Part shown: positions 1-64,000 of the stretch, in pieces | Position numbering within the stretch: the stretch's first letter is position 1 | Layout: every line of letters begins with the position of its first letter | Assembly: GCF_014117325.1 (NCBI RefSeq) | Contig: NZ_CP059732.1 | Location: 6,585,001-6,649,000, forward strand | DNA from: Spirosoma foliorum | GTDB taxonomy: Bacteria > Bacteroidota > Bacteroidia > Cytophagales > Spirosomataceae | DNA length: 64,000 nt | Direction: 5' to 3' | The notes under the pieces: model-generated | Databases searched by the model: none | The model's input: only the letters and a program-made list of their open reading frames with translations | What the model was told of the DNA's origin: nothing | Translations under genes and position numbers: made by a program

Positions 1-2234
1 ATGGAAAGAAGTTCTATGGTTGTTAATCTTTGTTGGAGGCTTGCAGCAGTTTGTGGCATCCAGGAAAGAAAAATAGCCTTAAGTGATTCAATTGGTTTAT
101 TCACCCAGTTATCATCAATTTTGATTTCAGCGAGCTTTGCCAGTACGAAAACGACTCTTGAAAAGGTTGTGGGTGACCAAGCTAAACTCTCTAAGGCCCA
201 CAATAAACCAGCCCGCGAGGTGCCGCCAAAGATTCCAGAATCGGCCGGCCGCATGAGGCCAAAAGATGCGGGCTCAACTGTTTTTAAATCCTTCTCTAAT
301 ATTTTTAGAAATTCGTCAGGGGCGGCTTCCGCATACGTCGGTAAGTCACGATCCTGTGCTTCCAATGTGCGGGTTGTCAGCGGCTCACCCAGTAGTTTTC
401 TAACCAAGCCAACTGCCATAGATTCGACATTTAGCCCTAATTTCTTTTGAAACAATTTATTCCCATAGACCGCTAATAAGACAAGCGTTTCACAAATTCC
501 CTTACGTAATGCCCCTGAAATTTCACGCATTTTTCCACGAAGCATGGCAAACAGGCGATCTTTTTCGGGAAGATCCAAAGAAGGCTCATCTTCCGAAAGG
601 ACGAAATCAGCAACTTCAAAATAGGTTTCTAATTCAGAACGAGTGAGCGTACCACTGATTGCGAATAAGAGATCAATTTTAGAAACAACACCACGATATG
701 AGCCAACCGACCAGACAGGGGAATCATTTAACTGTGTAAGTTTTTGAAGTTGTTTTTCTAGCTCTTCGTATGAGGTTTCCTTTGCTAATGAAGACAAAAT
801 AAATTGATCCAGCTTATTAGTAGAACTCCATGCTCCAGCAAACATAAATGGCACCAGGCTAGTCGCAATCTGTCGATTAACAGACCAATCCGGAGCCCTA
901 ACGGCTGGCACCTTGGAAAGTCTTCTTCGCAGAACAGTTAACGAGCGGCCAGATTCATTTTCAAGTCTATTCACTTCGTCTCGACTATACCCAGTTTCCT
1001 CAAGAGCAGAATGAAACGTGTCATAATTTAACGGCTCTAATAAGACATGCGGCTCGGTATTAATTGCATTACGAGGATATACAACAGCCGTATAAATAGT
1101 GCGGCAAAATGGTGCCAGTTCACGTTCAACTTCTCGCGTAGTAGCAATTGCAATGAAGTTTGAGGAACCTATAGCAAGCTTAGGAAGTATTCCCGGTTCA
1201 TCGAAAACAACAATCCGATCCCGGAAAGAAGCTAGTTCCGTTCCCGTTTCACTAAATAATTCAGCTAAAAAGGCCACTGCTTCTTCCGTTGAATCCGCAG
1301 CAATAATAATGGGTTCCTCTGGTTCCTTAGCCAATATAGATGCCACCGTCTTTCTCGCCCCTTCCACAGCAACTTTAAATAAAGTTCTTGGTAATGGCGG
1401 AGAAGCGACTTGTGCCCAATCAGACCAGCATTGATCAAGCGATCTAGTTTTACTTGAAAAACGTTTCGTCTCATTAGCAAACCAAGTTTGCCCAGCTACT
1501 GATTGTTCCAGCCATTGCTCGAGGTCGCTGGCGTCATAAGCACGGATATCCTTCCAATGTCCCTCAGCTTTCCGTTCACTGATCCATTGTGTTTTTCCAG
1601 GCCAGCGACGTGGCGTGACAAAAACAAATGTCGTATTGCTACGATCTGATTTACTTTCGGCTTTCGTACTTTTTTTATAATCGTGATCAGCTTTGCCTTT
1701 GATGGCCTCGTTACAACCAAACTCCCATCCAGATTGGCCTTCAGGAATCCACGGAGTTCCTGAAGTAGCGGTAACAGAACCATCGCAGCCTGGACGCTGA
1801 GCGTCATCATTCCCAGAAAAATCAACTTTTGTTAGTCCGACACCGGTTGAATGGACGAGTGTACGCAGAAAAACCGAAAGACGTGATCGGGCACTGATAT
1901 TATGATCAACCCAGGTCTCTATTTCATTAGCTACAATACTCAAAAATGGTGGTACATATGCGTTTGTGTTGGCTGGTGCACCTTTTGTTTGTGCAACGTC
2001 ATAAGCTGCTTGTAAATCGTGGAGCTTTTGCGCAGGAATACCAAAGGCTCTTTCAATTCTAGCAGCCATATCAGAAGACAATGATGAATTCCCATTTATA
2101 AAATTTGAGAAGGCAGGACGTCCAATACCAAGGGTTTTTGCCGCATCTTTAACTGTTATCTTCTGGGGCGTTAGAATCGTTTCTCGGATATACTCGCCCG
2201 GAGTTTGTGTAGTATTAATGTCCTCAAGGGCCAT
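1..2234 (-). CDS. Large XRE-HTH-fused protein, possible defence-related nuclease/NTPase-like (3' end outside window)
   Basis: The frame is open from an ATG at 2234 to the window edge, at least 744 residues with no stop. Residues about 12-70 read as an XRE/HigA-type helix-turn-helix: a TPGEYIRETI lead, then VKDAAKTLGIGRPAFSNFING. Residues about 95-250 hold a distinctive block with GCDGS (149-153), SGWEFG (168-173), KADHDYKK (181-188), FVFVTPRRW and YDASDLEQWLEQ. The spaced D, WEFG and KA positions are reminiscent of a PD-(D/E)xK nuclease fold, but that is my inference. No P-loop (GxxGKS/T) is seen in the visible part. The protein lies near mobile-element genes, so a phage-defence or stress-regulator role is plausible but unproven. 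The coding frame is secure; the function is not. Confidence 0.75.
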   Translation of the reverse strand, partial: MALEDINTTQTPGEYIRETILTPQKITVKDAAKTLGIGRPAFSNFINGNSSLSSDMAARIERAFGIPAQKLHDLQAAYDVAQTKGAPANTNAYVPPFLSIVANEIETWVDHNISARSRLSVFLRTLVHSTGVGLTKVDFSGNDDAQRPGCDGSVTATSGTPWIPEGQSGWEFGCNEAIKGKADHDYKKSTKAESKSDRSNTTFVFVTPRRWPGKTQWISERKAEGHWKDIRAYDASDLEQWLEQSVAGQTWFANETKRFSSKTRSLDQCWSDWAQVASPPLPRTLFKVAVEGARKTVASILAKEPEEPIIIAADSTEEAVAFLAELFSETGTELASFRDRIVVFDEPGILPKLAIGSSNFIAIATTREVERELAPFCRTIYTAVVYPRNAINTEPHVLLEPLNYDTFHSALEETGYSRDEVNRLENESGRSLTVLRRRLSKVPAVRAPDWSVNRQIATSLVPFMFAGAWSSTNKLDQFILSSLAKETSYEELEKQLQKLTQLNDSPVWSVGSYRGVVSKIDLLFAISGTLTRSELETYFEVADFVLSEDEPSLDLPEKDRLFAMLRGKMREISGALRKGICETLVLLAVYGNKLFQKKLGLNVESMAVGLVRKLLGEPLTTRTLEAQDRDLPTYAEAAPDEFLKILEKDLKTVEPASFGLMRPADSGIFGGTSRAGLLWALESLAWSPTTFSRVVFVLAKLAEIKIDDNWVNKPIESLKAIFLSWMPQTAASLQQRLTTIELLS

Positions 2235-2342
2235 ATCAAAATCAATTTGTATTCTGTAGCGCAACACGATACACAATATAAAAGTTTCAATTTGTAATTA
2301 ATTTCAGTATGGATGTTAGACGCCAATCTTGCAGGCAGAAAA

Positions 2343-2987
2343 TCACCTGATAAAATGCAATTGAAGTAATGGCGATGCATCAGCAGCCATTTGCCCATGT
2401 TCGAGTAAAACTTCCCGGTATTTGATCAATGTGATGGCTTTCCAATCTACTGCCGTGATTGTTTCTGGCAATTGAATCGTATCGCGAGCGAATACATCAC
2501 GCAACCACATTTCCGCAATTAGTGAATGGTCAAGGTTGGGTTGATAGCCTAGCAGCCAGACTAGTCTTGAGCGCACAGCATATCCATAAGGGGAAAATGT
2601 TCTATCATAATTTTGATAGATTTCTGGATCGTAGATTAGGTATAGATTGGGCATCATGTCTGCATTGCGGATCAGTTTAACGTGCTCATCGACCTGATGA
2701 CGAAATTCACATGATGTCATCTGCCTCTGTCGGTAGCCCTGCAGTAATCCGCGTAAATAAGGCTCATAGGGTAAGATAACATTGTCGCTGGGGAGATAGC
2801 CTAAACGTTCTTCGATCAACTCCCGGCCCTCGTCTTCAAGATCAGGCAGTATTGTAACTGCGGTAATAAGGTCGTTCCATTGCACCATTTCCTTGCGGCC
2901 TTCCGTAATGGCCTCAGCGTAAGCATCATCGAAACGTTTAACATCGCCGTTGTAATATTCATCAATGATCGTCTGGTTTGAATTCAT
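2343..2987 (-). CDS. Hypothetical protein, 214 aa
   Basis: I do not recognise this protein. It is 214 residues, rich in Leu, Tyr and acidic residues, with no signal peptide or membrane segment, so it is probably cytoplasmic. The N-terminus is acidic and helical-looking, with repeated short charged stretches and several Trp and Tyr in the second half (for example SRLVWLLGYQPN and AEMWLRDVF). It starts 86 bp from the divergent gene at 3074 and ends 108 bp before the start of the large XRE-HTH gene on the same strand, so the two could be co-transcribed. It sits among small genes typical of Bacteroidota mobile DNA and may belong to that cargo. Confidence 0.7.
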   Translation of the reverse strand: MNSNQTIIDEYYNGDVKRFDDAYAEAITEGRKEMVQWNDLITAVTILPDLEDEGRELIEERLGYLPSDNVILPYEPYLRGLLQGYRQRQMTSCEFRHQVDEHVKLIRNADMMPNLYLIYDPEIYQNYDRTFSPYGYAVRSRLVWLLGYQPNLDHSLIAEMWLRDVFARDTIQLPETITAVDWKAITLIKYREVLLEHGQMAADASPLLQLHFIR

Positions 2988-3073
2988 TTTTATGCTCCGG
3001 TCGTAAAAGCATTCATTACATTCCCTATATTAGCATAACAGTAACAAACAGCAAACACTAAATACACAAGCAA

Positions 3074-3565
3074 ATGAACGAGAAAGAAGGCGAAGATGAA
3101 GGGTATCCACCGGAATACGCCCATATCGAAGACAAGGTGCAGGCCGCCCAAGAGCGGGCTCGGCAGATTGATGAGCAGATCAAAAATGTCCCACAGAACA
3201 GTAAACCGACGCTTGCCTTCAGGCCACCTGGTTTCACACAACCACGCTATTTTAACCGCGAACGGGCAATCGCGTCTTTAGAACAGCAGAAATCTGAATT
3301 GAAAGAAGATACTTTCAGTCAGGTTGAGCAGGAAGTAAGAGAGGCTGACCCTAAAGCTGCTCGGCAAGTGCGTGATCAAGCCCGTGAAACGCTATATCCT
3401 AATCCGTTTAGACAGATGGATGTTGAGAAAAAGAATACATTTCACAGTAAGCCTAAGGATTTAGAGCTATCGCAGAATTATATGGATTCGATGTTTTCCC
3501 GGTCAAGAAGACTTCCTTCAAAAGATAAATCCCCTGAGCGAGGCAAAGACATGGATCGTGATTAA
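3074..3565 (+). CDS. Hypothetical charged, helical protein of mobile-element context
   Basis: This 163-residue protein is very hydrophilic and predicted mostly helical, with Glu/Lys/Gln-rich stretches (residues about 15-40 and 60-105) and a basic, Ser/Arg-rich tail ending in KDMDRD. No signal peptide or membrane segment is present. It is divergent from the 2343-2987 gene and convergent with the 3579-3851 gene, with 13 bp between the two 3' ends. I cannot assign a function. Its basic tail resembles that of the small protein at 3579 (both end in a stretch rich in Arg, Asp and Lys), and both lie next to an excisionase-like HTH gene, which suggests plasmid or conjugative-element accessory proteins. 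Confidence 0.65.
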   Translation: MNEKEGEDEGYPPEYAHIEDKVQAAQERARQIDEQIKNVPQNSKPTLAFRPPGFTQPRYFNRERAIASLEQQKSELKEDTFSQVEQEVREADPKAARQVRDQARETLYPNPFRQMDVEKKNTFHSKPKDLELSQNYMDSMFSRSRRLPSKDKSPERGKDMDRD

Positions 3566-3578
3566 AATTTGATCACAC

Positions 3579-3851
3579 TTAATCTTTATCCAGTTCAATG
3601 TCCCGACCTCTGGATTTGGTTGGTGTACCCTGCTCTTTTGATGGACGCTCTCCCTTTAGCCAGGACGGTAAACGATCTTTCATCCGCTCCGTCGTATATT
3701 GGTCACGTCCTGCTTTAAAACCAGCAATGCGATTGCTCTCACCTTGGACGTTGGCTAGTTGTTCGGCCAATTGTGGCAGGTGCTGAGCAATCGTATACCC
3801 CTCATTAAAGCCTTTCAGATAATCTGGTTCTACTTTCTCCTCGTCTTCCAT
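3579..3851 (-). CDS. Small conserved hypothetical protein, 90 aa, paired with HTH gene
   Basis: This 90-residue hydrophilic protein contains GFNEGYTIAQHLP, then a central GFKAGRDQY and RLPSWLKGERP. It looks like a small family I associate with Bacteroidota mobile elements, though no function is known to me. Its ATG at 3851 lies two bases after the stop of the upstream HTH gene (3854-4123), so the pair is almost certainly one transcript with coupled translation. No membrane segment or signal peptide is seen. The tail is charged and probably disordered. Confidence 0.7.
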   Translation of the reverse strand: MEDEEKVEPDYLKGFNEGYTIAQHLPQLAEQLANVQGESNRIAGFKAGRDQYTTERMKDRLPSWLKGERPSKEQGTPTKSRGRDIELDKD

Positions 3852-3853
3852 AG

Positions 3854-4123
3854 CTAGAACGTGTTTCGTGCGTTTTGTTCAAGATAGGCATTTAATGAAT
3901 CACGATCATACACAATGATTTTCTTCTGCGGCTGTGAGAAACGGATCTTTCCCTCATCCCTCAGTTTCTGCAATGTCGTTTTCGATTTGATGTTTAGCAA
4001 TTGCATGGCTTCCTCATCAGAAATCCATTTTTCTTTTTCTTGCCCGCTCTTCTCTTTAAGCCTAGCAACAACCTGTTCAACCAGAGCATAAAAGGCTTCA
4101 TCTTGCAGGCAGATTACTTCCAT
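3854..4123 (-). CDS. Helix-turn-helix (HTH_17/excisionase-like) DNA-binding protein
   Basis: This 89-residue protein begins MEVICLQDEAFYALVEQVV, the usual opening of a widespread Bacteroidota mobile-element DNA-binding family. Residues about 35-75 form the winged HTH: WISDEEAMQLLNIKSKTTLQ, a basic recognition segment with KLRDEGKIRFSQ, then a wing IIVYDRDSLNAYL. Family members resemble excisionases and element-borne regulators, so it probably binds DNA to control element excision or gene expression. It is first in a two-gene unit with the 90-residue protein downstream. No integrase gene is visible in the window. Confidence 0.8.
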   Translation of the reverse strand: MEVICLQDEAFYALVEQVVARLKEKSGQEKEKWISDEEAMQLLNIKSKTTLQKLRDEGKIRFSQPQKKIIVYDRDSLNAYLEQNARNTF

Positions 4124-4385
4124 GAAGTTTTTATTAAAAAAGAAATAGATGATTACGAAAGTATATAGTAAGTAAAATTACGAGAAATCAATACCCATCT
4201 TATTTCTGATCTTGATATAAAATCTGGACCTTCTATGTATCTATTACCACTTTGCATTTTTGCTATTTCGAGACCTTTAACAGCTTCCTTAATCCACGTA
4301 TTTGCATCTTCGGTAGAAGCCAATTCGGCCCAGTAAATTGTTGTTATATAGACAATGCTTACTGTAACATAAAGGTTTGAGGCCA

Positions 4386-4808
4386 TGCCTCTTCTAAGTC
4401 AATTGCCTTTACGGTAATATCTAAGGAGTTATCTAATGCTGTATTGTATAATTGGACTTCAGCTCCAGATATTTTCCTTGGCTTAGGTACAGTTTTAGGG
4501 CCTAGGATACTACTTGATGCTAGTTAGTTTTCGCTCAGAAGCTTTTCTAATTAGCTACGGTCTGTTATCTGGAGATTAGTGTTTGCCGAAACTATTCCAA
4601 CATTAAACTTATCCGCCATGTAGCGCCCCAGTTCAGTTTCTCGACTTTTTAGGTGTAAAAACGAAAAGATTACAACTCTAGTTTTTCTCTTTGCTTCAAT
4701 CTATTTAGATAAATTATTCGCAATTTGTTTTAATTGTGAACGTATATCTTGAACATAAGTACTGTGTAATCCAACGAAAAACATTATAAATAAGGAAAAT
4801 TTATTCAT
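4386..4808 (-). pseudogene. Decayed CsgG/FlgO-like gene (paralogue of 6151-7014)
   Basis: Reading from an ATG at 4808, the translation aligns residue by residue with the intact paralogue at 6151-7014: a signal peptide, then QDIRSQLKQIANNLSK, ETELGRYMADKFNVG, a decayed ITDRS, SILGPKTVPK and DNSLDITVKAID. Three in-frame stops interrupt it: after NNLSK, after TDRS and shortly after. Each lies where the paralogue has a Gln or Lys codon, so single substitutions explain them, and no frameshift is needed. Similarity fades near 4386. It is the third member of a tandem family with 4830-5759 and 6151-7014. Confidence 0.85.
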
Positions 4809-4829
4809 GTCAATGAATAAAAAATTAAA

Positions 4830-5759
4830 TCATTTTACAGGAATATTTTTGCAACTTAGCTCTTGGTCTTGCATTTCGAAAAGTTGGAGATTTTTTACTT
4901 TGCGATCACCTACTGCAAAAAGAGCACTTCCGCTAACTGTAATACCATATTTAGAATAATAATTAGTAATCACGTCGGCATATCCATTATTTTCGGTAGA
5001 CCCTATGAAAGTCCTATCTGGTCCATACTGTTCACCGGCATCAGTAATAATATTTACTGCTCTACTTTTATAGCTAAATGATATATCAGATTTGTCAGCC
5101 CGATCATTATAAATAGTAAACTGGCATGTCAGAAAATCACCACTTTGCGAACACCCTTTAAGAGTAATTAGAATCCCTTCTGAGTTTCTCCCACTGCAAA
5201 TCGGTTTTGGAGATGGAGTAGTATGTCTAGATTGATAAGGATCTTTTACTACAACTATTCCATTTATTAATCTATCTATATCAGGAGTTCGAGTTATATC
5301 TCCAGCTACTGAGCGTATAATTATTCCTCGTTGGATATCAATTATTTTAACATTCACTCGCACGCTCTCACTGAAAGAAGTGTAAGTACCATAGATCAGA
5401 GCCTCTATCCCAGCCAATCTACCTAGCTGTATCGCTGTAGAAGGATCAGTGAGGGCTTTACTCTGCAGTTGGTTTTCCTGCATTAAGATGTTGATACGGC
5501 TTCTATCAATTACTAAAAATCCGTGACCGGCTTCAGGTAAATATGTATTAAATTCTTCACTAAGAAATTGACCAAATTGTGTAACAGATCCATTAGTATC
5601 TGTGAAATCGGCAACTGCGATACGCTTTTTATTTGTTTCAGCGATTTTTTTGCCCAGTTCCTGCGCAATCGACTTAATCTGCAAGTCGTACTGAGCATGC
5701 AAGTCATAAATAATTAAAAAATTAAATACAAGGAAAAGTATGATATGAATTTTTCTCAT
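4830..5759 (-). CDS. Exported CsgG/FlgO-family protein
   Basis: This 309-residue protein starts with a signal peptide (hydrophobic residues about 4-20, cleavage likely after LHAQ). Residues about 25-165 match the CsgG/FlgO pattern: a helical lead (IKSIAQELGKKIAE), KRIAVADFTD, a start of domain FGQFLSEEFNTYL, FLVIDRSRINILMQENQ, and LAGIEALIYGTYT followed by VRVNVKIID. Family members are periplasmic or outer-membrane-associated proteins in curli secretion or flagellar assembly. The C-terminal third, after a Pro-rich linker near 185, is a beta-rich domain with three Cys that I do not recognise. It is a divergent paralogue of 6151-7014. Function here is unknown. Confidence 0.8.
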   Translation of the reverse strand: MRKIHIILFLVFNFLIIYDLHAQYDLQIKSIAQELGKKIAETNKKRIAVADFTDTNGSVTQFGQFLSEEFNTYLPEAGHGFLVIDRSRINILMQENQLQSKALTDPSTAIQLGRLAGIEALIYGTYTSFSESVRVNVKIIDIQRGIIIRSVAGDITRTPDIDRLINGIVVVKDPYQSRHTTPSPKPICSGRNSEGILITLKGCSQSGDFLTCQFTIYNDRADKSDISFSYKSRAVNIITDAGEQYGPDRTFIGSTENNGYADVITNYYSKYGITVSGSALFAVGDRKVKNLQLFEMQDQELSCKNIPVK

Positions 5760-6150
5760 ATTAAAATAAAAATTAATCGCTTTTCGAACAAAAACTTTAT
5801 TAGCTTCGATGAAGTTATATTACTGGTTCAAACTCTTTTTTATGAAAATACGAGCTGAATTTACTAGATTAATAATCACTCAGCATAGCTCAGTTACAGG
5901 TGATATTTTACTATAACGCTGATTTTTCACTTCTTTACTTGTATAAAAATAAAACGCAAGACTATTATTTTTTATTTTTATCTAAATTGTACACATTAAT
6001 AAATGGTAAAAAATTTCTTGCGTTTACAAAGATTAAAATTTTGAGTTGATAAATTTTGGCTTTACTATTTCTATGCGAAACAAGCTACATCTTTCAACTA
6101 TTATATTTTTAAAACCTATTTAGCCATGTATGTGTCTTGATTGTAATGAG
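5760..6150. other. Intergenic, A+T-rich, nothing recognised
   Basis: This 391-bp gap between the two CsgG/FlgO-like genes is very A+T-rich. No open frame, tRNA or clear inverted repeat was found. It must hold the promoter of the 4830-5759 gene near its low-coordinate end, but I could not pick out a convincing Bacteroidota promoter. Confidence 0.5.
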
Positions 6151-7014
6151 TTAGTCGGTGTAAGTTTTTGTATAGACTTTACATGGCTCAATGACAAATT
6201 GCTCTGTTTTTAATTCGACATCATTATCATTTCGAAACCAGATTTGATGATTCATATGATCTTGCTTTTGTTGAATGTAAACCTCTTTCCAACACTTCGT
6301 CTCTCCAGGATGAATATAGAAAACATTATATGCAGCATAACTCCACATATGCTGATTAAGCCCTTTGACATTTATTGAAGAGCCATTTGTTAAACAGATT
6401 ACACAGGAGTTTTTTGTTCCACAGTCAGGGGCAGGCTTGATTTCAGTCCGTACTTTTGGAGTATTAGATGTATTGCTAGAGTTATTAGTGTTATTTATTC
6501 CAATACCTCCTACTGAACTCAGTAATTTGTTGACTTCTGGTGTACGAGGGATAACGCCATCTGTCCCGCCCAAACGAACAGCTCGTTGACTATCGATAAT
6601 TTTTACAGTGAGGTCAATAGAGTTATCTAAAGGTGCATAATTGCCCGTGATAAATACATCTACGCCAGCAATTTTACCAAGGGTAGGGATAGTTTTCGGA
6701 TCTAATATACTCTTAGCTCCAAACTTATTTTCTTCCATTAACTGTGCCAGTTGACTACGATCCAATACCTCCAGATTAGGGCTATTACTGAGGCCTAAAC
6801 TAAACTTATCGGCCATATATCGGCCTAATTCGGTCTCCTGGTTCTGTAGGTCAAGAAAAGAGGCAACTGCAACGCGTTTTTTGCCTTTGGCTTCTATTTG
6901 TTTAGCTAAGTCGTTTGCAATTTGGCGTAATTGGGAACGAACATCTTGAGACAATGCATTATTGTAAATAAATATTCCAAAAAACAGGGTGGCTAGAAAC
7001 GAGGAACGATTCAT
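6151..7014 (-). CDS. Exported CsgG/FlgO-family protein
   Basis: This 287-residue protein has a signal peptide ending at ALSQ, then a CsgG/FlgO-like domain at residues about 25-165: VRSQLRQIANDLAKQI, KRVAVASFLD, ELGRYMADKFSLGL, LEVLDRSQLAQLMEEN, IAGVDVFITGNY and DLTVKIID. An Asn/Ser-rich linker (about 175-190) leads to a separate C-terminal domain with CGTKNSCVICLTNGS, so two closely spaced Cys could form a disulphide in the periplasm. The family assembles with secretion or envelope complexes. The neighbouring decayed copy at 4386-4808 shows the gene was duplicated in tandem. Substrate or partner is unknown. Confidence 0.82.
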   Translation of the reverse strand: MNRSSFLATLFFGIFIYNNALSQDVRSQLRQIANDLAKQIEAKGKKRVAVASFLDLQNQETELGRYMADKFSLGLSNSPNLEVLDRSQLAQLMEENKFGAKSILDPKTIPTLGKIAGVDVFITGNYAPLDNSIDLTVKIIDSQRAVRLGGTDGVIPRTPEVNKLLSSVGGIGINNTNNSSNTSNTPKVRTEIKPAPDCGTKNSCVICLTNGSSINVKGLNQHMWSYAAYNVFYIHPGETKCWKEVYIQQKQDHMNHQIWFRNDNDVELKTEQFVIEPCKVYTKTYTD

Positions 7015-7356
7015 TTTTTTGCTTTGTTTTAGTTTAAGTTAAGAATAAACGATTTGGGTTAATAATATGAACAACCGCTTTACCGCTTTTCGCAATAGCA
7101 GATAATTTTCCATAAAAACAATTGCCTTTATTCTTTCCAACTGCATAAATATATAATTCGTAATTGGCATTCTTATACTCTGTTATAAGCAACTGTATAA
7201 AGGGTGTAGCTGCTGGTATTTACTCCCATTAATATAGTAGTGTATTTAATTTCTGCTCTACTTATCATCTATATAAAAAGAGTCCTTTTTAGAATATTTT
7301 CAAAATATGCTTTATAATCACAAATAATAAAATCCTTTGTAAAAGATTGATAATGT
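7015..7356. other. Intergenic, A+T-rich, nothing recognised
   Basis: This 342-bp gap lies between the start of the CsgG/FlgO-like gene (7014) and the end of the protease gene (7357), both on the minus strand. It is A+T-rich and has no open frame of note. No clear terminator was seen. Confidence 0.5.
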
Positions 7357-8352
7357 CTACCTTTTAGAGAATTTTAGTTTTTCAGTTAATTCAAGAGTTC
7401 TAATTATTGAGAGCGTTTGAGCATTTTCTTTTGAATAGTCAGTACCACTACCATCAAGTGTTTCCCGGCTGATTACTTGACCATTGTGCTTGACTGTCAA
7501 TGTTACATGAGTTTTGTATTTGTGAATCTGCCCATTGGCCCGATTTTCGGGATCATTTTCTGTAAATTCAGAAATTTCACAGACAGGTTTGGTAGAATTC
7601 AATTTGCCCTTCTCATATGGAACAAATGAATAATTTACATACTGTTTAGAAAGAATTTCAGAAGCCTTCTCTGCTAGCTCAAATCCATTCATCGAACTCT
7701 CTTTGACGGTGATAACAGCCACTTCAACTTTGCGACGCGTGTTGGTAACATCAAAGAAATTGCTTAAAATGCTTTCCATTACATTTGCTTTAAGAATAAT
7801 CCCAGTTTCTGGATTTTCAATGGCTTGAAGCATACCCAAGAAGACCTTTTTGCCATTGACGATTGTGTACAAAGATGACCCACTCATACCTTTACTAATC
7901 TGTTCTTTAGGAAAGTAAGGTCTGATGACAATTCGGATATTATCCTTTTCTAATAAGAATACCTTCATTGACTTGACTATGCCATTCAATTGCGCAATGT
8001 CAAGAAAACCATCTACGCTTCCAGTTAGAATATTTTCATAGTTTACATCAATCTGCCAATCCGTACAATACTGTTCACCTCCTGCTATGATTCTTACAAT
8101 GGCCAAATCGTATGGATATAGTTCGACCAATTCTCCAGTAGACAACACACTTCTAGGACCCCATATTGAAAAAGGCTTATTCATATCTTGAACTACATGG
8201 GCAGGAGTGATCACAAAACATTCACCTGACCTAGTCCTTAGTATACCAGATCCATGCTCATGAGCTTGTATATGAACGGCTTGCTGCCCGTAGACAAGCT
8301 CATGAGTACTTAGTCCTAAATAGGAAAGTATAATCACGACAAAAGCTTTCAT
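7357..8352 (-). CDS. Exported trypsin-like serine protease (S1 family)
   Basis: From ATG 8352 the protein has 331 residues and a signal peptide ending near LVYGQ. A trypsin-like fold follows: catalytic His in VITPAHVV, Asp in YPYDLAIV, and Ser in KGMSGSSLY, all in the right order. After residue about 215 comes a separate C-terminal domain of about 115 residues with no match I know. The start was chosen because ATG 8352 overlaps the upstream stop as ATGA (8349-8352), the usual sign of translational coupling; an upstream ATG at 8361 would add three residues. It is the last gene of a three-gene unit with 8349-9257 and 9259-9984. The substrate is unknown. Confidence 0.82.
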   Translation of the reverse strand: MKAFVVIILSYLGLSTHELVYGQQAVHIQAHEHGSGILRTRSGECFVITPAHVVQDMNKPFSIWGPRSVLSTGELVELYPYDLAIVRIIAGGEQYCTDWQIDVNYENILTGSVDGFLDIAQLNGIVKSMKVFLLEKDNIRIVIRPYFPKEQISKGMSGSSLYTIVNGKKVFLGMLQAIENPETGIILKANVMESILSNFFDVTNTRRKVEVAVITVKESSMNGFELAEKASEILSKQYVNYSFVPYEKGKLNSTKPVCEISEFTENDPENRANGQIHKYKTHVTLTVKHNGQVISRETLDGSGTDYSKENAQTLSIIRTLELTEKLKFSKR

Positions 8353-9257
8353 TTTTGCCAAGAAAGGATAACTCCTTTTATTAAGTTATTATCTTTTAAA
8401 AAAGTAAATAAGCTTGTAAGAAAGCCTAATGCACCGAAAATGAGCGAAATAATTTGAAAGGGAGATGCTTTTGATAAGCGATCAAATTTGGTAGCTTGAA
8501 TGTCAACTCCGCTATTTTGTGTTTTCGGACCTGGTTTTAAAATAGTAGCCTGTTTAGCGATTACGCGATAAGCAGCTTGCATACATGGCTGTTCATTAAT
8601 CGTAATAAAACCAAAAGCTTTATTATTTTTATCATCGAACGTTATTTGATCACCTAAGTAAAGTTGATTGGTGCCTGCCTCAAACGTATCAGTAAATGTT
8701 GACTTCCCGGTCATATTGATTTCACCACTTCGAAGCACCGCTGTACTCTCATCTGGTGTTTCAAAATCAACGGATCGGCCTATATTCACTACACCATCAA
8801 CCGGTAAAATAATAGTTTGGCCGTTCTCAGCTCTAGATTTTATGTTACTGATGAAGATTTGCAGAAAATGGCTTGTATGCCTAACAAACTGACTATTTTC
8901 ATCAAATATGCTTCCAATAATCTGATTTTTAGGAGCATTGAATTGTAAAATTGCTGGACCATAAGCTGTACGTTCAATAGTGACAGCGACTCCTTTATTA
9001 AGTTTCAAAGAGCCAGTAAACTTTTTAAAAATAGGATTGGTGCCGGTATCGTAGATATCAGCATCGTAAAAGTTTAGATGGCTACCATTTTCATCTACTG
9101 TTTGAATTTCTATTCGTTCTGTATTCGCGGTAATATTAAATGTAGTTACGATTGGGTCAAATAGTAATGGATAGGAAATAGCTGAACATACTAATACCAC
9201 TATACTTATTAGCCAAGTCTTTCGTGATAACCAAGTAGTTCGTAAAACTCGTTTCAT
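8349..9257 (-). CDS. Hypothetical membrane protein with two terminal membrane segments
   Basis: The start at ATG 9257 sits one base past the upstream stop (9259-9261). A longer frame back to 9314 exists but would overlap that gene. The protein has 302 residues: an N-terminal membrane segment (about residues 12-32), a large beta-looking loop of about 220 residues rich in Thr, Asn and Gly, and a second membrane segment near the C-terminus (SLIFGALGFLTSLFTFL). The loop would lie outside the cytoplasmic membrane. No family is recognised. It is co-transcribed with the trypsin-like protease, so it could anchor, regulate or be cleaved by it. Confidence 0.75.
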   Translation of the reverse strand: MKRVLRTTWLSRKTWLISIVVLVCSAISYPLLFDPIVTTFNITANTERIEIQTVDENGSHLNFYDADIYDTGTNPIFKKFTGSLKLNKGVAVTIERTAYGPAILQFNAPKNQIIGSIFDENSQFVRHTSHFLQIFISNIKSRAENGQTIILPVDGVVNIGRSVDFETPDESTAVLRSGEINMTGKSTFTDTFEAGTNQLYLGDQITFDDKNNKAFGFITINEQPCMQAAYRVIAKQATILKPGPKTQNSGVDIQATKFDRLSKASPFQIISLIFGALGFLTSLFTFLKDNNLIKGVILSWQK

Positions 9258-9258
9258 A

Positions 9259-9984
9259 TTAAAACCGAACAGGTAAATTAAGAATGGAAGTGCTTCTGGT
9301 AGGCCATCTGACAATAATTCGTTTTATTCGAATTTCAGAATACTTAGTAAGATCGTAGCCTGATAGCTTACAAAGGCAGTTATAGGCTGTAGCAATTGGT
9401 TCAGGTATTTTTTCGCATTCAATAACATGCTCAACTGATTTATTAGATAAGTCACTTAAAATTAGCTCAGTATACACATCCGTATTTAGGTACACATAAG
9501 CTTGCTGCTGATTAAATTTAGGACTGTTCCAAGCCGATAGGACATAGCATTCTGGTTCTTCATCGCAGGCTTTTGTAATTTTAGCCAAGATCGTGATATC
9601 CTTAATGGAATAATTTTTTAATTCATTTTGGTACTGGGTTGGCAGGATAAGCTCATAAATACCTGGTTCAGAACCCACAATCGTAAAGGGTAGCTTGGCT
9701 TGATATCTCCCATCTCGCGAACTTATCTCTACACAAAGTAGAGGTTGAGTATGCTTGGGTATGCGCACAAAAAAAGAGTTTGGTACTATTTTATCACTAT
9801 TTTCAAAAGCCATAATACCCACTCTCACCCCACCGCTAACCGGTATATTAGTATAAAATACCTCCCATTTCTGCAACATGTAACGTTTATCTGGATCAAG
9901 TTTCCTGATAGATGACTGGCTGAATAGAAAGGTGGGTAGAAGTATTAGGCAACAAAGAGCTATCAGTACTTTTAATATATTCAT
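9259..9984 (-). CDS. Exported hypothetical protein, first gene of protease operon
   Basis: This 241-residue protein has a signal peptide (about residues 1-23, ending FLFSQ) and no further membrane segment, so it is probably periplasmic or surface-exposed. The mature part is beta-rich and has several Cys (for example CDEEPEC and CEK...CLCK) that could form disulphides. I recognise no family. It is the first gene of a tight minus-strand unit with the membrane protein and the trypsin-like protease (spacings of one base, then a 4-bp overlap), so these three most likely work together. The gene lies divergent from the DUF6175-like gene at 10339. Confidence 0.75.
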   Translation of the reverse strand: MNILKVLIALCCLILLPTFLFSQSSIRKLDPDKRYMLQKWEVFYTNIPVSGGVRVGIMAFENSDKIVPNSFFVRIPKHTQPLLCVEISSRDGRYQAKLPFTIVGSEPGIYELILPTQYQNELKNYSIKDITILAKITKACDEEPECYVLSAWNSPKFNQQQAYVYLNTDVYTELILSDLSNKSVEHVIECEKIPEPIATAYNCLCKLSGYDLTKYSEIRIKRIIVRWPTRSTSILNLPVRF

Positions 9985-10338
9985 TCACTCATTCGAATTA
10001 AATAGTTCGTTAAATTGCTCAAATTTAGGGCTTTATGGACTAAATTATATCAAAGAAATTACTTTAAATTAAAAATCATTAATTCCAAAACTCCTTTTAG
10101 GGATTAAACGAGTTAATAATATTGTAAATTTTTGAAAATCAGTAATTTATAGTTATTAATTTGAATCGATAACTTAATGATAATATCTCAATATATCTAA
10201 GTAAAACTACAATAAACGTACAAGATCTAAGAGGGTATACAGCATTGGCGTCAATGCAAAAGTAAACTTCAGCCAACTTAAGTAATAGCTGATCAAAATT
10301 AAAACCATTCGAAAATTCAGCCTTCAATTTTATCACTG
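9985..10338. other. Divergent intergenic region, likely both promoters
   Basis: These 354 A+T-rich bases separate the start of the minus-strand protease operon (9984) from the start of the plus-strand gene at 10339. Both promoters should be here. I see no convincing operator or inverted repeat. Confidence 0.5.
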
Positions 10339-11298
10339 ATGAACCACCTATTACATATAATTGGTAAAACATGCCAACTCAGTATACTACTTTTTCTGTG
10401 CATTAATGGGCAAGCTCAAGGAATAAAACCACGGCTGATGGTTATTCCGGCCGATGATTTGCTGAAACGACTAAACTGTTTGAAGTATATAACCATTAAC
10501 GGCGTAACTTTTCTAGAACGGGATTACCAGAAAGCTTTTGCCGATCAGATCGATTTGCGCTTCGCCTGTGCCGCCATTGCTGATCAGTTTGCCAAACAGG
10601 GGTTTCTGCTGGAAGATCTGGAACACTCTTTGAAAGAACTCCATAATACGAACATTACGAGTGACATTCGCAACTTACAATCCGATGCTCTTACGCAGGT
10701 TCTGAATCAAGTACGACCCGACGTGGTTCTTGAATTGTCTTATCAAATGCAGAAGAGAAATGCGACCAATAGATTGATATTTGTGCTGGCGGCTAAAGAT
10801 TCGTACACCAACAAAGTGATTAAAGCTATTGCCAATCCCGGTTTAGCCTCCCTTGAGGACAACGTTCCGGTTTTACTGACTGATCAAGTACTTAATAATA
10901 TGAACACTTTTCTCAACGGCATTAATGAACACGAGGAAGATATCCAGACGAACGGCCGTACAATTAAACTTATGGTTTCGATAGCCGGTAGTACAGAGTT
11001 CGAACTATCGAATGAATGTAGCACTACTGGCGTGCCTTACAGGGATATGATTCTGACCCTGATTGAAAAATACAAACAACCCGATTCAGAGTCGCCTAAT
11101 ACAAAGCCGGGCGAAACAGATAAGCTAGTGCAGTTCATCAACATTCGGATTCCGTATCTAGATACTAAGAAAAAAAAGGGTATCTCGGCCCGCGATTGGG
11201 TTAACCTAATGCAGGCAGATTTGCAGAAAATATGCGGTGTGAAAGTGAAAAATGCCTCGCAGGGCCTAGGAGAAGGCCATATCATTCTATCACGTTAA
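10339..11298 (+). CDS. Exported DUF6175-like protein
   Basis: This 319-residue protein begins with a signal peptide (about residues 1-27, ending INGQAQ). Residues about 30-200 follow the pattern I associate with DUF6175, a Bacteroidota family of unknown function: PRLMVIPADDLLKRL, then ERDYQKAFADQIDLRFACAA, a GFLLEDLEHSLKEL helix, and DVVLELSYQM. A C-terminal part after residue about 255 begins with LVQFINIRIPYLD. Family members are often found next to exported CsgG-like proteins and mobile DNA, as here. The gene is transcribed away from the protease operon and its role is unknown. Confidence 0.65.
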   Translation: MNHLLHIIGKTCQLSILLFLCINGQAQGIKPRLMVIPADDLLKRLNCLKYITINGVTFLERDYQKAFADQIDLRFACAAIADQFAKQGFLLEDLEHSLKELHNTNITSDIRNLQSDALTQVLNQVRPDVVLELSYQMQKRNATNRLIFVLAAKDSYTNKVIKAIANPGLASLEDNVPVLLTDQVLNNMNTFLNGINEHEEDIQTNGRTIKLMVSIAGSTEFELSNECSTTGVPYRDMILTLIEKYKQPDSESPNTKPGETDKLVQFINIRIPYLDTKKKKGISARDWVNLMQADLQKICGVKVKNASQGLGEGHIILSR

Positions 11299-11704
11299 GA
11301 TATCGCTCTTCTTTCGACCATCTGACCTTGAGCAGCAATTTAAAGTAATGGATTTGTGCTGGCAAAAGCAGTTGCAGGGGCCTCCCTTTACGATTGCTAG
11401 TTACAAACAACTGACTAGTGGGACCCCAAAAAGAACAAATAAAAGTGTGCTGTATATACAGTAGTTATAGATTCTGAGTTGACTTTTTATCTGCTAAATT
11501 TCTTTTGTAAATTTTGTACAAATAAAAAATAACTTACAGATTTTATTTATTACCTTATTGACAGTCAAGAATCAATGGGTGAAATCGGACTACTGACCCA
11601 CTGTTTCTAAGTTAGTTTATTTAAGGAACATAGTACTGTTAAACAGCTCCAGTAGCAATTTAAAAGCTAAGAATGAACGGCAACATTCGTAATTGTTGTA
11701 CCAA
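11299..11704. other. Intergenic, nothing recognised
   Basis: These 406 A+T-rich bases lie between the DUF6175-like gene and the terminator/tRNA remnant. No open frame or structured repeat could be supported. It may be decayed DNA at the edge of the accessory region. Confidence 0.45.
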
Positions 11705-11706
11705 AT

Positions 11707-11744
11707 AAAAAAACCGTCACAGTATTTAACTGTAACGGCTTAAT
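11707..11744 (-). terminator. Rho-independent terminator after tRNA remnant
   Basis: On the minus strand GCCGTTACAGT pairs with ACTGTGACGGT (one mismatch) around a short loop, followed by seven T. It lies just after the tRNA-like remnant, as expected for the tail of a former tRNA gene. Confidence 0.75.
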
Positions 11745-11753
11745 TTTCAGAGT

Positions 11754-11802
11754 AGCGGGAGCAGGACTCGAACCAGCGACTTTTGCGTTGTGAGTCCTGC
11801 CA
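11754..11802 (-). pseudogene. tRNA 3'-end-like remnant (possible att site)
   Basis: On the minus strand this segment contains GCTGGTTCGAGTCCTGC, the T-arm pattern of a tRNA (one mismatch in the five-pair stem), followed by acceptor-like CTCCCGCTA. No D-arm or full cloverleaf lies upstream. The segment is followed by a terminator. It may be the displaced 3' end of a tRNA left by an integrating element, or simply a decayed tRNA. Confidence 0.5.
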
Positions 11803-11909
11803 GCCCTATAAATCTTTGTTAAAAAATAAAATCCTGAAATGTTGTCCTATTGTTGTCCTGAACAAAAAAGAGGTTATACCTCTGAAGATATAACCTCTTG
11901 ATTATCAAG

Positions 11910-11994
11910 TACCAGGAGCGGGAGTCGAACCCGCACGGGCTTGAGGCCCACAGGATTTTAAGTCCGGCGTGTCTACCAATTCCACCATCCCGGC
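11910..11994 (-). tRNA. tRNA-Leu (UAA)
   Basis: The 85-nt minus-strand gene begins GCCGGGATGGTGGAATTGG and has the long variable arm of a class II tRNA, GGTTCGACTCC in the T-arm and an acceptor pairing GCCGGGA with TCCTGGT (two G-T pairs). The anticodon loop reads CTTAAAA, giving UAA, so it decodes Leu UUA. No CCA is encoded; the discriminator base is A. tRNA-Gly lies 62 bp upstream on the same strand. Confidence 0.95.
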
Positions 11995-12024
11995 ATTCCA
12001 TTTCCGCCGAAGCAGATTTTTACA

Positions 12025-12054
12025 AAAAAAGCACCGGGGTCGGTGCCTTTTTGT
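12025..12054 (-). terminator. Rho-independent terminator between tRNA-Gly and tRNA-Leu
   Basis: GCACCG pairs with CGGTGC around GGGT. On the minus strand it is followed by a run of seven T. It lies between the two tRNA genes, so tRNA-Gly probably ends here and tRNA-Leu needs its own promoter or read-through. The flanking A and T runs make it look bidirectional. Confidence 0.75.
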
Positions 12055-12056
12055 AG

Positions 12057-12129
12057 AGCGAAAGACGGGGTTCGAACCCGCGACCTCGACCTTGGCAAGG
12101 TCGCGCTCTACCAGCTGAGCTACTTTCGC
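12057..12129 (-). tRNA. tRNA-Gly (GCC)
   Basis: This 73-nt minus-strand gene begins GCGAAAGTAGCTCAGCTGG. It has D-arm, T-arm (GGGTTCGAACCCC) and acceptor pairing GCGAAAG with CTTTCGC. The anticodon loop TTGCCAA gives GCC. No CCA is encoded. Confidence 0.95.
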
Positions 12130-12281
12130 GTTTTACAATTTGCCACTCTCTCGGCGAATTGTGGATGCAAAATTAGGCTATTTTCTTCGTTTGTCAAGTC
12201 TTACGTCTAAAAAAAACTAAAAATTTTGCGCGTCTATATGTATAAATCTGATTGTGAATAAATTACTCTTTATCTAATTTA

Positions 12282-13206
12282 ATTCAAGTTGCGAGATTAT
12301 AGAGCATGTGGCGTAAGTCCGTCGAAGGTATATGCCAGAAGGAATAAAAACACTTTCAAGAGGAATCCTTTGGCCGTTACCGCATGAATATGGCGGGGAA
12401 ATAAGTCGGTGATCTGACTAAATGCCCCTTCAATTGGCTTGCGGAAGTGGTTCTTAAGAAACACTTCCCAAGGCTGGTCAGGGCGGTGAGAATTTATTTT
12501 GCGATGAATTCGAAGATAAATCTGTTCATGCTGGGCATATAAATCTTCCTGTTCATAGTCGGTGTAGCCTTTGTCGCCATACAGTTCACTGCCCGCTGGC
12601 AGATCAATAGTCATAGACTGCAGGGCTGTGACATCGGCAAAGCTACCTGCTAGCACGAAATAATCAACTGGCAAGCAATCTTCATCCACAATGACTTGAA
12701 TCTTGAAACCGTAAAAATATTCCTTTTTAGCTTCATTGTAGCCATGATAGGCTTTGCCTTTCAGCAATTTACAAACCGGAATCCGGCAATTGCGGCAGAC
12801 GGCTACGGGAAACGAATCAATGATATAACGGCTATTGATATTGAGGTCTTTAAGGGTAAATCCCAAGGAATGAAAGAGGGCTATTAACCGGGCTTCAAGT
12901 CGATGAATACGTCGATTAAATCCTGATTTGTCGATCATTTTTAAACCATGATGTTCGCGCATATATTTCATAGCCGAGCCTTGATTACCGTAAAAGAACA
13001 GGGCCGCTAGCAAAGCGGTTGTCGCGATTTCGGCATCATTAAGTTTACAATGAGCATCTTCTTTAGGGGCACTAAGCTTGAAGAAATCGTCTAAAAAGCA
13101 GTAGATTGCTATGGCTTTGTCAGTCATGGGAGTTGTTATTTTAGAACCTCGGAGACTCTAAAATACACTCCTGACTGGCAGGCTCAAACTATCTCGCAAC
13201 TTGAAT
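12282..13206 (-). mobile_element. IS982-family insertion sequence
   Basis: The element is 925 bp. Its ends are a perfect 16-bp inverted repeat, ATTCAAGTTGCGAGAT at 12282-12297 and its complement at 13191-13206. A 7-bp direct repeat TAATTTA lies at 12275-12281 and 13207-13213, the target duplication. Because bases at the junction are A/T, the exact end could slide by a base or two. It carries one transposase gene. Intact ends and duplication suggest a recent insertion. Confidence 0.9.
12297..13127 (-). CDS. IS982-family transposase
   Basis: The 276-residue protein carries the DDE motif residues of IS982: Asp in IIDSFPVAVC, Asp in ELYGDKGYTDYE and Glu in FRKPIEGAFSQI. The length is normal for this family (about 270-300). 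Its stop codon overlaps the inner end of the left inverted repeat at 12297. It looks intact and probably active. It is read on the same strand as the neighbour whose stop codon it interrupts. Confidence 0.92.
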   Translation of the reverse strand: MTDKAIAIYCFLDDFFKLSAPKEDAHCKLNDAEIATTALLAALFFYGNQGSAMKYMREHHGLKMIDKSGFNRRIHRLEARLIALFHSLGFTLKDLNINSRYIIDSFPVAVCRNCRIPVCKLLKGKAYHGYNEAKKEYFYGFKIQVIVDEDCLPVDYFVLAGSFADVTALQSMTIDLPAGSELYGDKGYTDYEQEDLYAQHEQIYLRIHRKINSHRPDQPWEVFLKNHFRKPIEGAFSQITDLFPRHIHAVTAKGFLLKVFLFLLAYTFDGLTPHAL

Positions 13207-14927
13207 TAATTTAACAACGCATCATTTACCTGCGTGTCGAAAACGCCTGTTAGTACTTGTCCGTTACGTTTTACTTGTACCCAAATGCGATAATGACCAT
13301 CACGCGGAAATGCGTAAGGGAACTCCACCATGTTATTTGTTTTCATAGCATGACTCATACCAGGCATACTTGTTGTCAGTAGCTTATTCTTTTCGACTTC
13401 GGGCAATGTTTTCAATTTAGTCACGTAGGTATCGATGCTATCACGGAATCGGGCAGCATTGGGGTAATGGAAAGTTCTGGCTGTATCGGCAATACGATTT
13501 ACCAGGGAACCTTCGGCTGCCATTGAGTACGTTCCAACAGGATGCAAGTGAATATAGACCGTTCCATCTGAGCGCAGAATAACTGCATGCCCTCCCATGC
13601 CCAGATATGGCTCTAAAGCAGCGGCTTTTCCTTGTGCATCGGCTACAGCGAATTTTAACAGATATAGTTTCCCCGCTTCCAGAATCTGCGAGGGTTTGTC
13701 CATCCAAATCATCGTAGACCCATCGCTAAGTTTCACACTAGCACCGGGCTTGCCACACACGACCATGTCATTATCTAAATGGGGGACGTTTACTGCATTT
13801 GCTTTTACTCCCATCGGTTCGGTTACGAGCCAGCTATCGTCTACATCAGTTGGCTTCGCATTAGCAGCTGTTTCTGCTGTAATTTTTAGCGATGGGACCT
13901 CAACGGTATCGGTCAGCGTTTCAGCAAATCCACTCCGGTAAACCACATCAGCATAGAGCAGGTATTTGCCTCCCGGCAATAGCGGTAAAGTCGATTCATA
14001 GTTCAGCGTATCCCGACGTTCAGGGTGCAAATGCGCGAAGGCATCCAGCCCCGGCGTTCGAACTAAAAAAGCGTGCATAAGTTTGCCATGATCGGGCAGC
14101 ATAAAACTAAAAAGCCGACGAGATCTTCGGCCACTACCAAAGCCTGTTGTATCGAACTGGATCGTTAGCTGGCGTTGCGCATTAGTAACACGCGCCGATG
14201 TTGCAATGCGTGTTGGCTGATAGAGTTGCTCATTCCGATAGTCTTCGGCGGTACTCGTCCACCAGGAGCGCCAGCCTGTTAGAATCAACACAATAACAGC
14301 CAAACCAACGCCCATGCCAACCAATCTCCGACGACCGAGTGTAGCAGGTGCTTTTTGACCGGGTAACAAAACGCCATCCGAATTGCTGGCGCCAATGATG
14401 GTAATGAGCATAACAACCAGCAGGAGACCCATTGCGGCCAATGCCAGACCCGTTCCCTGGGGCATTTCACGCAAAGCGGTTGCCATAGCCACAACAGGCA
14501 CAATCACCTGCTGTTTACCATCGGGTCCATCGATGCTCAATTCAATACTCGACGAGCCAGAGTCCATTAGCCACAAATCTCCCTCGTAACGATTGGCTTC
14601 TACAGGGGTCAGAATATCGTGCGTTGGCGCGCCTTTATCGCCCGAACGGAAATAAATTGGTCTTGCTCCAATACTACTCACCCGGCCTTGTTCCACAAAT
14701 ACCGTTACGATGGCCGTTCCAGGCACTACATCAGGCGGTTTTACGCTGATTAGCAATTGATAGTTACCAACCTGTTTCTGTACAATTACGCCCGAACTGC
14801 CAACGTGAGCGGAGGCAATGAATGAATGAGTGAGTGATAGAATGAGTGAATAGAATAGGGCAAGTCGTATAACCCGTCCAGACATTCGTTTATTGCTTTT
14901 TATTGGATTCATTTCGCAGAATTTCAT
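13206..14927 (-). CDS. Exported membrane protein with YtkA-like HLHP motifs
   Basis: This 573-residue protein has a signal peptide (cleavage near SAHVG), two membrane segments at about 165-188 and 207-225, and a large C-terminal part outside. That part has two similar His motifs, FAHLHPERRD and YIHLHPVG, each preceded by a HG or MGGHA stretch, which recall YtkA-like or CopC-like domains binding metal. The mature N-terminal region (about 40-150) is beta-rich. Downstream lies the IS982 element, whose insertion changed the stop from TAG to TAA without altering the protein. It lies 25 bp after the polytopic membrane gene 14953-16143, so the two form an operon. A copper-related role is inference. 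Confidence 0.7.
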   Translation of the reverse strand: MKFCEMNPIKSNKRMSGRVIRLALFYSLILSLTHSFIASAHVGSSGVIVQKQVGNYQLLISVKPPDVVPGTAIVTVFVEQGRVSSIGARPIYFRSGDKGAPTHDILTPVEANRYEGDLWLMDSGSSSIELSIDGPDGKQQVIVPVVAMATALREMPQGTGLALAAMGLLLVVMLITIIGASNSDGVLLPGQKAPATLGRRRLVGMGVGLAVIVLILTGWRSWWTSTAEDYRNEQLYQPTRIATSARVTNAQRQLTIQFDTTGFGSGRRSRRLFSFMLPDHGKLMHAFLVRTPGLDAFAHLHPERRDTLNYESTLPLLPGGKYLLYADVVYRSGFAETLTDTVEVPSLKITAETAANAKPTDVDDSWLVTEPMGVKANAVNVPHLDNDMVVCGKPGASVKLSDGSTMIWMDKPSQILEAGKLYLLKFAVADAQGKAAALEPYLGMGGHAVILRSDGTVYIHLHPVGTYSMAAEGSLVNRIADTARTFHYPNAARFRDSIDTYVTKLKTLPEVEKNKLLTTSMPGMSHAMKTNNMVEFPYAFPRDGHYRIWVQVKRNGQVLTGVFDTQVNDALLN

Positions 14928-14952
14928 GACCTCTTTCCCTTAATACGCTCAA

Positions 14953-16143
14953 TCAGCGAGCTACTCGTTTCATCCAATTTCCCCAAAGCAATCCAACTCG
15001 GGCCGAAAGGCTGGCGTAAATCAATGCCTTCCCAAAACCCATAGCAAATTCGGCTGGCGATTGGGTACGCCAGGGTGGGAAAGCATACCGATACTCCCAA
15101 TCGGGCGGACTGCCATATGTCCAGGAATACGACAAAAAGATGCCGTTCCGCGCATAGGGAGATGTTTCCAGAAACTCGCCAAATGGCCATTGTACAGCCA
15201 GTAATATCAGCAAAAACACAACACCCAATAAAACGGCCAACACCCAATCGTTGAGTTTTCGTCCCGTAACCGGATTATCGAACCGATGCAAAATCCAGTC
15301 CATGGCAAAGGCTGGGATAATGAGTAGGGGCGGAAACACAAACGGCTGATAATGGGTGATTGGATTAAGCACCGGTCCTAACCGGGGAACGGCGGGCAGA
15401 TGTTGAATGACCCAGCTTGGCAGGAGTAAAAACAACATAAATAGGCCTGCAATTGAGGTAATTGGCCACCGTAATAAGGAGGCTCGCCCCATAGCTACCA
15501 GATAGAACGGCAACACAATGGCTGCTGTAACATAATAAGCTGTACTATGCGTATCGCCCCGTTCCATTGTTTCAGAGAACAAAGAAAATAGCATAGTGAG
15601 CAGCAAGCCTGCCGCAATGGCAAATAACCATTTCAGGCGTATGGACGTAGTACTAACTAAACCAGTATTCTGGTGCCTGTTTTGTAAAGCCAGAACACCA
15701 ATGATGGCCCCGAACTGTAATGTCATGATACCAATGGCCAGAATGGTATGTGGAGGGGTCAGAATCTGAACATCAAGCCCGTATGTGTTGTGCCACCAGT
15801 CGTCGAAAGGGGCCGATGTGAGCATGGCCAATGCTCCCCAAACGCAGAACATAGCGCCTAACGGCCCATAAAAAACACCCCAGAAAGGTACTGCCTCAGG
15901 GCGGCCAGGGTGATTTTTAGACAGCGTCAGGTTAAAAATCTGGTAGGCAGAAAATAATCCACCAACCACTCCCCCTACGTAAATAACCAGGTGTGGGGCC
16001 GCAAACAAACCATCACGTCCAATGCTCATGTGCCACATGATGTCCCAGAGAAGACCCATAATGACACAAAATGAAGCGAAGACAGCTGCGTAGATATAAA
16101 TTGGTATGCTAAAACGCTGATCAGCAGAGGAGATAGATGGCAT
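14953..16143 (-). CDS. Polytopic membrane protein, function unknown
   Basis: The 396-residue protein has about ten hydrophobic segments from residue 12 on, with loops containing DIMWHMSIGRDG, DDWWHNTYGLDVQ and TPPHTILAIGIM. These His, Trp and Asp residues at membrane edges could bind a metal or cofactor, but I recognise no family. It precedes the HLHP-motif gene 13206-14927 with a 25-bp gap, so the two are likely co-expressed and may form one membrane complex. Its start faces the divergent gene at 16313. Confidence 0.7.
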   Translation of the reverse strand: MPSISSADQRFSIPIYIYAAVFASFCVIMGLLWDIMWHMSIGRDGLFAAPHLVIYVGGVVGGLFSAYQIFNLTLSKNHPGRPEAVPFWGVFYGPLGAMFCVWGALAMLTSAPFDDWWHNTYGLDVQILTPPHTILAIGIMTLQFGAIIGVLALQNRHQNTGLVSTTSIRLKWLFAIAAGLLLTMLFSLFSETMERGDTHSTAYYVTAAIVLPFYLVAMGRASLLRWPITSIAGLFMLFLLLPSWVIQHLPAVPRLGPVLNPITHYQPFVFPPLLIIPAFAMDWILHRFDNPVTGRKLNDWVLAVLLGVVFLLILLAVQWPFGEFLETSPYARNGIFLSYSWTYGSPPDWEYRYAFPPWRTQSPAEFAMGFGKALIYASLSARVGLLWGNWMKRVAR

Positions 16144-16312
16144 AAATAAACAAATTACCCGTAGGGCTTAATGATGCTGTAAAATACGAAATGTTGCGCA
16201 AAGTCGTGAGATCGCTTGGCAACAACGCTTACGCTCTCTGAGCCAACGGGATACAGTTCCACTGATTTATAGCGTTATTTGCGTATCGATGCGTGTACTT
16301 AAGCCAGATCAT

Positions 16313-16936
16313 ATGCTCCATTCCAATTTCTCTGCAAACAGTAAGTCGTTTGTAGCTAAAGCATTATTGATTAGCCTTAGCTTATTCATGAGTGCGTGTG
16401 TGCCCGACTTTTTAGTGTCGGACTCTGATTGGGTTGTTATTGAAGCCGGTGAACATGAGCCAAGCCCTGCCCGCAAATTTGGCTTACTTATCAGTCCGAG
16501 TGAAGTATCGGCCACGGTCACCTTCGATAGCAGCTGCATCTACGATGTCGGAGCCGTTGATGCCGATGACTGGAACAAAGTAATTGGCGTTGGATTTGTT
16601 GGCGCTAAAGATCAGCCATTGGATGGAGTCGCTCCTCATCAGGTAGATGGGGCACGGATTGGTTGGCGCTGGAACCCCCAACGGCAACGTATTGATCTGG
16701 GTGCCTATGTTTATGTTGAAGGCCAACGCATTGACTTCAAAGTAGCCGAAGTAGCCATTAATACCCCCACCAAAATGGTTATCAAGATCGATTACGATCG
16801 AAAAGTGTATCAGGTATTGGGTGGCAAAACGATTCCGTTCACCCACAATAAATCATTTGCGTATAACACTGGACTTTATTTCGGGGGTACCAGCGTGGCT
16901 CCTCACCGAATACGCGTAAAAATCCAGGATTATTAG
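16313..16936 (+). CDS. Lipoprotein, hypothetical
   Basis: The ATG at 16313 gives 207 residues with a hydrophobic stretch and a lipobox LFMSAC, so the protein is probably an outer-membrane lipoprotein. An upstream ATG at 16289 is possible but gives a longer, less typical lead. The mature part is beta-rich with Trp, Tyr and Gly (WNKVIGVGFVGA, ARIGWRWNPQ, YNTGLYFGG). I do not recognise the fold. It lies 14 bp before the AraC regulator gene on the same strand. Confidence 0.65.
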   Translation: MLHSNFSANSKSFVAKALLISLSLFMSACVPDFLVSDSDWVVIEAGEHEPSPARKFGLLISPSEVSATVTFDSSCIYDVGAVDADDWNKVIGVGFVGAKDQPLDGVAPHQVDGARIGWRWNPQRQRIDLGAYVYVEGQRIDFKVAEVAINTPTKMVIKIDYDRKVYQVLGGKTIPFTHNKSFAYNTGLYFGGTSVAPHRIRVKIQDY

Positions 16937-16950
16937 TCTACTCCAGTGGC

Positions 16951-18096
16951 ATGACGATCTCTCCTTTTGACCTGATTCTGTTACTGGGTAGTGTTCAGGG
17001 AGTTATTCTGGCGGCACTCTTATGGCTCAATCCGAAAGGTAATCGATTGCCGAACCGGTTATTGGCTACGCTCATTGGCCTACTGGCATCGATGAGTTTT
17101 GCGGTAGGGCATCCCATTACCAATCGTTGGGTAGTACTCGTGCTGGATTTAATTCCGCTTATTATTGCCATGCCCATTGGGCCACTCATTTACTTTTATA
17201 CAAAGTCGATGCTGGACCCCGCTTTTCAATTTGGCAAAACCGAACGACGTCATTTTTATCCAGCTGTTCTGGATTTAGGCTCGAAATTCATAGGCTGGGT
17301 TTTCATTACTGGTATGCTGCTGGGATTTTTTGAGCGGGAAACCGGCCCCAATTGGGGAAATGCAATGGACGAATACGATACGTATGTTGATATTCCTCGC
17401 TGGCTATCGGCTACAATTTATCTATTTCTAGCCAGGCGTACACTTCGTCAGTACAAATCAACTACGTCAAATCAACAGGCAGGTCAACTTCCTCCTATGC
17501 GCTGGCTCTGGCAATTTGTCAATGTGTTTCTAGTTTTTCAGGTCATCTGGTTTATTCATTTAGTGCCTTATATCATCCCTGTTTCACGCGGCCCTTTACT
17601 TGATCGCTTTGGCTGGTATCCCATTTATATTCCTATTGCCATTCTGATCTACTGGCTGGGGTTCAAAGGGTATTTATTTACACGGTCGGAAAGCAGTAAT
17701 AAGCCCACTGCCAAACCTGCTAATGCAGATTTGAATCCGCAAACCGTTGAGCAGGTCGTTAACGCGCTTTCGAGTGCGATGGAACAGGAAAAACTCTTCC
17801 TGGATACGGATTTGACCGTTGACAAATTAGGGCAGCATTTGCGACTTCCACCGAAACTGATCTCGGCAGTGCTCAATCAGCATCTACACAAGAATTTCAA
17901 TGGGTTCATTAATGACTACCGAGTCGATGAAGTAAAACGTCGATTAGTCGATCCCGCCTATGAACACCTGACCCTTACCGGCATTGCCTTCGACTGTGGC
18001 TTCAACTCGCAGGCGACCTTTCAGCGTACATTCAAGCAATCAACGGGCGTTTCACCCGGCGAATACCTAAAAAATACCTCTCAAATCAGGATTTGA
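16951..18096 (+). CDS. AraC-family transcriptional regulator with membrane N-terminus
   Basis: The 381-residue protein has seven likely membrane segments in residues about 1-235, then a linker and a C-terminal AraC/XylS double HTH (about 270-375) with DKLGQHLRLPPKLISAVLNQ, ITGIAFDCGFNS-type signature (LTGIAFDCGFNSQATFQRTFK) and STGVSPGEYLK at the end. This arrangement is common in Bacteroidota and suggests a regulator responding to membrane events. The downstream hydrolase gene starts 50 bp on (18147), so it may be a target or an operon member. Confidence 0.85.
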   Translation: MTISPFDLILLLGSVQGVILAALLWLNPKGNRLPNRLLATLIGLLASMSFAVGHPITNRWVVLVLDLIPLIIAMPIGPLIYFYTKSMLDPAFQFGKTERRHFYPAVLDLGSKFIGWVFITGMLLGFFERETGPNWGNAMDEYDTYVDIPRWLSATIYLFLARRTLRQYKSTTSNQQAGQLPPMRWLWQFVNVFLVFQVIWFIHLVPYIIPVSRGPLLDRFGWYPIYIPIAILIYWLGFKGYLFTRSESSNKPTAKPANADLNPQTVEQVVNALSSAMEQEKLFLDTDLTVDKLGQHLRLPPKLISAVLNQHLHKNFNGFINDYRVDEVKRRLVDPAYEHLTLTGIAFDCGFNSQATFQRTFKQSTGVSPGEYLKNTSQIRI

Positions 18097-18146
18097 GCAG
18101 ATCAGCGTCTGTTTTTCGGGCAGCTTTGACCCAAAAACGACCTGCT

Positions 18147-19520
18147 ATGAACATATTGTTTCGGGTAATTATCTTCCCAATAGCTCTTTTCCTGATTCAC
18201 TCAGCAAACGCCCAGCCCACGAAATCGACAGCCGAAAAGCTTGACAAATACCTGACCGCTGCCGCCAACCTGCACCGATTCAATGGCACCGTATTGGTGG
18301 CGCAAAAAGGAAGTATCCTTCTCCAGAAGGGGTACGGTTGGCGCAATGAGCCCGCTAAAATCCCGAATGACACGACTAGTATTTACCAGCTTGGGTCAAT
18401 CACCAAAACATTCACAGGGGCAGCCATACTTCAGTTGCAGGAAGAAAAAAAGTTATCGATCAAGGATAAACTGAGCCGATACCTGCCCGATTACCCCAAT
18501 GGTGATCAGATTACCATCGAGCAGCTATTTGCCCATACGTCCGGGATTTATGACTACAAAGGCGTGCTTTATTCGAAAGACAGCCTGGAATTTACCCGTC
18601 CTGTCAGCAAAGTGCGCATACTTTCCACATTCAAAGACAAACCACTGGCCAACAGACCGGGGAAGGCCGTCAATTATTCAAATTCCGGCTATTTCTTATT
18701 GGGTCTGATTATCGAAAAAGTAACCCAACAACCATTTGAAACCGTCATTCGGAAGCGCTTCATCAAACCACTTCAGCTAACCCGAACAGGCTTTGATTTT
18801 ATCAATCGACAAACGCCAGATAAAACAACGGGCTATACGTATTGGAAAGATTCAGTTCTAGTAGCTGTTCGTCCGCTCGATTCAACGGCAGCTTATGCCG
18901 CTGGTGGTATGTATAGTTCAGTAGGAGATTTGTACCGCTGGACGCAGGCTTTCCGCTCTACTCAATTGTTGAAATCAGTTTCACAACGTTTGGCATTTAC
19001 TCCCATCAAGCCCGGCAACTGGAGTTGCGGCTGGGGAATTAATTATTTCGTGAACCACAAAAAGTTAGTTTTTCAGAATGGCAACCTTCCAGGCTTCGCC
19101 ACCTTTCTGGTGCTTATCCCCGACGATGATACAGTCCTGATAATGCTCGCCAATGTCGATGACACATCAGACATGACTACGCTGGAGCCGATGCTTAAAG
19201 ACTTGCTTTTTGTTACGTATGGCATGCCATACCAACTACCTGTTAGTTTCAAAACGGTTCAGGTCAGCGAAGCGATTTTACAGCAGTACGTAGGCCAATA
19301 CCAGCTTGACCCGAAACGAATCATAACCATTACACTCGACCAGAACAGATTATTTCTACAAGTAACAGGTCAGGAACGATTCGAGATTTTTCCATCCAGT
19401 GAAACGGACTTTTTCCTCAAAGCCGTCAACGCGCAATTAACCTTCCAGAAAGACGAAACCGGGCGAGTTACTCAGATTACGGTTCACCAAAATGGCGACG
19501 TAGTGGCGAAGCGATTGTAA
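18147..19520 (+). CDS. Exported serine hydrolase, beta-lactamase (class C) family
   Basis: The ATG at 18147 gives 457 residues with a signal peptide (ending HSANAQ). The class C beta-lactamase/PBP fold shows the SxxK motif in GSITKTFTG, the YSN motif in NYSNSGYF, and a final FQNGNLPGF near the KTG position. Residues about 365-457 form a C-terminal beta domain (DUF3471-like). Family members act on D-Ala peptides, esters or beta-lactams; substrate cannot be said. It follows the AraC gene and precedes the S41 peptidase by 45 bp; all three point the same way. Confidence 0.85.
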   Translation: MNILFRVIIFPIALFLIHSANAQPTKSTAEKLDKYLTAAANLHRFNGTVLVAQKGSILLQKGYGWRNEPAKIPNDTTSIYQLGSITKTFTGAAILQLQEEKKLSIKDKLSRYLPDYPNGDQITIEQLFAHTSGIYDYKGVLYSKDSLEFTRPVSKVRILSTFKDKPLANRPGKAVNYSNSGYFLLGLIIEKVTQQPFETVIRKRFIKPLQLTRTGFDFINRQTPDKTTGYTYWKDSVLVAVRPLDSTAAYAAGGMYSSVGDLYRWTQAFRSTQLLKSVSQRLAFTPIKPGNWSCGWGINYFVNHKKLVFQNGNLPGFATFLVLIPDDDTVLIMLANVDDTSDMTTLEPMLKDLLFVTYGMPYQLPVSFKTVQVSEAILQQYVGQYQLDPKRIITITLDQNRLFLQVTGQERFEIFPSSETDFFLKAVNAQLTFQKDETGRVTQITVHQNGDVVAKRL

Positions 19521-19564
19521 GTGATTCCGCCTATTCATTCCTGTTTAAGCTACTTCCTAAATCC

Positions 19565-21103
19565 ATGAAATTTCTCTACTGTAGTCTCCTTTTCCTCCTC
19601 GCTTACCCCCTGAATGCTCAGCCAGGAACGGATTCCTTATCAACCCGAGTCCTGCAACCGGCAGACATGCAAGCTGACTTCCGTTACCTCCGTCGATTGC
19701 TGGAAGAAACGCATCCGGGCTTGTATCGTTACACAGCCAAAGCCAGCATGCAAGCCAAGCTGGACAGCCTTGATCGGTCGTTTACGAAACCACAATCTTT
19801 CTACAGATTCTTCAAAACGGTCAATGGTCTACTGGCTGATATCCGTTGCGCTCATACGCATGCGTTACCGCAAAAAGACTGGCGAACGCAATTCAATAAA
19901 GTCCAGAAAACCATTCCATTTTTTATACTACCCACTCAGCAGCACGTCTTCGTACTATTGAACGGAACAACCGATCAAACCATCAAACCTGGCTTTGAGC
20001 TATTGAGTATCAATGGACAATCGATAGCCGATGTTCGTCAGCAGTTGTACCGTCAACATTGGGCCGATGGGTATATCCAATCCTCGAAAAGCCAACTGCG
20101 AGGTGAGTTTTTTAACTTGTTTTATTATTGGTTCATTGGCCAGCCGGATCAGTTTTCGCTCACGTTCCGCAGCCTGACAGGTGATACCCTTCAGGTAAAT
20201 GCACCCGCCAAACCATTCAGCGAATCGCTCCGGCAAATGATCAAAAATCCGGTCAACAAGCAGATGGTAGCCTGGTATGTCAACAAAAGACACAAACATC
20301 CCTGGCGGCTCAGCTTTCCCGATACACTGGCCAACACAGCTATTCTTCGGTTCGATGGGTTTGGTGGCGAAGGGGCTAAAAACGGGGCAGAAGCCATCAC
20401 TACCTTCCAGGCTTTTATGAACAAAAGCCTGGCTAAAATCGAGAAGCAGCGGATACGACATCTTATTATCGATGTCAGAGGAAATACGGGTGGCTGGGAC
20501 AGCCAGGGTATTGAATTGTTTACTTATCTGATGAAAACCGATTCCGCCGTTCCCTATTACACCCGCCAGCATAGCATCACCAATGGCGAGGGTAGTAGTA
20601 GCGAGTTTCTTACGTTTTCAGACCTTTCCGAAGCTGACCGACAGAATGCAAAGAACGAATTGACGCCTGAACCTGATGGTACGTTTACTCTGAAGCAAGA
20701 CAGTGGAATCGATTCGACTGGCCGAACGCCTAAACGATATGCCCCTAAACCTAATCGGTTTAAAGGTCAGGTTTACGTGTTAATGGATGGCGAAAGTGCC
20801 TCAACCGCATCGGAATTTCTGGCCGTTGCACACGCCAATAAAGTCGGCGTATTTATTGGAACTGAATCGGGTGGCGCGTATGAAGGTGGCAATGGAGGTA
20901 GCTTCATCACCCTTGATCTGCCCAAGTCAGGCATGCAGGTAACAACGCCCCTGGTTTACTACAACGACGCCGTACCCGAGCCGAAGCAGAAAGGTCGTGG
21001 CACTCTACCTGATTACAATGTTCCAACTACCCGAACTAACATTCTGACTCACACGGATGCTCAATTGAATTTTGTGACCAAGTTAATTCGGGAACAGAAG
21101 TAG
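19565..21103 (+). CDS. Exported S41-family (C-terminal processing) peptidase
   Basis: The 512-residue protein has a signal peptide (about 1-19, ending PLNAQ). A helical lead with DFRYLRRLLEETHPGLY and a PDZ-like part (GFELLSINGQSIADVRQQLY) come before the S41 core, with DVRGNTGGWDS and the nucleophile region LMDGESASTASEF. The Ser in ESAST is the likely catalytic residue. S41 enzymes cut C-terminal ends of periplasmic proteins. The gene is directly followed by a 37-bp perfect hairpin at 21104-21189. Confidence 0.88.
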   Translation: MKFLYCSLLFLLAYPLNAQPGTDSLSTRVLQPADMQADFRYLRRLLEETHPGLYRYTAKASMQAKLDSLDRSFTKPQSFYRFFKTVNGLLADIRCAHTHALPQKDWRTQFNKVQKTIPFFILPTQQHVFVLLNGTTDQTIKPGFELLSINGQSIADVRQQLYRQHWADGYIQSSKSQLRGEFFNLFYYWFIGQPDQFSLTFRSLTGDTLQVNAPAKPFSESLRQMIKNPVNKQMVAWYVNKRHKHPWRLSFPDTLANTAILRFDGFGGEGAKNGAEAITTFQAFMNKSLAKIEKQRIRHLIIDVRGNTGGWDSQGIELFTYLMKTDSAVPYYTRQHSITNGEGSSSEFLTFSDLSEADRQNAKNELTPEPDGTFTLKQDSGIDSTGRTPKRYAPKPNRFKGQVYVLMDGESASTASEFLAVAHANKVGVFIGTESGGAYEGGNGGSFITLDLPKSGMQVTTPLVYYNDAVPEPKQKGRGTLPDYNVPTTRTNILTHTDAQLNFVTKLIREQK

Positions 21104-21189
21104 AGAGTTTCTGACAGGATTTACAGGATAAAACAGGATTTTTCGTCTTAGTAATCCTGTTTTATCCTGTAAATCCTGTCAGAAACTCT
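21104..21189. repeat. Perfect 37-bp inverted repeat, REP-like hairpin
   Basis: Arms at 21104-21140 and 21153-21189 are perfect complements over 37 bases with a 12-base loop. Each arm holds two overlapping copies of a CAGGAT unit (ACAGGATTTACAGGATAAAA). The left arm starts straight after the stop codon of the S41 gene. It may end transcription and may also be a mobile REP-like repeat. Confidence 0.85.
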
Positions 21190-21245
21190 TGTCTCAACTA
21201 ACTGTTGCTCATATCTGGTGTTATGTAATAAACCTCACCTATTCT

Positions 21246-21941
21246 ATGGCCAGTTATCAACCGCTTCACGATTGGAACGTAACACCCACCGAAGCTGTCG
21301 CGCTACAACAGCAATTGCGTTCCCAGATTCGCATTGAGCCGTTGACCGAACAGCCTAAAACGATTGCGGGCTGCGACATTTCGTTCAATAAGTTTGAGGA
21401 AACCGTCTACGCCGGCATCGTTGTCCTACGACTCGACACGCTCGAAACCATCGAAGAAGCGGGCGTCGTTAGCACTGCCCCTTTTCCTTATATTCCAGGT
21501 CTACTGTCGTTCCGCGAAATTCCCTCGCTACTACAAGCCTGGCAAAAGCTGACCATCGAACCTGATGTAGTGATGTTCGATGGTCACGGTACAGCGCATC
21601 CCCGACGTATCGGGATTGCCTCACATGCGGGGCTATTTCTTAACCGACCTACGTTCGGATGCGGTAAATCGGTGCTGGTTGGCAAGTATGACGAACCCGC
21701 ATTGGAACGAGGTAACTGGTCGCCCATGAAGCACTATGGTGAGGTTATCGGTGCCGCTTTGCGAACGAAAAACAAAGTCAATCCGGTCTATGTATCGCCC
21801 GGTCACCTGATCGATTTGGAAACCGCTATTTCGTTAACGCTGGCCTGCAACGGTGGCTATCGAATTCCCGAACCCACCCGCCGGGCGCACAACCTGGTAA
21901 ATGCGTTACGGCGGGGTGAGCGGGAAGCGATGGCGGGATAA
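21246..21941 (+). CDS. nfi: Endonuclease V (deoxyinosine 3' endonuclease)
   Basis: From ATG 21246 the protein has 231 residues. It shows the endonuclease V pattern: AGCDISF with the first Asp, YIPGLLSFREIP, VVMFDGHGTAHPRRIGIASHAG with the second Asp, and a C-terminal GHLIDLETA. The enzyme nicks DNA near deoxyinosine and other deaminated bases and acts in the cytoplasm on damaged DNA. A frame starting at a TTG (21189) would extend it by 19 residues into the hairpin, so the ATG is preferred. It stands alone. Confidence 0.92.
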   Translation: MASYQPLHDWNVTPTEAVALQQQLRSQIRIEPLTEQPKTIAGCDISFNKFEETVYAGIVVLRLDTLETIEEAGVVSTAPFPYIPGLLSFREIPSLLQAWQKLTIEPDVVMFDGHGTAHPRRIGIASHAGLFLNRPTFGCGKSVLVGKYDEPALERGNWSPMKHYGEVIGAALRTKNKVNPVYVSPGHLIDLETAISLTLACNGGYRIPEPTRRAHNLVNALRRGEREAMAG

Positions 21942-22068
21942 TTGATGACAAGGGTTGCCTGTAGCTAATGAACGGTATAAATTCCCACAAAAGTTGTTTA
22001 TCCTGATTGCGGCTATTTTGTGCATGAACTAAACCCAGATCATTTCTACCGGAAACCCGTTGTACACC

Positions 22069-22092
22069 ATGAACATCTTCGAGATTCTTTAT
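22069..22092 (+). other. 5' fragment of IS-interrupted sterol desaturase-family gene
   Basis: ATG 22069 starts eight codons (MNIFEILY) that read straight into the frame at 23150 once the insertion element and one copy of the target duplication are removed. This is the original start of the gene whose main part lies at 23150-24139. Confidence 0.8.
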
Positions 22093-23144
22093 TAGGACTT
22101 ACGCAAAGGCAACTGAAGGATTCGCCAACTCTTGACGAAGGTAAGCATCTAATAAGCCTTGTTTGAGTTGGTAAACCGTTTTCTTAGTCTGATAAGCCAA
22201 CTGTTTAAAACGTAACCAAGTCAGAGCCGCTAAGCCAATGTGATTGCGTTGACTACGAGCTAATCGACATTGACAACATTCCAGACCCGTGATCTGCTTA
22301 TCTTCTCGATGAAACTGCTCAATTGTCCAACGAATACCACTTTTTTCTTCAGCGGCACTCGTCTCATTTTGAGCTAAATCGTTGGTGACGATATAGTCCG
22401 TCCGGTGGGTAGACACCAGTACGCGGAACAGTTTAAGATAGGTGTTTTGAGGCATCTTGTGTACTTTAACCAGCTTACCCTGCTGCACCTGTTGAGCTGA
22501 CCAGCTCAGATAGCTGACAGGTTGATACGATTCTTTGCCACCTGAATCATCGACCTTACGGTTGCTCTTGATAGGACAGTAAAACAGTTTTTCATTGGTA
22601 ATGAGCCACTTGAAGAGGTCGGTCACAGCATACCAACTGTCCATTAAGACGATTCGATAACTGATCTGGCGGGGTGCTAGTTGGTTAAGCATGTCCAACA
22701 CATGATCCAACTTGCTTTTTCCATCCTCATCGGGATTAAAAATACGGTAGTCAATGAGCCAGAACTGATTAATTTTAGGATTGAAGTAGACACAATTAAC
22801 CACACCGATGCCTTTGATGATTCCATGAGCATTTCCACTGTATTGCCGACGAACCAGTTCAATTTTATGACTATGTTCTTTATTGAGCACGGTATCATCA
22901 AAGAGGATATAGCCATCGGTATCCAGTTGAATTTGGTGGCGGACATGTTGCCAGACCTGGCGAGGTGCCACTCGGCTAGCTTTGAGAAAGTACTGCACAT
23001 TGTCATGGGTGATCCCTTCCAGGTGATCAGCCAAGTAGGTAGCCGTATAGTTGATCTGGCTACTCAGTAGAAACTGTCCGTAAAGTTGTGCGGTGACCTT
23101 CAAGCTATTTTTTATTTCAATTTACCACTTTTGCGTAAGTCCTA
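22093..23144 (-). mobile_element. IS701-like insertion sequence, 1052 bp
   Basis: Ends are a perfect 15-bp inverted repeat: TAGGACTTACGCAAA at 22093-22107 and its complement at 23130-23144. A 5-bp direct repeat TTTAT lies at 22088-22092 and 23145-23149. One transposase gene fills it. The ends resemble repeats common in IS701-like elements, but the family name is a judgement from the protein. Confidence 0.85.
22099..23103 (-). CDS. DDE transposase, IS701-like
   Basis: The 334-residue protein begins at TTG 23103. The DDE core shows LFDDTVLNKEHSHKIELV with the first Asp, IVLMDSWYAVTDLF with the second, and IRWTIEQFHREDKQ with Glu. The stretch QYSGNAHGIIKGIG is typical of IS701-type transposases. 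Length is normal. The gene is antisense to the interrupted sterol desaturase gene, and its start (23103) overlaps the GTG of the chimeric frame at 23093. Confidence 0.85.
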   Translation of the reverse strand: MKVTAQLYGQFLLSSQINYTATYLADHLEGITHDNVQYFLKASRVAPRQVWQHVRHQIQLDTDGYILFDDTVLNKEHSHKIELVRRQYSGNAHGIIKGIGVVNCVYFNPKINQFWLIDYRIFNPDEDGKSKLDHVLDMLNQLAPRQISYRIVLMDSWYAVTDLFKWLITNEKLFYCPIKSNRKVDDSGGKESYQPVSYLSWSAQQVQQGKLVKVHKMPQNTYLKLFRVLVSTHRTDYIVTNDLAQNETSAAEEKSGIRWTIEQFHREDKQITGLECCQCRLARSQRNHIGLAALTWLRFKQLAYQTKKTVYQLKQGLLDAYLRQELANPSVAFA

Positions 23145-24139
23145 TTTATAAAGAATTCACCGGCTTTTGGGGATTCGATCAGCTTTGGGAAATTATTCGG
23201 ACACAGAACTATGAAGCACTACTGACTCTAAAAGGTATTCAGGCTTTTTTAAGACCATTGATTCCGGTATTACTACTTATCGAAATCATTCGGGGATTGT
23301 TTTACCGACGTTATTCCCATTCTCAACACAAGATCTCTCTATTCACGTATATTCTGAATCGCTTCATCTCCAGCTTTCTATCCATTGCCATGGTCGCCTT
23401 TTGCATCGGCTTGTTTGAACCTTATGCACTCGTCAAGACTACTCTCACCTGGTACTGGTTTGTGTACGGCTACGTGATTTGGGAGCTGGCTCACTTCGTC
23501 TATCATTATTTCGGACACAAAGTTCGGCTGTTCTGGTGTCTGCATTCCACGCATCATGCGCCGGAGTATATGAACCTCTCCGTAACCTATGCCCACTTTT
23601 TTCTCGAAGCACCCTATACCGATATAATCCGTACCACCATTTGTATATTACTAGGCGTAAATCCACCCCTACTCTTCCTGATCATGTTCATTGACGGAAC
23701 CTGGGGAGCTTTTATCCATATCGGCGAAAATTTACTAAAAGACGGTCGACTGGGTTTCTTAAATAAATATATCCTTACACCATCGCATCACCGCGTTCAT
23801 CATGCTCGTAACCCCTTGTACATGGATACGAATTTCTGTAATCTGCTCAATATCTGGGATCGGGCTTTTGGTACCTTACAGGATGAAAAACAAAGCATGG
23901 AAATCGAATATGGAATCAGCCGCCCAATGAAAAAGGGAGATTTCCTGGATGCTTATTTTGGCGAGATTGTCGCATTAGGTAAGGATGTATACCATGCTCC
24001 TGGCCTTAAAGATAAAATCCTCTACATTTTCATGCCACCCGGCTGGAGTCATACCGGCGATCACAAAACCGCTACCGTTGTGAAGGCGGATTACATCAAA
24101 GAGCATCAGCAGGAGTTGAGTTTAGGGGCGAAGCCTTGA
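23093..24139 (+). CDS. Fatty acid hydroxylase/sterol desaturase-family protein, start disrupted by IS
   Basis: The original frame began at ATG 22069 and gives 337 residues after removing the insertion. The present open frame starts at a GTG (23093) inside the element's end, which adds 19 foreign codons. The protein has about four membrane segments and the three His boxes of the family: HFVYHYFGH, HSTHH, and a later HRVHHA, which bind a di-iron centre. Such enzymes hydroxylate or desaturate lipids at the membrane. The element may have silenced the gene or put it under IS-derived expression; the sequence cannot tell. No neighbour gives a pathway. Confidence 0.75.
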   Translation: MTFKLFFISIYHFCVSPIYKEFTGFWGFDQLWEIIRTQNYEALLTLKGIQAFLRPLIPVLLLIEIIRGLFYRRYSHSQHKISLFTYILNRFISSFLSIAMVAFCIGLFEPYALVKTTLTWYWFVYGYVIWELAHFVYHYFGHKVRLFWCLHSTHHAPEYMNLSVTYAHFFLEAPYTDIIRTTICILLGVNPPLLFLIMFIDGTWGAFIHIGENLLKDGRLGFLNKYILTPSHHRVHHARNPLYMDTNFCNLLNIWDRAFGTLQDEKQSMEIEYGISRPMKKGDFLDAYFGEIVALGKDVYHAPGLKDKILYIFMPPGWSHTGDHKTATVVKADYIKEHQQELSLGAKP

Positions 24140-24221
24140 ATAAGGCTACTATTCAACCCACCTAGCGTTCTACCAGTCTATCTATTTCCCTCTAATTGAT
24201 AATGAATACTCAATTTTAGTG

Positions 24222-24797
24222 CTACGGCAATACGGTATTCCCAATTCGACTAACTTTGTCGCCAGTATAAAAAAAACTAGTATCGCCAATTCGGGTAACT
24301 TTATCTTCAGTATAGAAAATACTAATATCCCCAATCCGGATGACTTTATCCCCAGTATAAAAAATACTAGTATTCCCAATTCGAATGACTTTATCTCCAG
24401 TATAGAAAATACTAGTATTACCGATTCGGGTAACTTTATCCCCAGTATAGGAGATAGTAACATTTTCAATTTTAGTAGCTTTCAGAGTAGATATATTTCC
24501 AGAAATCTGTTTGTCATTTAATAGCGTGATTAATGAAGCAATATAATTCTGACTATTATTTAATTGTATTTTCGATGACATAACCGTAAAACTTCCATCG
24601 AAATTTAGTTTAAACATAACTTCTCCTTCTTCAATTGTTTGATAAGTTTGCAAGGAATATGTTCCGTCTTTATAGACGATAAAATGGCCAATTTTAAATA
24701 TAAAAACCTTGTTCCCATTAATAGAATAATTATCTATTTGTGCATTGACAGGTAACCAGGTAGAAATTAACAAAATGGCTAGAATTAGGCTTTTCAT
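24222..24797 (-). CDS. Exported tandem-repeat protein of unknown function
   Basis: From ATG 24797 the protein has 191 residues with a signal peptide ending LPVNAQ. The last 80 residues are five nearly identical 15-residue repeats of the type IGNTSIFYTGDKVIR. The DNA repeat unit is 45 bp (24241-24465). Repeats of I-G-x-x-x-I-x-Y-x-x-G/D-x-V-x-R form occur in some Bacteroidota surface proteins and look like a beta solenoid. The gene ends just past the repeats and is the last of a minus-strand cluster with 24837-29311. Confidence 0.7.
   Translation of the reverse strand: MKSLILAILLISTWLPVNAQIDNYSINGNKVFIFKIGHFIVYKDGTYSLQTYQTIEEGEVMFKLNFDGSFTVMSSKIQLNNSQNYIASLITLLNDKQISGNISTLKATKIENVTISYTGDKVTRIGNTSIFYTGDKVIRIGNTSIFYTGDKVIRIGDISIFYTEDKVTRIGDTSFFYTGDKVSRIGNTVLP
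24241..24465. repeat. Five tandem 45-bp repeats
   Basis: Five 45-bp units begin with CCAATTCG or a close variant and contain CCAGTATA. They differ by a few bases each. They encode 15-residue units in the minus-strand gene, and because 45 is a multiple of three, other frames also stay open on both strands. Confidence 0.85.
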
Positions 24798-24836
24798 AGT
24801 GAATAAGGGGCTAGTTTTGTCAATGAGTAAGATCAC

Positions 24837-26180
24837 TTAAAATCCACTTCGAGTAAGCGCATCGGTTAACATACCTGTAGCAATTAAGGAATGATACTGG
24901 CTCCAATCACCAGTGTCAGAAGGAAATAAACCAGGTAACAGTTGATGCCAGAAAGAGTCATTTAACAAAGCGATCGAATGATATGGCTTATCTGGGTTGG
25001 CTACAAGTTGGCCAGGTAAAACAGTAGCGTTACTTCCTACAATTGAACTATAATTAGCATAGCTCCATTGCGAATAAAAGCGAATAAACCGATCAGATTC
25101 ATTACCTGCCCATTGTAGAGCGTTCGTAACGCAGGCAGGACCAATTCCTGTCGGAGCATCGAAAAAGTAGACCTCTTTAAGTATCTGCTGACAAAAGGCG
25201 TTATTTTTTTCGGCAAGAAAGGTTTTTAGCAATCCATTTCCTGAGCTATAGGCCGCCATCGCCACCCGAAAATTATCAGTAGAAACCAGTCCATCATTCA
25301 TTTTGACATGCTGGGTGAAATACCATTTTATTTCACCTAAAATCTGTAAAATTGAGTCTGGATTATTAAAATCACCCATATTGATTGAATCGGATTGATT
25401 CAGAATAGGCAGTACTGTAATCACGTCTTTACCACTAAATTGATGTTGATAAACAATACCCACATTAGTGCTTGTGTTGGCCCCTAAAGTTTCATAAAAC
25501 AAATACTTCCAGAACATGTGAAATAAGAAGTCCCAGCCGTAAGGATAGAAGTGTGCATCATCTATACTTTTCAGATTATCTGCATTTATATAATTGGTGC
25601 TCAGATTTTGGCCGGCTGTCGGATGAATGTAAATAAGAACCGGCCAGCAATCCAGTTCACTTGTTAACAGGCGATTGGGAACATTAACTGCTACTAACTT
25701 GGGAAAAACATTTCCCGGTCGTTCCAGTATAACCGTCGTTGATTCGTTAGTGGTAAATTCGAAGCTTCCCAGAGTAAAGTCAAAAACATTTTCTTTATCT
25801 GTTTCCTGAGCTTGCGGTACGCTAAAGGTTATATCGGTAAAACCAGCATCGATAGTTGGAAAAACGTCAACATTAGCCTGTTCAAAAGCTATTAAAAATG
25901 CATTTGCATCCGAATCATCGTCAGGCAGTTCGGGCAGATTAGTTGCGCGCATCTGCATCATCGGCAATACATTCTCAGACCGATTTATTGTACCTAATCG
26001 ACTAGTCATTCCTGGCACAACATTTAGTTCTTTGAGAACACGATCAGTTACGTCCGTATAAACATTGAGAGGAGCGGGCGGCAACTGTTCTTCCCCTTCT
26101 GAAGCTAGAGTTTGTGATTCATTTGTCGATGTATCGAAGTCATCTAACGGTTGCGAATTGGCATTAGGAATCGGATTCAT
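24837..26180 (-). CDS. Hypothetical protein, possible alpha/beta-hydrolase-like
   Basis: This 447-residue protein has no signal peptide; the N-terminal 60 residues are acidic and low-complexity. The middle (about 180-400) has alternating beta and helix, with PVLIYIHPTAGQ and AMAAYSSGNGLL, where A-Y-S-S-G could be a nucleophile elbow of a lipase-like fold. That reading is weak, since no His or Asp partners were confirmed. It lies 30 bp after the stop of 26211-27497 on the same strand, so it belongs to the paralogue cluster. Confidence 0.6.
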   Translation of the reverse strand: MNPIPNANSQPLDDFDTSTNESQTLASEGEEQLPPAPLNVYTDVTDRVLKELNVVPGMTSRLGTINRSENVLPMMQMRATNLPELPDDDSDANAFLIAFEQANVDVFPTIDAGFTDITFSVPQAQETDKENVFDFTLGSFEFTTNESTTVILERPGNVFPKLVAVNVPNRLLTSELDCWPVLIYIHPTAGQNLSTNYINADNLKSIDDAHFYPYGWDFLFHMFWKYLFYETLGANTSTNVGIVYQHQFSGKDVITVLPILNQSDSINMGDFNNPDSILQILGEIKWYFTQHVKMNDGLVSTDNFRVAMAAYSSGNGLLKTFLAEKNNAFCQQILKEVYFFDAPTGIGPACVTNALQWAGNESDRFIRFYSQWSYANYSSIVGSNATVLPGQLVANPDKPYHSIALLNDSFWHQLLPGLFPSDTGDWSQYHSLIATGMLTDALTRSGF

Positions 26181-26210
26181 GATTTCTGCTTGTGTTTATA
26201 GTAGTTTTTA

Positions 26211-27497
26211 TCAAGCTTTGGCAGTTGGGGGTAATGTGGGCATGAGTTGGCAGATCCAGGCGATAATTTGCATACCCCTTTTAGTCAGCGACCGTTTAGT
26301 TTCTGCTTGGCTAATCGCTCTATCTTCTAGGGAAAAAGGGCCTAGTGATAGTGCGGTTTCTACGGTTTGCGTCTCCTCATCTGCCCAGTCACTAATCGTT
26401 AAGTCTTTAGCCACAATGAAAGCAATGGGGAGAGCTGGAAAAATCCCCGTATTGGCGGCCATCCCATTTGAGAACACACCCTCTTGGTAACCAGGCATAT
26501 ACCAATTTTTCAAAAACAGAAAGGAGTCATCTAACCAGGGGCGATTTACCTGAACCAGACAATAGTCGAATGAAATTTTCAGGGAGTCGGCACGTTGAAC
26601 ATACGTTGCGGTTGTGCTCAGTAAGAGTGATTGTTTTACCCGTTGCATGTCCATCATACTTGATTTGATCTGAAATATTTTATCAGGCAATGGATGAACA
26701 ACCGTTGAATCAATCCGACCATCAACATGAAATGCCGTACTTGTCATGGCCGACATGGTAGCCCTTCTATTTACTGCCAATAGGGCAGTCTTTAAGAGTT
26801 GTGGCTTCACTAACTGATCAATACCTACATGTGCCTGTTCTTCGTTAATTGACTGCAATTGCAACTGTAGCACTGCTTTGTCTAGTAACCGTGGCTGGCT
26901 AACTAATTGAACAAAATCTGGAGGCAGTACCTGCCACATCCACCGACGGATTTCCGGATTGAGTTTGACCAACGAAGTTGATCTGGTCGATTCATTACTT
27001 TGTATCTGGTTACTATATGTAAATGTTGACCAATTGCCTTGCGTAGTAGCGTCATACCAATCGGTGGGGGTTGCATAGGCTGGGTGGAACGATGTGGGAT
27101 TGTTTTCTTTGAGAGAACCAATAGGTGTATTTTCAAATGTTCTGAGAGCCTGGCTTTTGACGTGGTTAAAGAAGGAAATATCAGGTTCCTCTGAAGTCAA
27201 TGAAAAGGCACCGTTTAGAATAGTACTGTACTGACCTTCAACCGTTTTTCCTGTTCGGTTATAGGTATTAGCATCAACCGTTGGGATATTATTTACTAAG
27301 CCCGAGAGGGTTTCAACGGCCATTGCTGGCGAATAAACACCTCCTGTTTTATCTATTTTGAAATCTGACGGGCTAACGGATGTACCGATTGGTTCAAACG
27401 ATAAAAAAACATCCTTCTGAGTAGCAGGATTTTGCTGATGAAACTTATCTAAAAAATAGTCATAGACATGTTGCATTAGATCATCTATTTCATTCAT
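26211..27497 (-). CDS. Protein of unknown family, paralogue of 27607-29311
   Basis: From ATG 27497 it has 428 residues, no signal peptide, acidic N-terminus. It shares two blocks with the frameshifted neighbour: a PTDWYDA type motif (about 150) and a C-terminal RPWLDDSFLFLKNWY then ALPIAFIVAKDLTISDW and MQIIAWICQLMPTLPP. I recognise no family. A longer frame to 27554 overlaps the inverted repeat at 27527. The two paralogues and 24837-26180 lie within 5 kb on one strand, so they may form one system. Confidence 0.65.
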   Translation of the reverse strand: MNEIDDLMQHVYDYFLDKFHQQNPATQKDVFLSFEPIGTSVSPSDFKIDKTGGVYSPAMAVETLSGLVNNIPTVDANTYNRTGKTVEGQYSTILNGAFSLTSEEPDISFFNHVKSQALRTFENTPIGSLKENNPTSFHPAYATPTDWYDATTQGNWSTFTYSNQIQSNESTRSTSLVKLNPEIRRWMWQVLPPDFVQLVSQPRLLDKAVLQLQLQSINEEQAHVGIDQLVKPQLLKTALLAVNRRATMSAMTSTAFHVDGRIDSTVVHPLPDKIFQIKSSMMDMQRVKQSLLLSTTATYVQRADSLKISFDYCLVQVNRPWLDDSFLFLKNWYMPGYQEGVFSNGMAANTGIFPALPIAFIVAKDLTISDWADEETQTVETALSLGPFSLEDRAISQAETKRSLTKRGMQIIAWICQLMPTLPPTAKA

Positions 27498-27526
27498 AGT
27501 AGTAGGGATAGAATAAGGTGAATAAT

Positions 27527-27562
27527 CTTTTCCGGTGCGCACCTGATTTTGCACCGGAAAAG
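27527..27562. repeat. 12-bp inverted repeat before paralogue gene
   Basis: CTTTTCCGGTGC at 27527-27538 pairs perfectly with GCACCGGAAAAG at 27551-27562 around a 12-base loop. It lies between the two paralogue genes. It could end transcription of 27607-29311 or serve as an operator for 26211-27497. No T run is attached. Confidence 0.65.
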
Positions 27563-27606
27563 GTTAATTTTTATGTAAGGATTACCGCACTAGATCTTGA
27601 GAAAAC

Positions 27607-29311
27607 CTATGTAGTTAATCCAGGATCGGACTCGGGTGGAGATGCGGGCAAAATATCGCTTAACCAACCAATAATCTGGGTTCCTTTGATTTCGAGTGTT
27701 GAGCCGTCAAAATGCCACCCGTACTCGGAATTGGAGTTACTCGTTGTGCTTCCAGCATAATCGGCAATAGCATCACTACTATCATGAGAGCCGTGCCCAC
27801 CAAACGAGATGAACCCTAAGGATATACCACCTCCAGCACTGACGTGCTGATTGGTTGAGTTACTGGTATCCTGACTTTGTCGGTACATATTGTTGAGTGT
27901 TTGTCCGTCCTGCCCCCAGGTACTGGTTTTAATTTTTACATTTTTAATAACCAGAAATTGCATGGGCACCATTGGCAACAAAGGTGCTTCTTTTCTTATC
28001 TGCGTATCGATCAGGCCGTCACTAATGGCTTTAGCCGGATTATTGACCAAGTACCATTTTTGCATGTAGAACAGATCACCCATAAACCACGGGCGTTCAA
28101 TCGTGCACAATCCGTATGTAATTTCGATACTCAGATCAGTAGCATCATTGTGAAATTGATACTGCTCCGATTCACTTCCCCCCGTAGTAATCACTCGCTC
28201 AGTTGAGCTGGTACCACCACTACCACCAGCAAACCCAAAACCGAATGAAATGGCCCCTCCGCCACCCGATGACGACGAATGAGATTCGAAATGCTGTTTG
28301 TATGTACTGTTTTGATGAGCAGCCGATTGGCTATTATATTCATTGCTACTAATAGTCAATGTTTGCCACCCCTCGCTATCATCATCTGAATCATACCAGT
28401 GTGTAGGATTAACGTAAGAATACGGAATGGGCGATGGTACCCCGGCCAAGCCTAAATTGTAAGCATCGAATAGTTTGCGGGATTTCGTGGTCATCCTGGC
28501 TTGCATATTGACTCCAACTGACTCAATTGTGTCAAGAGCCTGCTCCACTCGTTCGGCACCTTCCGTTTTCCAGGCATCGTAGGCATCATCTACTTTGCGC
28601 TGGTAGACAACGGATGCCATTGGCCAGCTATCGGCTCTGTTTACATCGTTCAAATAAGAATTTTGTGCATCGCTGTAGTCTACTTTAGCCTGAGCATAAT
28701 CACTAGCATTTCTCACGTAATTGCGATAGAGCTTAGATTTACCAGTGATATCTCCATCTTCATCTAATTCATAAAGTAGTTTCCGCGCATCATCAATGCG
28801 TTTCTTCACCTCCGGTGCCATAGATGGAGCAGGCTCTGGCTGAATACCATTAATGATGTTTTCGTAAGCAAAACTGATGTGTTGCGTGCCTGGATACTCC
28901 AGATAAGAATCATCATTAGTGACCATCAGTCTCTTGTCTACTAATTGGGCCGTCCGGTAAGCGGCTGCTATTGCTCGCCGAAATTTTGGATCGGCAGGCT
29001 TGTTTGCGGAAGAAGTCCCCCCGTTCGATGATGGAGTAGTCGTAGTTCCATCCGCAGTCGGAGTGGGAGAAGTAGACAGAGGCCCCCCCCCCGTTAGCCG
29101 CTTTTACATCGTCCTGCAACGAAGAGCCGCCCATTGGTGACCATGCATTAGCATAGTCTTTGGGATCAACCATTTCTCCCAATACTAATTGTGAATAAAC
29201 AAAGCCTGTTGTCAGCGCTTTACCGTCAGTCCGAACAGGACGACTGGATTTAATTCTGTCAATTAATTGACTGAAAACAGTCAAAATCGCTAATCCTGGT
29301 TCATTTGCCAT
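27607..29311 (-). pseudogene. Frameshifted paralogue of 26211-27497, broken at a run of ten C
   Basis: Two open frames make one protein: 28916-29311 (start ATG 29311) and 27607-28926. At 29083-29092 there is a run of ten C (ten G on the coding strand). Deleting one base joins the frames through a Pro/Ser/Thr linker to a PKFRRAIAAAYRTAQ helix and on into MVTNDDSYLEYPG, with no stop, giving 567 residues. The C-terminal block matches the 26211-27497 paralogue (IERPWFMGDLFYMQKWY, LPMVPMQFLVIKN). A Gly/Ser-rich stretch lies near the middle. The break may be real, a phase-variable slippage, or a sequencing error. Confidence 0.8.
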
Positions 29312-29495
29312 TGTTTTATTTAGTTTTAAATTGAAAAAATTGGATATATAGGTCCCTAGTCGGCGTTAGGGAACGCTTTGCTATGTGAGCATTAGCTATG
29401 AAAAATCAGCTAGATAATTGTGCTAGGCAGCGTCTACTGCGCCAGAGAGATGAGGGCGTGTAGAAGGTAAAGGGTAGCTCTTAGTCTGCGACTAC

Positions 29496-30965
29496 TTACT
29501 GCACCATGCCACTGATACCAGCGTGATAAACGGTACCATCTTTAGCTAGTACACAAGGCGAAGATTGATCGATGGTTCGGCCCGTATCGTACTCCCATTT
29601 TTTAGCGCCCGTTGCAGCATCGAAGGCATACAGTTTTTTGCCAATACCCTGGTAAACATAGCCCCCGGCAACCACTGGTCCCGAGTAAATTAGCGTGTTG
29701 GCTTCGGGTTTAACGTCCCATTTTTTAGCACCCGATGCCACATCAACCGCATAGAGTGTAGAACCGCTTCCTATATAGACAATGCCATTAGCAACAATGG
29801 GCGAGGAATAACCGGCCGTGCTTTCGTCAATCGCATACTCCCATTTTTTGACTCCTGTAGTAGCATTTAAAGCGTACAGTTTTTTATTGTTTGTACCAAA
29901 TACACCACTACCAATGTACAGAACACCGTTAGTGACTGTTGGCGACGAATTGGCAATACTGGCTCCCGTAAAGCGCCATTTTAAAGCGCCGGTTTTTAGA
30001 TCGAAGGCGGAGACTCCATCTCCCTCTGAACCAATGTATAAAAAGCCATTGGCAACAGCTGGCGACGATTCACTTAAGGAGCTTAGTATGCCCGAGCCAT
30101 CTGTTTCAACAGATCGCCACTTTAGAGATCCAGTCAACGCATCCAGCCCGAAAACAGGGGGCGAAAATGTGCGGAGGCTAGCATATACAATTCCATCAAC
30201 CATTGTTGGCGATGCGTCAAACGTACGAACTGCGTCGCCCTGGTACTGCCACTTTTTGGCCCCCGTCAGCGCATCTAATGCGTACAGATATGGATCGCCA
30301 CCGTAATACACGATTCCATTGGCAACCATTGGCGCAGCAAATGGGTGAATTTTATTTGTCTCAAACTCCCACTTCTTCGCACCAGTAGCGGCATCTAGCG
30401 CATAGAGTTTTTTATCCCAGCTGGCAACATAAACCAGTCCGTTGGCTACCGTTGGTGTGGACTCAATAGCGCCACCAGCCGTAAACGACCATTTCTTGTC
30501 TCCAGTCAGCGCATCCACTGCAACCAAAACGCCATCCAAGTTGCCAACATATACAGTGCCGTTGTTGACTGGCTTCTCCACCGTAACGGTAGTTAAATAG
30601 GCCTGAGTACTGCCATCTTCGGCGGTAATGGTATAGGTAACCACTTTAGAAAAATCCTGCGCCACTCCTGAAGCCGGTGAAACCGTCGCCTTGTCGGATA
30701 CTGTGATGGTGGGCACTAATTTCGTCACGTCCATTCCGGCCGTAACAGTGGCCGAAATGGTTTTAGCTGTGGCGTCGATGGTGGCTGTAACGGTGGGATT
30801 CAATCCGTTGAAGGCGAAGGCTGTAATGGATTTGGCCGAGCTTTTGGTGCCGGGGTTGGTAGTACTCCCACCGGGCGATGGCGTATCCTCAGTTTTCTTA
30901 CAGGAGGTGGCCCACAACAGCAATAGGGTAAACAGGGTAGATAGAAGTGGAAATGTGTGTTTCAT
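29496..30965 (-). CDS. PQQ-like beta-propeller lipoprotein
   Basis: This 489-residue protein has a lipobox ATSCKK after a hydrophobic stretch, an Ig-like N-terminal domain (about 45-130, DUF5018-like) and then eight or nine repeats of about 40 residues with the pattern ANGIVYIGS...LYALDAATGAKKWE. The repeats are the PQQ-propeller type (BamB-like), though no cofactor can be inferred. It probably faces the periplasm. It sits between the paralogue cluster and the response regulator, all minus strand, with no clear operon link. Confidence 0.82.
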   Translation of the reverse strand: MKHTFPLLSTLFTLLLLWATSCKKTEDTPSPGGSTTNPGTKSSAKSITAFAFNGLNPTVTATIDATAKTISATVTAGMDVTKLVPTITVSDKATVSPASGVAQDFSKVVTYTITAEDGSTQAYLTTVTVEKPVNNGTVYVGNLDGVLVAVDALTGDKKWSFTAGGAIESTPTVANGLVYVASWDKKLYALDAATGAKKWEFETNKIHPFAAPMVANGIVYYGGDPYLYALDALTGAKKWQYQGDAVRTFDASPTMVDGIVYASLRTFSPPVFGLDALTGSLKWRSVETDGSGILSSLSESSPAVANGFLYIGSEGDGVSAFDLKTGALKWRFTGASIANSSPTVTNGVLYIGSGVFGTNNKKLYALNATTGVKKWEYAIDESTAGYSSPIVANGIVYIGSGSTLYAVDVASGAKKWDVKPEANTLIYSGPVVAGGYVYQGIGKKLYAFDAATGAKKWEYDTGRTIDQSSPCVLAKDGTVYHAGISGMVQ

Positions 30966-31104
30966 GATGCATCTGTTTTAAAGTCGAATAGGAGCGGATG
31001 TTTTTGACTGGCTCAAAGTTGGAGTATTTACACTCGCTCGTCAATCGCATGATATGGCGACGATCGGTTTAATAAAGCCCTGAATTTTAAAGTAATAGGT
31101 AAAT

Positions 31105-31130
31105 AAAAACCCCAGCAGAAGGCCAGGGTT
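31105..31130 (-). terminator. Rho-independent terminator after response regulator gene
   Basis: On the minus strand AACCCTGGC pairs with GCTGGGGTT (two G-T pairs) around CTTCT, followed by a run of five T. It lies 25 bp past the stop of the LuxR-type regulator gene. Confidence 0.8.
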
Positions 31131-31155
31131 AGTGATAAGACGAGAGGAAGAATAA

Positions 31156-31779
31156 TTACCGAGTCAGGTATTTAGCGATGGCTTCGGTAACGGAATGCAC
31201 GTGCAGTTTTTCGTAAATGCGCCGAATGTGCGTTCTGACGGTATCAATACTTATAGCCGCTTCGGCAGCCACCATTTTGTAGCTATTCCCAGCCGCTAGC
31301 AATGCCAGTACGGTTGCTTCGCGGGGCGTAAGCTGGTCTAACTCATGAGGAGCGCTAGAACGATGTAAGGATTTTAGCACACGTCGGGCAATACCTGGCG
31401 ACATAGGTGCGCCCCCTTCATACACTTCCTGAATAGCCTCTAAAATGCGTACTGGCGGTGTTTTCTTAAGTAGATAACCCGTTGCCCCGGCCTTGATAGC
31501 ATCAAATACTCGGTCGCTATCGTCAAATACAGTCAGTATAAGTACATCGGTTTCGGGAAATTGCCGATGCAGCTTCAACGTGGCTTCGATACCTGATATT
31601 TCGGGGAGATCAATATCCATAAGCACCACATCCGGGCGATGGGTAGCCATTTGCTGGTCTAGATTCAGGCAATCACCATAAGCGCCGACTAACTCAAAAT
31701 TGTCGGTTGTTTGCACGAGTAGCGAGAGTGCATCACGCAACGGTTGGTTATCTTCGTATATGCTGATGCGGATTGCCAT
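31156..31779 (-). CDS. LuxR/NarL-type response regulator
   Basis: The 207-residue protein has a receiver domain (about 3-120) with EDN at 9-11 for metal binding and Asp 55 in VVLMDIDLPE as the phosphoacceptor, then Lys in KKTPP. A C-terminal LuxR HTH (about 140-205) has LTPREATVLALLAAGNS and IRRIYEKLHVHS. It would be phosphorylated by the histidine kinase encoded next (31868-32983), 88 bp upstream, and bind DNA. The regulon is not known. Confidence 0.92.
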   Translation of the reverse strand: MAIRISIYEDNQPLRDALSLLVQTTDNFELVGAYGDCLNLDQQMATHRPDVVLMDIDLPEISGIEATLKLHRQFPETDVLILTVFDDSDRVFDAIKAGATGYLLKKTPPVRILEAIQEVYEGGAPMSPGIARRVLKSLHRSSAPHELDQLTPREATVLALLAAGNSYKMVAAEAAISIDTVRTHIRRIYEKLHVHSVTEAIAKYLTR

Positions 31780-31867
31780 AAGTCAAGAGAAGTAGAGGTG
31801 TCAATCCGTAAAAGTAAGGGCTTTATAAGTATCGAAAAATCCCATAAATATGCGATGTGATACAGAC

Positions 31868-32983
31868 TTACACCCCTAAAATTTGTAAGGTAAGCGTGGT
31901 TCCACCCCCGCGTGTTGACTGAATGGAAAGTGTCCCGCCTAATTTCTGGGCTCGGGTGTGCATATTTTTGAGTCCATTGCCTCCCAGTGGATTCTGGCCA
32001 ACGGGCTGTTGGGTATCGAACCCCACTCCGTCGTCCTGTACTACCAGTATCAGCAACGAACCGCTACGTTGAAGTCGTACCCAAACATGGCTAGCTGATG
32101 CATACTTAGCAATATTAGTAAGGGCTTCTTTATAAATCAGGAAGAAATCACGCCGTTGTTCAAGCGGCAAGTGAATATGCGGTACAGCTTCATCAATATC
32201 CTGATGCAATGTAATATCCTGAGTACCCAACAGGTCGGTGGCAACGTCGCGCATTCGTACAACCACCTGGGTCATCGAATCATTTTCGGGATTTACACTC
32301 CAGACAATATCACTCATCGAGTCCATCACCTGCCGGGCGGTTTCGCCAATTTTGTCGACTAACAACCGGGCATGTTTCGGGTCTTTCTGGGCAATATTGA
32401 GCACGCTCTGACTGAGCATACTGATAGAACTGAGGTAGCTGCCCATGTCATCGTGAAGATCGCGGGCAATGTTTTCTCGGACGGAAAGCAGGCGCAGTTG
32501 CTGGCGAAGACGATAGCGGTACAGTAAATACAAACCAGCGCTCACGAATACCAGTCCGTACAAAAACATCATCGGCAAAAACCACCAACGCAACCAAAGT
32601 GGCGATTCGACAATGATTTTCAGGCGGGCCGGGCGACTATTGGGGTATCGGGCATCCTTTACCTCAAATAATAACTCACCATTAGGCAAATTGGAGAGAA
32701 CAGCGAAGCTATCACGGGTCGTAATCGGCTGAGAAAAAAGCTGTCTGGCTTTGTATTCATACAAATGATCTGTTCCCGGCGATTGGAAATAGATAACGGT
32801 GTTGTTGTGTCGGTAACTCAACTGTATCAATGAATCGCCTTTTCTGAAAGTAGATGGTTCGGGCTTCACAAACACACGGTTCATCGCCTTAACATCTATG
32901 ATGCTAACCGACTGAGCATGGGCCTGTAAACAAAAAAGGAACAAGAAAAAAGCGACCCTGCTGATCAATATCCGGCGATTCAT
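31868..32983 (-). CDS. Membrane sensor histidine kinase (HisKA_3 type)
   Basis: The 371-residue protein has a signal peptide, a periplasmic domain (about 25-130) with a beta-rich Y_Y_Y-like part, a membrane segment (about 135-158), a HisKA_3 domain with the phosphorylated His in IARDLHDDMGSYLS, and a HATPase domain with DDGVGF and NGLKNMHTRAQKLGGT. It signals to the LuxR-type regulator encoded downstream. Its start overlaps the stop of 32980-33669 by 4 bp, so all three are one operon. Confidence 0.9.
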   Translation of the reverse strand: MNRRILISRVAFFLFLFCLQAHAQSVSIIDVKAMNRVFVKPEPSTFRKGDSLIQLSYRHNNTVIYFQSPGTDHLYEYKARQLFSQPITTRDSFAVLSNLPNGELLFEVKDARYPNSRPARLKIIVESPLWLRWWFLPMMFLYGLVFVSAGLYLLYRYRLRQQLRLLSVRENIARDLHDDMGSYLSSISMLSQSVLNIAQKDPKHARLLVDKIGETARQVMDSMSDIVWSVNPENDSMTQVVVRMRDVATDLLGTQDITLHQDIDEAVPHIHLPLEQRRDFFLIYKEALTNIAKYASASHVWVRLQRSGSLLILVVQDDGVGFDTQQPVGQNPLGGNGLKNMHTRAQKLGGTLSIQSTRGGGTTLTLQILGV

Positions 32984-33669
32984 GATACCAAACGGAGATC
33001 AGTAGTCCGGTGTTTTCGGACTAGCCCAATCGAAAACAAGCCAAAGGCCAAGGCATTAATCATTACCGTGAATGTATCGAAAAAATAATATAAGTCGAGC
33101 GAAGTTTCGATAAAGTAATTTTCAAAATACTTAGTTCCGGCGGAGACAAAGCCCATTAGGAAAAAACCGAGATCATAATAAATAGTTGGTTGCTGACGTA
33201 AGGAAACCTCATTCGGCTGATCGAACAACCGAATGAGGCTCCGAAACGCATACATAGCCAGCAGAAACCAGGCAACCGATCTTGTAAGTGAATTAATATG
33301 ATTAAATCCAACCCATCCAACTACTTCAACCGGCAGCAACACCGTCACCAATCCAGACAGGAATAGTGGCCAACGTCCCCAACCGACACTTGCACCGTAG
33401 AAATAAGCGCCAATCAACAAGACAGCCAGGGTTCTGAAGTAAGACGTAAAATGATTCCTGATATAACTGTAACGAAGAATGGTGTCCGCCACCTCTACTA
33501 TTAATATCCCGGTCAGGAACCAGATAAGCCCTCGCTCCCGAGCAGAGAGTTCAGACCAATACCTTACTCCAAGCCCAATAGGTATCAGTACAACCGCCGT
33601 AGAAACATACAGGATTAGGTCAAGAATATCGTAGAGCGTCACAATAAAATTATAGTTCGTTGGCAACAA
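32980..33669 (-). CDS. Polytopic membrane protein in two-component operon
   Basis: This 229-residue protein has about seven hydrophobic segments and no recognised family. It is the first gene of an operon with the histidine kinase (4-bp overlap) and response regulator. It may be a membrane input or accessory sensor, which is inference. A palindrome of 20-bp arms lies 12 bp upstream of its start (33681-33723). Confidence 0.7.
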   Translation of the reverse strand: MLPTNYNFIVTLYDILDLILYVSTAVVLIPIGLGVRYWSELSARERGLIWFLTGILIVEVADTILRYSYIRNHFTSYFRTLAVLLIGAYFYGASVGWGRWPLFLSGLVTVLLPVEVVGWVGFNHINSLTRSVAWFLLAMYAFRSLIRLFDQPNEVSLRQQPTIYYDLGFFLMGFVSAGTKYFENYFIETSLDLYYFFDTFTVMINALAFGLFSIGLVRKHRTTDLRLVS

Positions 33670-33680
33670 TTGAAGCCCAT

Positions 33681-33723
33681 ATTTGGCAAAAATACGTTTT
33701 CATAAAACGTATTTTTGCCAAAT
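33681..33723. promoter_or_regulatory. 20-bp perfect inverted repeat upstream of sensor operon
   Basis: Arms at 33681-33700 and 33704-33723 are perfect complements (ATTTGGCAAAAATACGTTTT and its complement) with only CAT as the loop. It lies between the end of 33776-34582 and the start of 32980-33669. It could be a terminator for the former or a protein-binding operator for the sensor operon. No clear T run argues for an operator or attenuation element. Confidence 0.75.
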
Positions 33724-33775
33724 TCTTTTTACAAAGAAAGCGCTGTGTTGAACTGATGGGAATGCTCAACTAACA

Positions 33776-34582
33776 TCAGTTTTGAGTGGGAGGATTACAG
33801 GGTTGTCTTGGAGGGCAACCATCCCCATCATTCGGCGCTATGTTGGTCGTTCGAAATTCGAGAACAAATCCGTTTTGGCTGGCGTCATCGGCCTGTATTA
33901 GGAGACTAAAATTCCCCGGCACATGATTTAGCGGATTGTACGTAATTAAGCCCCAGGATAAGCGCAAATGGGTTTCAGGGCCAAAGGCAGCAGGATCATT
34001 GAGCAAAGTAAGCATTGCCTTGACGGGGAACAGGTAACCATGTATTGCATTGGCACCCAAATCGGGATAAATTTTCAGGAAATTCTGGATGTATCGCTGG
34101 GCTACACTGTTTCTGAGGGGTTTATTTAAATCAAGTTCGCCGTACGATTTTACGACCTGCTCTTCAACCAAAAATTTACCCCAAACCAGTTCATCGGTTA
34201 TTTTCGGCGCCGATTGCCAGAAGCTCCCCCGGCTAATGAGAATTATCTCCCCTTTGTTCTTAACGGATTTGGTAAACCCGAAGCAGTTCGTCTGCAACAG
34301 GCAGTTTTTATCCTTAAAGTAGGTCAGTAAATCAATGAGTTGTTGTTTCGGAATACGCATCGCTAAAGCCGTAGCCGATGGATGAGGCTGTCCCTTAAAG
34401 GCTAGAAAGGCGCTAAACCTGTCGGCATCCGTTTGGTAATTATCGGCTAACTCCACCCGATCCGGGTTTGTCAGCACGTTTCTGACCTGTAGTCCTGATT
34501 GTTGTACATCGCCCGATTTTAATCCTTCCAGATAGTCAAGCTGTTCGCTTGTCAGTGGTAGTGGTGTTGGTGGTGTGTTCAT
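33776..34582 (-). CDS. Hypothetical protein of three-gene cluster
   Basis: This 268-residue protein has no signal peptide. The N-terminal 40 residues are Pro-rich and the tail ends with CPPRQPCNPP. The middle is mixed alpha/beta with Trp and Phe-rich stretches (GEIILISRGSFWQS, HLRLSWGLITYNP). I recognise no family. It is the last gene of a minus-strand cluster with the subtilase-like gene (34641-35549) and the 35554-36003 gene. Confidence 0.6.
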   Translation of the reverse strand: MNTPPTPLPLTSEQLDYLEGLKSGDVQQSGLQVRNVLTNPDRVELADNYQTDADRFSAFLAFKGQPHPSATALAMRIPKQQLIDLLTYFKDKNCLLQTNCFGFTKSVKNKGEIILISRGSFWQSAPKITDELVWGKFLVEEQVVKSYGELDLNKPLRNSVAQRYIQNFLKIYPDLGANAIHGYLFPVKAMLTLLNDPAAFGPETHLRLSWGLITYNPLNHVPGNFSLLIQADDASQNGFVLEFRTTNIAPNDGDGCPPRQPCNPPTQN

Positions 34583-34640
34583 ATGGCTTGGTTGAAAATC
34601 AATAAATTAATTGTTAAAAATAGGGTAAAGGTAGTTTTCA

Positions 34641-35549
34641 TTAATTGCCTGGTGGCATGTTCGGAATGCGGCCAATTGGCGAAACAGGTGGAGTTAATTT
34701 TGCATCAATGCCTACCCTCAATGCCGACCAGACCGGCGTAAAGCTGTTGACCGTTTGCCTATCTCGCTGAATTGAAATGGGCTTCCCACGTGTGCTTAGT
34801 ATGCTTTTCACCTCCGAAGGCGTCAGGAATCGGCTACGAGAGTGGGCATAATTCTGCATCAGTAGTACAACACCAGCCATTTGCGCCGTAGCCGCCGAAC
34901 TTTGCCCGTAGGTCATCGCAACATCGTAGCGTGTCAAGGAAATAGGGACAGGCATGTAGCTTGTAACCCCAGGGCCATAATTACTCTCAGGAGTGTTGGA
35001 TTGGGCAGAGTATCCACCTACTACCACAACCTGATTACCGGATGGGATACTATCGGCAGACAATAACTGAAGTTCATTTCCCGCCGACACAATAACGACG
35101 CAACCACTCGCTGTTAGCTTAACCAGTTGCTGTCCTATATACTTGTCAGTCAGAACCGAGCTGCCATGAACAGGCGAAAGATTTACCATAACAACAGACC
35201 CAGGTGGCGGAGTCATAAATCGTATCGACTCTATGGCTTCGGGAATGTTCGTTCGCCATGGAAACATAGGTGATTGATTGATTCGATTCGCGCTAATAAG
35301 GGTCATTTTCCCAGGAGGGAAATCAGGTACGATCTCCTTCAGAACAGCCAGCGTTTTTTCACTGTGGAATTCTCTGGCATACTGCCGCACACTTACAATG
35401 TTGCGGTCAATGGCCGGTCTCGTATAGCTGAATGGGCCAAACGTGGGTGTAGGAGTTGCACTCCAGAGATACCACTCCTTATCAACCAAATATAAAGAAG
35501 GGTAGTCAGTTGGCGCAGGATGCCAGTTATCCGTTGAAAATAATAGCAT
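34641..35549 (-). CDS. Subtilase-like (S8) protein lacking visible Asp and His motifs
   Basis: The 302-residue protein has the second half of an S8 peptidase: a strand with VVMVNLSPV, the oxyanion Asn in VVIVSAGNE, then VVVVGGYSA and SNYGPGV, and the Ser motif TYGQSSAATAQMAGVV. The usual first parts, D-[ST]-G and HGTHVAG, are not seen in the N-terminal 130 residues. It may be a catalytically dead or unusual family member, or a pseudo-protease binding a peptide. No signal peptide is present. It follows 35554-36003 by 4 bp, so they are translationally linked. Confidence 0.65.
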   Translation of the reverse strand: MLLFSTDNWHPAPTDYPSLYLVDKEWYLWSATPTPTFGPFSYTRPAIDRNIVSVRQYAREFHSEKTLAVLKEIVPDFPPGKMTLISANRINQSPMFPWRTNIPEAIESIRFMTPPPGSVVMVNLSPVHGSSVLTDKYIGQQLVKLTASGCVVIVSAGNELQLLSADSIPSGNQVVVVGGYSAQSNTPESNYGPGVTSYMPVPISLTRYDVAMTYGQSSAATAQMAGVVLLMQNYAHSRSRFLTPSEVKSILSTRGKPISIQRDRQTVNSFTPVWSALRVGIDAKLTPPVSPIGRIPNMPPGN

Positions 35550-35553
35550 GGTA

Positions 35554-36003
35554 CTATTGATGGTCTATGTCCAGATTAGGGTTGGCACCAGGGATGACTA
35601 TTGGCCCTAGTCCACTACCGGAAGGCCTCCAGTTTCCAAAAAGCCCTGTAGGGAGTTCCATCCCGCTAGTTGAGGTTATGTCGAATAAGGGATTTAATCC
35701 GGCGCCAATTTGACCGTGCAATCGTCCATCCACCGTATTCACTACGAATACATTGAAGAACCAGATTTTGTCTTGCTGGTACAAGGCCCTGGCGGTAGCC
35801 TGGCCCGTAGGCTGGCTTAACGGTTCAAAGTAATTGAAATACAGAGGAACCAGAAGGTCTTGTACTCCTGCCATAAAGCTCATATCTTGAGCCCTGGTCG
35901 GCACAAATCGGGTTAATAAGTCCATATACTTATCCCGAAACGGTAAACAGATCAAGTTCGGCCTAACACAATTACTGGGGTCTTTTATTGAAATTATATC
36001 CAT
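35554..36003 (-). CDS. Hypothetical protein, 149 aa, first of subtilase-like cluster
   Basis: This 149-residue protein has no signal peptide. Its C-terminal part is Gly/Pro-rich with GLGPIVIPGANPN. It has a mixed sequence with FNYFEPLSQPTG and IWFFNVFVVNTV. No family is recognised. It ends 4 bp before the start of the subtilase-like gene, so the two are one unit. The 402 bp upstream hold no gene. Confidence 0.6.
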   Translation of the reverse strand: MDIISIKDPSNCVRPNLICLPFRDKYMDLLTRFVPTRAQDMSFMAGVQDLLVPLYFNYFEPLSQPTGQATARALYQQDKIWFFNVFVVNTVDGRLHGQIGAGLNPLFDITSTSGMELPTGLFGNWRPSGSGLGPIVIPGANPNLDIDHQ

Positions 36004-36405
36004 CCTGTCTTCAATTAAAATCGCTGACTAAGAAACTCCCTAAGTAATTTAACTAGTAGGTGGAAGCAACTAGCTGTTTAGCAGGCGTAAAAGTATCAGG
36101 AATACCAACAGTACACCATCGCATATTTGGGTGATCCATCTACCTGGAATACAGAAAACATGGGGATAGTATTCTGGGTATTTTGACTGCAACAGACTAG
36201 ATACTCAGCAACAAGGATTCGCATGGTTGTGGAAGTATTCTGAAATCGACAGTAATGTGACAAATAACTTACCAAATGTCAACTTTTGTTTATCAGCCGT
36301 TCAAAAAATCTAATGCACCTTTTATTAAGCTGTGATAAAACGGTTGCGCTTGTGCTGAAGATAGCTGTGTCGTTATGCAGAACCGGCAGCCCATCCAATA
36401 CACTG
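36004..36405. other. Intergenic, nothing recognised
   Basis: These 402 bases separate the subtilase-like cluster from cydB. No open frame, tRNA or repeat could be supported. The promoter of the 35554-36003 unit should lie in the low-coordinate part. Confidence 0.5.
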
Positions 36406-37440
36406 TCAATAACTATGTTCCTCCAGTTTCACCTTCCCGCGAAAGGTCCAGAACATAAATACGGTATAGGTAGCGACTAACGGCATCCCAATAGCGGCAA
36501 ACAACAGCATTGTCCGTAATGACCCATCCGACGAAGCAGCTTCGTAGATGCTGATACTTCCTTTCGGATCGATATTCGATAGCACTAAGTTTGGATACAG
36601 GCCCATTGCGAACAGGATCAACAATAAGGCCGTCGTGACGGATGAGGAGATGAAACCACGTCGATATTGCCGTTTTTCGATGCTCCGGCGGATGTTCAGG
36701 ACAATCAATACGGCAGCTATGCCCAGTGCAAAGAGTTCAGGATATGCCTTGAAAATAGCTGTCATGTGCGGCACGTAAATAAGCGTCGCCATCGATGTAG
36801 CCATAAAGCACAGGATAAAAAACTTGCTGGTATTATTGGCAATGATCGTCAGTTTGGCATACAACCGATCTTCGGTTTTCATAAGCAGATACATGGCTCC
36901 GTGCATCATAAACAGCGACAGTACGGTAACGGCAATCAGGATGGCGTAGGGGTTAAAAAAATCGCGTAGTCGCCCGACGAATTCATGATTGGCGTTGAGC
37001 GGGATACCCTGAATCAGATTCCCCAAAACCAGACCCAACAGGAGCGAAATAACCGTACTGGATACGCAGTAGCTGATATCCCACAGTTGATGCCACCATT
37101 TCATTTTCTCCTTACTCCGAAATTCAATCGAGATACCCCGAAAGATAATGGCCACCAGAAACAACATGAAGGGTAAATAAAACACCGACAAAATGGTGCC
37201 GTACACCAGCGGAAACGCGGCAAATAGTGAACCAGCCCCAATCACTAGCCAGACTTCGTTACCATCCCAAACTGGCCCAATGGCGTTGAGGGCAATCCGG
37301 CGACTCTGTTCTTTCCGAAAAAACAGATGCAACGCCCCGGCCCCCAAATCGAAGCCGTCTAAAATACCATACCCACTGATCAGCGCACCAATCAGCAAAA
37401 ACCACCACGTGGGAAGATCGATTCCGAGGACTGTATCCAT
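36406..37440 (-). CDS. cydB: Cytochrome bd ubiquinol oxidase subunit II
   Basis: The 344-residue protein has about nine membrane segments and the CydB signature: LISGYGILDGFDLGAGALHL near the N-terminus and GPVWDGNEVWLV at about 53-64. It pairs with CydA to oxidise quinol and reduce oxygen to water without pumping protons, giving high oxygen affinity. It lies 74 bp after cydA on the same strand, with an inverted repeat between the two. The start at 37440 is unambiguous. Confidence 0.93.
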   Translation of the reverse strand: MDTVLGIDLPTWWFLLIGALISGYGILDGFDLGAGALHLFFRKEQSRRIALNAIGPVWDGNEVWLVIGAGSLFAAFPLVYGTILSVFYLPFMLFLVAIIFRGISIEFRSKEKMKWWHQLWDISYCVSSTVISLLLGLVLGNLIQGIPLNANHEFVGRLRDFFNPYAILIAVTVLSLFMMHGAMYLLMKTEDRLYAKLTIIANNTSKFFILCFMATSMATLIYVPHMTAIFKAYPELFALGIAAVLIVLNIRRSIEKRQYRRGFISSSVTTALLLILFAMGLYPNLVLSNIDPKGSISIYEAASSDGSLRTMLLFAAIGMPLVATYTVFMFWTFRGKVKLEEHSY

Positions 37441-37450
37441 GATTGAATTT

Positions 37451-37521
37451 TGAATGATAGAATGATTGAGTGAATGAATAATGGCTTGCGTCAGCTATTC
37501 ACTCAATCATTCTATCATTCA
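37451..37521. repeat. Inverted repeat of 25-bp arms between cydA and cydB
   Basis: Arms at 37451-37475 and 37497-37521 are perfect complements with a 21-base spacer. The right arm overlaps the last codons of cydA. The arm sequence, rich in ATTCA and CTCA steps, resembles sequences encoding the signal peptide of 13206-14927. It may reduce cydB transcription relative to cydA, or be a spread repeat. Confidence 0.8.
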
Positions 37522-38897
37522 CTAATTAAAGATGAAAGCGATGGATTCATGCGGGAAGACGTTTCATCGTCCGAAATCACATCGGGGCCGTGCTGGATTT
37601 TCTTGTTGAGCAAATACAGAAACAAGACAAATAGCATCACGTAAATGAAGGTAAACATAATGAGCGATGCCAGAACGTGTTCGGCTTTGACGGCTTGCGA
37701 AAGAGCGTCAGATGTACGTAGCAAACCATACACCACCCACGGTTGGCGACCTACTTCGGCGGTGTACCAACCTACCTGATTACCGATTTGGGGCAACAAA
37801 ACCGAGAAGACAAAAACGCTCATCAGCCAGCGCGTTTGGAAGAGTTTTTTTCGGTAGAGTAGATATAACCCGAGGAGAGTTAACCCAATCAACAACATAC
37901 CAATGCTAATCATGAGGTGGTAGGTCTGAAACACGAAGTTGACCGCCGTTGGGCGATTTTCGGGTTTTATGCTGTTCAGACCAGGAATGGGCGCATTGAC
38001 ATCGTGATGAACCAGAAAGGACAAGCCGCCGGGAATTTTTAGGCCTGTGGTTTTCTGCTCCTTCGCGTTTACCCAACCTATCAGATACATATCGCCGGGT
38101 GCTGATTTCTCGAAGTGACCCTCCATGGCCGCGAGTTTCGCGGGTTGGTATTTCGTAACTACCTCCGCCGATTTACTACCCGTGAACAGTTGTCCCAGCG
38201 CTGATATGGCTGCCACCCAGAGCGCGATTCGGAAGGCGGCTTCGGCATGAACGAGGTACTTCTTTTTCAGGATATACCACGCACTTACGCTCAGTACCAA
38301 AAACGAACCAGCCAGCAAAGCGCCAATCAACACATGCGAGTAGCGCTCCACCGACGACGGGTTGAAGACCATCGCCCAGAAGTCGGTAACGATAGCGCGG
38401 GCCTGCATACCTGTTCCTTCAATCCGATAACCCGAAGGCGTTTGCTGCCACGAGTTTGCCACCACAATCCAGAGCGCGGAGAAAATAGAGCCGAGCGCCA
38501 CCAGGATGGTCGCCATGAAATGGACTCGTGGGCTTACCTTATTCCAACCAAACAGCAGGATACCCAAAAACGCCGATTCCAGCGCAAACGCAAAAATACC
38601 TTCGGCCGCCAGCGCCGAGCCGAAAATATCGCCAACATAACGGGAATAAGTGGCCCAGTTAGTACCAAACTCAAACTCCATCACAATGCCCGTAGCGACA
38701 CCGATACCAAAAATGAGCGCAAAAATACGGACCCAGAAACGGGTCAATTCTTCATAAACTTTGTCTTTTGTTTTCAGATACAGACCTTCCATAATCACCA
38801 GACAAACACCCAAGCCAATACTTAAGGGCGGGTAGATGTAATGAAACGCGATGGTAAAAGCGAACTGAATCCGGGAGAGTAACTCAACATTGTCCAT
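37515..38897 (-). CDS. cydA: Cytochrome bd ubiquinol oxidase subunit I
   Basis: The 460-residue protein has about nine membrane segments. His 19 in IAFHYIYPPLS is a haem ligand, and RIFALIFGIGVATGIVMEFEFG and a later QTYHLMISIGM follow the family. The quinol loop is short (around GWVNAKEQKTTGLK), as in the CydA of many Bacteroidota and Gram-positives. It forms the oxidase with CydB, encoded downstream. Confidence 0.94.
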   Translation of the reverse strand: MDNVELLSRIQFAFTIAFHYIYPPLSIGLGVCLVIMEGLYLKTKDKVYEELTRFWVRIFALIFGIGVATGIVMEFEFGTNWATYSRYVGDIFGSALAAEGIFAFALESAFLGILLFGWNKVSPRVHFMATILVALGSIFSALWIVVANSWQQTPSGYRIEGTGMQARAIVTDFWAMVFNPSSVERYSHVLIGALLAGSFLVLSVSAWYILKKKYLVHAEAAFRIALWVAAISALGQLFTGSKSAEVVTKYQPAKLAAMEGHFEKSAPGDMYLIGWVNAKEQKTTGLKIPGGLSFLVHHDVNAPIPGLNSIKPENRPTAVNFVFQTYHLMISIGMLLIGLTLLGLYLLYRKKLFQTRWLMSVFVFSVLLPQIGNQVGWYTAEVGRQPWVVYGLLRTSDALSQAVKAEHVLASLIMFTFIYVMLFVLFLYLLNKKIQHGPDVISDDETSSRMNPSLSSLISE

Positions 38898-39115
38898 AAC
38901 CAGCGAGATAGTGGGGACAGGTCGCCGAGATCGCAGACAGGCAGTGCGATAAGGGGGCGAACTAGGCGAGAAAACTATCGCCCGAAAGGTACGACGGGAT
39001 GCCTATAAGGCGGATGGCATTTCACTAGTTTTTAGCGAAAAATTACTACTGGTTTAGCTACCGATACCTGATAAAGAATTACATTCAATAAATTGACGGA
39101 TCAATCCAATTTCCT

Positions 39116-41158
39116 GTGCAGTCCATTGGCCCTCCTACCGTTTCGCGACAATTCCGGAATTACGTCATCGCGTTTTACCAAACCCAGCGAAAGGCATTTC
39201 TGATCATCGTTACGTTGCTTATTTCGTTGTATGTGCTCACCGTACCCGATCAGGCCGATGACATGATCAATGCCGTAATCGACGACGGCATTTTTAGTCG
39301 ACTTTTCCAGTCCATTTTGCTAAGTACCTTCATCTGGAGCTGGATGGTCTATGGTTGCACGCGCATGATCTTACATATTTCGCCCGTTGGCTTACGGCTA
39401 AATAGTGAGTGTGATTTACTGCTCCGATGGCTTCCCAAGCTCGGCGGTATGATTCCGGCCTTCATTCTGGCTTATGCCTTCTGGAAACCCGATCACTGGC
39501 AATCATACCTGTTGATTCTCGAAAGCTACCTGATGCTGATCGTCTTTCTATCCATCGAGCATTATGTGCCGGTTTTTGCCCTTCCTGCACGTTGGAAATT
39601 TTCGGAACGCTACACCAATTTCACACAGGATATACGAGCACTTTGGCGAAATCCACTTGGCCGGGTTGTCACAACGGGTGGGCTTGCGTTAAGCATAAGC
39701 CTGATTGTTCTGTTCAGTTTACCCGTTAATTGGGGCATTGCTCAACGTTTCCGCCCAACGGCCATTATCATTTTTGGCATTACTCTGTACACATTTATCG
39801 GTAGCCTCATCATTTATTTCAACGATTACCGCTATCGGCCATTGATGCTAATTGTACTGGTTTACTTAATTATCATCAGCACTTTTAACGACAATACTAC
39901 CGTCAGACAGGCCACGAAGTCATCCGTCATGCCCGTAACGCAACGCCCCACAATCCAGGCGCATTTTGCCCAATGGATTGCCGCCCGCCGACAGGAAGAA
40001 GGAGATACGATTCCATTGGTACTGGTAGCCGCCGAAGGAGGAGGTATTCGAGCACTGAACTGGACTGCGGAAGCGCTTATTCGGCTCGACTCTATTATTC
40101 CGGGATTTAGCCGACATGTGTACGCACTCAGTGGGGTATCGGGCGGGGGTGTTGGAACGGTATTTTACACAGCTTTTCTTCGCGATGTAGCCGAAACAGA
40201 ACGTACAGGCCGATTCGAGCAATTCAGAAACGTCATCCGTGACGATTATTTATCGGCGGTATCAGCAGCATTGTTATTTCCTGAGTCAATTCAACGGTTT
40301 GTGCCAACGCCTTTACCAACCCTTGAGCGGGCAAAATGGCTCGAAGATTCCTGGGCGGACTCCTACGCCGATAATATTGGATTGCACACCCTCGATTCGT
40401 CGCTGACTCAGTTGTACCAAACCCCAACGGGCTATAATTACGACCTGCCTTCCCTCCTGCTCAATGGCACACTGGCCGAATCGGGTCAGAAAATCGTCAC
40501 GTCAAACCTGCAACTCGATCCCGGTTATTTTAAAAATGTAGTCTCTACGCTGGACGTATTGGGCACCGATGTCCCGCTGAAAACAGCCGCATCGTTGTGT
40601 AGCCGATTTCCAATCGTGACCAACGGCGGTTTGATTCAGAAAGACACGCTCCTCGGGAATGGCCGAAAAAGACGATATGGCGGGCACGTCGTCGATGGTG
40701 GTTACTTCGACAATTCGGGGGTTGAAACCTGCATCCAGCTTCTAAATAACCTCGTCCCGCTTATTCGGCAGCTCGATACAGCCCAGCGCGTCACCGTCAT
40801 TCCGTATATCCTCTTCATTCAGAATAGCCACACCATTGGCAAGCTCCCTCAAAAGCGATCCATCGTACAGGCAATTCAGATACCTCTGTTAGGATTTTTC
40901 AATGCCTGGGACAACGGCTCTACCACCCGCGACAATATGTTCAGCTCATTTATGAACCGCTTCGACAACCCCAAAACGAATTACCTAACACTGCGCCTTG
41001 CCTACAACGACAAGTATCCGCTGGGCTGGTTTCTGTCCGACAGTGCCGCCCGAAGCCTGAGCCAACAGGCCAAAGATTCAATTAGTTTAACGAATAAAGA
41101 GTTAGCAAAGCTGAAAGGCGCTTTCCGACAAATGAAGGTGAAGCGGGTAGCCAATTAA
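39116..41158 (+). CDS. Membrane-anchored patatin-like phospholipase
   Basis: From GTG 39116 the protein has 680 residues. Residues about 20-270 hold several membrane segments; residues about 295-650 are a patatin-like domain with AEGGGIRALNWTA (oxyanion Gly-rich loop), ALSGVSGGGVG (GxSxG nucleophile) and HVVDGGYFDNSG (catalytic Asp, DGG). It probably hydrolyses acyl chains of membrane lipids. The large membrane N-terminus is uncommon, and no phage-defence partner is seen nearby. The ModE-like gene follows after 45 bp. Confidence 0.82.
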   Translation: MQSIGPPTVSRQFRNYVIAFYQTQRKAFLIIVTLLISLYVLTVPDQADDMINAVIDDGIFSRLFQSILLSTFIWSWMVYGCTRMILHISPVGLRLNSECDLLLRWLPKLGGMIPAFILAYAFWKPDHWQSYLLILESYLMLIVFLSIEHYVPVFALPARWKFSERYTNFTQDIRALWRNPLGRVVTTGGLALSISLIVLFSLPVNWGIAQRFRPTAIIIFGITLYTFIGSLIIYFNDYRYRPLMLIVLVYLIIISTFNDNTTVRQATKSSVMPVTQRPTIQAHFAQWIAARRQEEGDTIPLVLVAAEGGGIRALNWTAEALIRLDSIIPGFSRHVYALSGVSGGGVGTVFYTAFLRDVAETERTGRFEQFRNVIRDDYLSAVSAALLFPESIQRFVPTPLPTLERAKWLEDSWADSYADNIGLHTLDSSLTQLYQTPTGYNYDLPSLLLNGTLAESGQKIVTSNLQLDPGYFKNVVSTLDVLGTDVPLKTAASLCSRFPIVTNGGLIQKDTLLGNGRKRRYGGHVVDGGYFDNSGVETCIQLLNNLVPLIRQLDTAQRVTVIPYILFIQNSHTIGKLPQKRSIVQAIQIPLLGFFNAWDNGSTTRDNMFSSFMNRFDNPKTNYLTLRLAYNDKYPLGWFLSDSAARSLSQQAKDSISLTNKELAKLKGAFRQMKVKRVAN

Positions 41159-41203
41159 TTTATCGTTGTACTTTAGCCGCCAGAACCAATTTCTGCATTC
41201 GGC

Positions 41204-41548
41204 ATGAACCTTCGCATCAACGGCCGCATCTGGCTCGAAACCCTCTCCAACGATTCTGCCGAACGGTTTATGGGCATTGGTCGGCTGGAATTACTTGGGC
41301 ACATTCAGCAAACGGGCTCTATCAATCAGGCGGCCAAGGCCATGAACATGTCGTATAAACGGGCCTGGGAAATGGTACATTCCATGAATACACAAGCCGA
41401 TTCACCTCTTGTTACTACACAAACTGGGGGCGAAAAGGGCGGAGGAACCATCGTGACCAAAGAAGGCGAGAAATACCTCACCTATTACCAGAGCTTGCAG
41501 GAGCGATTCCAGAAATTCCTGACTGACGAATTGGCAAAACTCCCCTAG
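41204..41548 (+). CDS. ModE-like winged-helix transcriptional regulator
   Basis: The 114-residue protein is a single winged HTH of the LysR/ModE N-terminal kind: GRLELLGHIQQTGSINQAAKAM, MSYKRAWEMVHSMN, then a wing with GGEKGGGTIVTKEG. The molybdate-binding TOBE domains of full ModE are missing, which is common for this short Bacteroidota form. It probably regulates molybdate or an unrelated pathway; no mod genes are nearby in the window. Confidence 0.85.
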   Translation: MNLRINGRIWLETLSNDSAERFMGIGRLELLGHIQQTGSINQAAKAMNMSYKRAWEMVHSMNTQADSPLVTTQTGGEKGGGTIVTKEGEKYLTYYQSLQERFQKFLTDELAKLP

Positions 41549-41564
41549 TCGCCAACTGGCTGAT

Positions 41565-42701
41565 TTATTTCTTTTTCGCGCTCAACTGCTCTAAAACCGC
41601 TGCGATTTGCTGGTCGTAGAGTCCAATCTGTTTGTCGTAAATATGGGTTGTATCCGCCAGTGAACGTTGCAGAAGGTTAAAGCTTTTCAATCGTAACATA
41701 GTGTACTGGCGTAGCAATTTCGTATGCTGATGGTACCCATCCGGCAAGTCAAGTTTATCAGCCTCATCGAGCAGGTTAATAGCTTCCTCCCAGGCCACAA
41801 CTCCCTGATCGTTTATTGCCTTAGCTACCCCAGCCGCTGGGGTAGTTTTCGGTAGCTGAAAAACACTCATCGCCTGACCATTAAGCTTGTTAAACCGCCC
41901 CATCAGTCGATCAAAATCAGCCAGTGGGTTCGATTTATACGTATAGACCAATACAGCCAGCACTATCGCCAACACCGGTGGAACAATCATTGGCAAAAGG
42001 GCTCGGTTTGCCGGTTGATTGGAGCGCAGCACAAACAGATAATAGGCGTACCCCGTAAACAGCCCCGCCAGTAATCCGCCGATATGGGCTGCATTGTCGA
42101 TGTGTGCCTGCATCCCCACGAATAAATTGAACCCGACAAAAATCAGAATACTCTGAAGCAACGCCTTACGCACGGTGGCCTCGAGCCAGTTAGTCGTCAG
42201 GAGGGCCAGAAATACGCCGTACATGCCAAAAATAGCCCCCGACGCGCCTGCTCCATTAACAACATCATGCCACCAAACGCTAACAACGCTACCCATCAAG
42301 CCTGCGGTAAGGTACGCTATTGTAAACTGACGGCTACCTAGCAATGGCTCCAGAATAGGCCCAATCTGCATCAGTGCATACATGTTGAACACTAAATGGA
42401 TGATCCCAATATGCAGAAAGCAACAAGTCAGCAATCGCCACGGTTGCCCACCGGTTGTTAAGGGCGAATAATTAGCTCCCCATTTAACTAAGTCTTCACC
42501 ACTCGGTTCCAGGGCATTTACCCCACTGATAACCATAAGCAGGAATACGCCTACATTCAACCAGATAAGTATAGGCGTTATTAAATATCCTCCGCGGGGT
42601 TTGAGCAGTTCTAACGGATTAGACTGCTGGGCTCTTGGTGGCCTTGACTCAGAGTTGGGCGTATAGTGAGGCTCATGCGCATCAGGATTTTCTGAATTCA
42701 T
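41565..42701 (-). CDS. Rhomboid-family intramembrane serine protease
   Basis: The 378-residue protein has six likely membrane segments (residues about 40-240) with the nucleophile motif GASGAIFG and the His in DNAAHIGGLLAG, plus HLVFNMYALMQIGP at the loop 1 helix. A Pro-rich N-terminal tail of about 40 residues and a C-terminal soluble part of about 120 residues flank it. It cuts membrane-spanning proteins. It converges with the ModE-like gene, with 16 bp between their ends. Confidence 0.9.
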   Translation of the reverse strand: MNSENPDAHEPHYTPNSESRPPRAQQSNPLELLKPRGGYLITPILIWLNVGVFLLMVISGVNALEPSGEDLVKWGANYSPLTTGGQPWRLLTCCFLHIGIIHLVFNMYALMQIGPILEPLLGSRQFTIAYLTAGLMGSVVSVWWHDVVNGAGASGAIFGMYGVFLALLTTNWLEATVRKALLQSILIFVGFNLFVGMQAHIDNAAHIGGLLAGLFTGYAYYLFVLRSNQPANRALLPMIVPPVLAIVLAVLVYTYKSNPLADFDRLMGRFNKLNGQAMSVFQLPKTTPAAGVAKAINDQGVVAWEEAINLLDEADKLDLPDGYHQHTKLLRQYTMLRLKSFNLLQRSLADTTHIYDKQIGLYDQQIAAVLEQLSAKKK

Positions 42702-42791
42702 AATCGAACGGGTGGCTTTAGATTAAAAAGGCGGTGGCACGATAATAACGATCGAAGGTGAAAAATACCTTATAAGCACACCTTTTCTACA

Positions 42792-43787
42792 TCAAAGCTC
42801 AGTGGTATTTTCCAAAAATGAATGGAGTTTAGCTTGCAACAACTGTTTATCGGGCAATTTAGTCTGATATTCAGCCACTAATGTTGGCGATAAACTGCGG
42901 CTCAGTGCATACTCTACTACTTCCGAATCTCGCTCCTTACAAAGTAAAATGCCAATACTTGGATTTTCATGAGCTTTCCGCACATCGCGATCAAGAGCCT
43001 CTAAGTAAAAATTTATCTGACCGATATAATCTGGTTTAAATTCCCCCATCTTTAACTCGATAGCGATCAGACAGCAGAGATCTCGATGAAAGAACAGTAA
43101 ATCAACGTAGAAGTCACTCATTCCTACCTGCAATCGAAATTCTTCGCCTACAAATAAAAAATCCCGACCTAGTTCCATGACAAACTGCTTCATCTGTTTG
43201 ATGAGTCCTTTTTGTACATCGCGTTCATAAACTGGCTCATCCGGCACATTTAGAAACTCCAGTATATAACTGTCTCGAAAAATTCCTGACACATCTTGCG
43301 GCAAAGCCCGAACGGCTGACGGTAATGTTTTATTGGCCAACATCGTTCGTTCATACAACCCGCTTTTAATCTGCCGTTCAAGTTCTCGAAAAGTATAGCC
43401 CTCTTTGATAGTTGCCTGCATATAAAAAAGGCGCTCCTTTTTATCTCTTGAATTAGACATAATAGCCAAATGATGGCTCCATGGAATTTGTGTCAACACT
43501 GTTGACACAAATTCATCATGTTTATAAGCTTCATAGAATTGCCTCATCCGGTATAGGTTCCGACGATCAAAGCCACGTAATGTTGGCTCTTTCTTACGAA
43601 GATGGTTGGCCAACTCCTGAACAGTCGCATCGCCCCATTCCGCCTGAGCAATCTTATCACTCACATACTGCCCAATGCGCCAGTACAAATCAACTAATTC
43701 GGCATTTACAGCCCGGAGTGCCCTTTGTTGGGCCTGCCGGATTAGGTCAAGAACACTATCAAATTGTTCGACAAAGGTTACGGACAT
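42792..43787 (-). CDS. YhcG/DUF1016-family PD-(D/E)xK nuclease
   Basis: The 331-residue protein has the YhcG N-terminal domain (about 10-150: VDLYWRIGQYVSDKI, RGFDRRNLYRMRQFYEAY) and a C-terminal PD-(D/E)xK nuclease domain (about 185-320) with DFYVDLLFFHR and CLIAIELKMGEFKPDYIGQ. These match the catalytic Asp and E-x-K. The family is linked to nuclease activity and often lies near restriction systems, but none is seen here. It stands alone. Confidence 0.88.
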   Translation of the reverse strand: MSVTFVEQFDSVLDLIRQAQQRALRAVNAELVDLYWRIGQYVSDKIAQAEWGDATVQELANHLRKKEPTLRGFDRRNLYRMRQFYEAYKHDEFVSTVLTQIPWSHHLAIMSNSRDKKERLFYMQATIKEGYTFRELERQIKSGLYERTMLANKTLPSAVRALPQDVSGIFRDSYILEFLNVPDEPVYERDVQKGLIKQMKQFVMELGRDFLFVGEEFRLQVGMSDFYVDLLFFHRDLCCLIAIELKMGEFKPDYIGQINFYLEALDRDVRKAHENPSIGILLCKERDSEVVEYALSRSLSPTLVAEYQTKLPDKQLLQAKLHSFLENTTEL

Positions 43788-43807
43788 AGATGTATAAGCA
43801 GGGGAAT

Positions 43808-43844
43808 AAAAAACCCGCGCCGAAATAAACGATTTCAGCGCGGG
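43808..43844 (-). terminator. Rho-independent terminator after sugar dehydrogenase-like gene
   Basis: CCCGCGCCGAAAT at 43814 pairs with ATTTCAGCGCGGG (one mismatch), followed on the minus strand by six T. It lies 25 bp past the stop of 43870-45213. Confidence 0.85.
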
Positions 43845-43869
43845 CCAAACAAGAATTTATATCTATTAT

Positions 43870-45213
43870 TTATTTTTTAGTATACTTAACCTTCCAAACT
43901 TTCCCTTTCACAGAATCACTAATGTACAGGGCGCCATCAGGACCTTGCGCCAGTCCTACAGGTCGGGCTACCGCATCGCCGGGGCTAGCCAAATCGAGTT
44001 TTCCGGCATTCACGTCAGTACCCGGTTTGCCAAGTTCGGGAACACCCGCAAAGTTTTCGGCAAATACTTCGTACTTACCCGACGGACGACCATCTTTTCC
44101 GAACGGAATGAAGGCCACAAAATAACCACCCTGTTTCAGGGGAGCCCGGTTCCAGGAGCCGTGAAAACACACGAAGGCACCGTTTTTGTAACGAGCAGGG
44201 AAGCTATTGCCGGTATAAAACAACAAATCATTAGGTGCCCAGTGTCCTGGAAACGCCATAATGGGTTTGTCTTTTCCAGCGCAACGGTCTTCTTTGGTGC
44301 CATCGCCACCATATTCAGGAGCCAGGAATTTCTTATTCTTGTAATGGTCGTTGTAACAATAGGGCCAACCAAAATCCGACCCTTCTTTTACCATCAGAAA
44401 TTCTTCGGAAGGCAATTCGGCACTTACTTCATCGGTAAATACACCGCCCCAGTTATTCAGGTTATCCCGGCCATGTTGCAGGGCATACAGCGTATTGGTG
44501 GCCGTGTTCCAGTCGAGGGCAACGGCGTTACGAATACCCGTTGCGTAGCGTTTGCCATCGGACTTGTGCTGGTTGAGTTTGTTCGCATCGAACTGCCAGA
44601 TGCCACCGTACTCTTCCAGAATGGGGCAAGGGTCCATTCCTTTCGAACCTTTCTGCCGATCTTTCTCCTGACAGGCATTCGATGGGGCACCGAAATTCAC
44701 AAACAGTTTTCCATCCGGCGAAATAGCCAGTGATTTACTCGCATGCTGGCGCTGGAGGGTTAGCCCCACAATGATCGGTTCGGCGGGTGTGGTTTCCAGA
44801 ACCTTCCCGTCGGTCAGTTTATAGCGGTAAACCGACGTATCTGAAGAAGCATAGAGATAGTTGTTGTAAATCCCCATTCCAGTGCCGGTATTGGTACCAA
44901 ACATAACGGTCTGGTCGGATTTCCCGTCGCCATTACTGTCCATCAACTCAACAATACCTTTGCCCTCATTGAGTTTTTCCAGTTTAACGAAAACCGTACC
45001 CGCTTTATCCACAGCCATGTGCCGTGCTTTTCCGAGATTATCGGCAAAAACCGTTGCCTGAAAGCCGCTTGCTACTTTAATAGCTCCGTTATCGGGAGGG
45101 CTTACAGACTGGACATGCGTGATAGCTGTTGACGAAGGCCGTGATTTGATCGGTTTCTTTGGGCCTGCAACGACTGAGGTTACAGCCGTCAATAAAAGCA
45201 GAGCTGCTTTCAT
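43870..45213 (-). CDS. PQQ-dependent sugar (sorbosone) dehydrogenase-like protein, exported
   Basis: From ATG 45213 the protein has 447 residues with a signal peptide (ending SVVAG). It shows the glucose/sorbosone dehydrogenase beta-propeller: GFQATVFADNLGKARHMAVD, YATGIRNAVALDWN, LQHGRDNLN, WPYCYND and VGLAQGPDGALYISD at the C-terminus. Catalytic His are expected in the LQHGRD region. A frame to 45282 is longer but starts before the signal peptide. It diverges from the PA14 gene at 45352. The exact substrate is not known. Confidence 0.85.
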   Translation of the reverse strand: MKAALLLLTAVTSVVAGPKKPIKSRPSSTAITHVQSVSPPDNGAIKVASGFQATVFADNLGKARHMAVDKAGTVFVKLEKLNEGKGIVELMDSNGDGKSDQTVMFGTNTGTGMGIYNNYLYASSDTSVYRYKLTDGKVLETTPAEPIIVGLTLQRQHASKSLAISPDGKLFVNFGAPSNACQEKDRQKGSKGMDPCPILEEYGGIWQFDANKLNQHKSDGKRYATGIRNAVALDWNTATNTLYALQHGRDNLNNWGGVFTDEVSAELPSEEFLMVKEGSDFGWPYCYNDHYKNKKFLAPEYGGDGTKEDRCAGKDKPIMAFPGHWAPNDLLFYTGNSFPARYKNGAFVCFHGSWNRAPLKQGGYFVAFIPFGKDGRPSGKYEVFAENFAGVPELGKPGTDVNAGKLDLASPGDAVARPVGLAQGPDGALYISDSVKGKVWKVKYTKK

Positions 45214-45351
45214 AATGAATAGGATTGGGTTTGCAGTATGCCTACCTAAACGGGCGATTTTCACTAAAAGTTTTTTAATCAAATCCGCAAACCGTTCTAT
45301 TTCGGTAATTTTGGGAAGTATCTATATGACCCGGCTATTTTTCCCAGGCAA

Positions 45352-47058
45352 ATGAATAAACTCGTCACCTTAATGACTCGACAAATAGCCGCTTTATTGG
45401 TAGGCTGGCTACTGTCGGTACCTGTATACGCTCAGAGTGATTTACCGCCCGTATCATTGGCGCAATTAACCCGTCCGGCTGGCTGGCAATTAGTAGGATC
45501 GGTATCGCCAAATGCAGAGAGTACGTCCATGAAGACCACATCGGGAGCCAATGTGTTGGTCGGTTCCAGCGCCCCCCTAACTCTGCTGACACCAACAGCT
45601 GACTTTCGCGTGCGTTTCGAGACGCTGATGACAGCCGGTGCCGATGTTGTGCTTACATTACCCAACGGCCAGTCGATTAGTCTGGCTCATTCGCAGGAAA
45701 TTGCCCGGATACTGAAAGCTCCTGGTTTGTGGCAGACAGTTGAATTGTGGTACAAAATCGGTAGTACCAAGTCGTCTTCTATGCTCGAAAAACTCGCGAT
45801 CAACGGGATAACTGTACGCGAAGGGCAGACGGTAGCAGGAACGGCACTTGGCCCTCTTACGGTCATGGCGAAAACAGGATCGATGGCGATACGAAACGTT
45901 GGCTACCGGGTAATGACCCCTCGTATTGTAGCGCAATGGGCTGGTCCGTTGAGCTATACCATTGTCGAAGGGGGCTATATTCAAGATCCAGCGGAGGCTG
46001 CTAAGAAGAAAGTTCTAAAACAGGATACCACCAATCTGTTGAGCTACGAAGTCTCGTATGGCCAGCCTCGCCAATACACCATCTTTTTTACCGGAAAACT
46101 AAACGCCTTGCAAACAGGCGATTACCGTTTTGATCTGAATCAGGGCGGACTAGCCGCTTTATGGATTGATGGCAAAGAGGTATTGCCCATCAACCACCTT
46201 GAATTGGGTATGCCCAATGCGAATACCATTCCCTTAACGGCAGGGCCTCACGATGTAAAGGTCTATTTCTCTCGCTCCTGGTTCCGGCCAGGTCTGGGCC
46301 TGTATGTATCGCAGGCTGGTACACGCCCACAACCGCTGCACGCACCGACTTCGCTCCCAGAACCTGATCCGGTGGCGGTTGTCAGCGTAAACCCCGATTT
46401 CAGCGATGCCGGAAACCAGGTTCAGCGCATTCGTTCATTTGTGCAACTGCCCGGCGAGAAAACGAAACGAACGCATAGTTTGTCGGTTGGTTCGCCCGTT
46501 GGCATTCATTACACAGTCGATCTGAATCAGATGGCGTTACTCCAAGTCTGGAAAGGCGACTTTGCCAATACAACCGAAATGTGGTACGAGCGTGGTGAAC
46601 CGCAACTATTGGCTCCGCTGGGTCCACCCGTTTATTTGCCCGCTCAAACACCATTGATGGTGTTACCGAACGACGCGACAGCCTGGCCTGATAGCTTGGG
46701 CGAAAACATCCTGCAATACAAAGGCTTAAGTATCAATAAGCAGGGCGTTCCTACGCTTACGTATACGTTAGCTGGCACCACTGTTACAGACGCTACGCGA
46801 GCAGAAGGGAATGCGCTGGTTCGGACGTTGACATTGGCAGGCTCACCCACGGGGACGCCTTATTGTCGGGTGGCTGCCGGATCAGCAATAGAAGAAGTCA
46901 GTAAAGGTTTGTATGCCGTTAACGACCGCAGTTATTACGTTCGCATCGATCCAAAAGCGAAAGTAAAAATGCGCCAGAGCAACGGAAAGCAGGAACTACT
47001 GCTGCCTGTTGAGCTGAAAAACGGGACCGGTTCAGTGCACTATTCGATTGTGTTTTAA
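45352..47058 (+). CDS. Exported PA14 domain protein with DUF1080-like N-terminus
   Basis: The 568-residue protein has a signal peptide (ending VYAQ). Residues about 35-200 look like a DUF1080/concanavalin-like domain (FRVRFETLMTAGADVVL, GLWQTVELWYKI). Residues about 225-325 are PA14-like: FFTGKLNALQTGDYRFDL, ALWIDGKEVLP, GPHDVKVYFSRS. The C-terminal half is beta-rich, of no family I know. It is followed by the CsaA and propeller-azurin genes, and diverges from the sugar dehydrogenase, so a carbohydrate-related role is plausible but not shown. Confidence 0.75.
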   Translation: MNKLVTLMTRQIAALLVGWLLSVPVYAQSDLPPVSLAQLTRPAGWQLVGSVSPNAESTSMKTTSGANVLVGSSAPLTLLTPTADFRVRFETLMTAGADVVLTLPNGQSISLAHSQEIARILKAPGLWQTVELWYKIGSTKSSSMLEKLAINGITVREGQTVAGTALGPLTVMAKTGSMAIRNVGYRVMTPRIVAQWAGPLSYTIVEGGYIQDPAEAAKKKVLKQDTTNLLSYEVSYGQPRQYTIFFTGKLNALQTGDYRFDLNQGGLAALWIDGKEVLPINHLELGMPNANTIPLTAGPHDVKVYFSRSWFRPGLGLYVSQAGTRPQPLHAPTSLPEPDPVAVVSVNPDFSDAGNQVQRIRSFVQLPGEKTKRTHSLSVGSPVGIHYTVDLNQMALLQVWKGDFANTTEMWYERGEPQLLAPLGPPVYLPAQTPLMVLPNDATAWPDSLGENILQYKGLSINKQGVPTLTYTLAGTTVTDATRAEGNALVRTLTLAGSPTGTPYCRVAAGSAIEEVSKGLYAVNDRSYYVRIDPKAKVKMRQSNGKQELLLPVELKNGTGSVHYSIVF

Positions 47059-47060
47059 AA

Positions 47061-47189
47061 GGGTCAGGAGTGGTCAAGGGTTGTAAAAAATGGTCAGGTA
47101 TTGTTAGGGTTAGCCAAGAAATGAACGCGGCCCCTCTACATCTGGCTATACTTGACAACGTCTGACAATACCTGACCACTCTTGACTTT
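47061..47189. repeat. Imperfect inverted repeats between PA14 gene and csaA
   Basis: TGGTCAGGTATTGTTAGG at about 47090 pairs with CAATACCTGACCACTCTTGAC at about 47167 with some mismatches, and GTCAGGAGTGGTCAAG lies at 47062 as a further copy. The unit TGGTCAGG is repeated. It probably terminates the PA14 gene or is a REP-like repeat. Confidence 0.5.
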
Positions 47190-47197
47190 TCCTAACT

Positions 47198-47536
47198 ATG
47201 AATGACCAAATTACCTGGGCTGACTTTGAGAAAGTGGAAATCCGGACGGGCACCGTCATTGCGGTCGAAGACTTTCCACAAGCGCGAAAACCAGCCTATA
47301 AACTGACGATTGATTTCGGCGAACTGGGCACGAAACGAACATCGGCCCAACTAACCAAACTCTATCAGTCAGATGACCTGATTGGCAGGCAAGTGGTGGC
47401 GGTCGTCAATTTCCCGTCCAAACAGATTGCCACCTTTATGAGCGAATGTCTGGTGCTGGGAGCCGTTGCCGACGATGGTACCGTAACCCTGCTCCAAACC
47501 GAACGCCCAACCCAAAACGGATTACGAATTGCTTGA
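47198..47536 (+). CDS. csaA: tRNA-binding chaperone CsaA
   Basis: The 112-residue protein is one OB-fold tRNA-binding domain: FEKVEIRTGTVIAVEDFP, KLTIDFGELG, VAVVNFPSKQIATFMSECLVLG and a final GLRIA. This is the size and pattern of CsaA, which binds tRNA and may aid protein folding or export. It acts in the cytoplasm. It precedes the propeller-azurin gene by 34 bp, but the two have unrelated roles. Confidence 0.88.
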   Translation: MNDQITWADFEKVEIRTGTVIAVEDFPQARKPAYKLTIDFGELGTKRTSAQLTKLYQSDDLIGRQVVAVVNFPSKQIATFMSECLVLGAVADDGTVTLLQTERPTQNGLRIA

Positions 47537-47570
47537 TAACGAATGTATAATGGATAATGAACAATGCAGA

Positions 47571-49592
47571 ATGAGGACGTTAGTAGCCTCAGTTGCTCTT
47601 TTTTTCGCTCTTTCACTCATTCACTCTTTCGCTTTCGCCCAACGCCCGGCGAGTGAGGAAGATTATTACCGAATTATCACCCTACCTATTCCTGAAGATA
47701 TCAAACTCGAAGTGGGTGGTATGGCTCCACTGCCCGATGGCCGATTGGCGGTCTGTACACGCCGGGGTGATGTTTGGTTAATCAGCAATCCCTACATGCA
47801 GGGCAGCCGGGTAGCTACATTCAAAAAGTTTGCGTCGGGTTTGCACGAGCCGCTGGGTCTAATGTGGCATCCAAAAGGGTATTTTCTGTGTACGCAACGG
47901 GGCGAGGTAACCAAGCTGGTCGATAACGATGGCGACGACGTGGCCGATGAATACAGCTCATTCTACAAATGGCCACTCTCGGGTAATTATCACGAATACA
48001 GCTATGGCCCGCTTCTATTGCCCGATGGTAACATGGTCATTACGCTCAACCTCGACTGGATTGGCTATGGAGCTAGTCTGGCCAAATGGCGCGGCTGGAT
48101 GCTCAAATTGACCGAAAAAGGGGAAATGACGCCCTGGGCAACCGGTCTTCGCTCACCAGCAGGATTCGGTATTCTTCGCGATGGCAGCATTCTGTACACC
48201 GAAAACCAGGGCGACTGGGTAGGATCAGGCCGGATGACTCATTTAACTAAAGGCGCTTTTGCGGGTAACCCAGCCGGTCTTCGCTGGTCAGGAGAACCCA
48301 ATTCGCCCTTAGCTCTCAAACCCGAAGACGTACCGAGTACGGGCAAACCCATGTTTGAAGTGGCTAAAACGATCAAAGAGTTGAAGGTTCCGGCCGTGTG
48401 GTTCCCACATACACTCATGGGTATTTCCACCTCCGATTTCAAACAAGACACAACAAATGGCGCTTTCGGCCCCTTTACCGATCAGCTTTTTGTTGGCGAT
48501 CAGGGCCATAGCAAAATCATGCGGGTGGCTCTCGAGAAAGTAAACGGCGAGTGGCAGGGCGCTTGCTTCCCCTTCCGCGAAGGATTTGAGTCGGGGATTA
48601 TCCGCACCGTTTGGGGGCAGGATGGCTCCATGTTTGTGGGCATGACAAGCCGGGGCTGGGCCGCAACCGGAAAAGAACCATATGGTATTCAACGGTTGGT
48701 CTGGACCGGTAAAACACCCTTCGAAATGAAAACCATCACCTCCAAACCCGATGGTTTCGAAGTAACGTTTACCCTGCCTGTCGATCGCAAGACCGCCGAA
48801 AATCCCGAAAGTTATAGCCTGAACAGCTTCACCTATCGTTATCACCGAACGTATGGCAGCCCGATTGAAGATGCAAAACCCGTCCCCATTCGCGGGGTAG
48901 TAGTTGCTCCCGATGGCATGAGCGTCCGCATCGTTGCCGATACTGTTCTTCGCGAAGGCTTTATTCATGAAGTAAAAGCCGAAGGCATTCGGTCAGCTTC
49001 AGGCAGTATGCCCCTATTGCACGCAACGGGTTACTACACGCTGAACGCCATTGCACCGGGTGAGAAACTAACGCTCCCTGCAAGGGCCGTTGCCATCGCG
49101 AAACACGAACATGCCGATATGATGGCGATGGAGAAAAAGGCCGCTACAACAGCCGCCAAGAACGTGAAAGCCGTCAATGCTAAACGCGTTGTGACGATGC
49201 CCGCCGACTGGACGAACGGCCCCGATCAGTCCATTACAATTGGCACCAAACCAGGACTAAAATTCGACATCGACAAAGTAGAAGTGAAGGCTGGTAGTCG
49301 CCTAAAACTCGTGTTCAACAACAACGACGACATGCTGCACAACTGCGTTATTACCAAACCAGGTGCGGCCAATGCTGTTGGCGATGCGGCTTTGCGATTG
49401 AACCTGAACGGACCTAAAATGAATTACGTCCCTAATTCGCCCAACGTCTTGTTTCATACAAACATTCTTCAACCCGAAACATCCGAAACGATCTATTTCC
49501 TCGCCCCTACTGAACCCGGCGATTATCAGTTCGTCTGCTCATTTCCCGGCCACTCATCACTGATGCAGGGGACATTGAAGGTCGTGAAGTAG
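47571..49592 (+). CDS. Exported propeller protein with C-terminal azurin-like copper domain
   Basis: From ATG 47571 the protein has 673 residues with a signal peptide (ending FAFAQ). Residues about 35-400 are a beta-propeller of the sorbosone/PVC-type (LPDGRLAVCTRRGDVWLIS, LWHPKGYF-like repeats, WFPHTLMG). The last 120 residues are a blue-copper domain: VKAGSRLKLVFNN, DMLHNCVI with the first His, and CSFPGHSSLMQG with Cys, His and Met ligands. Such fusions are exported electron-transfer dehydrogenases. An earlier TTG frame at 47529 is less likely. A terminator follows at 49631. Confidence 0.85.
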   Translation: MRTLVASVALFFALSLIHSFAFAQRPASEEDYYRIITLPIPEDIKLEVGGMAPLPDGRLAVCTRRGDVWLISNPYMQGSRVATFKKFASGLHEPLGLMWHPKGYFLCTQRGEVTKLVDNDGDDVADEYSSFYKWPLSGNYHEYSYGPLLLPDGNMVITLNLDWIGYGASLAKWRGWMLKLTEKGEMTPWATGLRSPAGFGILRDGSILYTENQGDWVGSGRMTHLTKGAFAGNPAGLRWSGEPNSPLALKPEDVPSTGKPMFEVAKTIKELKVPAVWFPHTLMGISTSDFKQDTTNGAFGPFTDQLFVGDQGHSKIMRVALEKVNGEWQGACFPFREGFESGIIRTVWGQDGSMFVGMTSRGWAATGKEPYGIQRLVWTGKTPFEMKTITSKPDGFEVTFTLPVDRKTAENPESYSLNSFTYRYHRTYGSPIEDAKPVPIRGVVVAPDGMSVRIVADTVLREGFIHEVKAEGIRSASGSMPLLHATGYYTLNAIAPGEKLTLPARAVAIAKHEHADMMAMEKKAATTAAKNVKAVNAKRVVTMPADWTNGPDQSITIGTKPGLKFDIDKVEVKAGSRLKLVFNNNDDMLHNCVITKPGAANAVGDAALRLNLNGPKMNYVPNSPNVLFHTNILQPETSETIYFLAPTEPGDYQFVCSFPGHSSLMQGTLKVVK

Positions 49593-49630
49593 CGCCGTAC
49601 AGGGCTATTCCTTTCCGTTTATCATTTACC

Positions 49631-49665
49631 AATGACGCTTTCTAGGAGAGCGTCATTATTTTTAC
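49631..49665 (+). terminator. Rho-independent terminator after propeller-azurin gene
   Basis: AATGACGCT pairs with AGCGTCATT around TTCTAGGAG, followed by ATTTTTAC. It lies 38 bp past the stop of 47571-49592. Confidence 0.8.
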
Positions 49666-49707
49666 ATGCTGCTGTAGCTCTAGTGTGCATTTTTCCGTTT
49701 TACTCCT

Positions 49708-50241
49708 ATGCGAACCGTTTTACTGCTCACCACACTACTTCTATCGTTATCAACGTACGCCCAGCAACGCCGACGCGACGACGATACCTCACACTATCGT
49801 AACGTACCTGTTCCGGCGCATCTGTTACCTATCGAACGCGCTTTCGGCTCATCGTCAATTGGAAGTGTGTATTTCTATGGCGGGAAAAGGCTCTCGTCGC
49901 CCTATTCGCTGGAAATCCCGTTTTACGAACTGAATGACCCCGACGTATCGCACCATTTCCAGGCATTTCGCACTCTAACAACCTTAAGTCGTTTGACGGC
50001 TATTGCTCCGTTAGCCTATATCCTGTTAACCAGTAATCGAAATAATGGCACCTACTGGTCGGTGTATGGTGGCTCCATAGCGGCTTCTTTGACACTCGCC
50101 ATCATCGGTAATGGTCAGGTGAGCAAGGCCGTTACGCGCTATAATGAGATGCTTCGGCAACCCCGTGTGAGCATATCAGCTGCTCAAACACCAATAACCG
50201 GGCAATTTGCCGTAGGGGCGGGTTTATCTTGGTCATTCTAG
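49708..50241 (+). CDS. Exported hypothetical protein
   Basis: This 177-residue protein has a signal peptide (ending TYAQQ), then a basic stretch, two likely membrane segments (about 92-112 and 118-140) and a short C-terminal tail with GQFAVGAGLSWSF, a beta strand such as an outer-membrane protein end. I do not recognise the family. It is followed by the M28 peptidase after 83 bp. Confidence 0.65.
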   Translation: MRTVLLLTTLLLSLSTYAQQRRRDDDTSHYRNVPVPAHLLPIERAFGSSSIGSVYFYGGKRLSSPYSLEIPFYELNDPDVSHHFQAFRTLTTLSRLTAIAPLAYILLTSNRNNGTYWSVYGGSIAASLTLAIIGNGQVSKAVTRYNEMLRQPRVSISAAQTPITGQFAVGAGLSWSF

Positions 50242-50323
50242 GCAACATCTCGGGCATTTCCTGGTAGTGCAGGCCCTTGGTTTACACTTTTTTGTTAGCT
50301 TCGCTGAGATAATCAGCAAACAC

Positions 50324-51709
50324 ATGCAAACCAGAACGTTACTTCCTTTTTTTCTTCCATTCTTTCTTCTTTCTCCCCTACTCAACGCCCAAACAATTTT
50401 AAATCGAGACCCGCAAATCGCCGATCTGGTCAGTCAGGTTTCGGCCGATAGCCTGCGGGCGCACATCAATGGACTTGTTAGTTTCGGTACTCGCCATACA
50501 CTAAGTGTACCTGCGGATGCCAATGCGCAGGTTGCCAAAAAAGGACTCGGGGCCGCTCGCCAATGGATTCTGGGTAAATTCAATCAATACGCCAAACAAT
50601 CGGGCGGCCGCATGACCGCTACCCTCGATACCTGGACACTGCAACCTGATGGCAAACGTGTGGACAAACCCGCCAATATGGGCAACGTGATGGCCACCCT
50701 GAAAGGCACCGACCCTAACGATGACCGGGTTTTCATTGTACAAGGTCACATGGACAGCCGCGTTACCAACGTCATGAACCGCGAATCTGACGCGCCTGGC
50801 GCCAACGATGATGGTTCGGGAACAGCTGCCGTCATTGAGCTTTGCCGGGTGATGAGCAAATCGTCGTTTCCAGCTACGGTTATTTTCGTTACGCTGACGG
50901 GAGAAGAACAGGGGCTGCTCGGTGCCGAGCATTTGTCGGAAAGGGCGGTTAAAGAAAAATGGAATCTGGAAGCCGTATTGAACAACGATATTATGGGCAG
51001 CAACAACAGCAGCGATACCCATATTATCGACAATACCCGACTTCGCGTTTTCAGCGAAGGGCTGCCAGCCAGTTTGCTTAAAGATACCACTGGACGAATC
51101 GGCCAGATTCAACGATTTGGGAATGAAAACGACGGCAAAGCCCGTACACTCGCTCGTTATCTGAAAGAAATTGGCGAACGCTACGTCGAAAATCTGGAGG
51201 TGGTGATGGTGTACCGCAACGACCGCTACCTGCGTGGGGGCGATCATACACCTTATGTTCAACGCGGTTTCGCAGCTGTGCGCATGACCGAGATGAACGA
51301 AAACTACGAACACCAGCACCAGGATTTACGTACCGAAAACGGCACGGAGTTTGGTGATTATCCCAAGTTCATGGATTTCGAATATCTGCGTAAAAACACA
51401 GCGGTCAATCTGGCAACGCTCGCCAATCTGGCCAAATCGCCAACTGTACCTCAGAAAGTGACCGTCGATGTGCGGAATTTAACCAACGCGACGGTGCTGT
51501 ATTGGCAGGCTCCTCAGACGGGTAAGGTAAAAGGCTATTACGTGTTGATGCGTGAAACGTACTGGCCGTTCTGGCAAAAGAAATTCTTCACAACCAAGCT
51601 CGGCATGACGCTTCCCTTCTCAAAGGACAACTATTATTTTGCCGTACAGGCCGTTAGTGAGGATGGAAATGAAGGGTTGCCCGTATTGCCTGTCCCGAAC
51701 TTACGGTAA
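50324..51709 (+). CDS. Exported M28-family zinc peptidase
   Basis: From ATG 50324 it has 461 residues with a signal peptide ending near LLNAQ. The M28 zinc site is complete: GHMDSR, APGANDDGSG, TGEEQGLLGAEH, LNNDIMG and GGDHTPYVQRG, giving His, Asp, Glu, Asp and His. The C-terminal 100 residues resemble a fibronectin-like domain (VRNLTNATVLYWQAPQ). It removes N-terminal amino acids or dipeptides outside the cytoplasm. A GTG or other start upstream is less likely. A REP-like hairpin follows at 51713. Confidence 0.88.
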   Translation: MQTRTLLPFFLPFFLLSPLLNAQTILNRDPQIADLVSQVSADSLRAHINGLVSFGTRHTLSVPADANAQVAKKGLGAARQWILGKFNQYAKQSGGRMTATLDTWTLQPDGKRVDKPANMGNVMATLKGTDPNDDRVFIVQGHMDSRVTNVMNRESDAPGANDDGSGTAAVIELCRVMSKSSFPATVIFVTLTGEEQGLLGAEHLSERAVKEKWNLEAVLNNDIMGSNNSSDTHIIDNTRLRVFSEGLPASLLKDTTGRIGQIQRFGNENDGKARTLARYLKEIGERYVENLEVVMVYRNDRYLRGGDHTPYVQRGFAAVRMTEMNENYEHQHQDLRTENGTEFGDYPKFMDFEYLRKNTAVNLATLANLAKSPTVPQKVTVDVRNLTNATVLYWQAPQTGKVKGYYVLMRETYWPFWQKKFFTTKLGMTLPFSKDNYYFAVQAVSEDGNEGLPVLPVPNLR

Positions 51710-51712
51710 GAT

Positions 51713-51778
51713 GTCCGGGCCAAGCTCCAGCTTGGCCATATAAATTTGTGATGGGCCAAGCTGGAGCTTGGCCCAGAC
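51713..51778. repeat. REP-like inverted repeat, GGGCCAAGC type (copy 1)
   Basis: Arms at 51713-51737 and 51754-51778 pair over 25 bases with one mismatch (GGGCCAAGCTCCAGCTTGGC and complement). Each arm is almost a palindrome itself. A close relative lies at 59179-59252, so this is a repeat family, not a single terminator. Confidence 0.8.
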
Positions 51779-51797
51779 AATCTACTCTGAACACCCC

Positions 51798-53072
51798 ATG
51801 ACCTCCCTCTCCAAACGACAATTTCTTAAATCCCTCGTCGGTACAGCTGCTTTATCGACCTGGGCAGACCTGGAAGAAACGCTGGCGAATGTGGCGTATA
51901 TGCCAGCGCGTACGTTGGCCAAAGAGGAAGAGTTCTGGGCCAAAATCCGAACGGCTTATCCCGTAACGACCAAGTTTATTCAGCTTGAAAATGGCTATTA
52001 CTCGCTGGCCGCACAACCCGTGATGGATAGCTACCTGAAGCACATTCAGGCTGTCAACTCTGTATCATCTTATTATATGCGAACCCGCCAGTTTGCAGAT
52101 AAACGCGAGTCGCAGACGCAACTGGCCAATTTATTAGGCTGCTCACCTGATGAACTCATTATTACCCGAAACACCACCGAATCGCTGGATACAGTTATTG
52201 GTGGCCTGAACTGGAAAGCAGGAGATGAAGCCATCATGGCGATGCAGGATTACGGTGCCATGCTCGATATGTTCAAGCTTCAGGCGCGAAAGCATGGTAT
52301 TATCAACAAGACGGTTTCGTTGCCCAACCACCCAAAATCGGATGAGGAAATTGTGAGTCTGTACGAGCAAGCCATCACGCCCAAAACCCGCCTGCTTATG
52401 GTTTGCCACATGGTCAACATTACGGGTCAGATTTTGCCGATCCGTAAGCTAACCGAGATGGCCCACAAACATGGTGTTGAGGTGTTGGTGGATGGGGCGC
52501 ACGCCTTTGGGCAGTTGAATTATAAACTAAGCGATCTCGGTGACTGCGATTATTACGCCAGCAGCTTGCATAAATGGTTGGGTACGCCACTGGGAGCGGG
52601 TCTCCTTTATGTACGCAAGGACAAAATTGCTGCTCTCTGGCCAATGTTCGCCGATAGCAGCGTTCCCGACAACGATATTCGTAAACTAAACCATACCGGG
52701 ACCCACCCGGTAGCCACCGACCTGGCGATTCAGGACGCTATCCGATTTCAGGAGTCCATCGGTCTCGAACGAAAAGAAGCCCGGCTTCGCTACATCCAAC
52801 ACTACTGGACCGATCAGCTGCGGCACCACCCCAATATTGTCCTAAATACCTCCGAAGACCCAGCTCGCTCCTGCGCCATTGCCAATGTCGGGATAGCCGG
52901 AAAGCCGCCCGCCGACTTAGCGAAAGTGCTGTTCGACAAGTATAAAATTTTTACTGTTGCCATTGATTACCCAAGTGCCGGTATACAGGGCGTGCGCGTA
53001 ACTCCTCACCTGTATACGACAACTGCCGAGCTTGACCAATTTGTAAAAGCGCTGAAAGAGTTAGCAGTATAA
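51798..53072 (+). CDS. Aminotransferase class V family enzyme with Tat-like signal
   Basis: From ATG 51798 it has 424 residues. The lead SKRQFLKSLVGTAALS is a Tat-like signal (RQFLK). The PLP site shows DGAHAFGQ and the Lys in YASSLHKWLGTPLGAG, as in isopenicillin-N epimerase or cysteine desulphurase relatives. The N-terminal part has VTKFIQLENGYYSLA. It may be exported to the periplasm, unusual for this fold. Exact substrate is unknown. Next, a 119-bp REP-like hairpin separates it from the S9 peptidase. Confidence 0.85.
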   Translation: MTSLSKRQFLKSLVGTAALSTWADLEETLANVAYMPARTLAKEEEFWAKIRTAYPVTTKFIQLENGYYSLAAQPVMDSYLKHIQAVNSVSSYYMRTRQFADKRESQTQLANLLGCSPDELIITRNTTESLDTVIGGLNWKAGDEAIMAMQDYGAMLDMFKLQARKHGIINKTVSLPNHPKSDEEIVSLYEQAITPKTRLLMVCHMVNITGQILPIRKLTEMAHKHGVEVLVDGAHAFGQLNYKLSDLGDCDYYASSLHKWLGTPLGAGLLYVRKDKIAALWPMFADSSVPDNDIRKLNHTGTHPVATDLAIQDAIRFQESIGLERKEARLRYIQHYWTDQLRHHPNIVLNTSEDPARSCAIANVGIAGKPPADLAKVLFDKYKIFTVAIDYPSAGIQGVRVTPHLYTTTAELDQFVKALKELAV

Positions 53073-53077
53073 TGTAG

Positions 53078-53196
53078 GATAGCGCGAACGTCATCGTTCG
53101 TGCTGACTATTCCTCGGCCTCTGGCCGATTAACGATTACATGCTTCCGGCCAGAGGCCGGAGAATAAGCAGCACGAACGATGACGTTCGCGCTATC
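53078..53196. repeat. 119-bp REP-like double hairpin
   Basis: Outer arms at 53078-53105 and 53169-53196 pair perfectly over 28 bases (GATAGCGCGAACGTCATCG and complement). Inner arms with CGGCCTCTGGCCG pair nearly perfectly, so the segment is one long folded unit. It lies between two plus-strand genes. Confidence 0.85.
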
Positions 53197-53223
53197 ACAG
53201 ATACATAGTCTCTTTTCATCAAT

Positions 53224-55218
53224 ATGACCCGATCAATCTTAGTCTTCTCCCTGACCTTCTCGGCATTTGCCAGTCTGGCTCAGGCGCCGATCAAAAAGCG
53301 TTCCATGATGCCAAAGGATATCTACCGATTACAGACCGTCAGCGATCCACAGGTTTCGCCCGACGGCAAATGGGTCAGTTATGGCCTGTCGACGGTGGAT
53401 ACCACAAAAGATAAACGCAATTCCGATTTGTGGATGGTGAGCTGGGATGGCAAGGAGTCTGTTCAGCTCACGAATAGTCCGGATGGCGAATCAAGAGCCC
53501 GATTCAGTCCCGATGGGAAATACATCTCTTTTATATCCGCCCGACAGGGTGCTGCCAAAGGGCAAATCTGGCTAATGGATCGCCGGGGCGGTGAAGCGAA
53601 AAAGCTCACCGATCTAAAAACCGATCTGGAAGAGTACGTCTGGTCGCCAGACGGTAAAAAGATCGCACTGGTTCTACGTGATCCCGATTATGCCGACTCC
53701 GCGAAAACTAAAGTCCGGAAACCCTATGTACTCGACCGCTACCACTTTAAGGCCGATGTAAAAGGTTATCTGGAAAAAGGGGCTGTTCATCTGTATTCAT
53801 TTGATGTCGCCACGAAAAAGATTGATACACTAACGACAGGCATCTATGATGAAACATCCCCGGCCTGGTCGCCGGATGGATCGCAACTAGCGTTTGTGAG
53901 TAACCGAAGCGATGATCCTGATCGGAATGAAAACACGAACCTATACGTGATGGAGGCTCGTAAAGGGGCACCCATGAAGCAGCTAACAACCTGGACCGGT
54001 GCCGACAACAACCCGGTCTGGAGTCCCGATGGAAAATACATTGCGTATCTTCGGTCTACGGCATCCGGCAATTTCATCATGTATGATCAACCCGTGCTAG
54101 CCGTAATCAGCCGGGAAGGTGGCGAAACGACCCTTCTTTCCAAAACGCTGGATCGTCCCGTTCGTAATCCGAAGTGGTCCAAAGACGGTCTATCGATTGC
54201 GATACAGGTACAGGACGACCGCCAAACGTACATTGGTCACTATACCTTTCCCGAAGGAAAATTTGCGGGGCTAACCGGCGGCAATCGGGTATTCAGCAAT
54301 CTGGAATCAACACCCGACGGTAATTGGGTTGCCCTGATGAGCGACCCACAAACACCCGGCGAATTGTACGCGATTGAAAACGGGAATCCCCGACGATTGA
54401 CACGCGTTCATGATGATTTTCTGACCCCGCTTGAACTGTCTACCGTCGAAGGATTTAGTTCGAAAAGTAAAGACGGCACGCAGGTATCCAACGTACTCTA
54501 TCGTCCGGCAAACACACCGGCGGGCAAAAAACTCCCGACCATTTTCTACATTCATGGTGGCCCCGTGTCGCAGGATGAATTTTCGTTTGACCTGACCCGG
54601 CAATTACTCGCGGCTGGTGGCTATGCGGTCGTGGCAGTTAACTATCGGGGCAGTAATGGCCGTGGTCTCGACTACACCAAAGCGATCTACGCCGATTGGG
54701 GTAACAAAGAGGTGCAGGATATTCTGGGCGCTGCCGATTATGTTGTTGAGAAAGGCATCGCCGACCCCGACCGACTCGGTATTGGCGGCTGGAGTTATGG
54801 CGGTATCCTGACCAATTACACCATTGCCACCGACACCCGTTTTAAAGCTGCCGCCAGTGGGGCCGGGAGTTCATTACAACTCTCGATGTATGGCATCGAC
54901 CAATACACCAACCAGTACGAAACGGAATTGGGCGCTCCCTGGAAAAACACCGACAAATGGCTGAAGTTGTCCTACCCATTCCTGAAAGCTGATCGGATAA
55001 AAACTCCAACATTATTTATGGCGGGCGAAAAAGACTTCAATGTGCCGTCGGCAGGTAGCGAGCAGATGTTTCAGGCGTTGCGCTCATTAGGCATTCCGAC
55101 GCAACTAATCATCTATCCGGGTCAGAATCATGGCATTACGGTACCTAGTTATCAGAAAGATCGGGTGGATCGGTACTTGCAATGGTTTGATAAATATTTA
55201 AACCCTAAAAACCTGTAA
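53224..55218 (+). CDS. Exported S9-family prolyl oligopeptidase-like peptidase
   Basis: The 664-residue protein has a signal peptide (ending SLAQ) and an N-terminal propeller with WD40-like repeats (PDGKWVSYGLS, SPDGKKIALV, SPDGSQLAFVS). The C-terminal alpha/beta hydrolase (about 415-664) shows GIGGWSYGG with the nucleophile Ser, AGEKDFNVP with Asp and NHGITVP with His. The dipeptidyl or acylaminoacyl peptidase family removes N-terminal peptides. A hairpin overlaps its stop codon. Confidence 0.9.
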   Translation: MTRSILVFSLTFSAFASLAQAPIKKRSMMPKDIYRLQTVSDPQVSPDGKWVSYGLSTVDTTKDKRNSDLWMVSWDGKESVQLTNSPDGESRARFSPDGKYISFISARQGAAKGQIWLMDRRGGEAKKLTDLKTDLEEYVWSPDGKKIALVLRDPDYADSAKTKVRKPYVLDRYHFKADVKGYLEKGAVHLYSFDVATKKIDTLTTGIYDETSPAWSPDGSQLAFVSNRSDDPDRNENTNLYVMEARKGAPMKQLTTWTGADNNPVWSPDGKYIAYLRSTASGNFIMYDQPVLAVISREGGETTLLSKTLDRPVRNPKWSKDGLSIAIQVQDDRQTYIGHYTFPEGKFAGLTGGNRVFSNLESTPDGNWVALMSDPQTPGELYAIENGNPRRLTRVHDDFLTPLELSTVEGFSSKSKDGTQVSNVLYRPANTPAGKKLPTIFYIHGGPVSQDEFSFDLTRQLLAAGGYAVVAVNYRGSNGRGLDYTKAIYADWGNKEVQDILGAADYVVEKGIADPDRLGIGGWSYGGILTNYTIATDTRFKAAASGAGSSLQLSMYGIDQYTNQYETELGAPWKNTDKWLKLSYPFLKADRIKTPTLFMAGEKDFNVPSAGSEQMFQALRSLGIPTQLIIYPGQNHGITVPSYQKDRVDRYLQWFDKYLNPKNL

Positions 55219-55239
55219 TACAGAATTTTATTACAGGTT
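55210..55239. repeat. 10-bp hairpin across the S9 gene stop codon
   Basis: AACCTGTAAT at 55210-55219 pairs with ATTACAGGTT at 55230-55239 over ten bases. The left arm includes the TAA stop. No T run follows, so terminator function is uncertain. Confidence 0.5.
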
Positions 55240-55388
55240 AATGAGTATACCCGATAGTAATTAGAGGCTGGTGTTGCATCAAAAAGTCTGTATTCGGCGT
55301 ACTATTGGATATTGTTTTATTCGTTTTTTCCGTAGTTTACACGCTCATAGTTCATTTATTTACTCAATCGGCTAAAGTTCACCTGATT

Positions 55389-55859
55389 ATGAAACAGTTT
55401 ATATTGTTTATCAGCCTCCTAACGGCATCTGTCGCACTTAACTCATGCTCAAAAAGCAATGATCCCACTCCAGATCCTGTAGTAGGTAAATGGGCCCCGG
55501 ACTACCTACTTGCAAGTGGCTTTGTAGCCCCTTATACATCGAATAATGGAGCGAAACTGAATCCATTAGCCTATGGAATTAGTGATTCTTACGAAATCAA
55601 GACTGATAAATCATTTATTTATACAGATCGCTCAGGTGTTGTTATTACACCATATCCTGGTACTTGGGATTATACAGGTACTCAATTAAACTTGAAATAT
55701 GATAACGGCAATTCTGAAACATTTACTTACGATGGCACTGGCACAACTCCATTATTACTTTATCCAGTTCAGGCAGTTTCAGACTCATTAGTAAATCCCA
55801 CAACTAATAAAAAAGAGCTAGTCAAGTTTAACTTACAACTCGTTTATAGCAAACAATAG
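55389..55859 (+). CDS. Lipoprotein, hypothetical
   Basis: From ATG 55389 it has 156 residues with a lipobox ALNSC and then KSNDPTPDP. The mature protein is beta-rich, with repeated Tyr, Thr and Asn (KWAPDYLL, GTWDYTGTQL). It resembles small lipocalin-like lipoproteins of Bacteroidota, which is a weak call. A clear terminator follows at 55871. An upstream start at 55305 would put the lipobox too far in. Confidence 0.7.
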   Translation: MKQFILFISLLTASVALNSCSKSNDPTPDPVVGKWAPDYLLASGFVAPYTSNNGAKLNPLAYGISDSYEIKTDKSFIYTDRSGVVITPYPGTWDYTGTQLNLKYDNGNSETFTYDGTGTTPLLLYPVQAVSDSLVNPTTNKKELVKFNLQLVYSKQ

Positions 55860-55870
55860 TATTAAAGATA

Positions 55871-55918
55871 GTAAACAGAAGAAGGTCGCTGAGCACTCAG
55901 CGACCTTCTTCTGTTTAC
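55871..55918. terminator. Long perfect hairpin terminator after lipoprotein gene
   Basis: Arms at 55871-55893 and 55896-55918 are perfect complements over 23 bases (GTAAACAGAAGAAGGTCGCT and complement) with a two-base loop. It lies 12 bp past the lipoprotein stop codon. No T run is attached, so it could also be a repeat. Confidence 0.75.
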
Positions 55919-56286
55919 GGATAAATCGACCTTGTATTTTGAGTATAAACGCACAGATAATCCTGGCAGAAAGCCAACTAATAGCTGAACTAATCCGAGC
56001 AGGTTTGTCATGACTAGCCCAATAGCTTCACTCGTGAACTAAGTACCATCCACTCAATCTCATACCCAAATCATTCCATTTCAGAATCAACATCTTTTAT
56101 TTCGACAATACAGAATTATACTTATATAAATTTTGACCAATTCACAATTATCAAAATAATTTAAAGGCATTTTCCAGTCGAAGACGCTTTTTTGTTGGCA
56201 TTAATTCGTACTTTCACAAAACCCTATCTACTAAGGAGTTATATTTGTCTTTACTCTTATTTTATCCGGAATTAATACAAAAAACC
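55919..56286. other. Intergenic, A+T-rich, promoter of aminotransferase gene
   Basis: These 368 bases precede the aminotransferase ATG at 56287. The stretch at 56190-56215 has TTTG and TACTTTC but spacing does not fit the Bacteroidota consensus well. A frame start at 56245 (a TTG) is less likely than the ATG. Confidence 0.4.
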
Positions 56287-57459
56287 ATGTCATCACAACT
56301 AACTCGCCGGGATTGGCTACGCGCCAGCGGCCTTTTAACAGCTGGCCTTGGCCTCAGCCGATTCACTCCTGCCGAGGCTGCTACCCCTAATGCACCATTG
56401 GTTTCAGGGTTCACCAATGAGTTTGCTTTTGCCGATGACCCTTTTGATAAGATGCCCAAACTGCGGGCACGACTATTCGCCAACGAAAATCCGTTAGGTA
56501 TTTCTGCCAGTGCCAAAGAAGCTATTATAAAAGCTACTGAAGTTGGTAACCGCTACGCCTGGATGGAGTTTGGTCAACTGAAATCGCTTATTGCTACCGA
56601 CGACGGCGTAAAGCCAGCTAATATCATGATGGCTCCGGGTTCCTCAGATATTCTGATGGCCGCTGCCGATCATTTCGCAAAAGGGGGCGGCACGATCCTG
56701 ACCAGCACCATGACTTACGACGATCTGCTCCAGCGGGCCGAAAAACAGGGGGCCAAGATCAAGGCGTTGCCGATGACGAAAGAATATAAATTTGACCTCA
56801 ACGCAATCAAAGCGAGCATTACGCCCGATGTGAAGCTGATCTATATCGTCAACCCAAACAACCCAACGGGTACGATTATTCCAACGCCTGAACTGGAAGC
56901 GTTTATCCGTGAGGTATCGCCTAAAGTGCCCGTGTTCATCGACGAAGCCTATATCGATTTCTACGAACCTGCCGATCGCCCAAAACTAGGCAAACTGGTA
57001 GCCGAAGGTATGAACGTTATTCTGGCACGTACCTTCTCGAAAATTCATGGATTTGCCGGTTTACGGTTGGGCTATGCCATTGCTCAGCCCGATATGCTGA
57101 AAATACTGAAAGCTTATACCAACGGCGATTTTGCCGTGAGCATCACCACGCTGATGGCCGGTATCGCCAGCTACAAAGACATCGATTGGCAGAACCATTG
57201 CCGGGCCGAAAACGCCAAAGCCCGCGCTTACACAACCAAAGCACTGTCTGATCTGGGTTATGAGGTGATTCCCTCCTCAACGAATTTCATCCTGTTCCCG
57301 ATTCGCATGAAAACCAAGTCGTTTGAGGGACAAATGTTTGCGCAAGGCATTGGTATCCAAACCCGCGATTTCAACGGGCAACCCTACTGCCGCGTCAGCG
57401 TTGGCACCATGGACGAAATGGCCATTTTCATGGATGGATTTAAAAAGGTAGTGGGATAA
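56287..57459 (+). CDS. Histidinol-phosphate aminotransferase-like enzyme with Tat signal
   Basis: From ATG 56287 it has 390 residues. The N-terminus has a Tat signal, SQLTRRDWLRASGLL, so it is likely exported. Class I/II aminotransferase motifs follow: ANENPLG, NPNNPTGT, DEAYIDF and the PLP Lys in TFSKIHGFAGLRLGY. It is closest to HisC-like enzymes in pattern, but export makes a biosynthetic role in histidine less certain. It precedes the amine oxidase gene. Confidence 0.85.
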   Translation: MSSQLTRRDWLRASGLLTAGLGLSRFTPAEAATPNAPLVSGFTNEFAFADDPFDKMPKLRARLFANENPLGISASAKEAIIKATEVGNRYAWMEFGQLKSLIATDDGVKPANIMMAPGSSDILMAAADHFAKGGGTILTSTMTYDDLLQRAEKQGAKIKALPMTKEYKFDLNAIKASITPDVKLIYIVNPNNPTGTIIPTPELEAFIREVSPKVPVFIDEAYIDFYEPADRPKLGKLVAEGMNVILARTFSKIHGFAGLRLGYAIAQPDMLKILKAYTNGDFAVSITTLMAGIASYKDIDWQNHCRAENAKARAYTTKALSDLGYEVIPSSTNFILFPIRMKTKSFEGQMFAQGIGIQTRDFNGQPYCRVSVGTMDEMAIFMDGFKKVVG

Positions 57460-57599
57460 TTAGGAGGAAGGGGAAGAAAGGGAGTAAAGGGACAAAGGAG
57501 GATAGGGAAGAGAGAGACAAAAGGTAATATAGCTTTTCCTCCTCGTCCCTCCCCCTTCCTCCCTTTCTTCTCCTTCCTCCCACTCCTCCCTTCTTTTGT
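57460..57599. repeat. Polypurine/polypyrimidine inverted repeat
   Basis: A purine-rich run (GGAGGAAGGGGAAGAAAGGG and on) is followed by a pyrimidine-rich run (CCTCCTCGTCCCTCCCCC and on), together imperfect complements. It could fold into a large hairpin or triplex-forming structure. It lies between the aminotransferase and amine oxidase genes. Confidence 0.75.
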
Positions 57600-59174
57600 A
57601 TGACAAGACGCGACTTCATCAATTCAACGAGTGCCAGTTATGCCAGCATGTTGGCGTGGGGAATGCTACACCCAGCGCCAGCATCGGCCATCGACTTACC
57701 CGCCAACGGCCTGAAAAGTGACGGCAAAGGTCGAAAAGTAATTATCCTAGGAGCAGGTCTGGCCGGAATGACCACCGCCTATGAACTCGGCAAATTAGGT
57801 TACGACTGCACCGTACTGGAAGCCCGCGCCCGCTCAGGTGGGCGTGTCTGGACGGTTCGGGGTGGAACCAAAGAAACAGAGTTAGCAGGTGGAACGGCGC
57901 AAACCTGCTCGTTTGAAGAAGGGCACTATTTCAACGGTGGGGCTGCTCGTATTCCGCACCACCACCAGATAACCCTGCATTATTGCCGCGAACTGGGGGT
58001 CCCGCTCCAGATCTTCAACGGTGCCAATGAGTCGGCTTATCTCTACAATGATGGCGGAACTGGTGATTTTGCTAATCGACGGATGCGCATCAGTGATTAT
58101 CATCACGATATGCGCGGTTATACCTCCGAACTGCTCGCCAAAGCACTCGACCAATCGTCACTGGATCAGCAGTTAACCAAGGAAGATGTTGAGAAACTGA
58201 TTGACTTTCTGAAAAACGAAGGCGATTTAAATACGGCTCATTTGTACAAAGGCACAAATCGTCGGGGTTACAAAACGAAAAGCGATCCTGGTGCTGGTAA
58301 CACACCCGGTTCACTCACCGACCCCTATGGCCTTACCGATTTACTACGGTCGGGTTTCATGCAACCGGTTTTCTATAACGTGGGCGATTACGCGTACGAA
58401 CAGCAATCCACCTTGTTGCAACCCGTTGGCGGCATGGATGCCATTCCGAAAGCGCTGGAGAAAAAACTGGCAGGCAAGATTCTCTTTAACGCACCGGTCA
58501 GCGAGCTTCGAAAAACCGACAATGGCGTTCGAGTCGTTTATCAGAAAGACGGCAAACCTGTTGAGATCACGGGCGAATTTTGTGTGTGTACCCTACCGTT
58601 GCCGATGCTTAAGAACCTTGAATCGGACTTGTCAGGAACGGTGAAACGAGCCGCCGATTTCGTACCTTACATGAAGACGGGCAAAATCGGGTTGCAGTTT
58701 AAACGACGTTTCTGGGAGGAAGACGATGGTATTTACGGCGGCATTTCGCGTACCAATATGGATATTAACCAAATTTGGTACCCGTCGTTTGGCCTGCAAG
58801 GCAAGAAAGGTGTATTGATCGGTTATTATAATTTTTACAGCCGGGCCGAAGCTATAGGTGCACTACCTGTTGCCGAACGGGAAAAGCTGGCGTTGACTCA
58901 GGGCAGTAAAATTCACCCGCAATACGCTGCCGAATTCGACAATTCGTTTTCACTGGCCTGGCACCGCTTGCCCTATAGCGGAGGAGGCTGGGCAGTGTAT
59001 GATGATGCAACGCGCAAAAAATATTACCCTTCGTTACTCGAACCCGATGGCAATATTTATTTTGCCGGAGAGCACACAACATACCTGACCGCCTGGATGG
59101 CCGGTGCATTCACATCCGCCCGTCGGACAGTCGAAGCACTTCACGCCCGAGTAGGCGAATACACGAAGAAATAA
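57600..59174 (+). CDS. Flavin amine oxidase (monoamine oxidase family) with Tat signal
   Basis: The 524-residue protein starts with MTRRDFINSTSASYASM, a Tat-like signal. The FAD-binding Rossmann motif is VIILGAGLAGMTTAYELGKL, followed by LEARARSGGRVWTV. The C-terminal FAD motif is FAGEHTTYLTAWMAGA. It would oxidise an amine or amino acid with oxygen, releasing peroxide. It lies just after the Tat-type aminotransferase, so the two may act on related amines outside the cytoplasm, which is inference. Confidence 0.88.
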   Translation: MTRRDFINSTSASYASMLAWGMLHPAPASAIDLPANGLKSDGKGRKVIILGAGLAGMTTAYELGKLGYDCTVLEARARSGGRVWTVRGGTKETELAGGTAQTCSFEEGHYFNGGAARIPHHHQITLHYCRELGVPLQIFNGANESAYLYNDGGTGDFANRRMRISDYHHDMRGYTSELLAKALDQSSLDQQLTKEDVEKLIDFLKNEGDLNTAHLYKGTNRRGYKTKSDPGAGNTPGSLTDPYGLTDLLRSGFMQPVFYNVGDYAYEQQSTLLQPVGGMDAIPKALEKKLAGKILFNAPVSELRKTDNGVRVVYQKDGKPVEITGEFCVCTLPLPMLKNLESDLSGTVKRAADFVPYMKTGKIGLQFKRRFWEEDDGIYGGISRTNMDINQIWYPSFGLQGKKGVLIGYYNFYSRAEAIGALPVAEREKLALTQGSKIHPQYAAEFDNSFSLAWHRLPYSGGGWAVYDDATRKKYYPSLLEPDGNIYFAGEHTTYLTAWMAGAFTSARRTVEALHARVGEYTKK

Positions 59175-59178
59175 AGTT

Positions 59179-59252
59179 GTCTGGGCTAAGCTCCCGCTTG
59201 GCCCGAGAAAATTACGCTTACAAAACGGGCCAAGCGGGAGCTTAGCCCAGAC
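59179..59252. repeat. REP-like inverted repeat, GGGCCAAGC type (copy 2)
   Basis: Arms at 59179-59204 and 59227-59252 pair perfectly over 26 bases (GTCTGGGCTAAGCTCCCGCT and complement). It is a close relative of the copy at 51713-51778. It ends 7 bp before the start of the Hint gene. Confidence 0.85.
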
Positions 59253-59259
59253 AATAACC

Positions 59260-60276
59260 ATGAAAAACAACCTACTTTCTCTCTTAATTTTCCTTGTTTG
59301 TGCCGTAACAACTCAGTTACTCAGCCAGCGCGTTTGGGCTCAGACAGCTTCAGCTTCGATGACAGAAACCCAGTTGAAAGCCATCAAAGCTATTAAGGTC
59401 GCGAATCTTGACAAGGACACCTATTTCAAATCAGGCGGTTTTATTCTGGATCGCTACGAAGAACGCCCTGCCTACGTGTTCACCTATAGCGATGGTATTA
59501 CCCGGAAAATCTACCTCTATAAAGTATTCACCGCCGAAGACACCAAGGAGCTTGGCCTGCTGGCGATTTACCAGAACACCAAAACCAACGAGGTAAAACC
59601 TTTCGTTATTCCCGGTGCTTCGGCTGACCGCAAAGCCTGGGATGCTTACATCGACGATCTGAAATATGTGGGCGAAAAAGAGCCCGGCCTGATGTCGACG
59701 CTGACGTTTGTGTTGTCGCGGGAGATGGCGAGTCTACTATCGGGCGGTGGCGCAAAAACCGACGAAGGCAGTGGCAAGAAAAAAGAGGAGTATAACTTCT
59801 GCTTTGCGCCCGATGCTCCTGTAACGCTGGCCGATGGCTCGTCGAAAGCGATTAGCGATGTAGCTGTAGGTGATGTTGTTCTTGGTTACGATGCTAAAAC
59901 GAAAACCCTTACGCCAACACATGTTACCCGCGTAGATGTTCACCAAGGCAACGAAGGTGAGTTTACGCTGGTCGGTGTATGGATTACTGCCAACGAACTT
60001 ACAGCCGATAACCGTCCTGCGTTAAGCGCGCCAATTCTCGTAGAAGCAACCGCCAACCACCCGGTTTTGACCGCTTCAGGCGAATCCACACCGGAGCGTA
60101 AGGCGTTGGGCGAAGTAAAAACAGGCGACGTTATGTATCGCTACGAAAATGGTAAGGTAGTCGCTTATAGCGTCGTAAAGACAGAAAAGGCAGTTCGCTC
60201 GGTAAAGCGTGTTTATAATCTGGTGACCGAATCTGGCGCTTACCTAGTTGGTGAAACCGTCGTGCTGGACAAGTAA
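59260..60276 (+). CDS. Exported Hint-domain (intein-like) protein
   Basis: The 338-residue protein has a signal peptide (ending VWAQ), an N-terminal region (about 35-160) of unknown type, a Gly/Lys linker (about 162-178) and a C-terminal Hint domain from Cys 181 in FCFAPDAPVTLADGS. The Hint block B TxxH is T264-A-N-H267. The final HN of inteins is absent: the end reads YLVGETVVLDK. So it can form the thioester at Cys 181 and could self-cleave or attach as Hedgehog-type domains do, but not splice. The upstream region may be the released part. It follows a REP-like hairpin. Confidence 0.8.
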   Translation: MKNNLLSLLIFLVCAVTTQLLSQRVWAQTASASMTETQLKAIKAIKVANLDKDTYFKSGGFILDRYEERPAYVFTYSDGITRKIYLYKVFTAEDTKELGLLAIYQNTKTNEVKPFVIPGASADRKAWDAYIDDLKYVGEKEPGLMSTLTFVLSREMASLLSGGGAKTDEGSGKKKEEYNFCFAPDAPVTLADGSSKAISDVAVGDVVLGYDAKTKTLTPTHVTRVDVHQGNEGEFTLVGVWITANELTADNRPALSAPILVEATANHPVLTASGESTPERKALGEVKTGDVMYRYENGKVVAYSVVKTEKAVRSVKRVYNLVTESGAYLVGETVVLDK

Positions 60277-60290
60277 GAACCAGCCTTTAA

Positions 60291-60314
60291 ACACGGCTTT
60301 CGCGAAAGTCGTGT
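60291..60314 (+). terminator. Hairpin after Hint gene
   Basis: ACACGGCTTTCG pairs with CGAAAGTCGTGT (one wobble) with a very tight loop. It lies 15 bp past the Hint stop codon. No T run follows. Confidence 0.55.
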
Positions 60315-60390
60315 GAGTGTTATTGAGTCGGTCGGTTTAGCGCCTTAGGTGCGGCCAGTCAATAGCAAAATAAAGAATTCCATCCTGACT

Positions 60391-60444
60391 AAAGCGCCGT
60401 GGGTGCGACCTGATGATTAAATTAGGTCGCACCTACGGCGCTTT
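60391..60444. repeat. 21-bp inverted repeat, AAAGCGCCG type
   Basis: Arms at 60391-60411 and 60424-60444 pair over 21 bases with one G-T wobble. A partial copy of the unit (TTTAGCGCCTTAGGTGCGGCC) lies at 60337. The gap 60277-60662 holds no gene. Confidence 0.75.
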
Positions 60445-60662
60445 TAAGCTATTAGCCCACCTGCTTTCTATTAACAGGTCATCCCAAATGGGTTTCTTAG
60501 CCAGGCAAGCGTTTTTTAACGATAAAATAGGCCTTCCCCTATCAAAATTTGGATACTACGAGATATCGTAGACTTGACTCATCATCCAATACATAAATCA
60601 AATCACAAATTACAGTAACTTCATGTATTTATTGGCGGCATATTAGTAGCTTACTCAATACG

Positions 60663-61121
60663 ATGATGAAGTACTTACGTAGTCTATTCCTCCTGGCAAT
60701 ACTAACGTCGTGTAGTAAGGACGAGCCGGTCGCAACCGTTAAGGTGCCCAGCGGTTATCTTTACAAAGTGGAGCCAGCCATTTCGGGCAAAACGGCTTAT
60801 ATATGTGGCGAACGGCCATTTAATGACACGGGAGCCTTAGTCGGCGGAACGGATTTAGGTGCTCAAACCCGACAGGTATTCGACAATGTAAAAACCTCGC
60901 TGGCAACGGTTGGCATGAGCCTGACGGACGTTACACAGGTGACCTATTCGATTAAAGAAGCGGCCGGTGTAACCCAGGTTAGTGTCTCCAAGCTAGAAAC
61001 TGTAAAAGCTATAGAGGCAACCTATTTTGCCAAAACACCATCCATTGTGACGGCCAAAGCAGTTTCTCAAACTACTCGCGAAGATGTCCTGATTGAAGTG
61101 GAAGTAATTGCCATAAAGTAA
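60663..61121 (+). CDS. RidA-like (YjgF) lipoprotein without the key Arg
   Basis: The 152-residue protein has a lipobox ILTSCSK at residues 13-18, so it is an envelope lipoprotein. The rest is a RidA/YjgF fold: GKTAYICGERPFNDTGALVGG, QTRQVFDNVKTSLATVGMSLTDVTQVTYSI and TPSIVTAKAV. The Arg of imine deaminases (in the PARS motif) is replaced, the motif reading PSIV, so normal RidA activity is unlikely. It may bind a small ligand. It stands alone before the hybrid sensor gene. Confidence 0.8.
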   Translation: MMKYLRSLFLLAILTSCSKDEPVATVKVPSGYLYKVEPAISGKTAYICGERPFNDTGALVGGTDLGAQTRQVFDNVKTSLATVGMSLTDVTQVTYSIKEAAGVTQVSVSKLETVKAIEATYFAKTPSIVTAKAVSQTTREDVLIEVEVIAIK

Positions 61122-61296
61122 ACAAGCGGCAACAAAATCGCTCCAACTAGTATCTTTAACCGATCCAGTACGGTGCGTTTAGCAAGTCTTACGCACCAGG
61201 ATCTATTTTTGTGATTCAGCCTTCAGCAAACGATACCATTCACACCACGTCTACCTAACTGGTAATAACCCAATTGGGTAGTTTAGTAAAAGGCAT

Positions 61297-64000
61297 ATGA
61301 ACGCTTGGTCTTCAATCGGTGAGCAATACAGAATTTGGAGTAGCCTCTTCCTTTTCTGTCTTCTGCTGCAACTCCAGGCGAAAGCTCAAGCACCCGTCAC
61401 ACAGTTACCAGCGACCCAGGCTACTAAACCTACACCTATAGTTTTTCAGTATCTGGTCGACACAACCGATCAGTTGTCCATCGAGCAATTGACAAGTAGC
61501 CAGCTCCACTGGAAATCCCCGATTGACCAATCGCTGATTCTTGGGTTTACAACGCATCCGGTCTGGTGTCGATTTACGCTGACGCAGGCCACAGATACAT
61601 CCCGCAACTACGCGCTGGAGCTAACCAATTTCTACGTTGACAGCCTGACTCTTTATCAACCGGATTCGCTGAAAGGCTGGCATGTTCAGTATGCGGGTGA
61701 TTGGATACCTTTTGCCCAGCGTACTCCCCCAACACGCTATCCCTCCGTTTATATATCGGTGTCGGGCAAGGCTCCTCAAACGTTTTATGCACGTATACTA
61801 TCGTCGCAACACCATAGCTATCAGTGGCGAGTGTGGGACCGGGCTACGTTTGTAACGAATCGACTACCCGATATTGAGCGATACGTTATGTTTACGCTGG
61901 CTACCATGCTAGCCTTATTCCAGATTGCCATGCTGTTGCTCATGCATCAGTATATCGTTCTTCGTTCTTATGCCATTTTTGCCTTTTCTATTTGCCTGAG
62001 CGTGCTTTTCGCAACGGGCTTCTCGGGCGTTTTCTTCCCACACTCTCCTTACTGGACACACACCAGCCACTACGTAACGGTCGGCTTGTTGCTACCAACC
62101 CTGGCTTATTACGTTATTCAGGCGTTCCAATTACCCCAATACATGCCCCGACTGGTTTGGATATATGTGGGTTTTGGAACAATCGGCCTGTTCTATGCGG
62201 TCCTGAGTTTTTTTGTGCGGCACCCATACATCACCTGGGCATTAGTGGGCACTCTGGCAATTATGCTTGGGTTTACACTGTCGCTTTTACTGGTGCTGTA
62301 TCTACGAAAAATCCGGCCAGCTATCTGGAATGTACTGGCAATGGTCGTCACGTTACCCATTTATACTTACTTCTACGGACGTAATGCGGGCTTTTTTACC
62401 GGCTCACTCAGCGAGGAAACAATTGGCCTAATTATGTTCGTTAGTTTTGCGAGTGAACCCTTTTTCGTGGTATTAATGCTTTGGCAGGCAACCCGCGAAC
62501 GCATTAACACCACGAACGTACTGCAGCTCGAACAAGCGCATCGCGAAAACATCCAGGCACTCGATCGACTCAAAACCGATTTTTTCACCAACGTATCGCA
62601 TGAACTCCGCACCCCGATCACGTTATTATTGGGGCCACTACAAACGCTGCACAGTCGTTTTCCCGACAATGAGTTGTATGCGCTTATGCACCGAAATGCC
62701 AATCGGCTCCAAACGCTTATCAATCAATTACTCGATCTGGCGAAACTCGATGCCCATCAGGTAAAAAATTCGCCCAGTCCCGGAAACCTGACCGACGACA
62801 TCCGGGTTTGGGTATCTCTGTTCGACTCGTTGGCGCAAAGCCGATCAGTTACCCTCTCCTTACGACAAAACCAGGTCCATTGGGCTGCGTTGTATGATGC
62901 TGATAAAGTCGAAAAAATAGTAACCAACCTTCTCAGCAATGCGATCAAACACACGTCAGCGGGTGGATTAGTCGAGGTAGACGCTACCTATAGCCCAACG
63001 AATGTAACCATTACGGTTCGCGACACTGGCGAAGGCATGACACCAGAGGTACTCTCACATTTATTCGATCGTTTTTACCAGGCATCAGGGTCTCACTGGA
63101 AAGATATGGGTACCGGCGTAGGACTGGCCTTAACCTATGAACTCGTTCAACTCCTCGGTGGTACCATTACGGTAAAAAGCCGCCCGAACGAAGGCTCGTC
63201 TTTTTGTGTAACTCTACCTATTCCGCAAGGCACTGATCTGTTATTCTCTAACGAAAGCGATCAATCGAATAAATCATCAGCCACTACCCAACCAATCCAG
63301 GAAGCATCGGTCATAACTGAAACTCTGCTTTTATCCGAAGCAGACCTCTATATTGACACCCCGGATACACAAACCGACAAACCGTTGTTATTGCTGGTTG
63401 AAGACAACGACGATCTACGTGCCTATGTCCGCCTAATTCTGGCTCCTTACTACACACTGCTCGAAGCCAGCGATGGACAGCAGGGTCTGGAAATGGCCCT
63501 CGACGCCCTGCCTGATCTGATCGTAACGGATTTGATGATGCCCAAACTCGATGGACTAGATATGTGTCGCGCCCTGCGTGCAGATACCCGGACAGACCAT
63601 ATACCTTTGGTTATGCTCACCGCCAAAGCGAGTGTTCAGAATCGGCTGATTGGCTTCGAAACGGGTGCCGACGATTACCTCACCAAGCCATTCCTACCTG
63701 CCGAATTACTGGTGCGCTTGCTGAACCTGCGTCGTAGGCAGGCAACCCAACAAGCCTATTGGCAACGTCTCTTCGCCAGTTCGGTGTCGCAAGCAGAGCC
63801 AATCGCCCCCGAAGAAGTTGAGGCAGTAAGTCAACCCCTTCCCGACACATCCCCGTTTATAAAGAATCTCTACGCCATTCTGGAACAACACCTCGACCAG
63901 TCTGATTTTGACGTAGATCAACTGGCCGACGTGCTGGCCATGAGTAGCCGTAATCTTAATCGAAAACTCAAAGCACTGCTAGGGTTTAACACGCGCGAAA
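61297..64000 (+). CDS. Hybrid sensor histidine kinase/response regulator/AraC protein (3' end outside window)
   Basis: From ATG 61297 the frame is open to the window edge (about 901 residues). Order: signal peptide, 7TMR-DISM extracellular domain (about 45-185), seven membrane segments (about 195-400), HisKA with FFTNVSHELRTPITLL, HATPase with NLLSNAIKHT and DTGEGM, a receiver domain (about 700-815) with Asp in DLIVTDLMMPK, then the start of an AraC HTH (DVDQLADVLAMSSRNLNRKL). It senses a signal at the membrane and acts on DNA in one polypeptide. The stop codon is beyond 64000. Confidence 0.92.
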   Translation, partial: MNAWSSIGEQYRIWSSLFLFCLLLQLQAKAQAPVTQLPATQATKPTPIVFQYLVDTTDQLSIEQLTSSQLHWKSPIDQSLILGFTTHPVWCRFTLTQATDTSRNYALELTNFYVDSLTLYQPDSLKGWHVQYAGDWIPFAQRTPPTRYPSVYISVSGKAPQTFYARILSSQHHSYQWRVWDRATFVTNRLPDIERYVMFTLATMLALFQIAMLLLMHQYIVLRSYAIFAFSICLSVLFATGFSGVFFPHSPYWTHTSHYVTVGLLLPTLAYYVIQAFQLPQYMPRLVWIYVGFGTIGLFYAVLSFFVRHPYITWALVGTLAIMLGFTLSLLLVLYLRKIRPAIWNVLAMVVTLPIYTYFYGRNAGFFTGSLSEETIGLIMFVSFASEPFFVVLMLWQATRERINTTNVLQLEQAHRENIQALDRLKTDFFTNVSHELRTPITLLLGPLQTLHSRFPDNELYALMHRNANRLQTLINQLLDLAKLDAHQVKNSPSPGNLTDDIRVWVSLFDSLAQSRSVTLSLRQNQVHWAALYDADKVEKIVTNLLSNAIKHTSAGGLVEVDATYSPTNVTITVRDTGEGMTPEVLSHLFDRFYQASGSHWKDMGTGVGLALTYELVQLLGGTITVKSRPNEGSSFCVTLPIPQGTDLLFSNESDQSNKSSATTQPIQEASVITETLLLSEADLYIDTPDTQTDKPLLLLVEDNDDLRAYVRLILAPYYTLLEASDGQQGLEMALDALPDLIVTDLMMPKLDGLDMCRALRADTRTDHIPLVMLTAKASVQNRLIGFETGADDYLTKPFLPAELLVRLLNLRRRQATQQAYWQRLFASSVSQAEPIAPEEVEAVSQPLPDTSPFIKNLYAILEQHLDQSDFDVDQLADVLAMSSRNLNRKLKALLGFNTRE

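Follow-up and report, generated by a model that had tools for sequence, protein, structure and literature searches.

A ten-cytosine run splitting an uncharacterised Spirosoma foliorum gene probably reflects a homopolymer over-call affecting the whole assembly

Phase variation by simple-sequence slippage at poly-G or poly-C tracts is well established in Campylobacter, Neisseria and Helicobacter, and the locus described here resembles these systems in carrying a run of about ten G/C within a reading frame. It differs from them in that the run is missing from the six relatives examined at the DNA level, and in that reading frames in unrelated genes of the same assembly, those of conserved enzymes included, are shifted in one direction.

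A second likeness is technical in nature. Assemblies built from long reads only retain homopolymer-length errors that cause false frameshifts (PMC8812927, PMC12007338), and the homopolymer indels described in these reports break conserved genes assembly-wide, as is observed here. In the part of PMC12007338 that deals with nanopore assemblies, however, most homopolymer errors are deletions, with insertions tied to no particular homopolymer, whereas the changes in the present assembly are insertion-like and fall at G/C runs of at least 8. The locus also resembles the singleton frameshifts of the GeneTack study, in a passage of which the authors expect sequencing errors, not genuine indels, behind protein-validated singletons (PMC3711429). 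In both cases a frame change is backed by full-length proteins and no relatives are known to share it, but here a genome-wide test of the direction of frame changes gives an independent ground for calling an error.

The split gene and its family

The window, by which we mean the whole 64-kb stretch of DNA that was analysed, contains a single run of 7 or more C or G. In the deposited sequence this run is exactly ten bases long and reads as G10 on the coding strand. A previous sequence-only reading had pointed to this C10 run and to the two ORFs that meet near it, and all three were found at the positions it gave; the 567-residue protein that it obtained by joining the ORFs agrees with the coordinates as a matter of arithmetic. 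The features of the locus are as follows.

29083-29092, no strand assigned: C10 run, the frame-change site, probably one base too long as written (profile pieces bracket the change)
28916-29311, minus strand: N-terminal piece, 131 aa as written (ORF)
27607-28926, minus strand: C-terminal piece, 439 aa as written (ORF)
28927-29082, minus strand: stretch 5' of the ATG of the C-terminal piece, open in the C-terminal frame (frame and profile)
29017-29022, no strand assigned: C6 run in the same linker, outside the frame-change bracket (profile)
26211-27554, minus strand: downstream partner gene, open, a distant paralogue (ORF and hhalign)

On the coding strand the gene, including its G10 run, spans 27607-29311 (-). 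The run corresponds to residues 74-77 of the 131-aa ORF, in which only the first ~75 residues are family sequence and the remainder is out of frame. From stop to stop, the frame of the C-terminal piece extends over 498 codons (27610-29103), with the run at residues 4-7 of this frame, and the stretch between the run and the ATG holds a Pro/Ser/Thr-rich linker and a conserved helix-like block ahead of the Met. The apparent start ATG of the second ORF is itself a Met that the family conserves at an internal position. We located the frame change by profile match and not by codon usage, which gave little separation within the linker (-2.4 for the N-terminal frame and -3.1 for the C-terminal frame across 29082-29024). 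A family profile (A1) built from 34 relatives matched the genome in two parts, profile positions 2-74 at 29093-29311 and positions 73-553 at 27610-29052 in a different frame. As the two parts abut in the profile but lie in different frames, they belong to one gene, with the switch of frame somewhere in 29053-29092. We also considered the C6 run as the site of the break, and ruled it out since it lies beyond this bracket.

A search with the 439-aa piece matched 136 proteins, 120 of which were listed, its own record included, and identities to the listed relatives reached 58%. Among the 119 listed relatives, 119 are matched by the C-terminal piece and 114 by the N-terminal piece, whose matches stop at or near the C10 run. 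Most listed relatives (102/119) are 540-610 aa long, and the C-terminal piece is 57% identical to one of them, P0003, over its whole length. These matches, together with the two-part profile match, bear out the proposal of the sequence-only reading that one gene is split in a linker. They show that the split gene is one member of an uncharacterised family of ~560 aa, divided at the C10 run in its linker. Some listed relatives (e.g., P0052 and P0101) are without the N-terminal part. Orphan N-terminal pieces, considered as possible signs of other switches, account for 16 matches besides the own record; 5 of these lie on contigs of <2 kb and 6 lack contig data. P0126, P0130, P0132 and P0137 appear to be frame-shifted in the linker, as judged by eye from the protein only.

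The family is rare in the vicinity of this strain: counting the own genome in each case, the C-terminal piece was matched in 4 of 222 genomes of the taxonomic family and the family profile in 2 of the 395 genomes sampled from the phylum. In the second phylum match (G432, locus L198), one TAA is reported inside the matched stretch, the open frame comprises 477 codons and G/C runs of 6 or more are absent from the gene. In five other relatives (L003, L004, L005, L007 and L176), G/C runs reach a maximum of 4-6 bases across the whole gene, and none of 6 lies in the linker. A linker G/C run of 6 or more is thus absent from 6/6 relatives whose DNA was examined. The relatives with DNA have one open frame and no comparable run and, within those six, the long run is therefore not a feature of the family. 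Regarding function, no informative match to the family was obtained in Pfam, PHROGs, PADLOC or the PDB, and Fil_haemagg_2 matched weakly in 5/34 family members. One relative sits on a plasmid, and no relative was found among phages and viral contigs.

Frame changes at G/C runs across the assembly and the genus

The assembly (G000; 8,853,064 bases in one contig) contains 52 G/C runs of exactly 8 bases and 24 of 9 or more, including 14 of 10 or more, a rate at which about one in 10 windows of this size is expected to carry a G/C run of ten or more. We went through each of the 76 G/C runs of at least 8, comparing the longest open frame upstream of each run with that downstream and recording whether the two were in the same frame or shifted. 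When 90 open codons were required on both sides of the run, 44 readings qualified. In 29 of these the frame was shifted as if the run held one extra base, in 3 it was shifted in the opposite direction and in 12 it was retained; the split gene, with 91 open codons before the run and 491 after it, is among the 29. The corresponding counts of one-extra, opposite and in-frame readings were 37, 4 and 12 at 60 codons, 24, 2 and 12 at 100 codons (n = 38; p = 1e-5 for direction), where the split gene falls out, and 12, 1 and 8 at 200 codons. Both strands were read for each run, so that antisense open frames occasionally enter the counts, as at the C17 run of L051, and the run of L074 was counted twice, once per strand. 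This C17 run (L051 4321-4337; G000:C1:3902320-3902336), which exceeds all other G/C runs of the assembly by a wide margin, is placed at or just ahead of the start of a reading frame and, where reads exist, would be a better candidate than the C10 run for real variation in length.

Shorter G/C runs and A/T runs in G000 behaved differently: at 90 codons, breaks occurred at 32/44 G/C runs of at least 8, compared with 4/51 G/C runs of 6-7 and 1/55 A/T runs of at least 7, and at 100 codons 45/49 G/C runs of 6-7 and 48/49 A/T runs of at least 7 were in frame. The excess of frame breaks is confined to long G/C runs and goes nearly always in one direction, and in G000 a gene with such a run is usually broken there.

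Four genomes of the genus (G182, G184, G185 and G186) were used as controls, each represented by 20 regions around the first-listed of its G8 runs (46, 32, 28 and 42 listed in total, respectively). The regions covered 20, 24, 24 and 21 runs of 8 or more, of which only 3 in all are at least 9 bases long. At 90 codons, readings were in frame in 17/17, 15/15, 17/22 and 12/13 cases, respectively. Pooled over the 67 control readings, 61 were unchanged, none was shifted as if by one extra base and 6 were shifted in the opposite direction, one of them in G186, for which a threshold of 60 codons gave one one-extra, one opposite and 15 in-frame readings. At 100 codons, 26/38 readings were broken in G000 and 0/25 in G184 and G186 taken together (p = 8e-9, a comparison that excludes G182 and G185). 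Counts of G7 and G8 runs stand at 94:52 in G000 and range from 3.7:1 to 8.9:1 in nine further genomes of the genus, which looks as if many runs of seven had been recorded as eight. The other five opposite shifts belong to G185 (L110-L129), where 5/22 readings of G8 runs in genes are displaced as if a base were missing and none as if one were extra, a bias that is probably due to under-calling in that assembly.

From these frame statistics we infer that the split very probably arose as an over-call in the assembly and that the gene is intact in the living bacterium. The most economical mechanism is a consensus bias by which G/C runs of about seven or more bases would be lengthened by one. Most gene-borne G/C runs written as 8 or more would then carry an extra base, the C10 run among them, and the cause would be base calling or consensus rather than real DNA. 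Such an artefact is favoured because the breaks run in one direction across G000 while no one-extra shift was seen in the 67 control readings; the 12/44 G000 readings that stay in frame indicate that the over-call is not universal.

To see which genes are affected, both pieces of ten split genes were scanned against Pfam. A single domain continues nearly without interruption across the break in the genes for FMN_dh (3-285 and 284-348), Peptidase_M19 (2-228 and 220-318), Trehalase (2-124 and 123-507) and DUF7654 (1-53 and 45-142), the FMN_dh gene standing outside the 44 readings with just 65 codons open beyond its run. The same holds for Abhydrolase_1 (3-80 and 79-244), the second piece of which is below the cut-off. 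A small gap separates the pieces in PSCyt2 (1-86 and 97-207) and TerC (1-83 and 89-177), the TerC gene being shifted in the opposite direction, and a larger one those of AMP-binding (4-104 and 157-383). The two pieces hit different domains in a GH43 gene and in a CheB/CheR-kinase gene, the latter again with a shift in the opposite direction. For ten additional genes a single piece each was compared with NCBIfam; six matched, all below the curated cut-offs and including NuoJ-like, RarA-like and amidase-like proteins, and four were without a match. Two NuoJ-like genes are present, L173 (G000:C1:6983312-6983801) and L174 (6727612-6728130), of which one is cut by a G8 run and the other is open. 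NuoJ was therefore dropped as an example of a broken single-copy core gene, and no lethality argument can be drawn from it.

Competing explanations for the ten-base run

The sequence-only reading had left three possibilities side by side, a slippage switch, a mutation and a sequencing error; of these the error is now strongly favoured, the switch is not supported and a mutation at the site itself is improbable. In the case of a mutation, the strain would truly have ten C and the gene would be a recent pseudogene, independent of the assembly-wide pattern. A ten-base run is a plausible slippage site, and the rarity of the family nearby suggests that the gene may be dispensable. Nevertheless, the gene carries no further disabling change, both of its frames are open, the C-terminal piece has kept its identity to P0003 along the whole length and the direction of the shift matches the bias of the assembly. 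A very recent pseudogene would show the same open frames, yet taken with the direction of the shift we regard this explanation as unlikely. A mutator background is also disfavoured, as mutS and mutL, the two repair genes covered, are open and score above their cut-offs. If replication slippage at the C10 run instead toggled the gene on and off, ten G/C within a reading frame and a break in a flexible linker would be as expected. The six relatives without a linker G/C run of 6 or more, the one-way breaks at most long G/C runs of G000, where a population of switches should give both directions, and the splitting of conserved enzymes in the same manner make phase variation very unlikely.

The frame change might also be put to use, with transcriptional slippage, programmed frameshifting or coupled re-initiation yielding the full-length protein or two proteins. 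The ATG (28926-28924) falls in the region of the first ORF's stop (28918-28916), a layout reminiscent of translational coupling, but this putative start is the conserved internal Met and the run is not conserved in the relatives with DNA. Rescue by transcriptional slippage in particular is unlikely in view of PMC5574713, in the relevant part of which G/C runs are held not to be prone to slippage and the insertions seen at homopolymer runs in E. coli and Buchnera transcriptomes are all in A/T runs. Altogether, a functional frame change is highly improbable. The runs as written could, finally, all be real, dozens of G/C runs in conserved genes having gained one base that is tolerated or decoded by slippage. 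Frame statistics alone do not distinguish such a history from a bias in base calling, although we give it hardly any credence.

Besides the 12/44 readings that stay in frame, further points count against the over-call. Real slippage is expected to be likelier at ten bases than at eight, and runs of at least 9 number just 3 in the controls. The one-extra bias at G/C runs also differs from the error pattern given in the nanopore part of PMC12007338. A literature search for errors at G/C runs that named a polishing program returned nothing. With the over-call as the preferred explanation, a false candidate switch is removed, and the direction of frame changes at homopolymers, taken across an assembly and compared with genomes of the same genus, offers a cheap control that separates assembly bias from biology. 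Until reads have been checked, the roughly thirty apparent gene breaks in G000 should not be taken for pseudogenes or contingency loci, and the same caution applies to some of the opposite-kind breaks in G185.

The downstream partner and its surroundings

The downstream partner is open throughout and homologous to the split gene across ~130 C-terminal columns (hhalign probability 99.4), in agreement with the intact paralogue that the sequence-only reading had described. The two form an uncharacterised gene pair at 26211-29311 (-), of ~560 aa and 450-500 aa, with homologous C-terminal parts. Neighbouring ORFs forming a pair of this kind were also found in the cyanobacterium Leptolyngbya sp. FACHB-8 and on a plasmid of the rhizobial Neorhizobium petrolearium, and a similar ORF pair is present in three genomes of the same family (Bacteroidota), two of them within the genus. 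The partner ORFs elsewhere are 19-40% identical by alignment to the partner in the window and are candidate homologues.

In G213, an ORF for a papain-like cysteine protease (Peptidase_C70, E 4e-19; L004 522-1109 (+)) adjoins the pair, and in G153 LGFP repeats do so (L006 1869-2414). Further along the window, a 204-aa ORF at 24222-24836 (-) ends in a C-terminal run of near-identical repeats of 14-15 residues, as seen by eye, and the 5' end of a DDE-type transposase ORF at 22099-23103 (-) overlaps a fatty acid hydroxylase ORF where the latter starts, at 23093.
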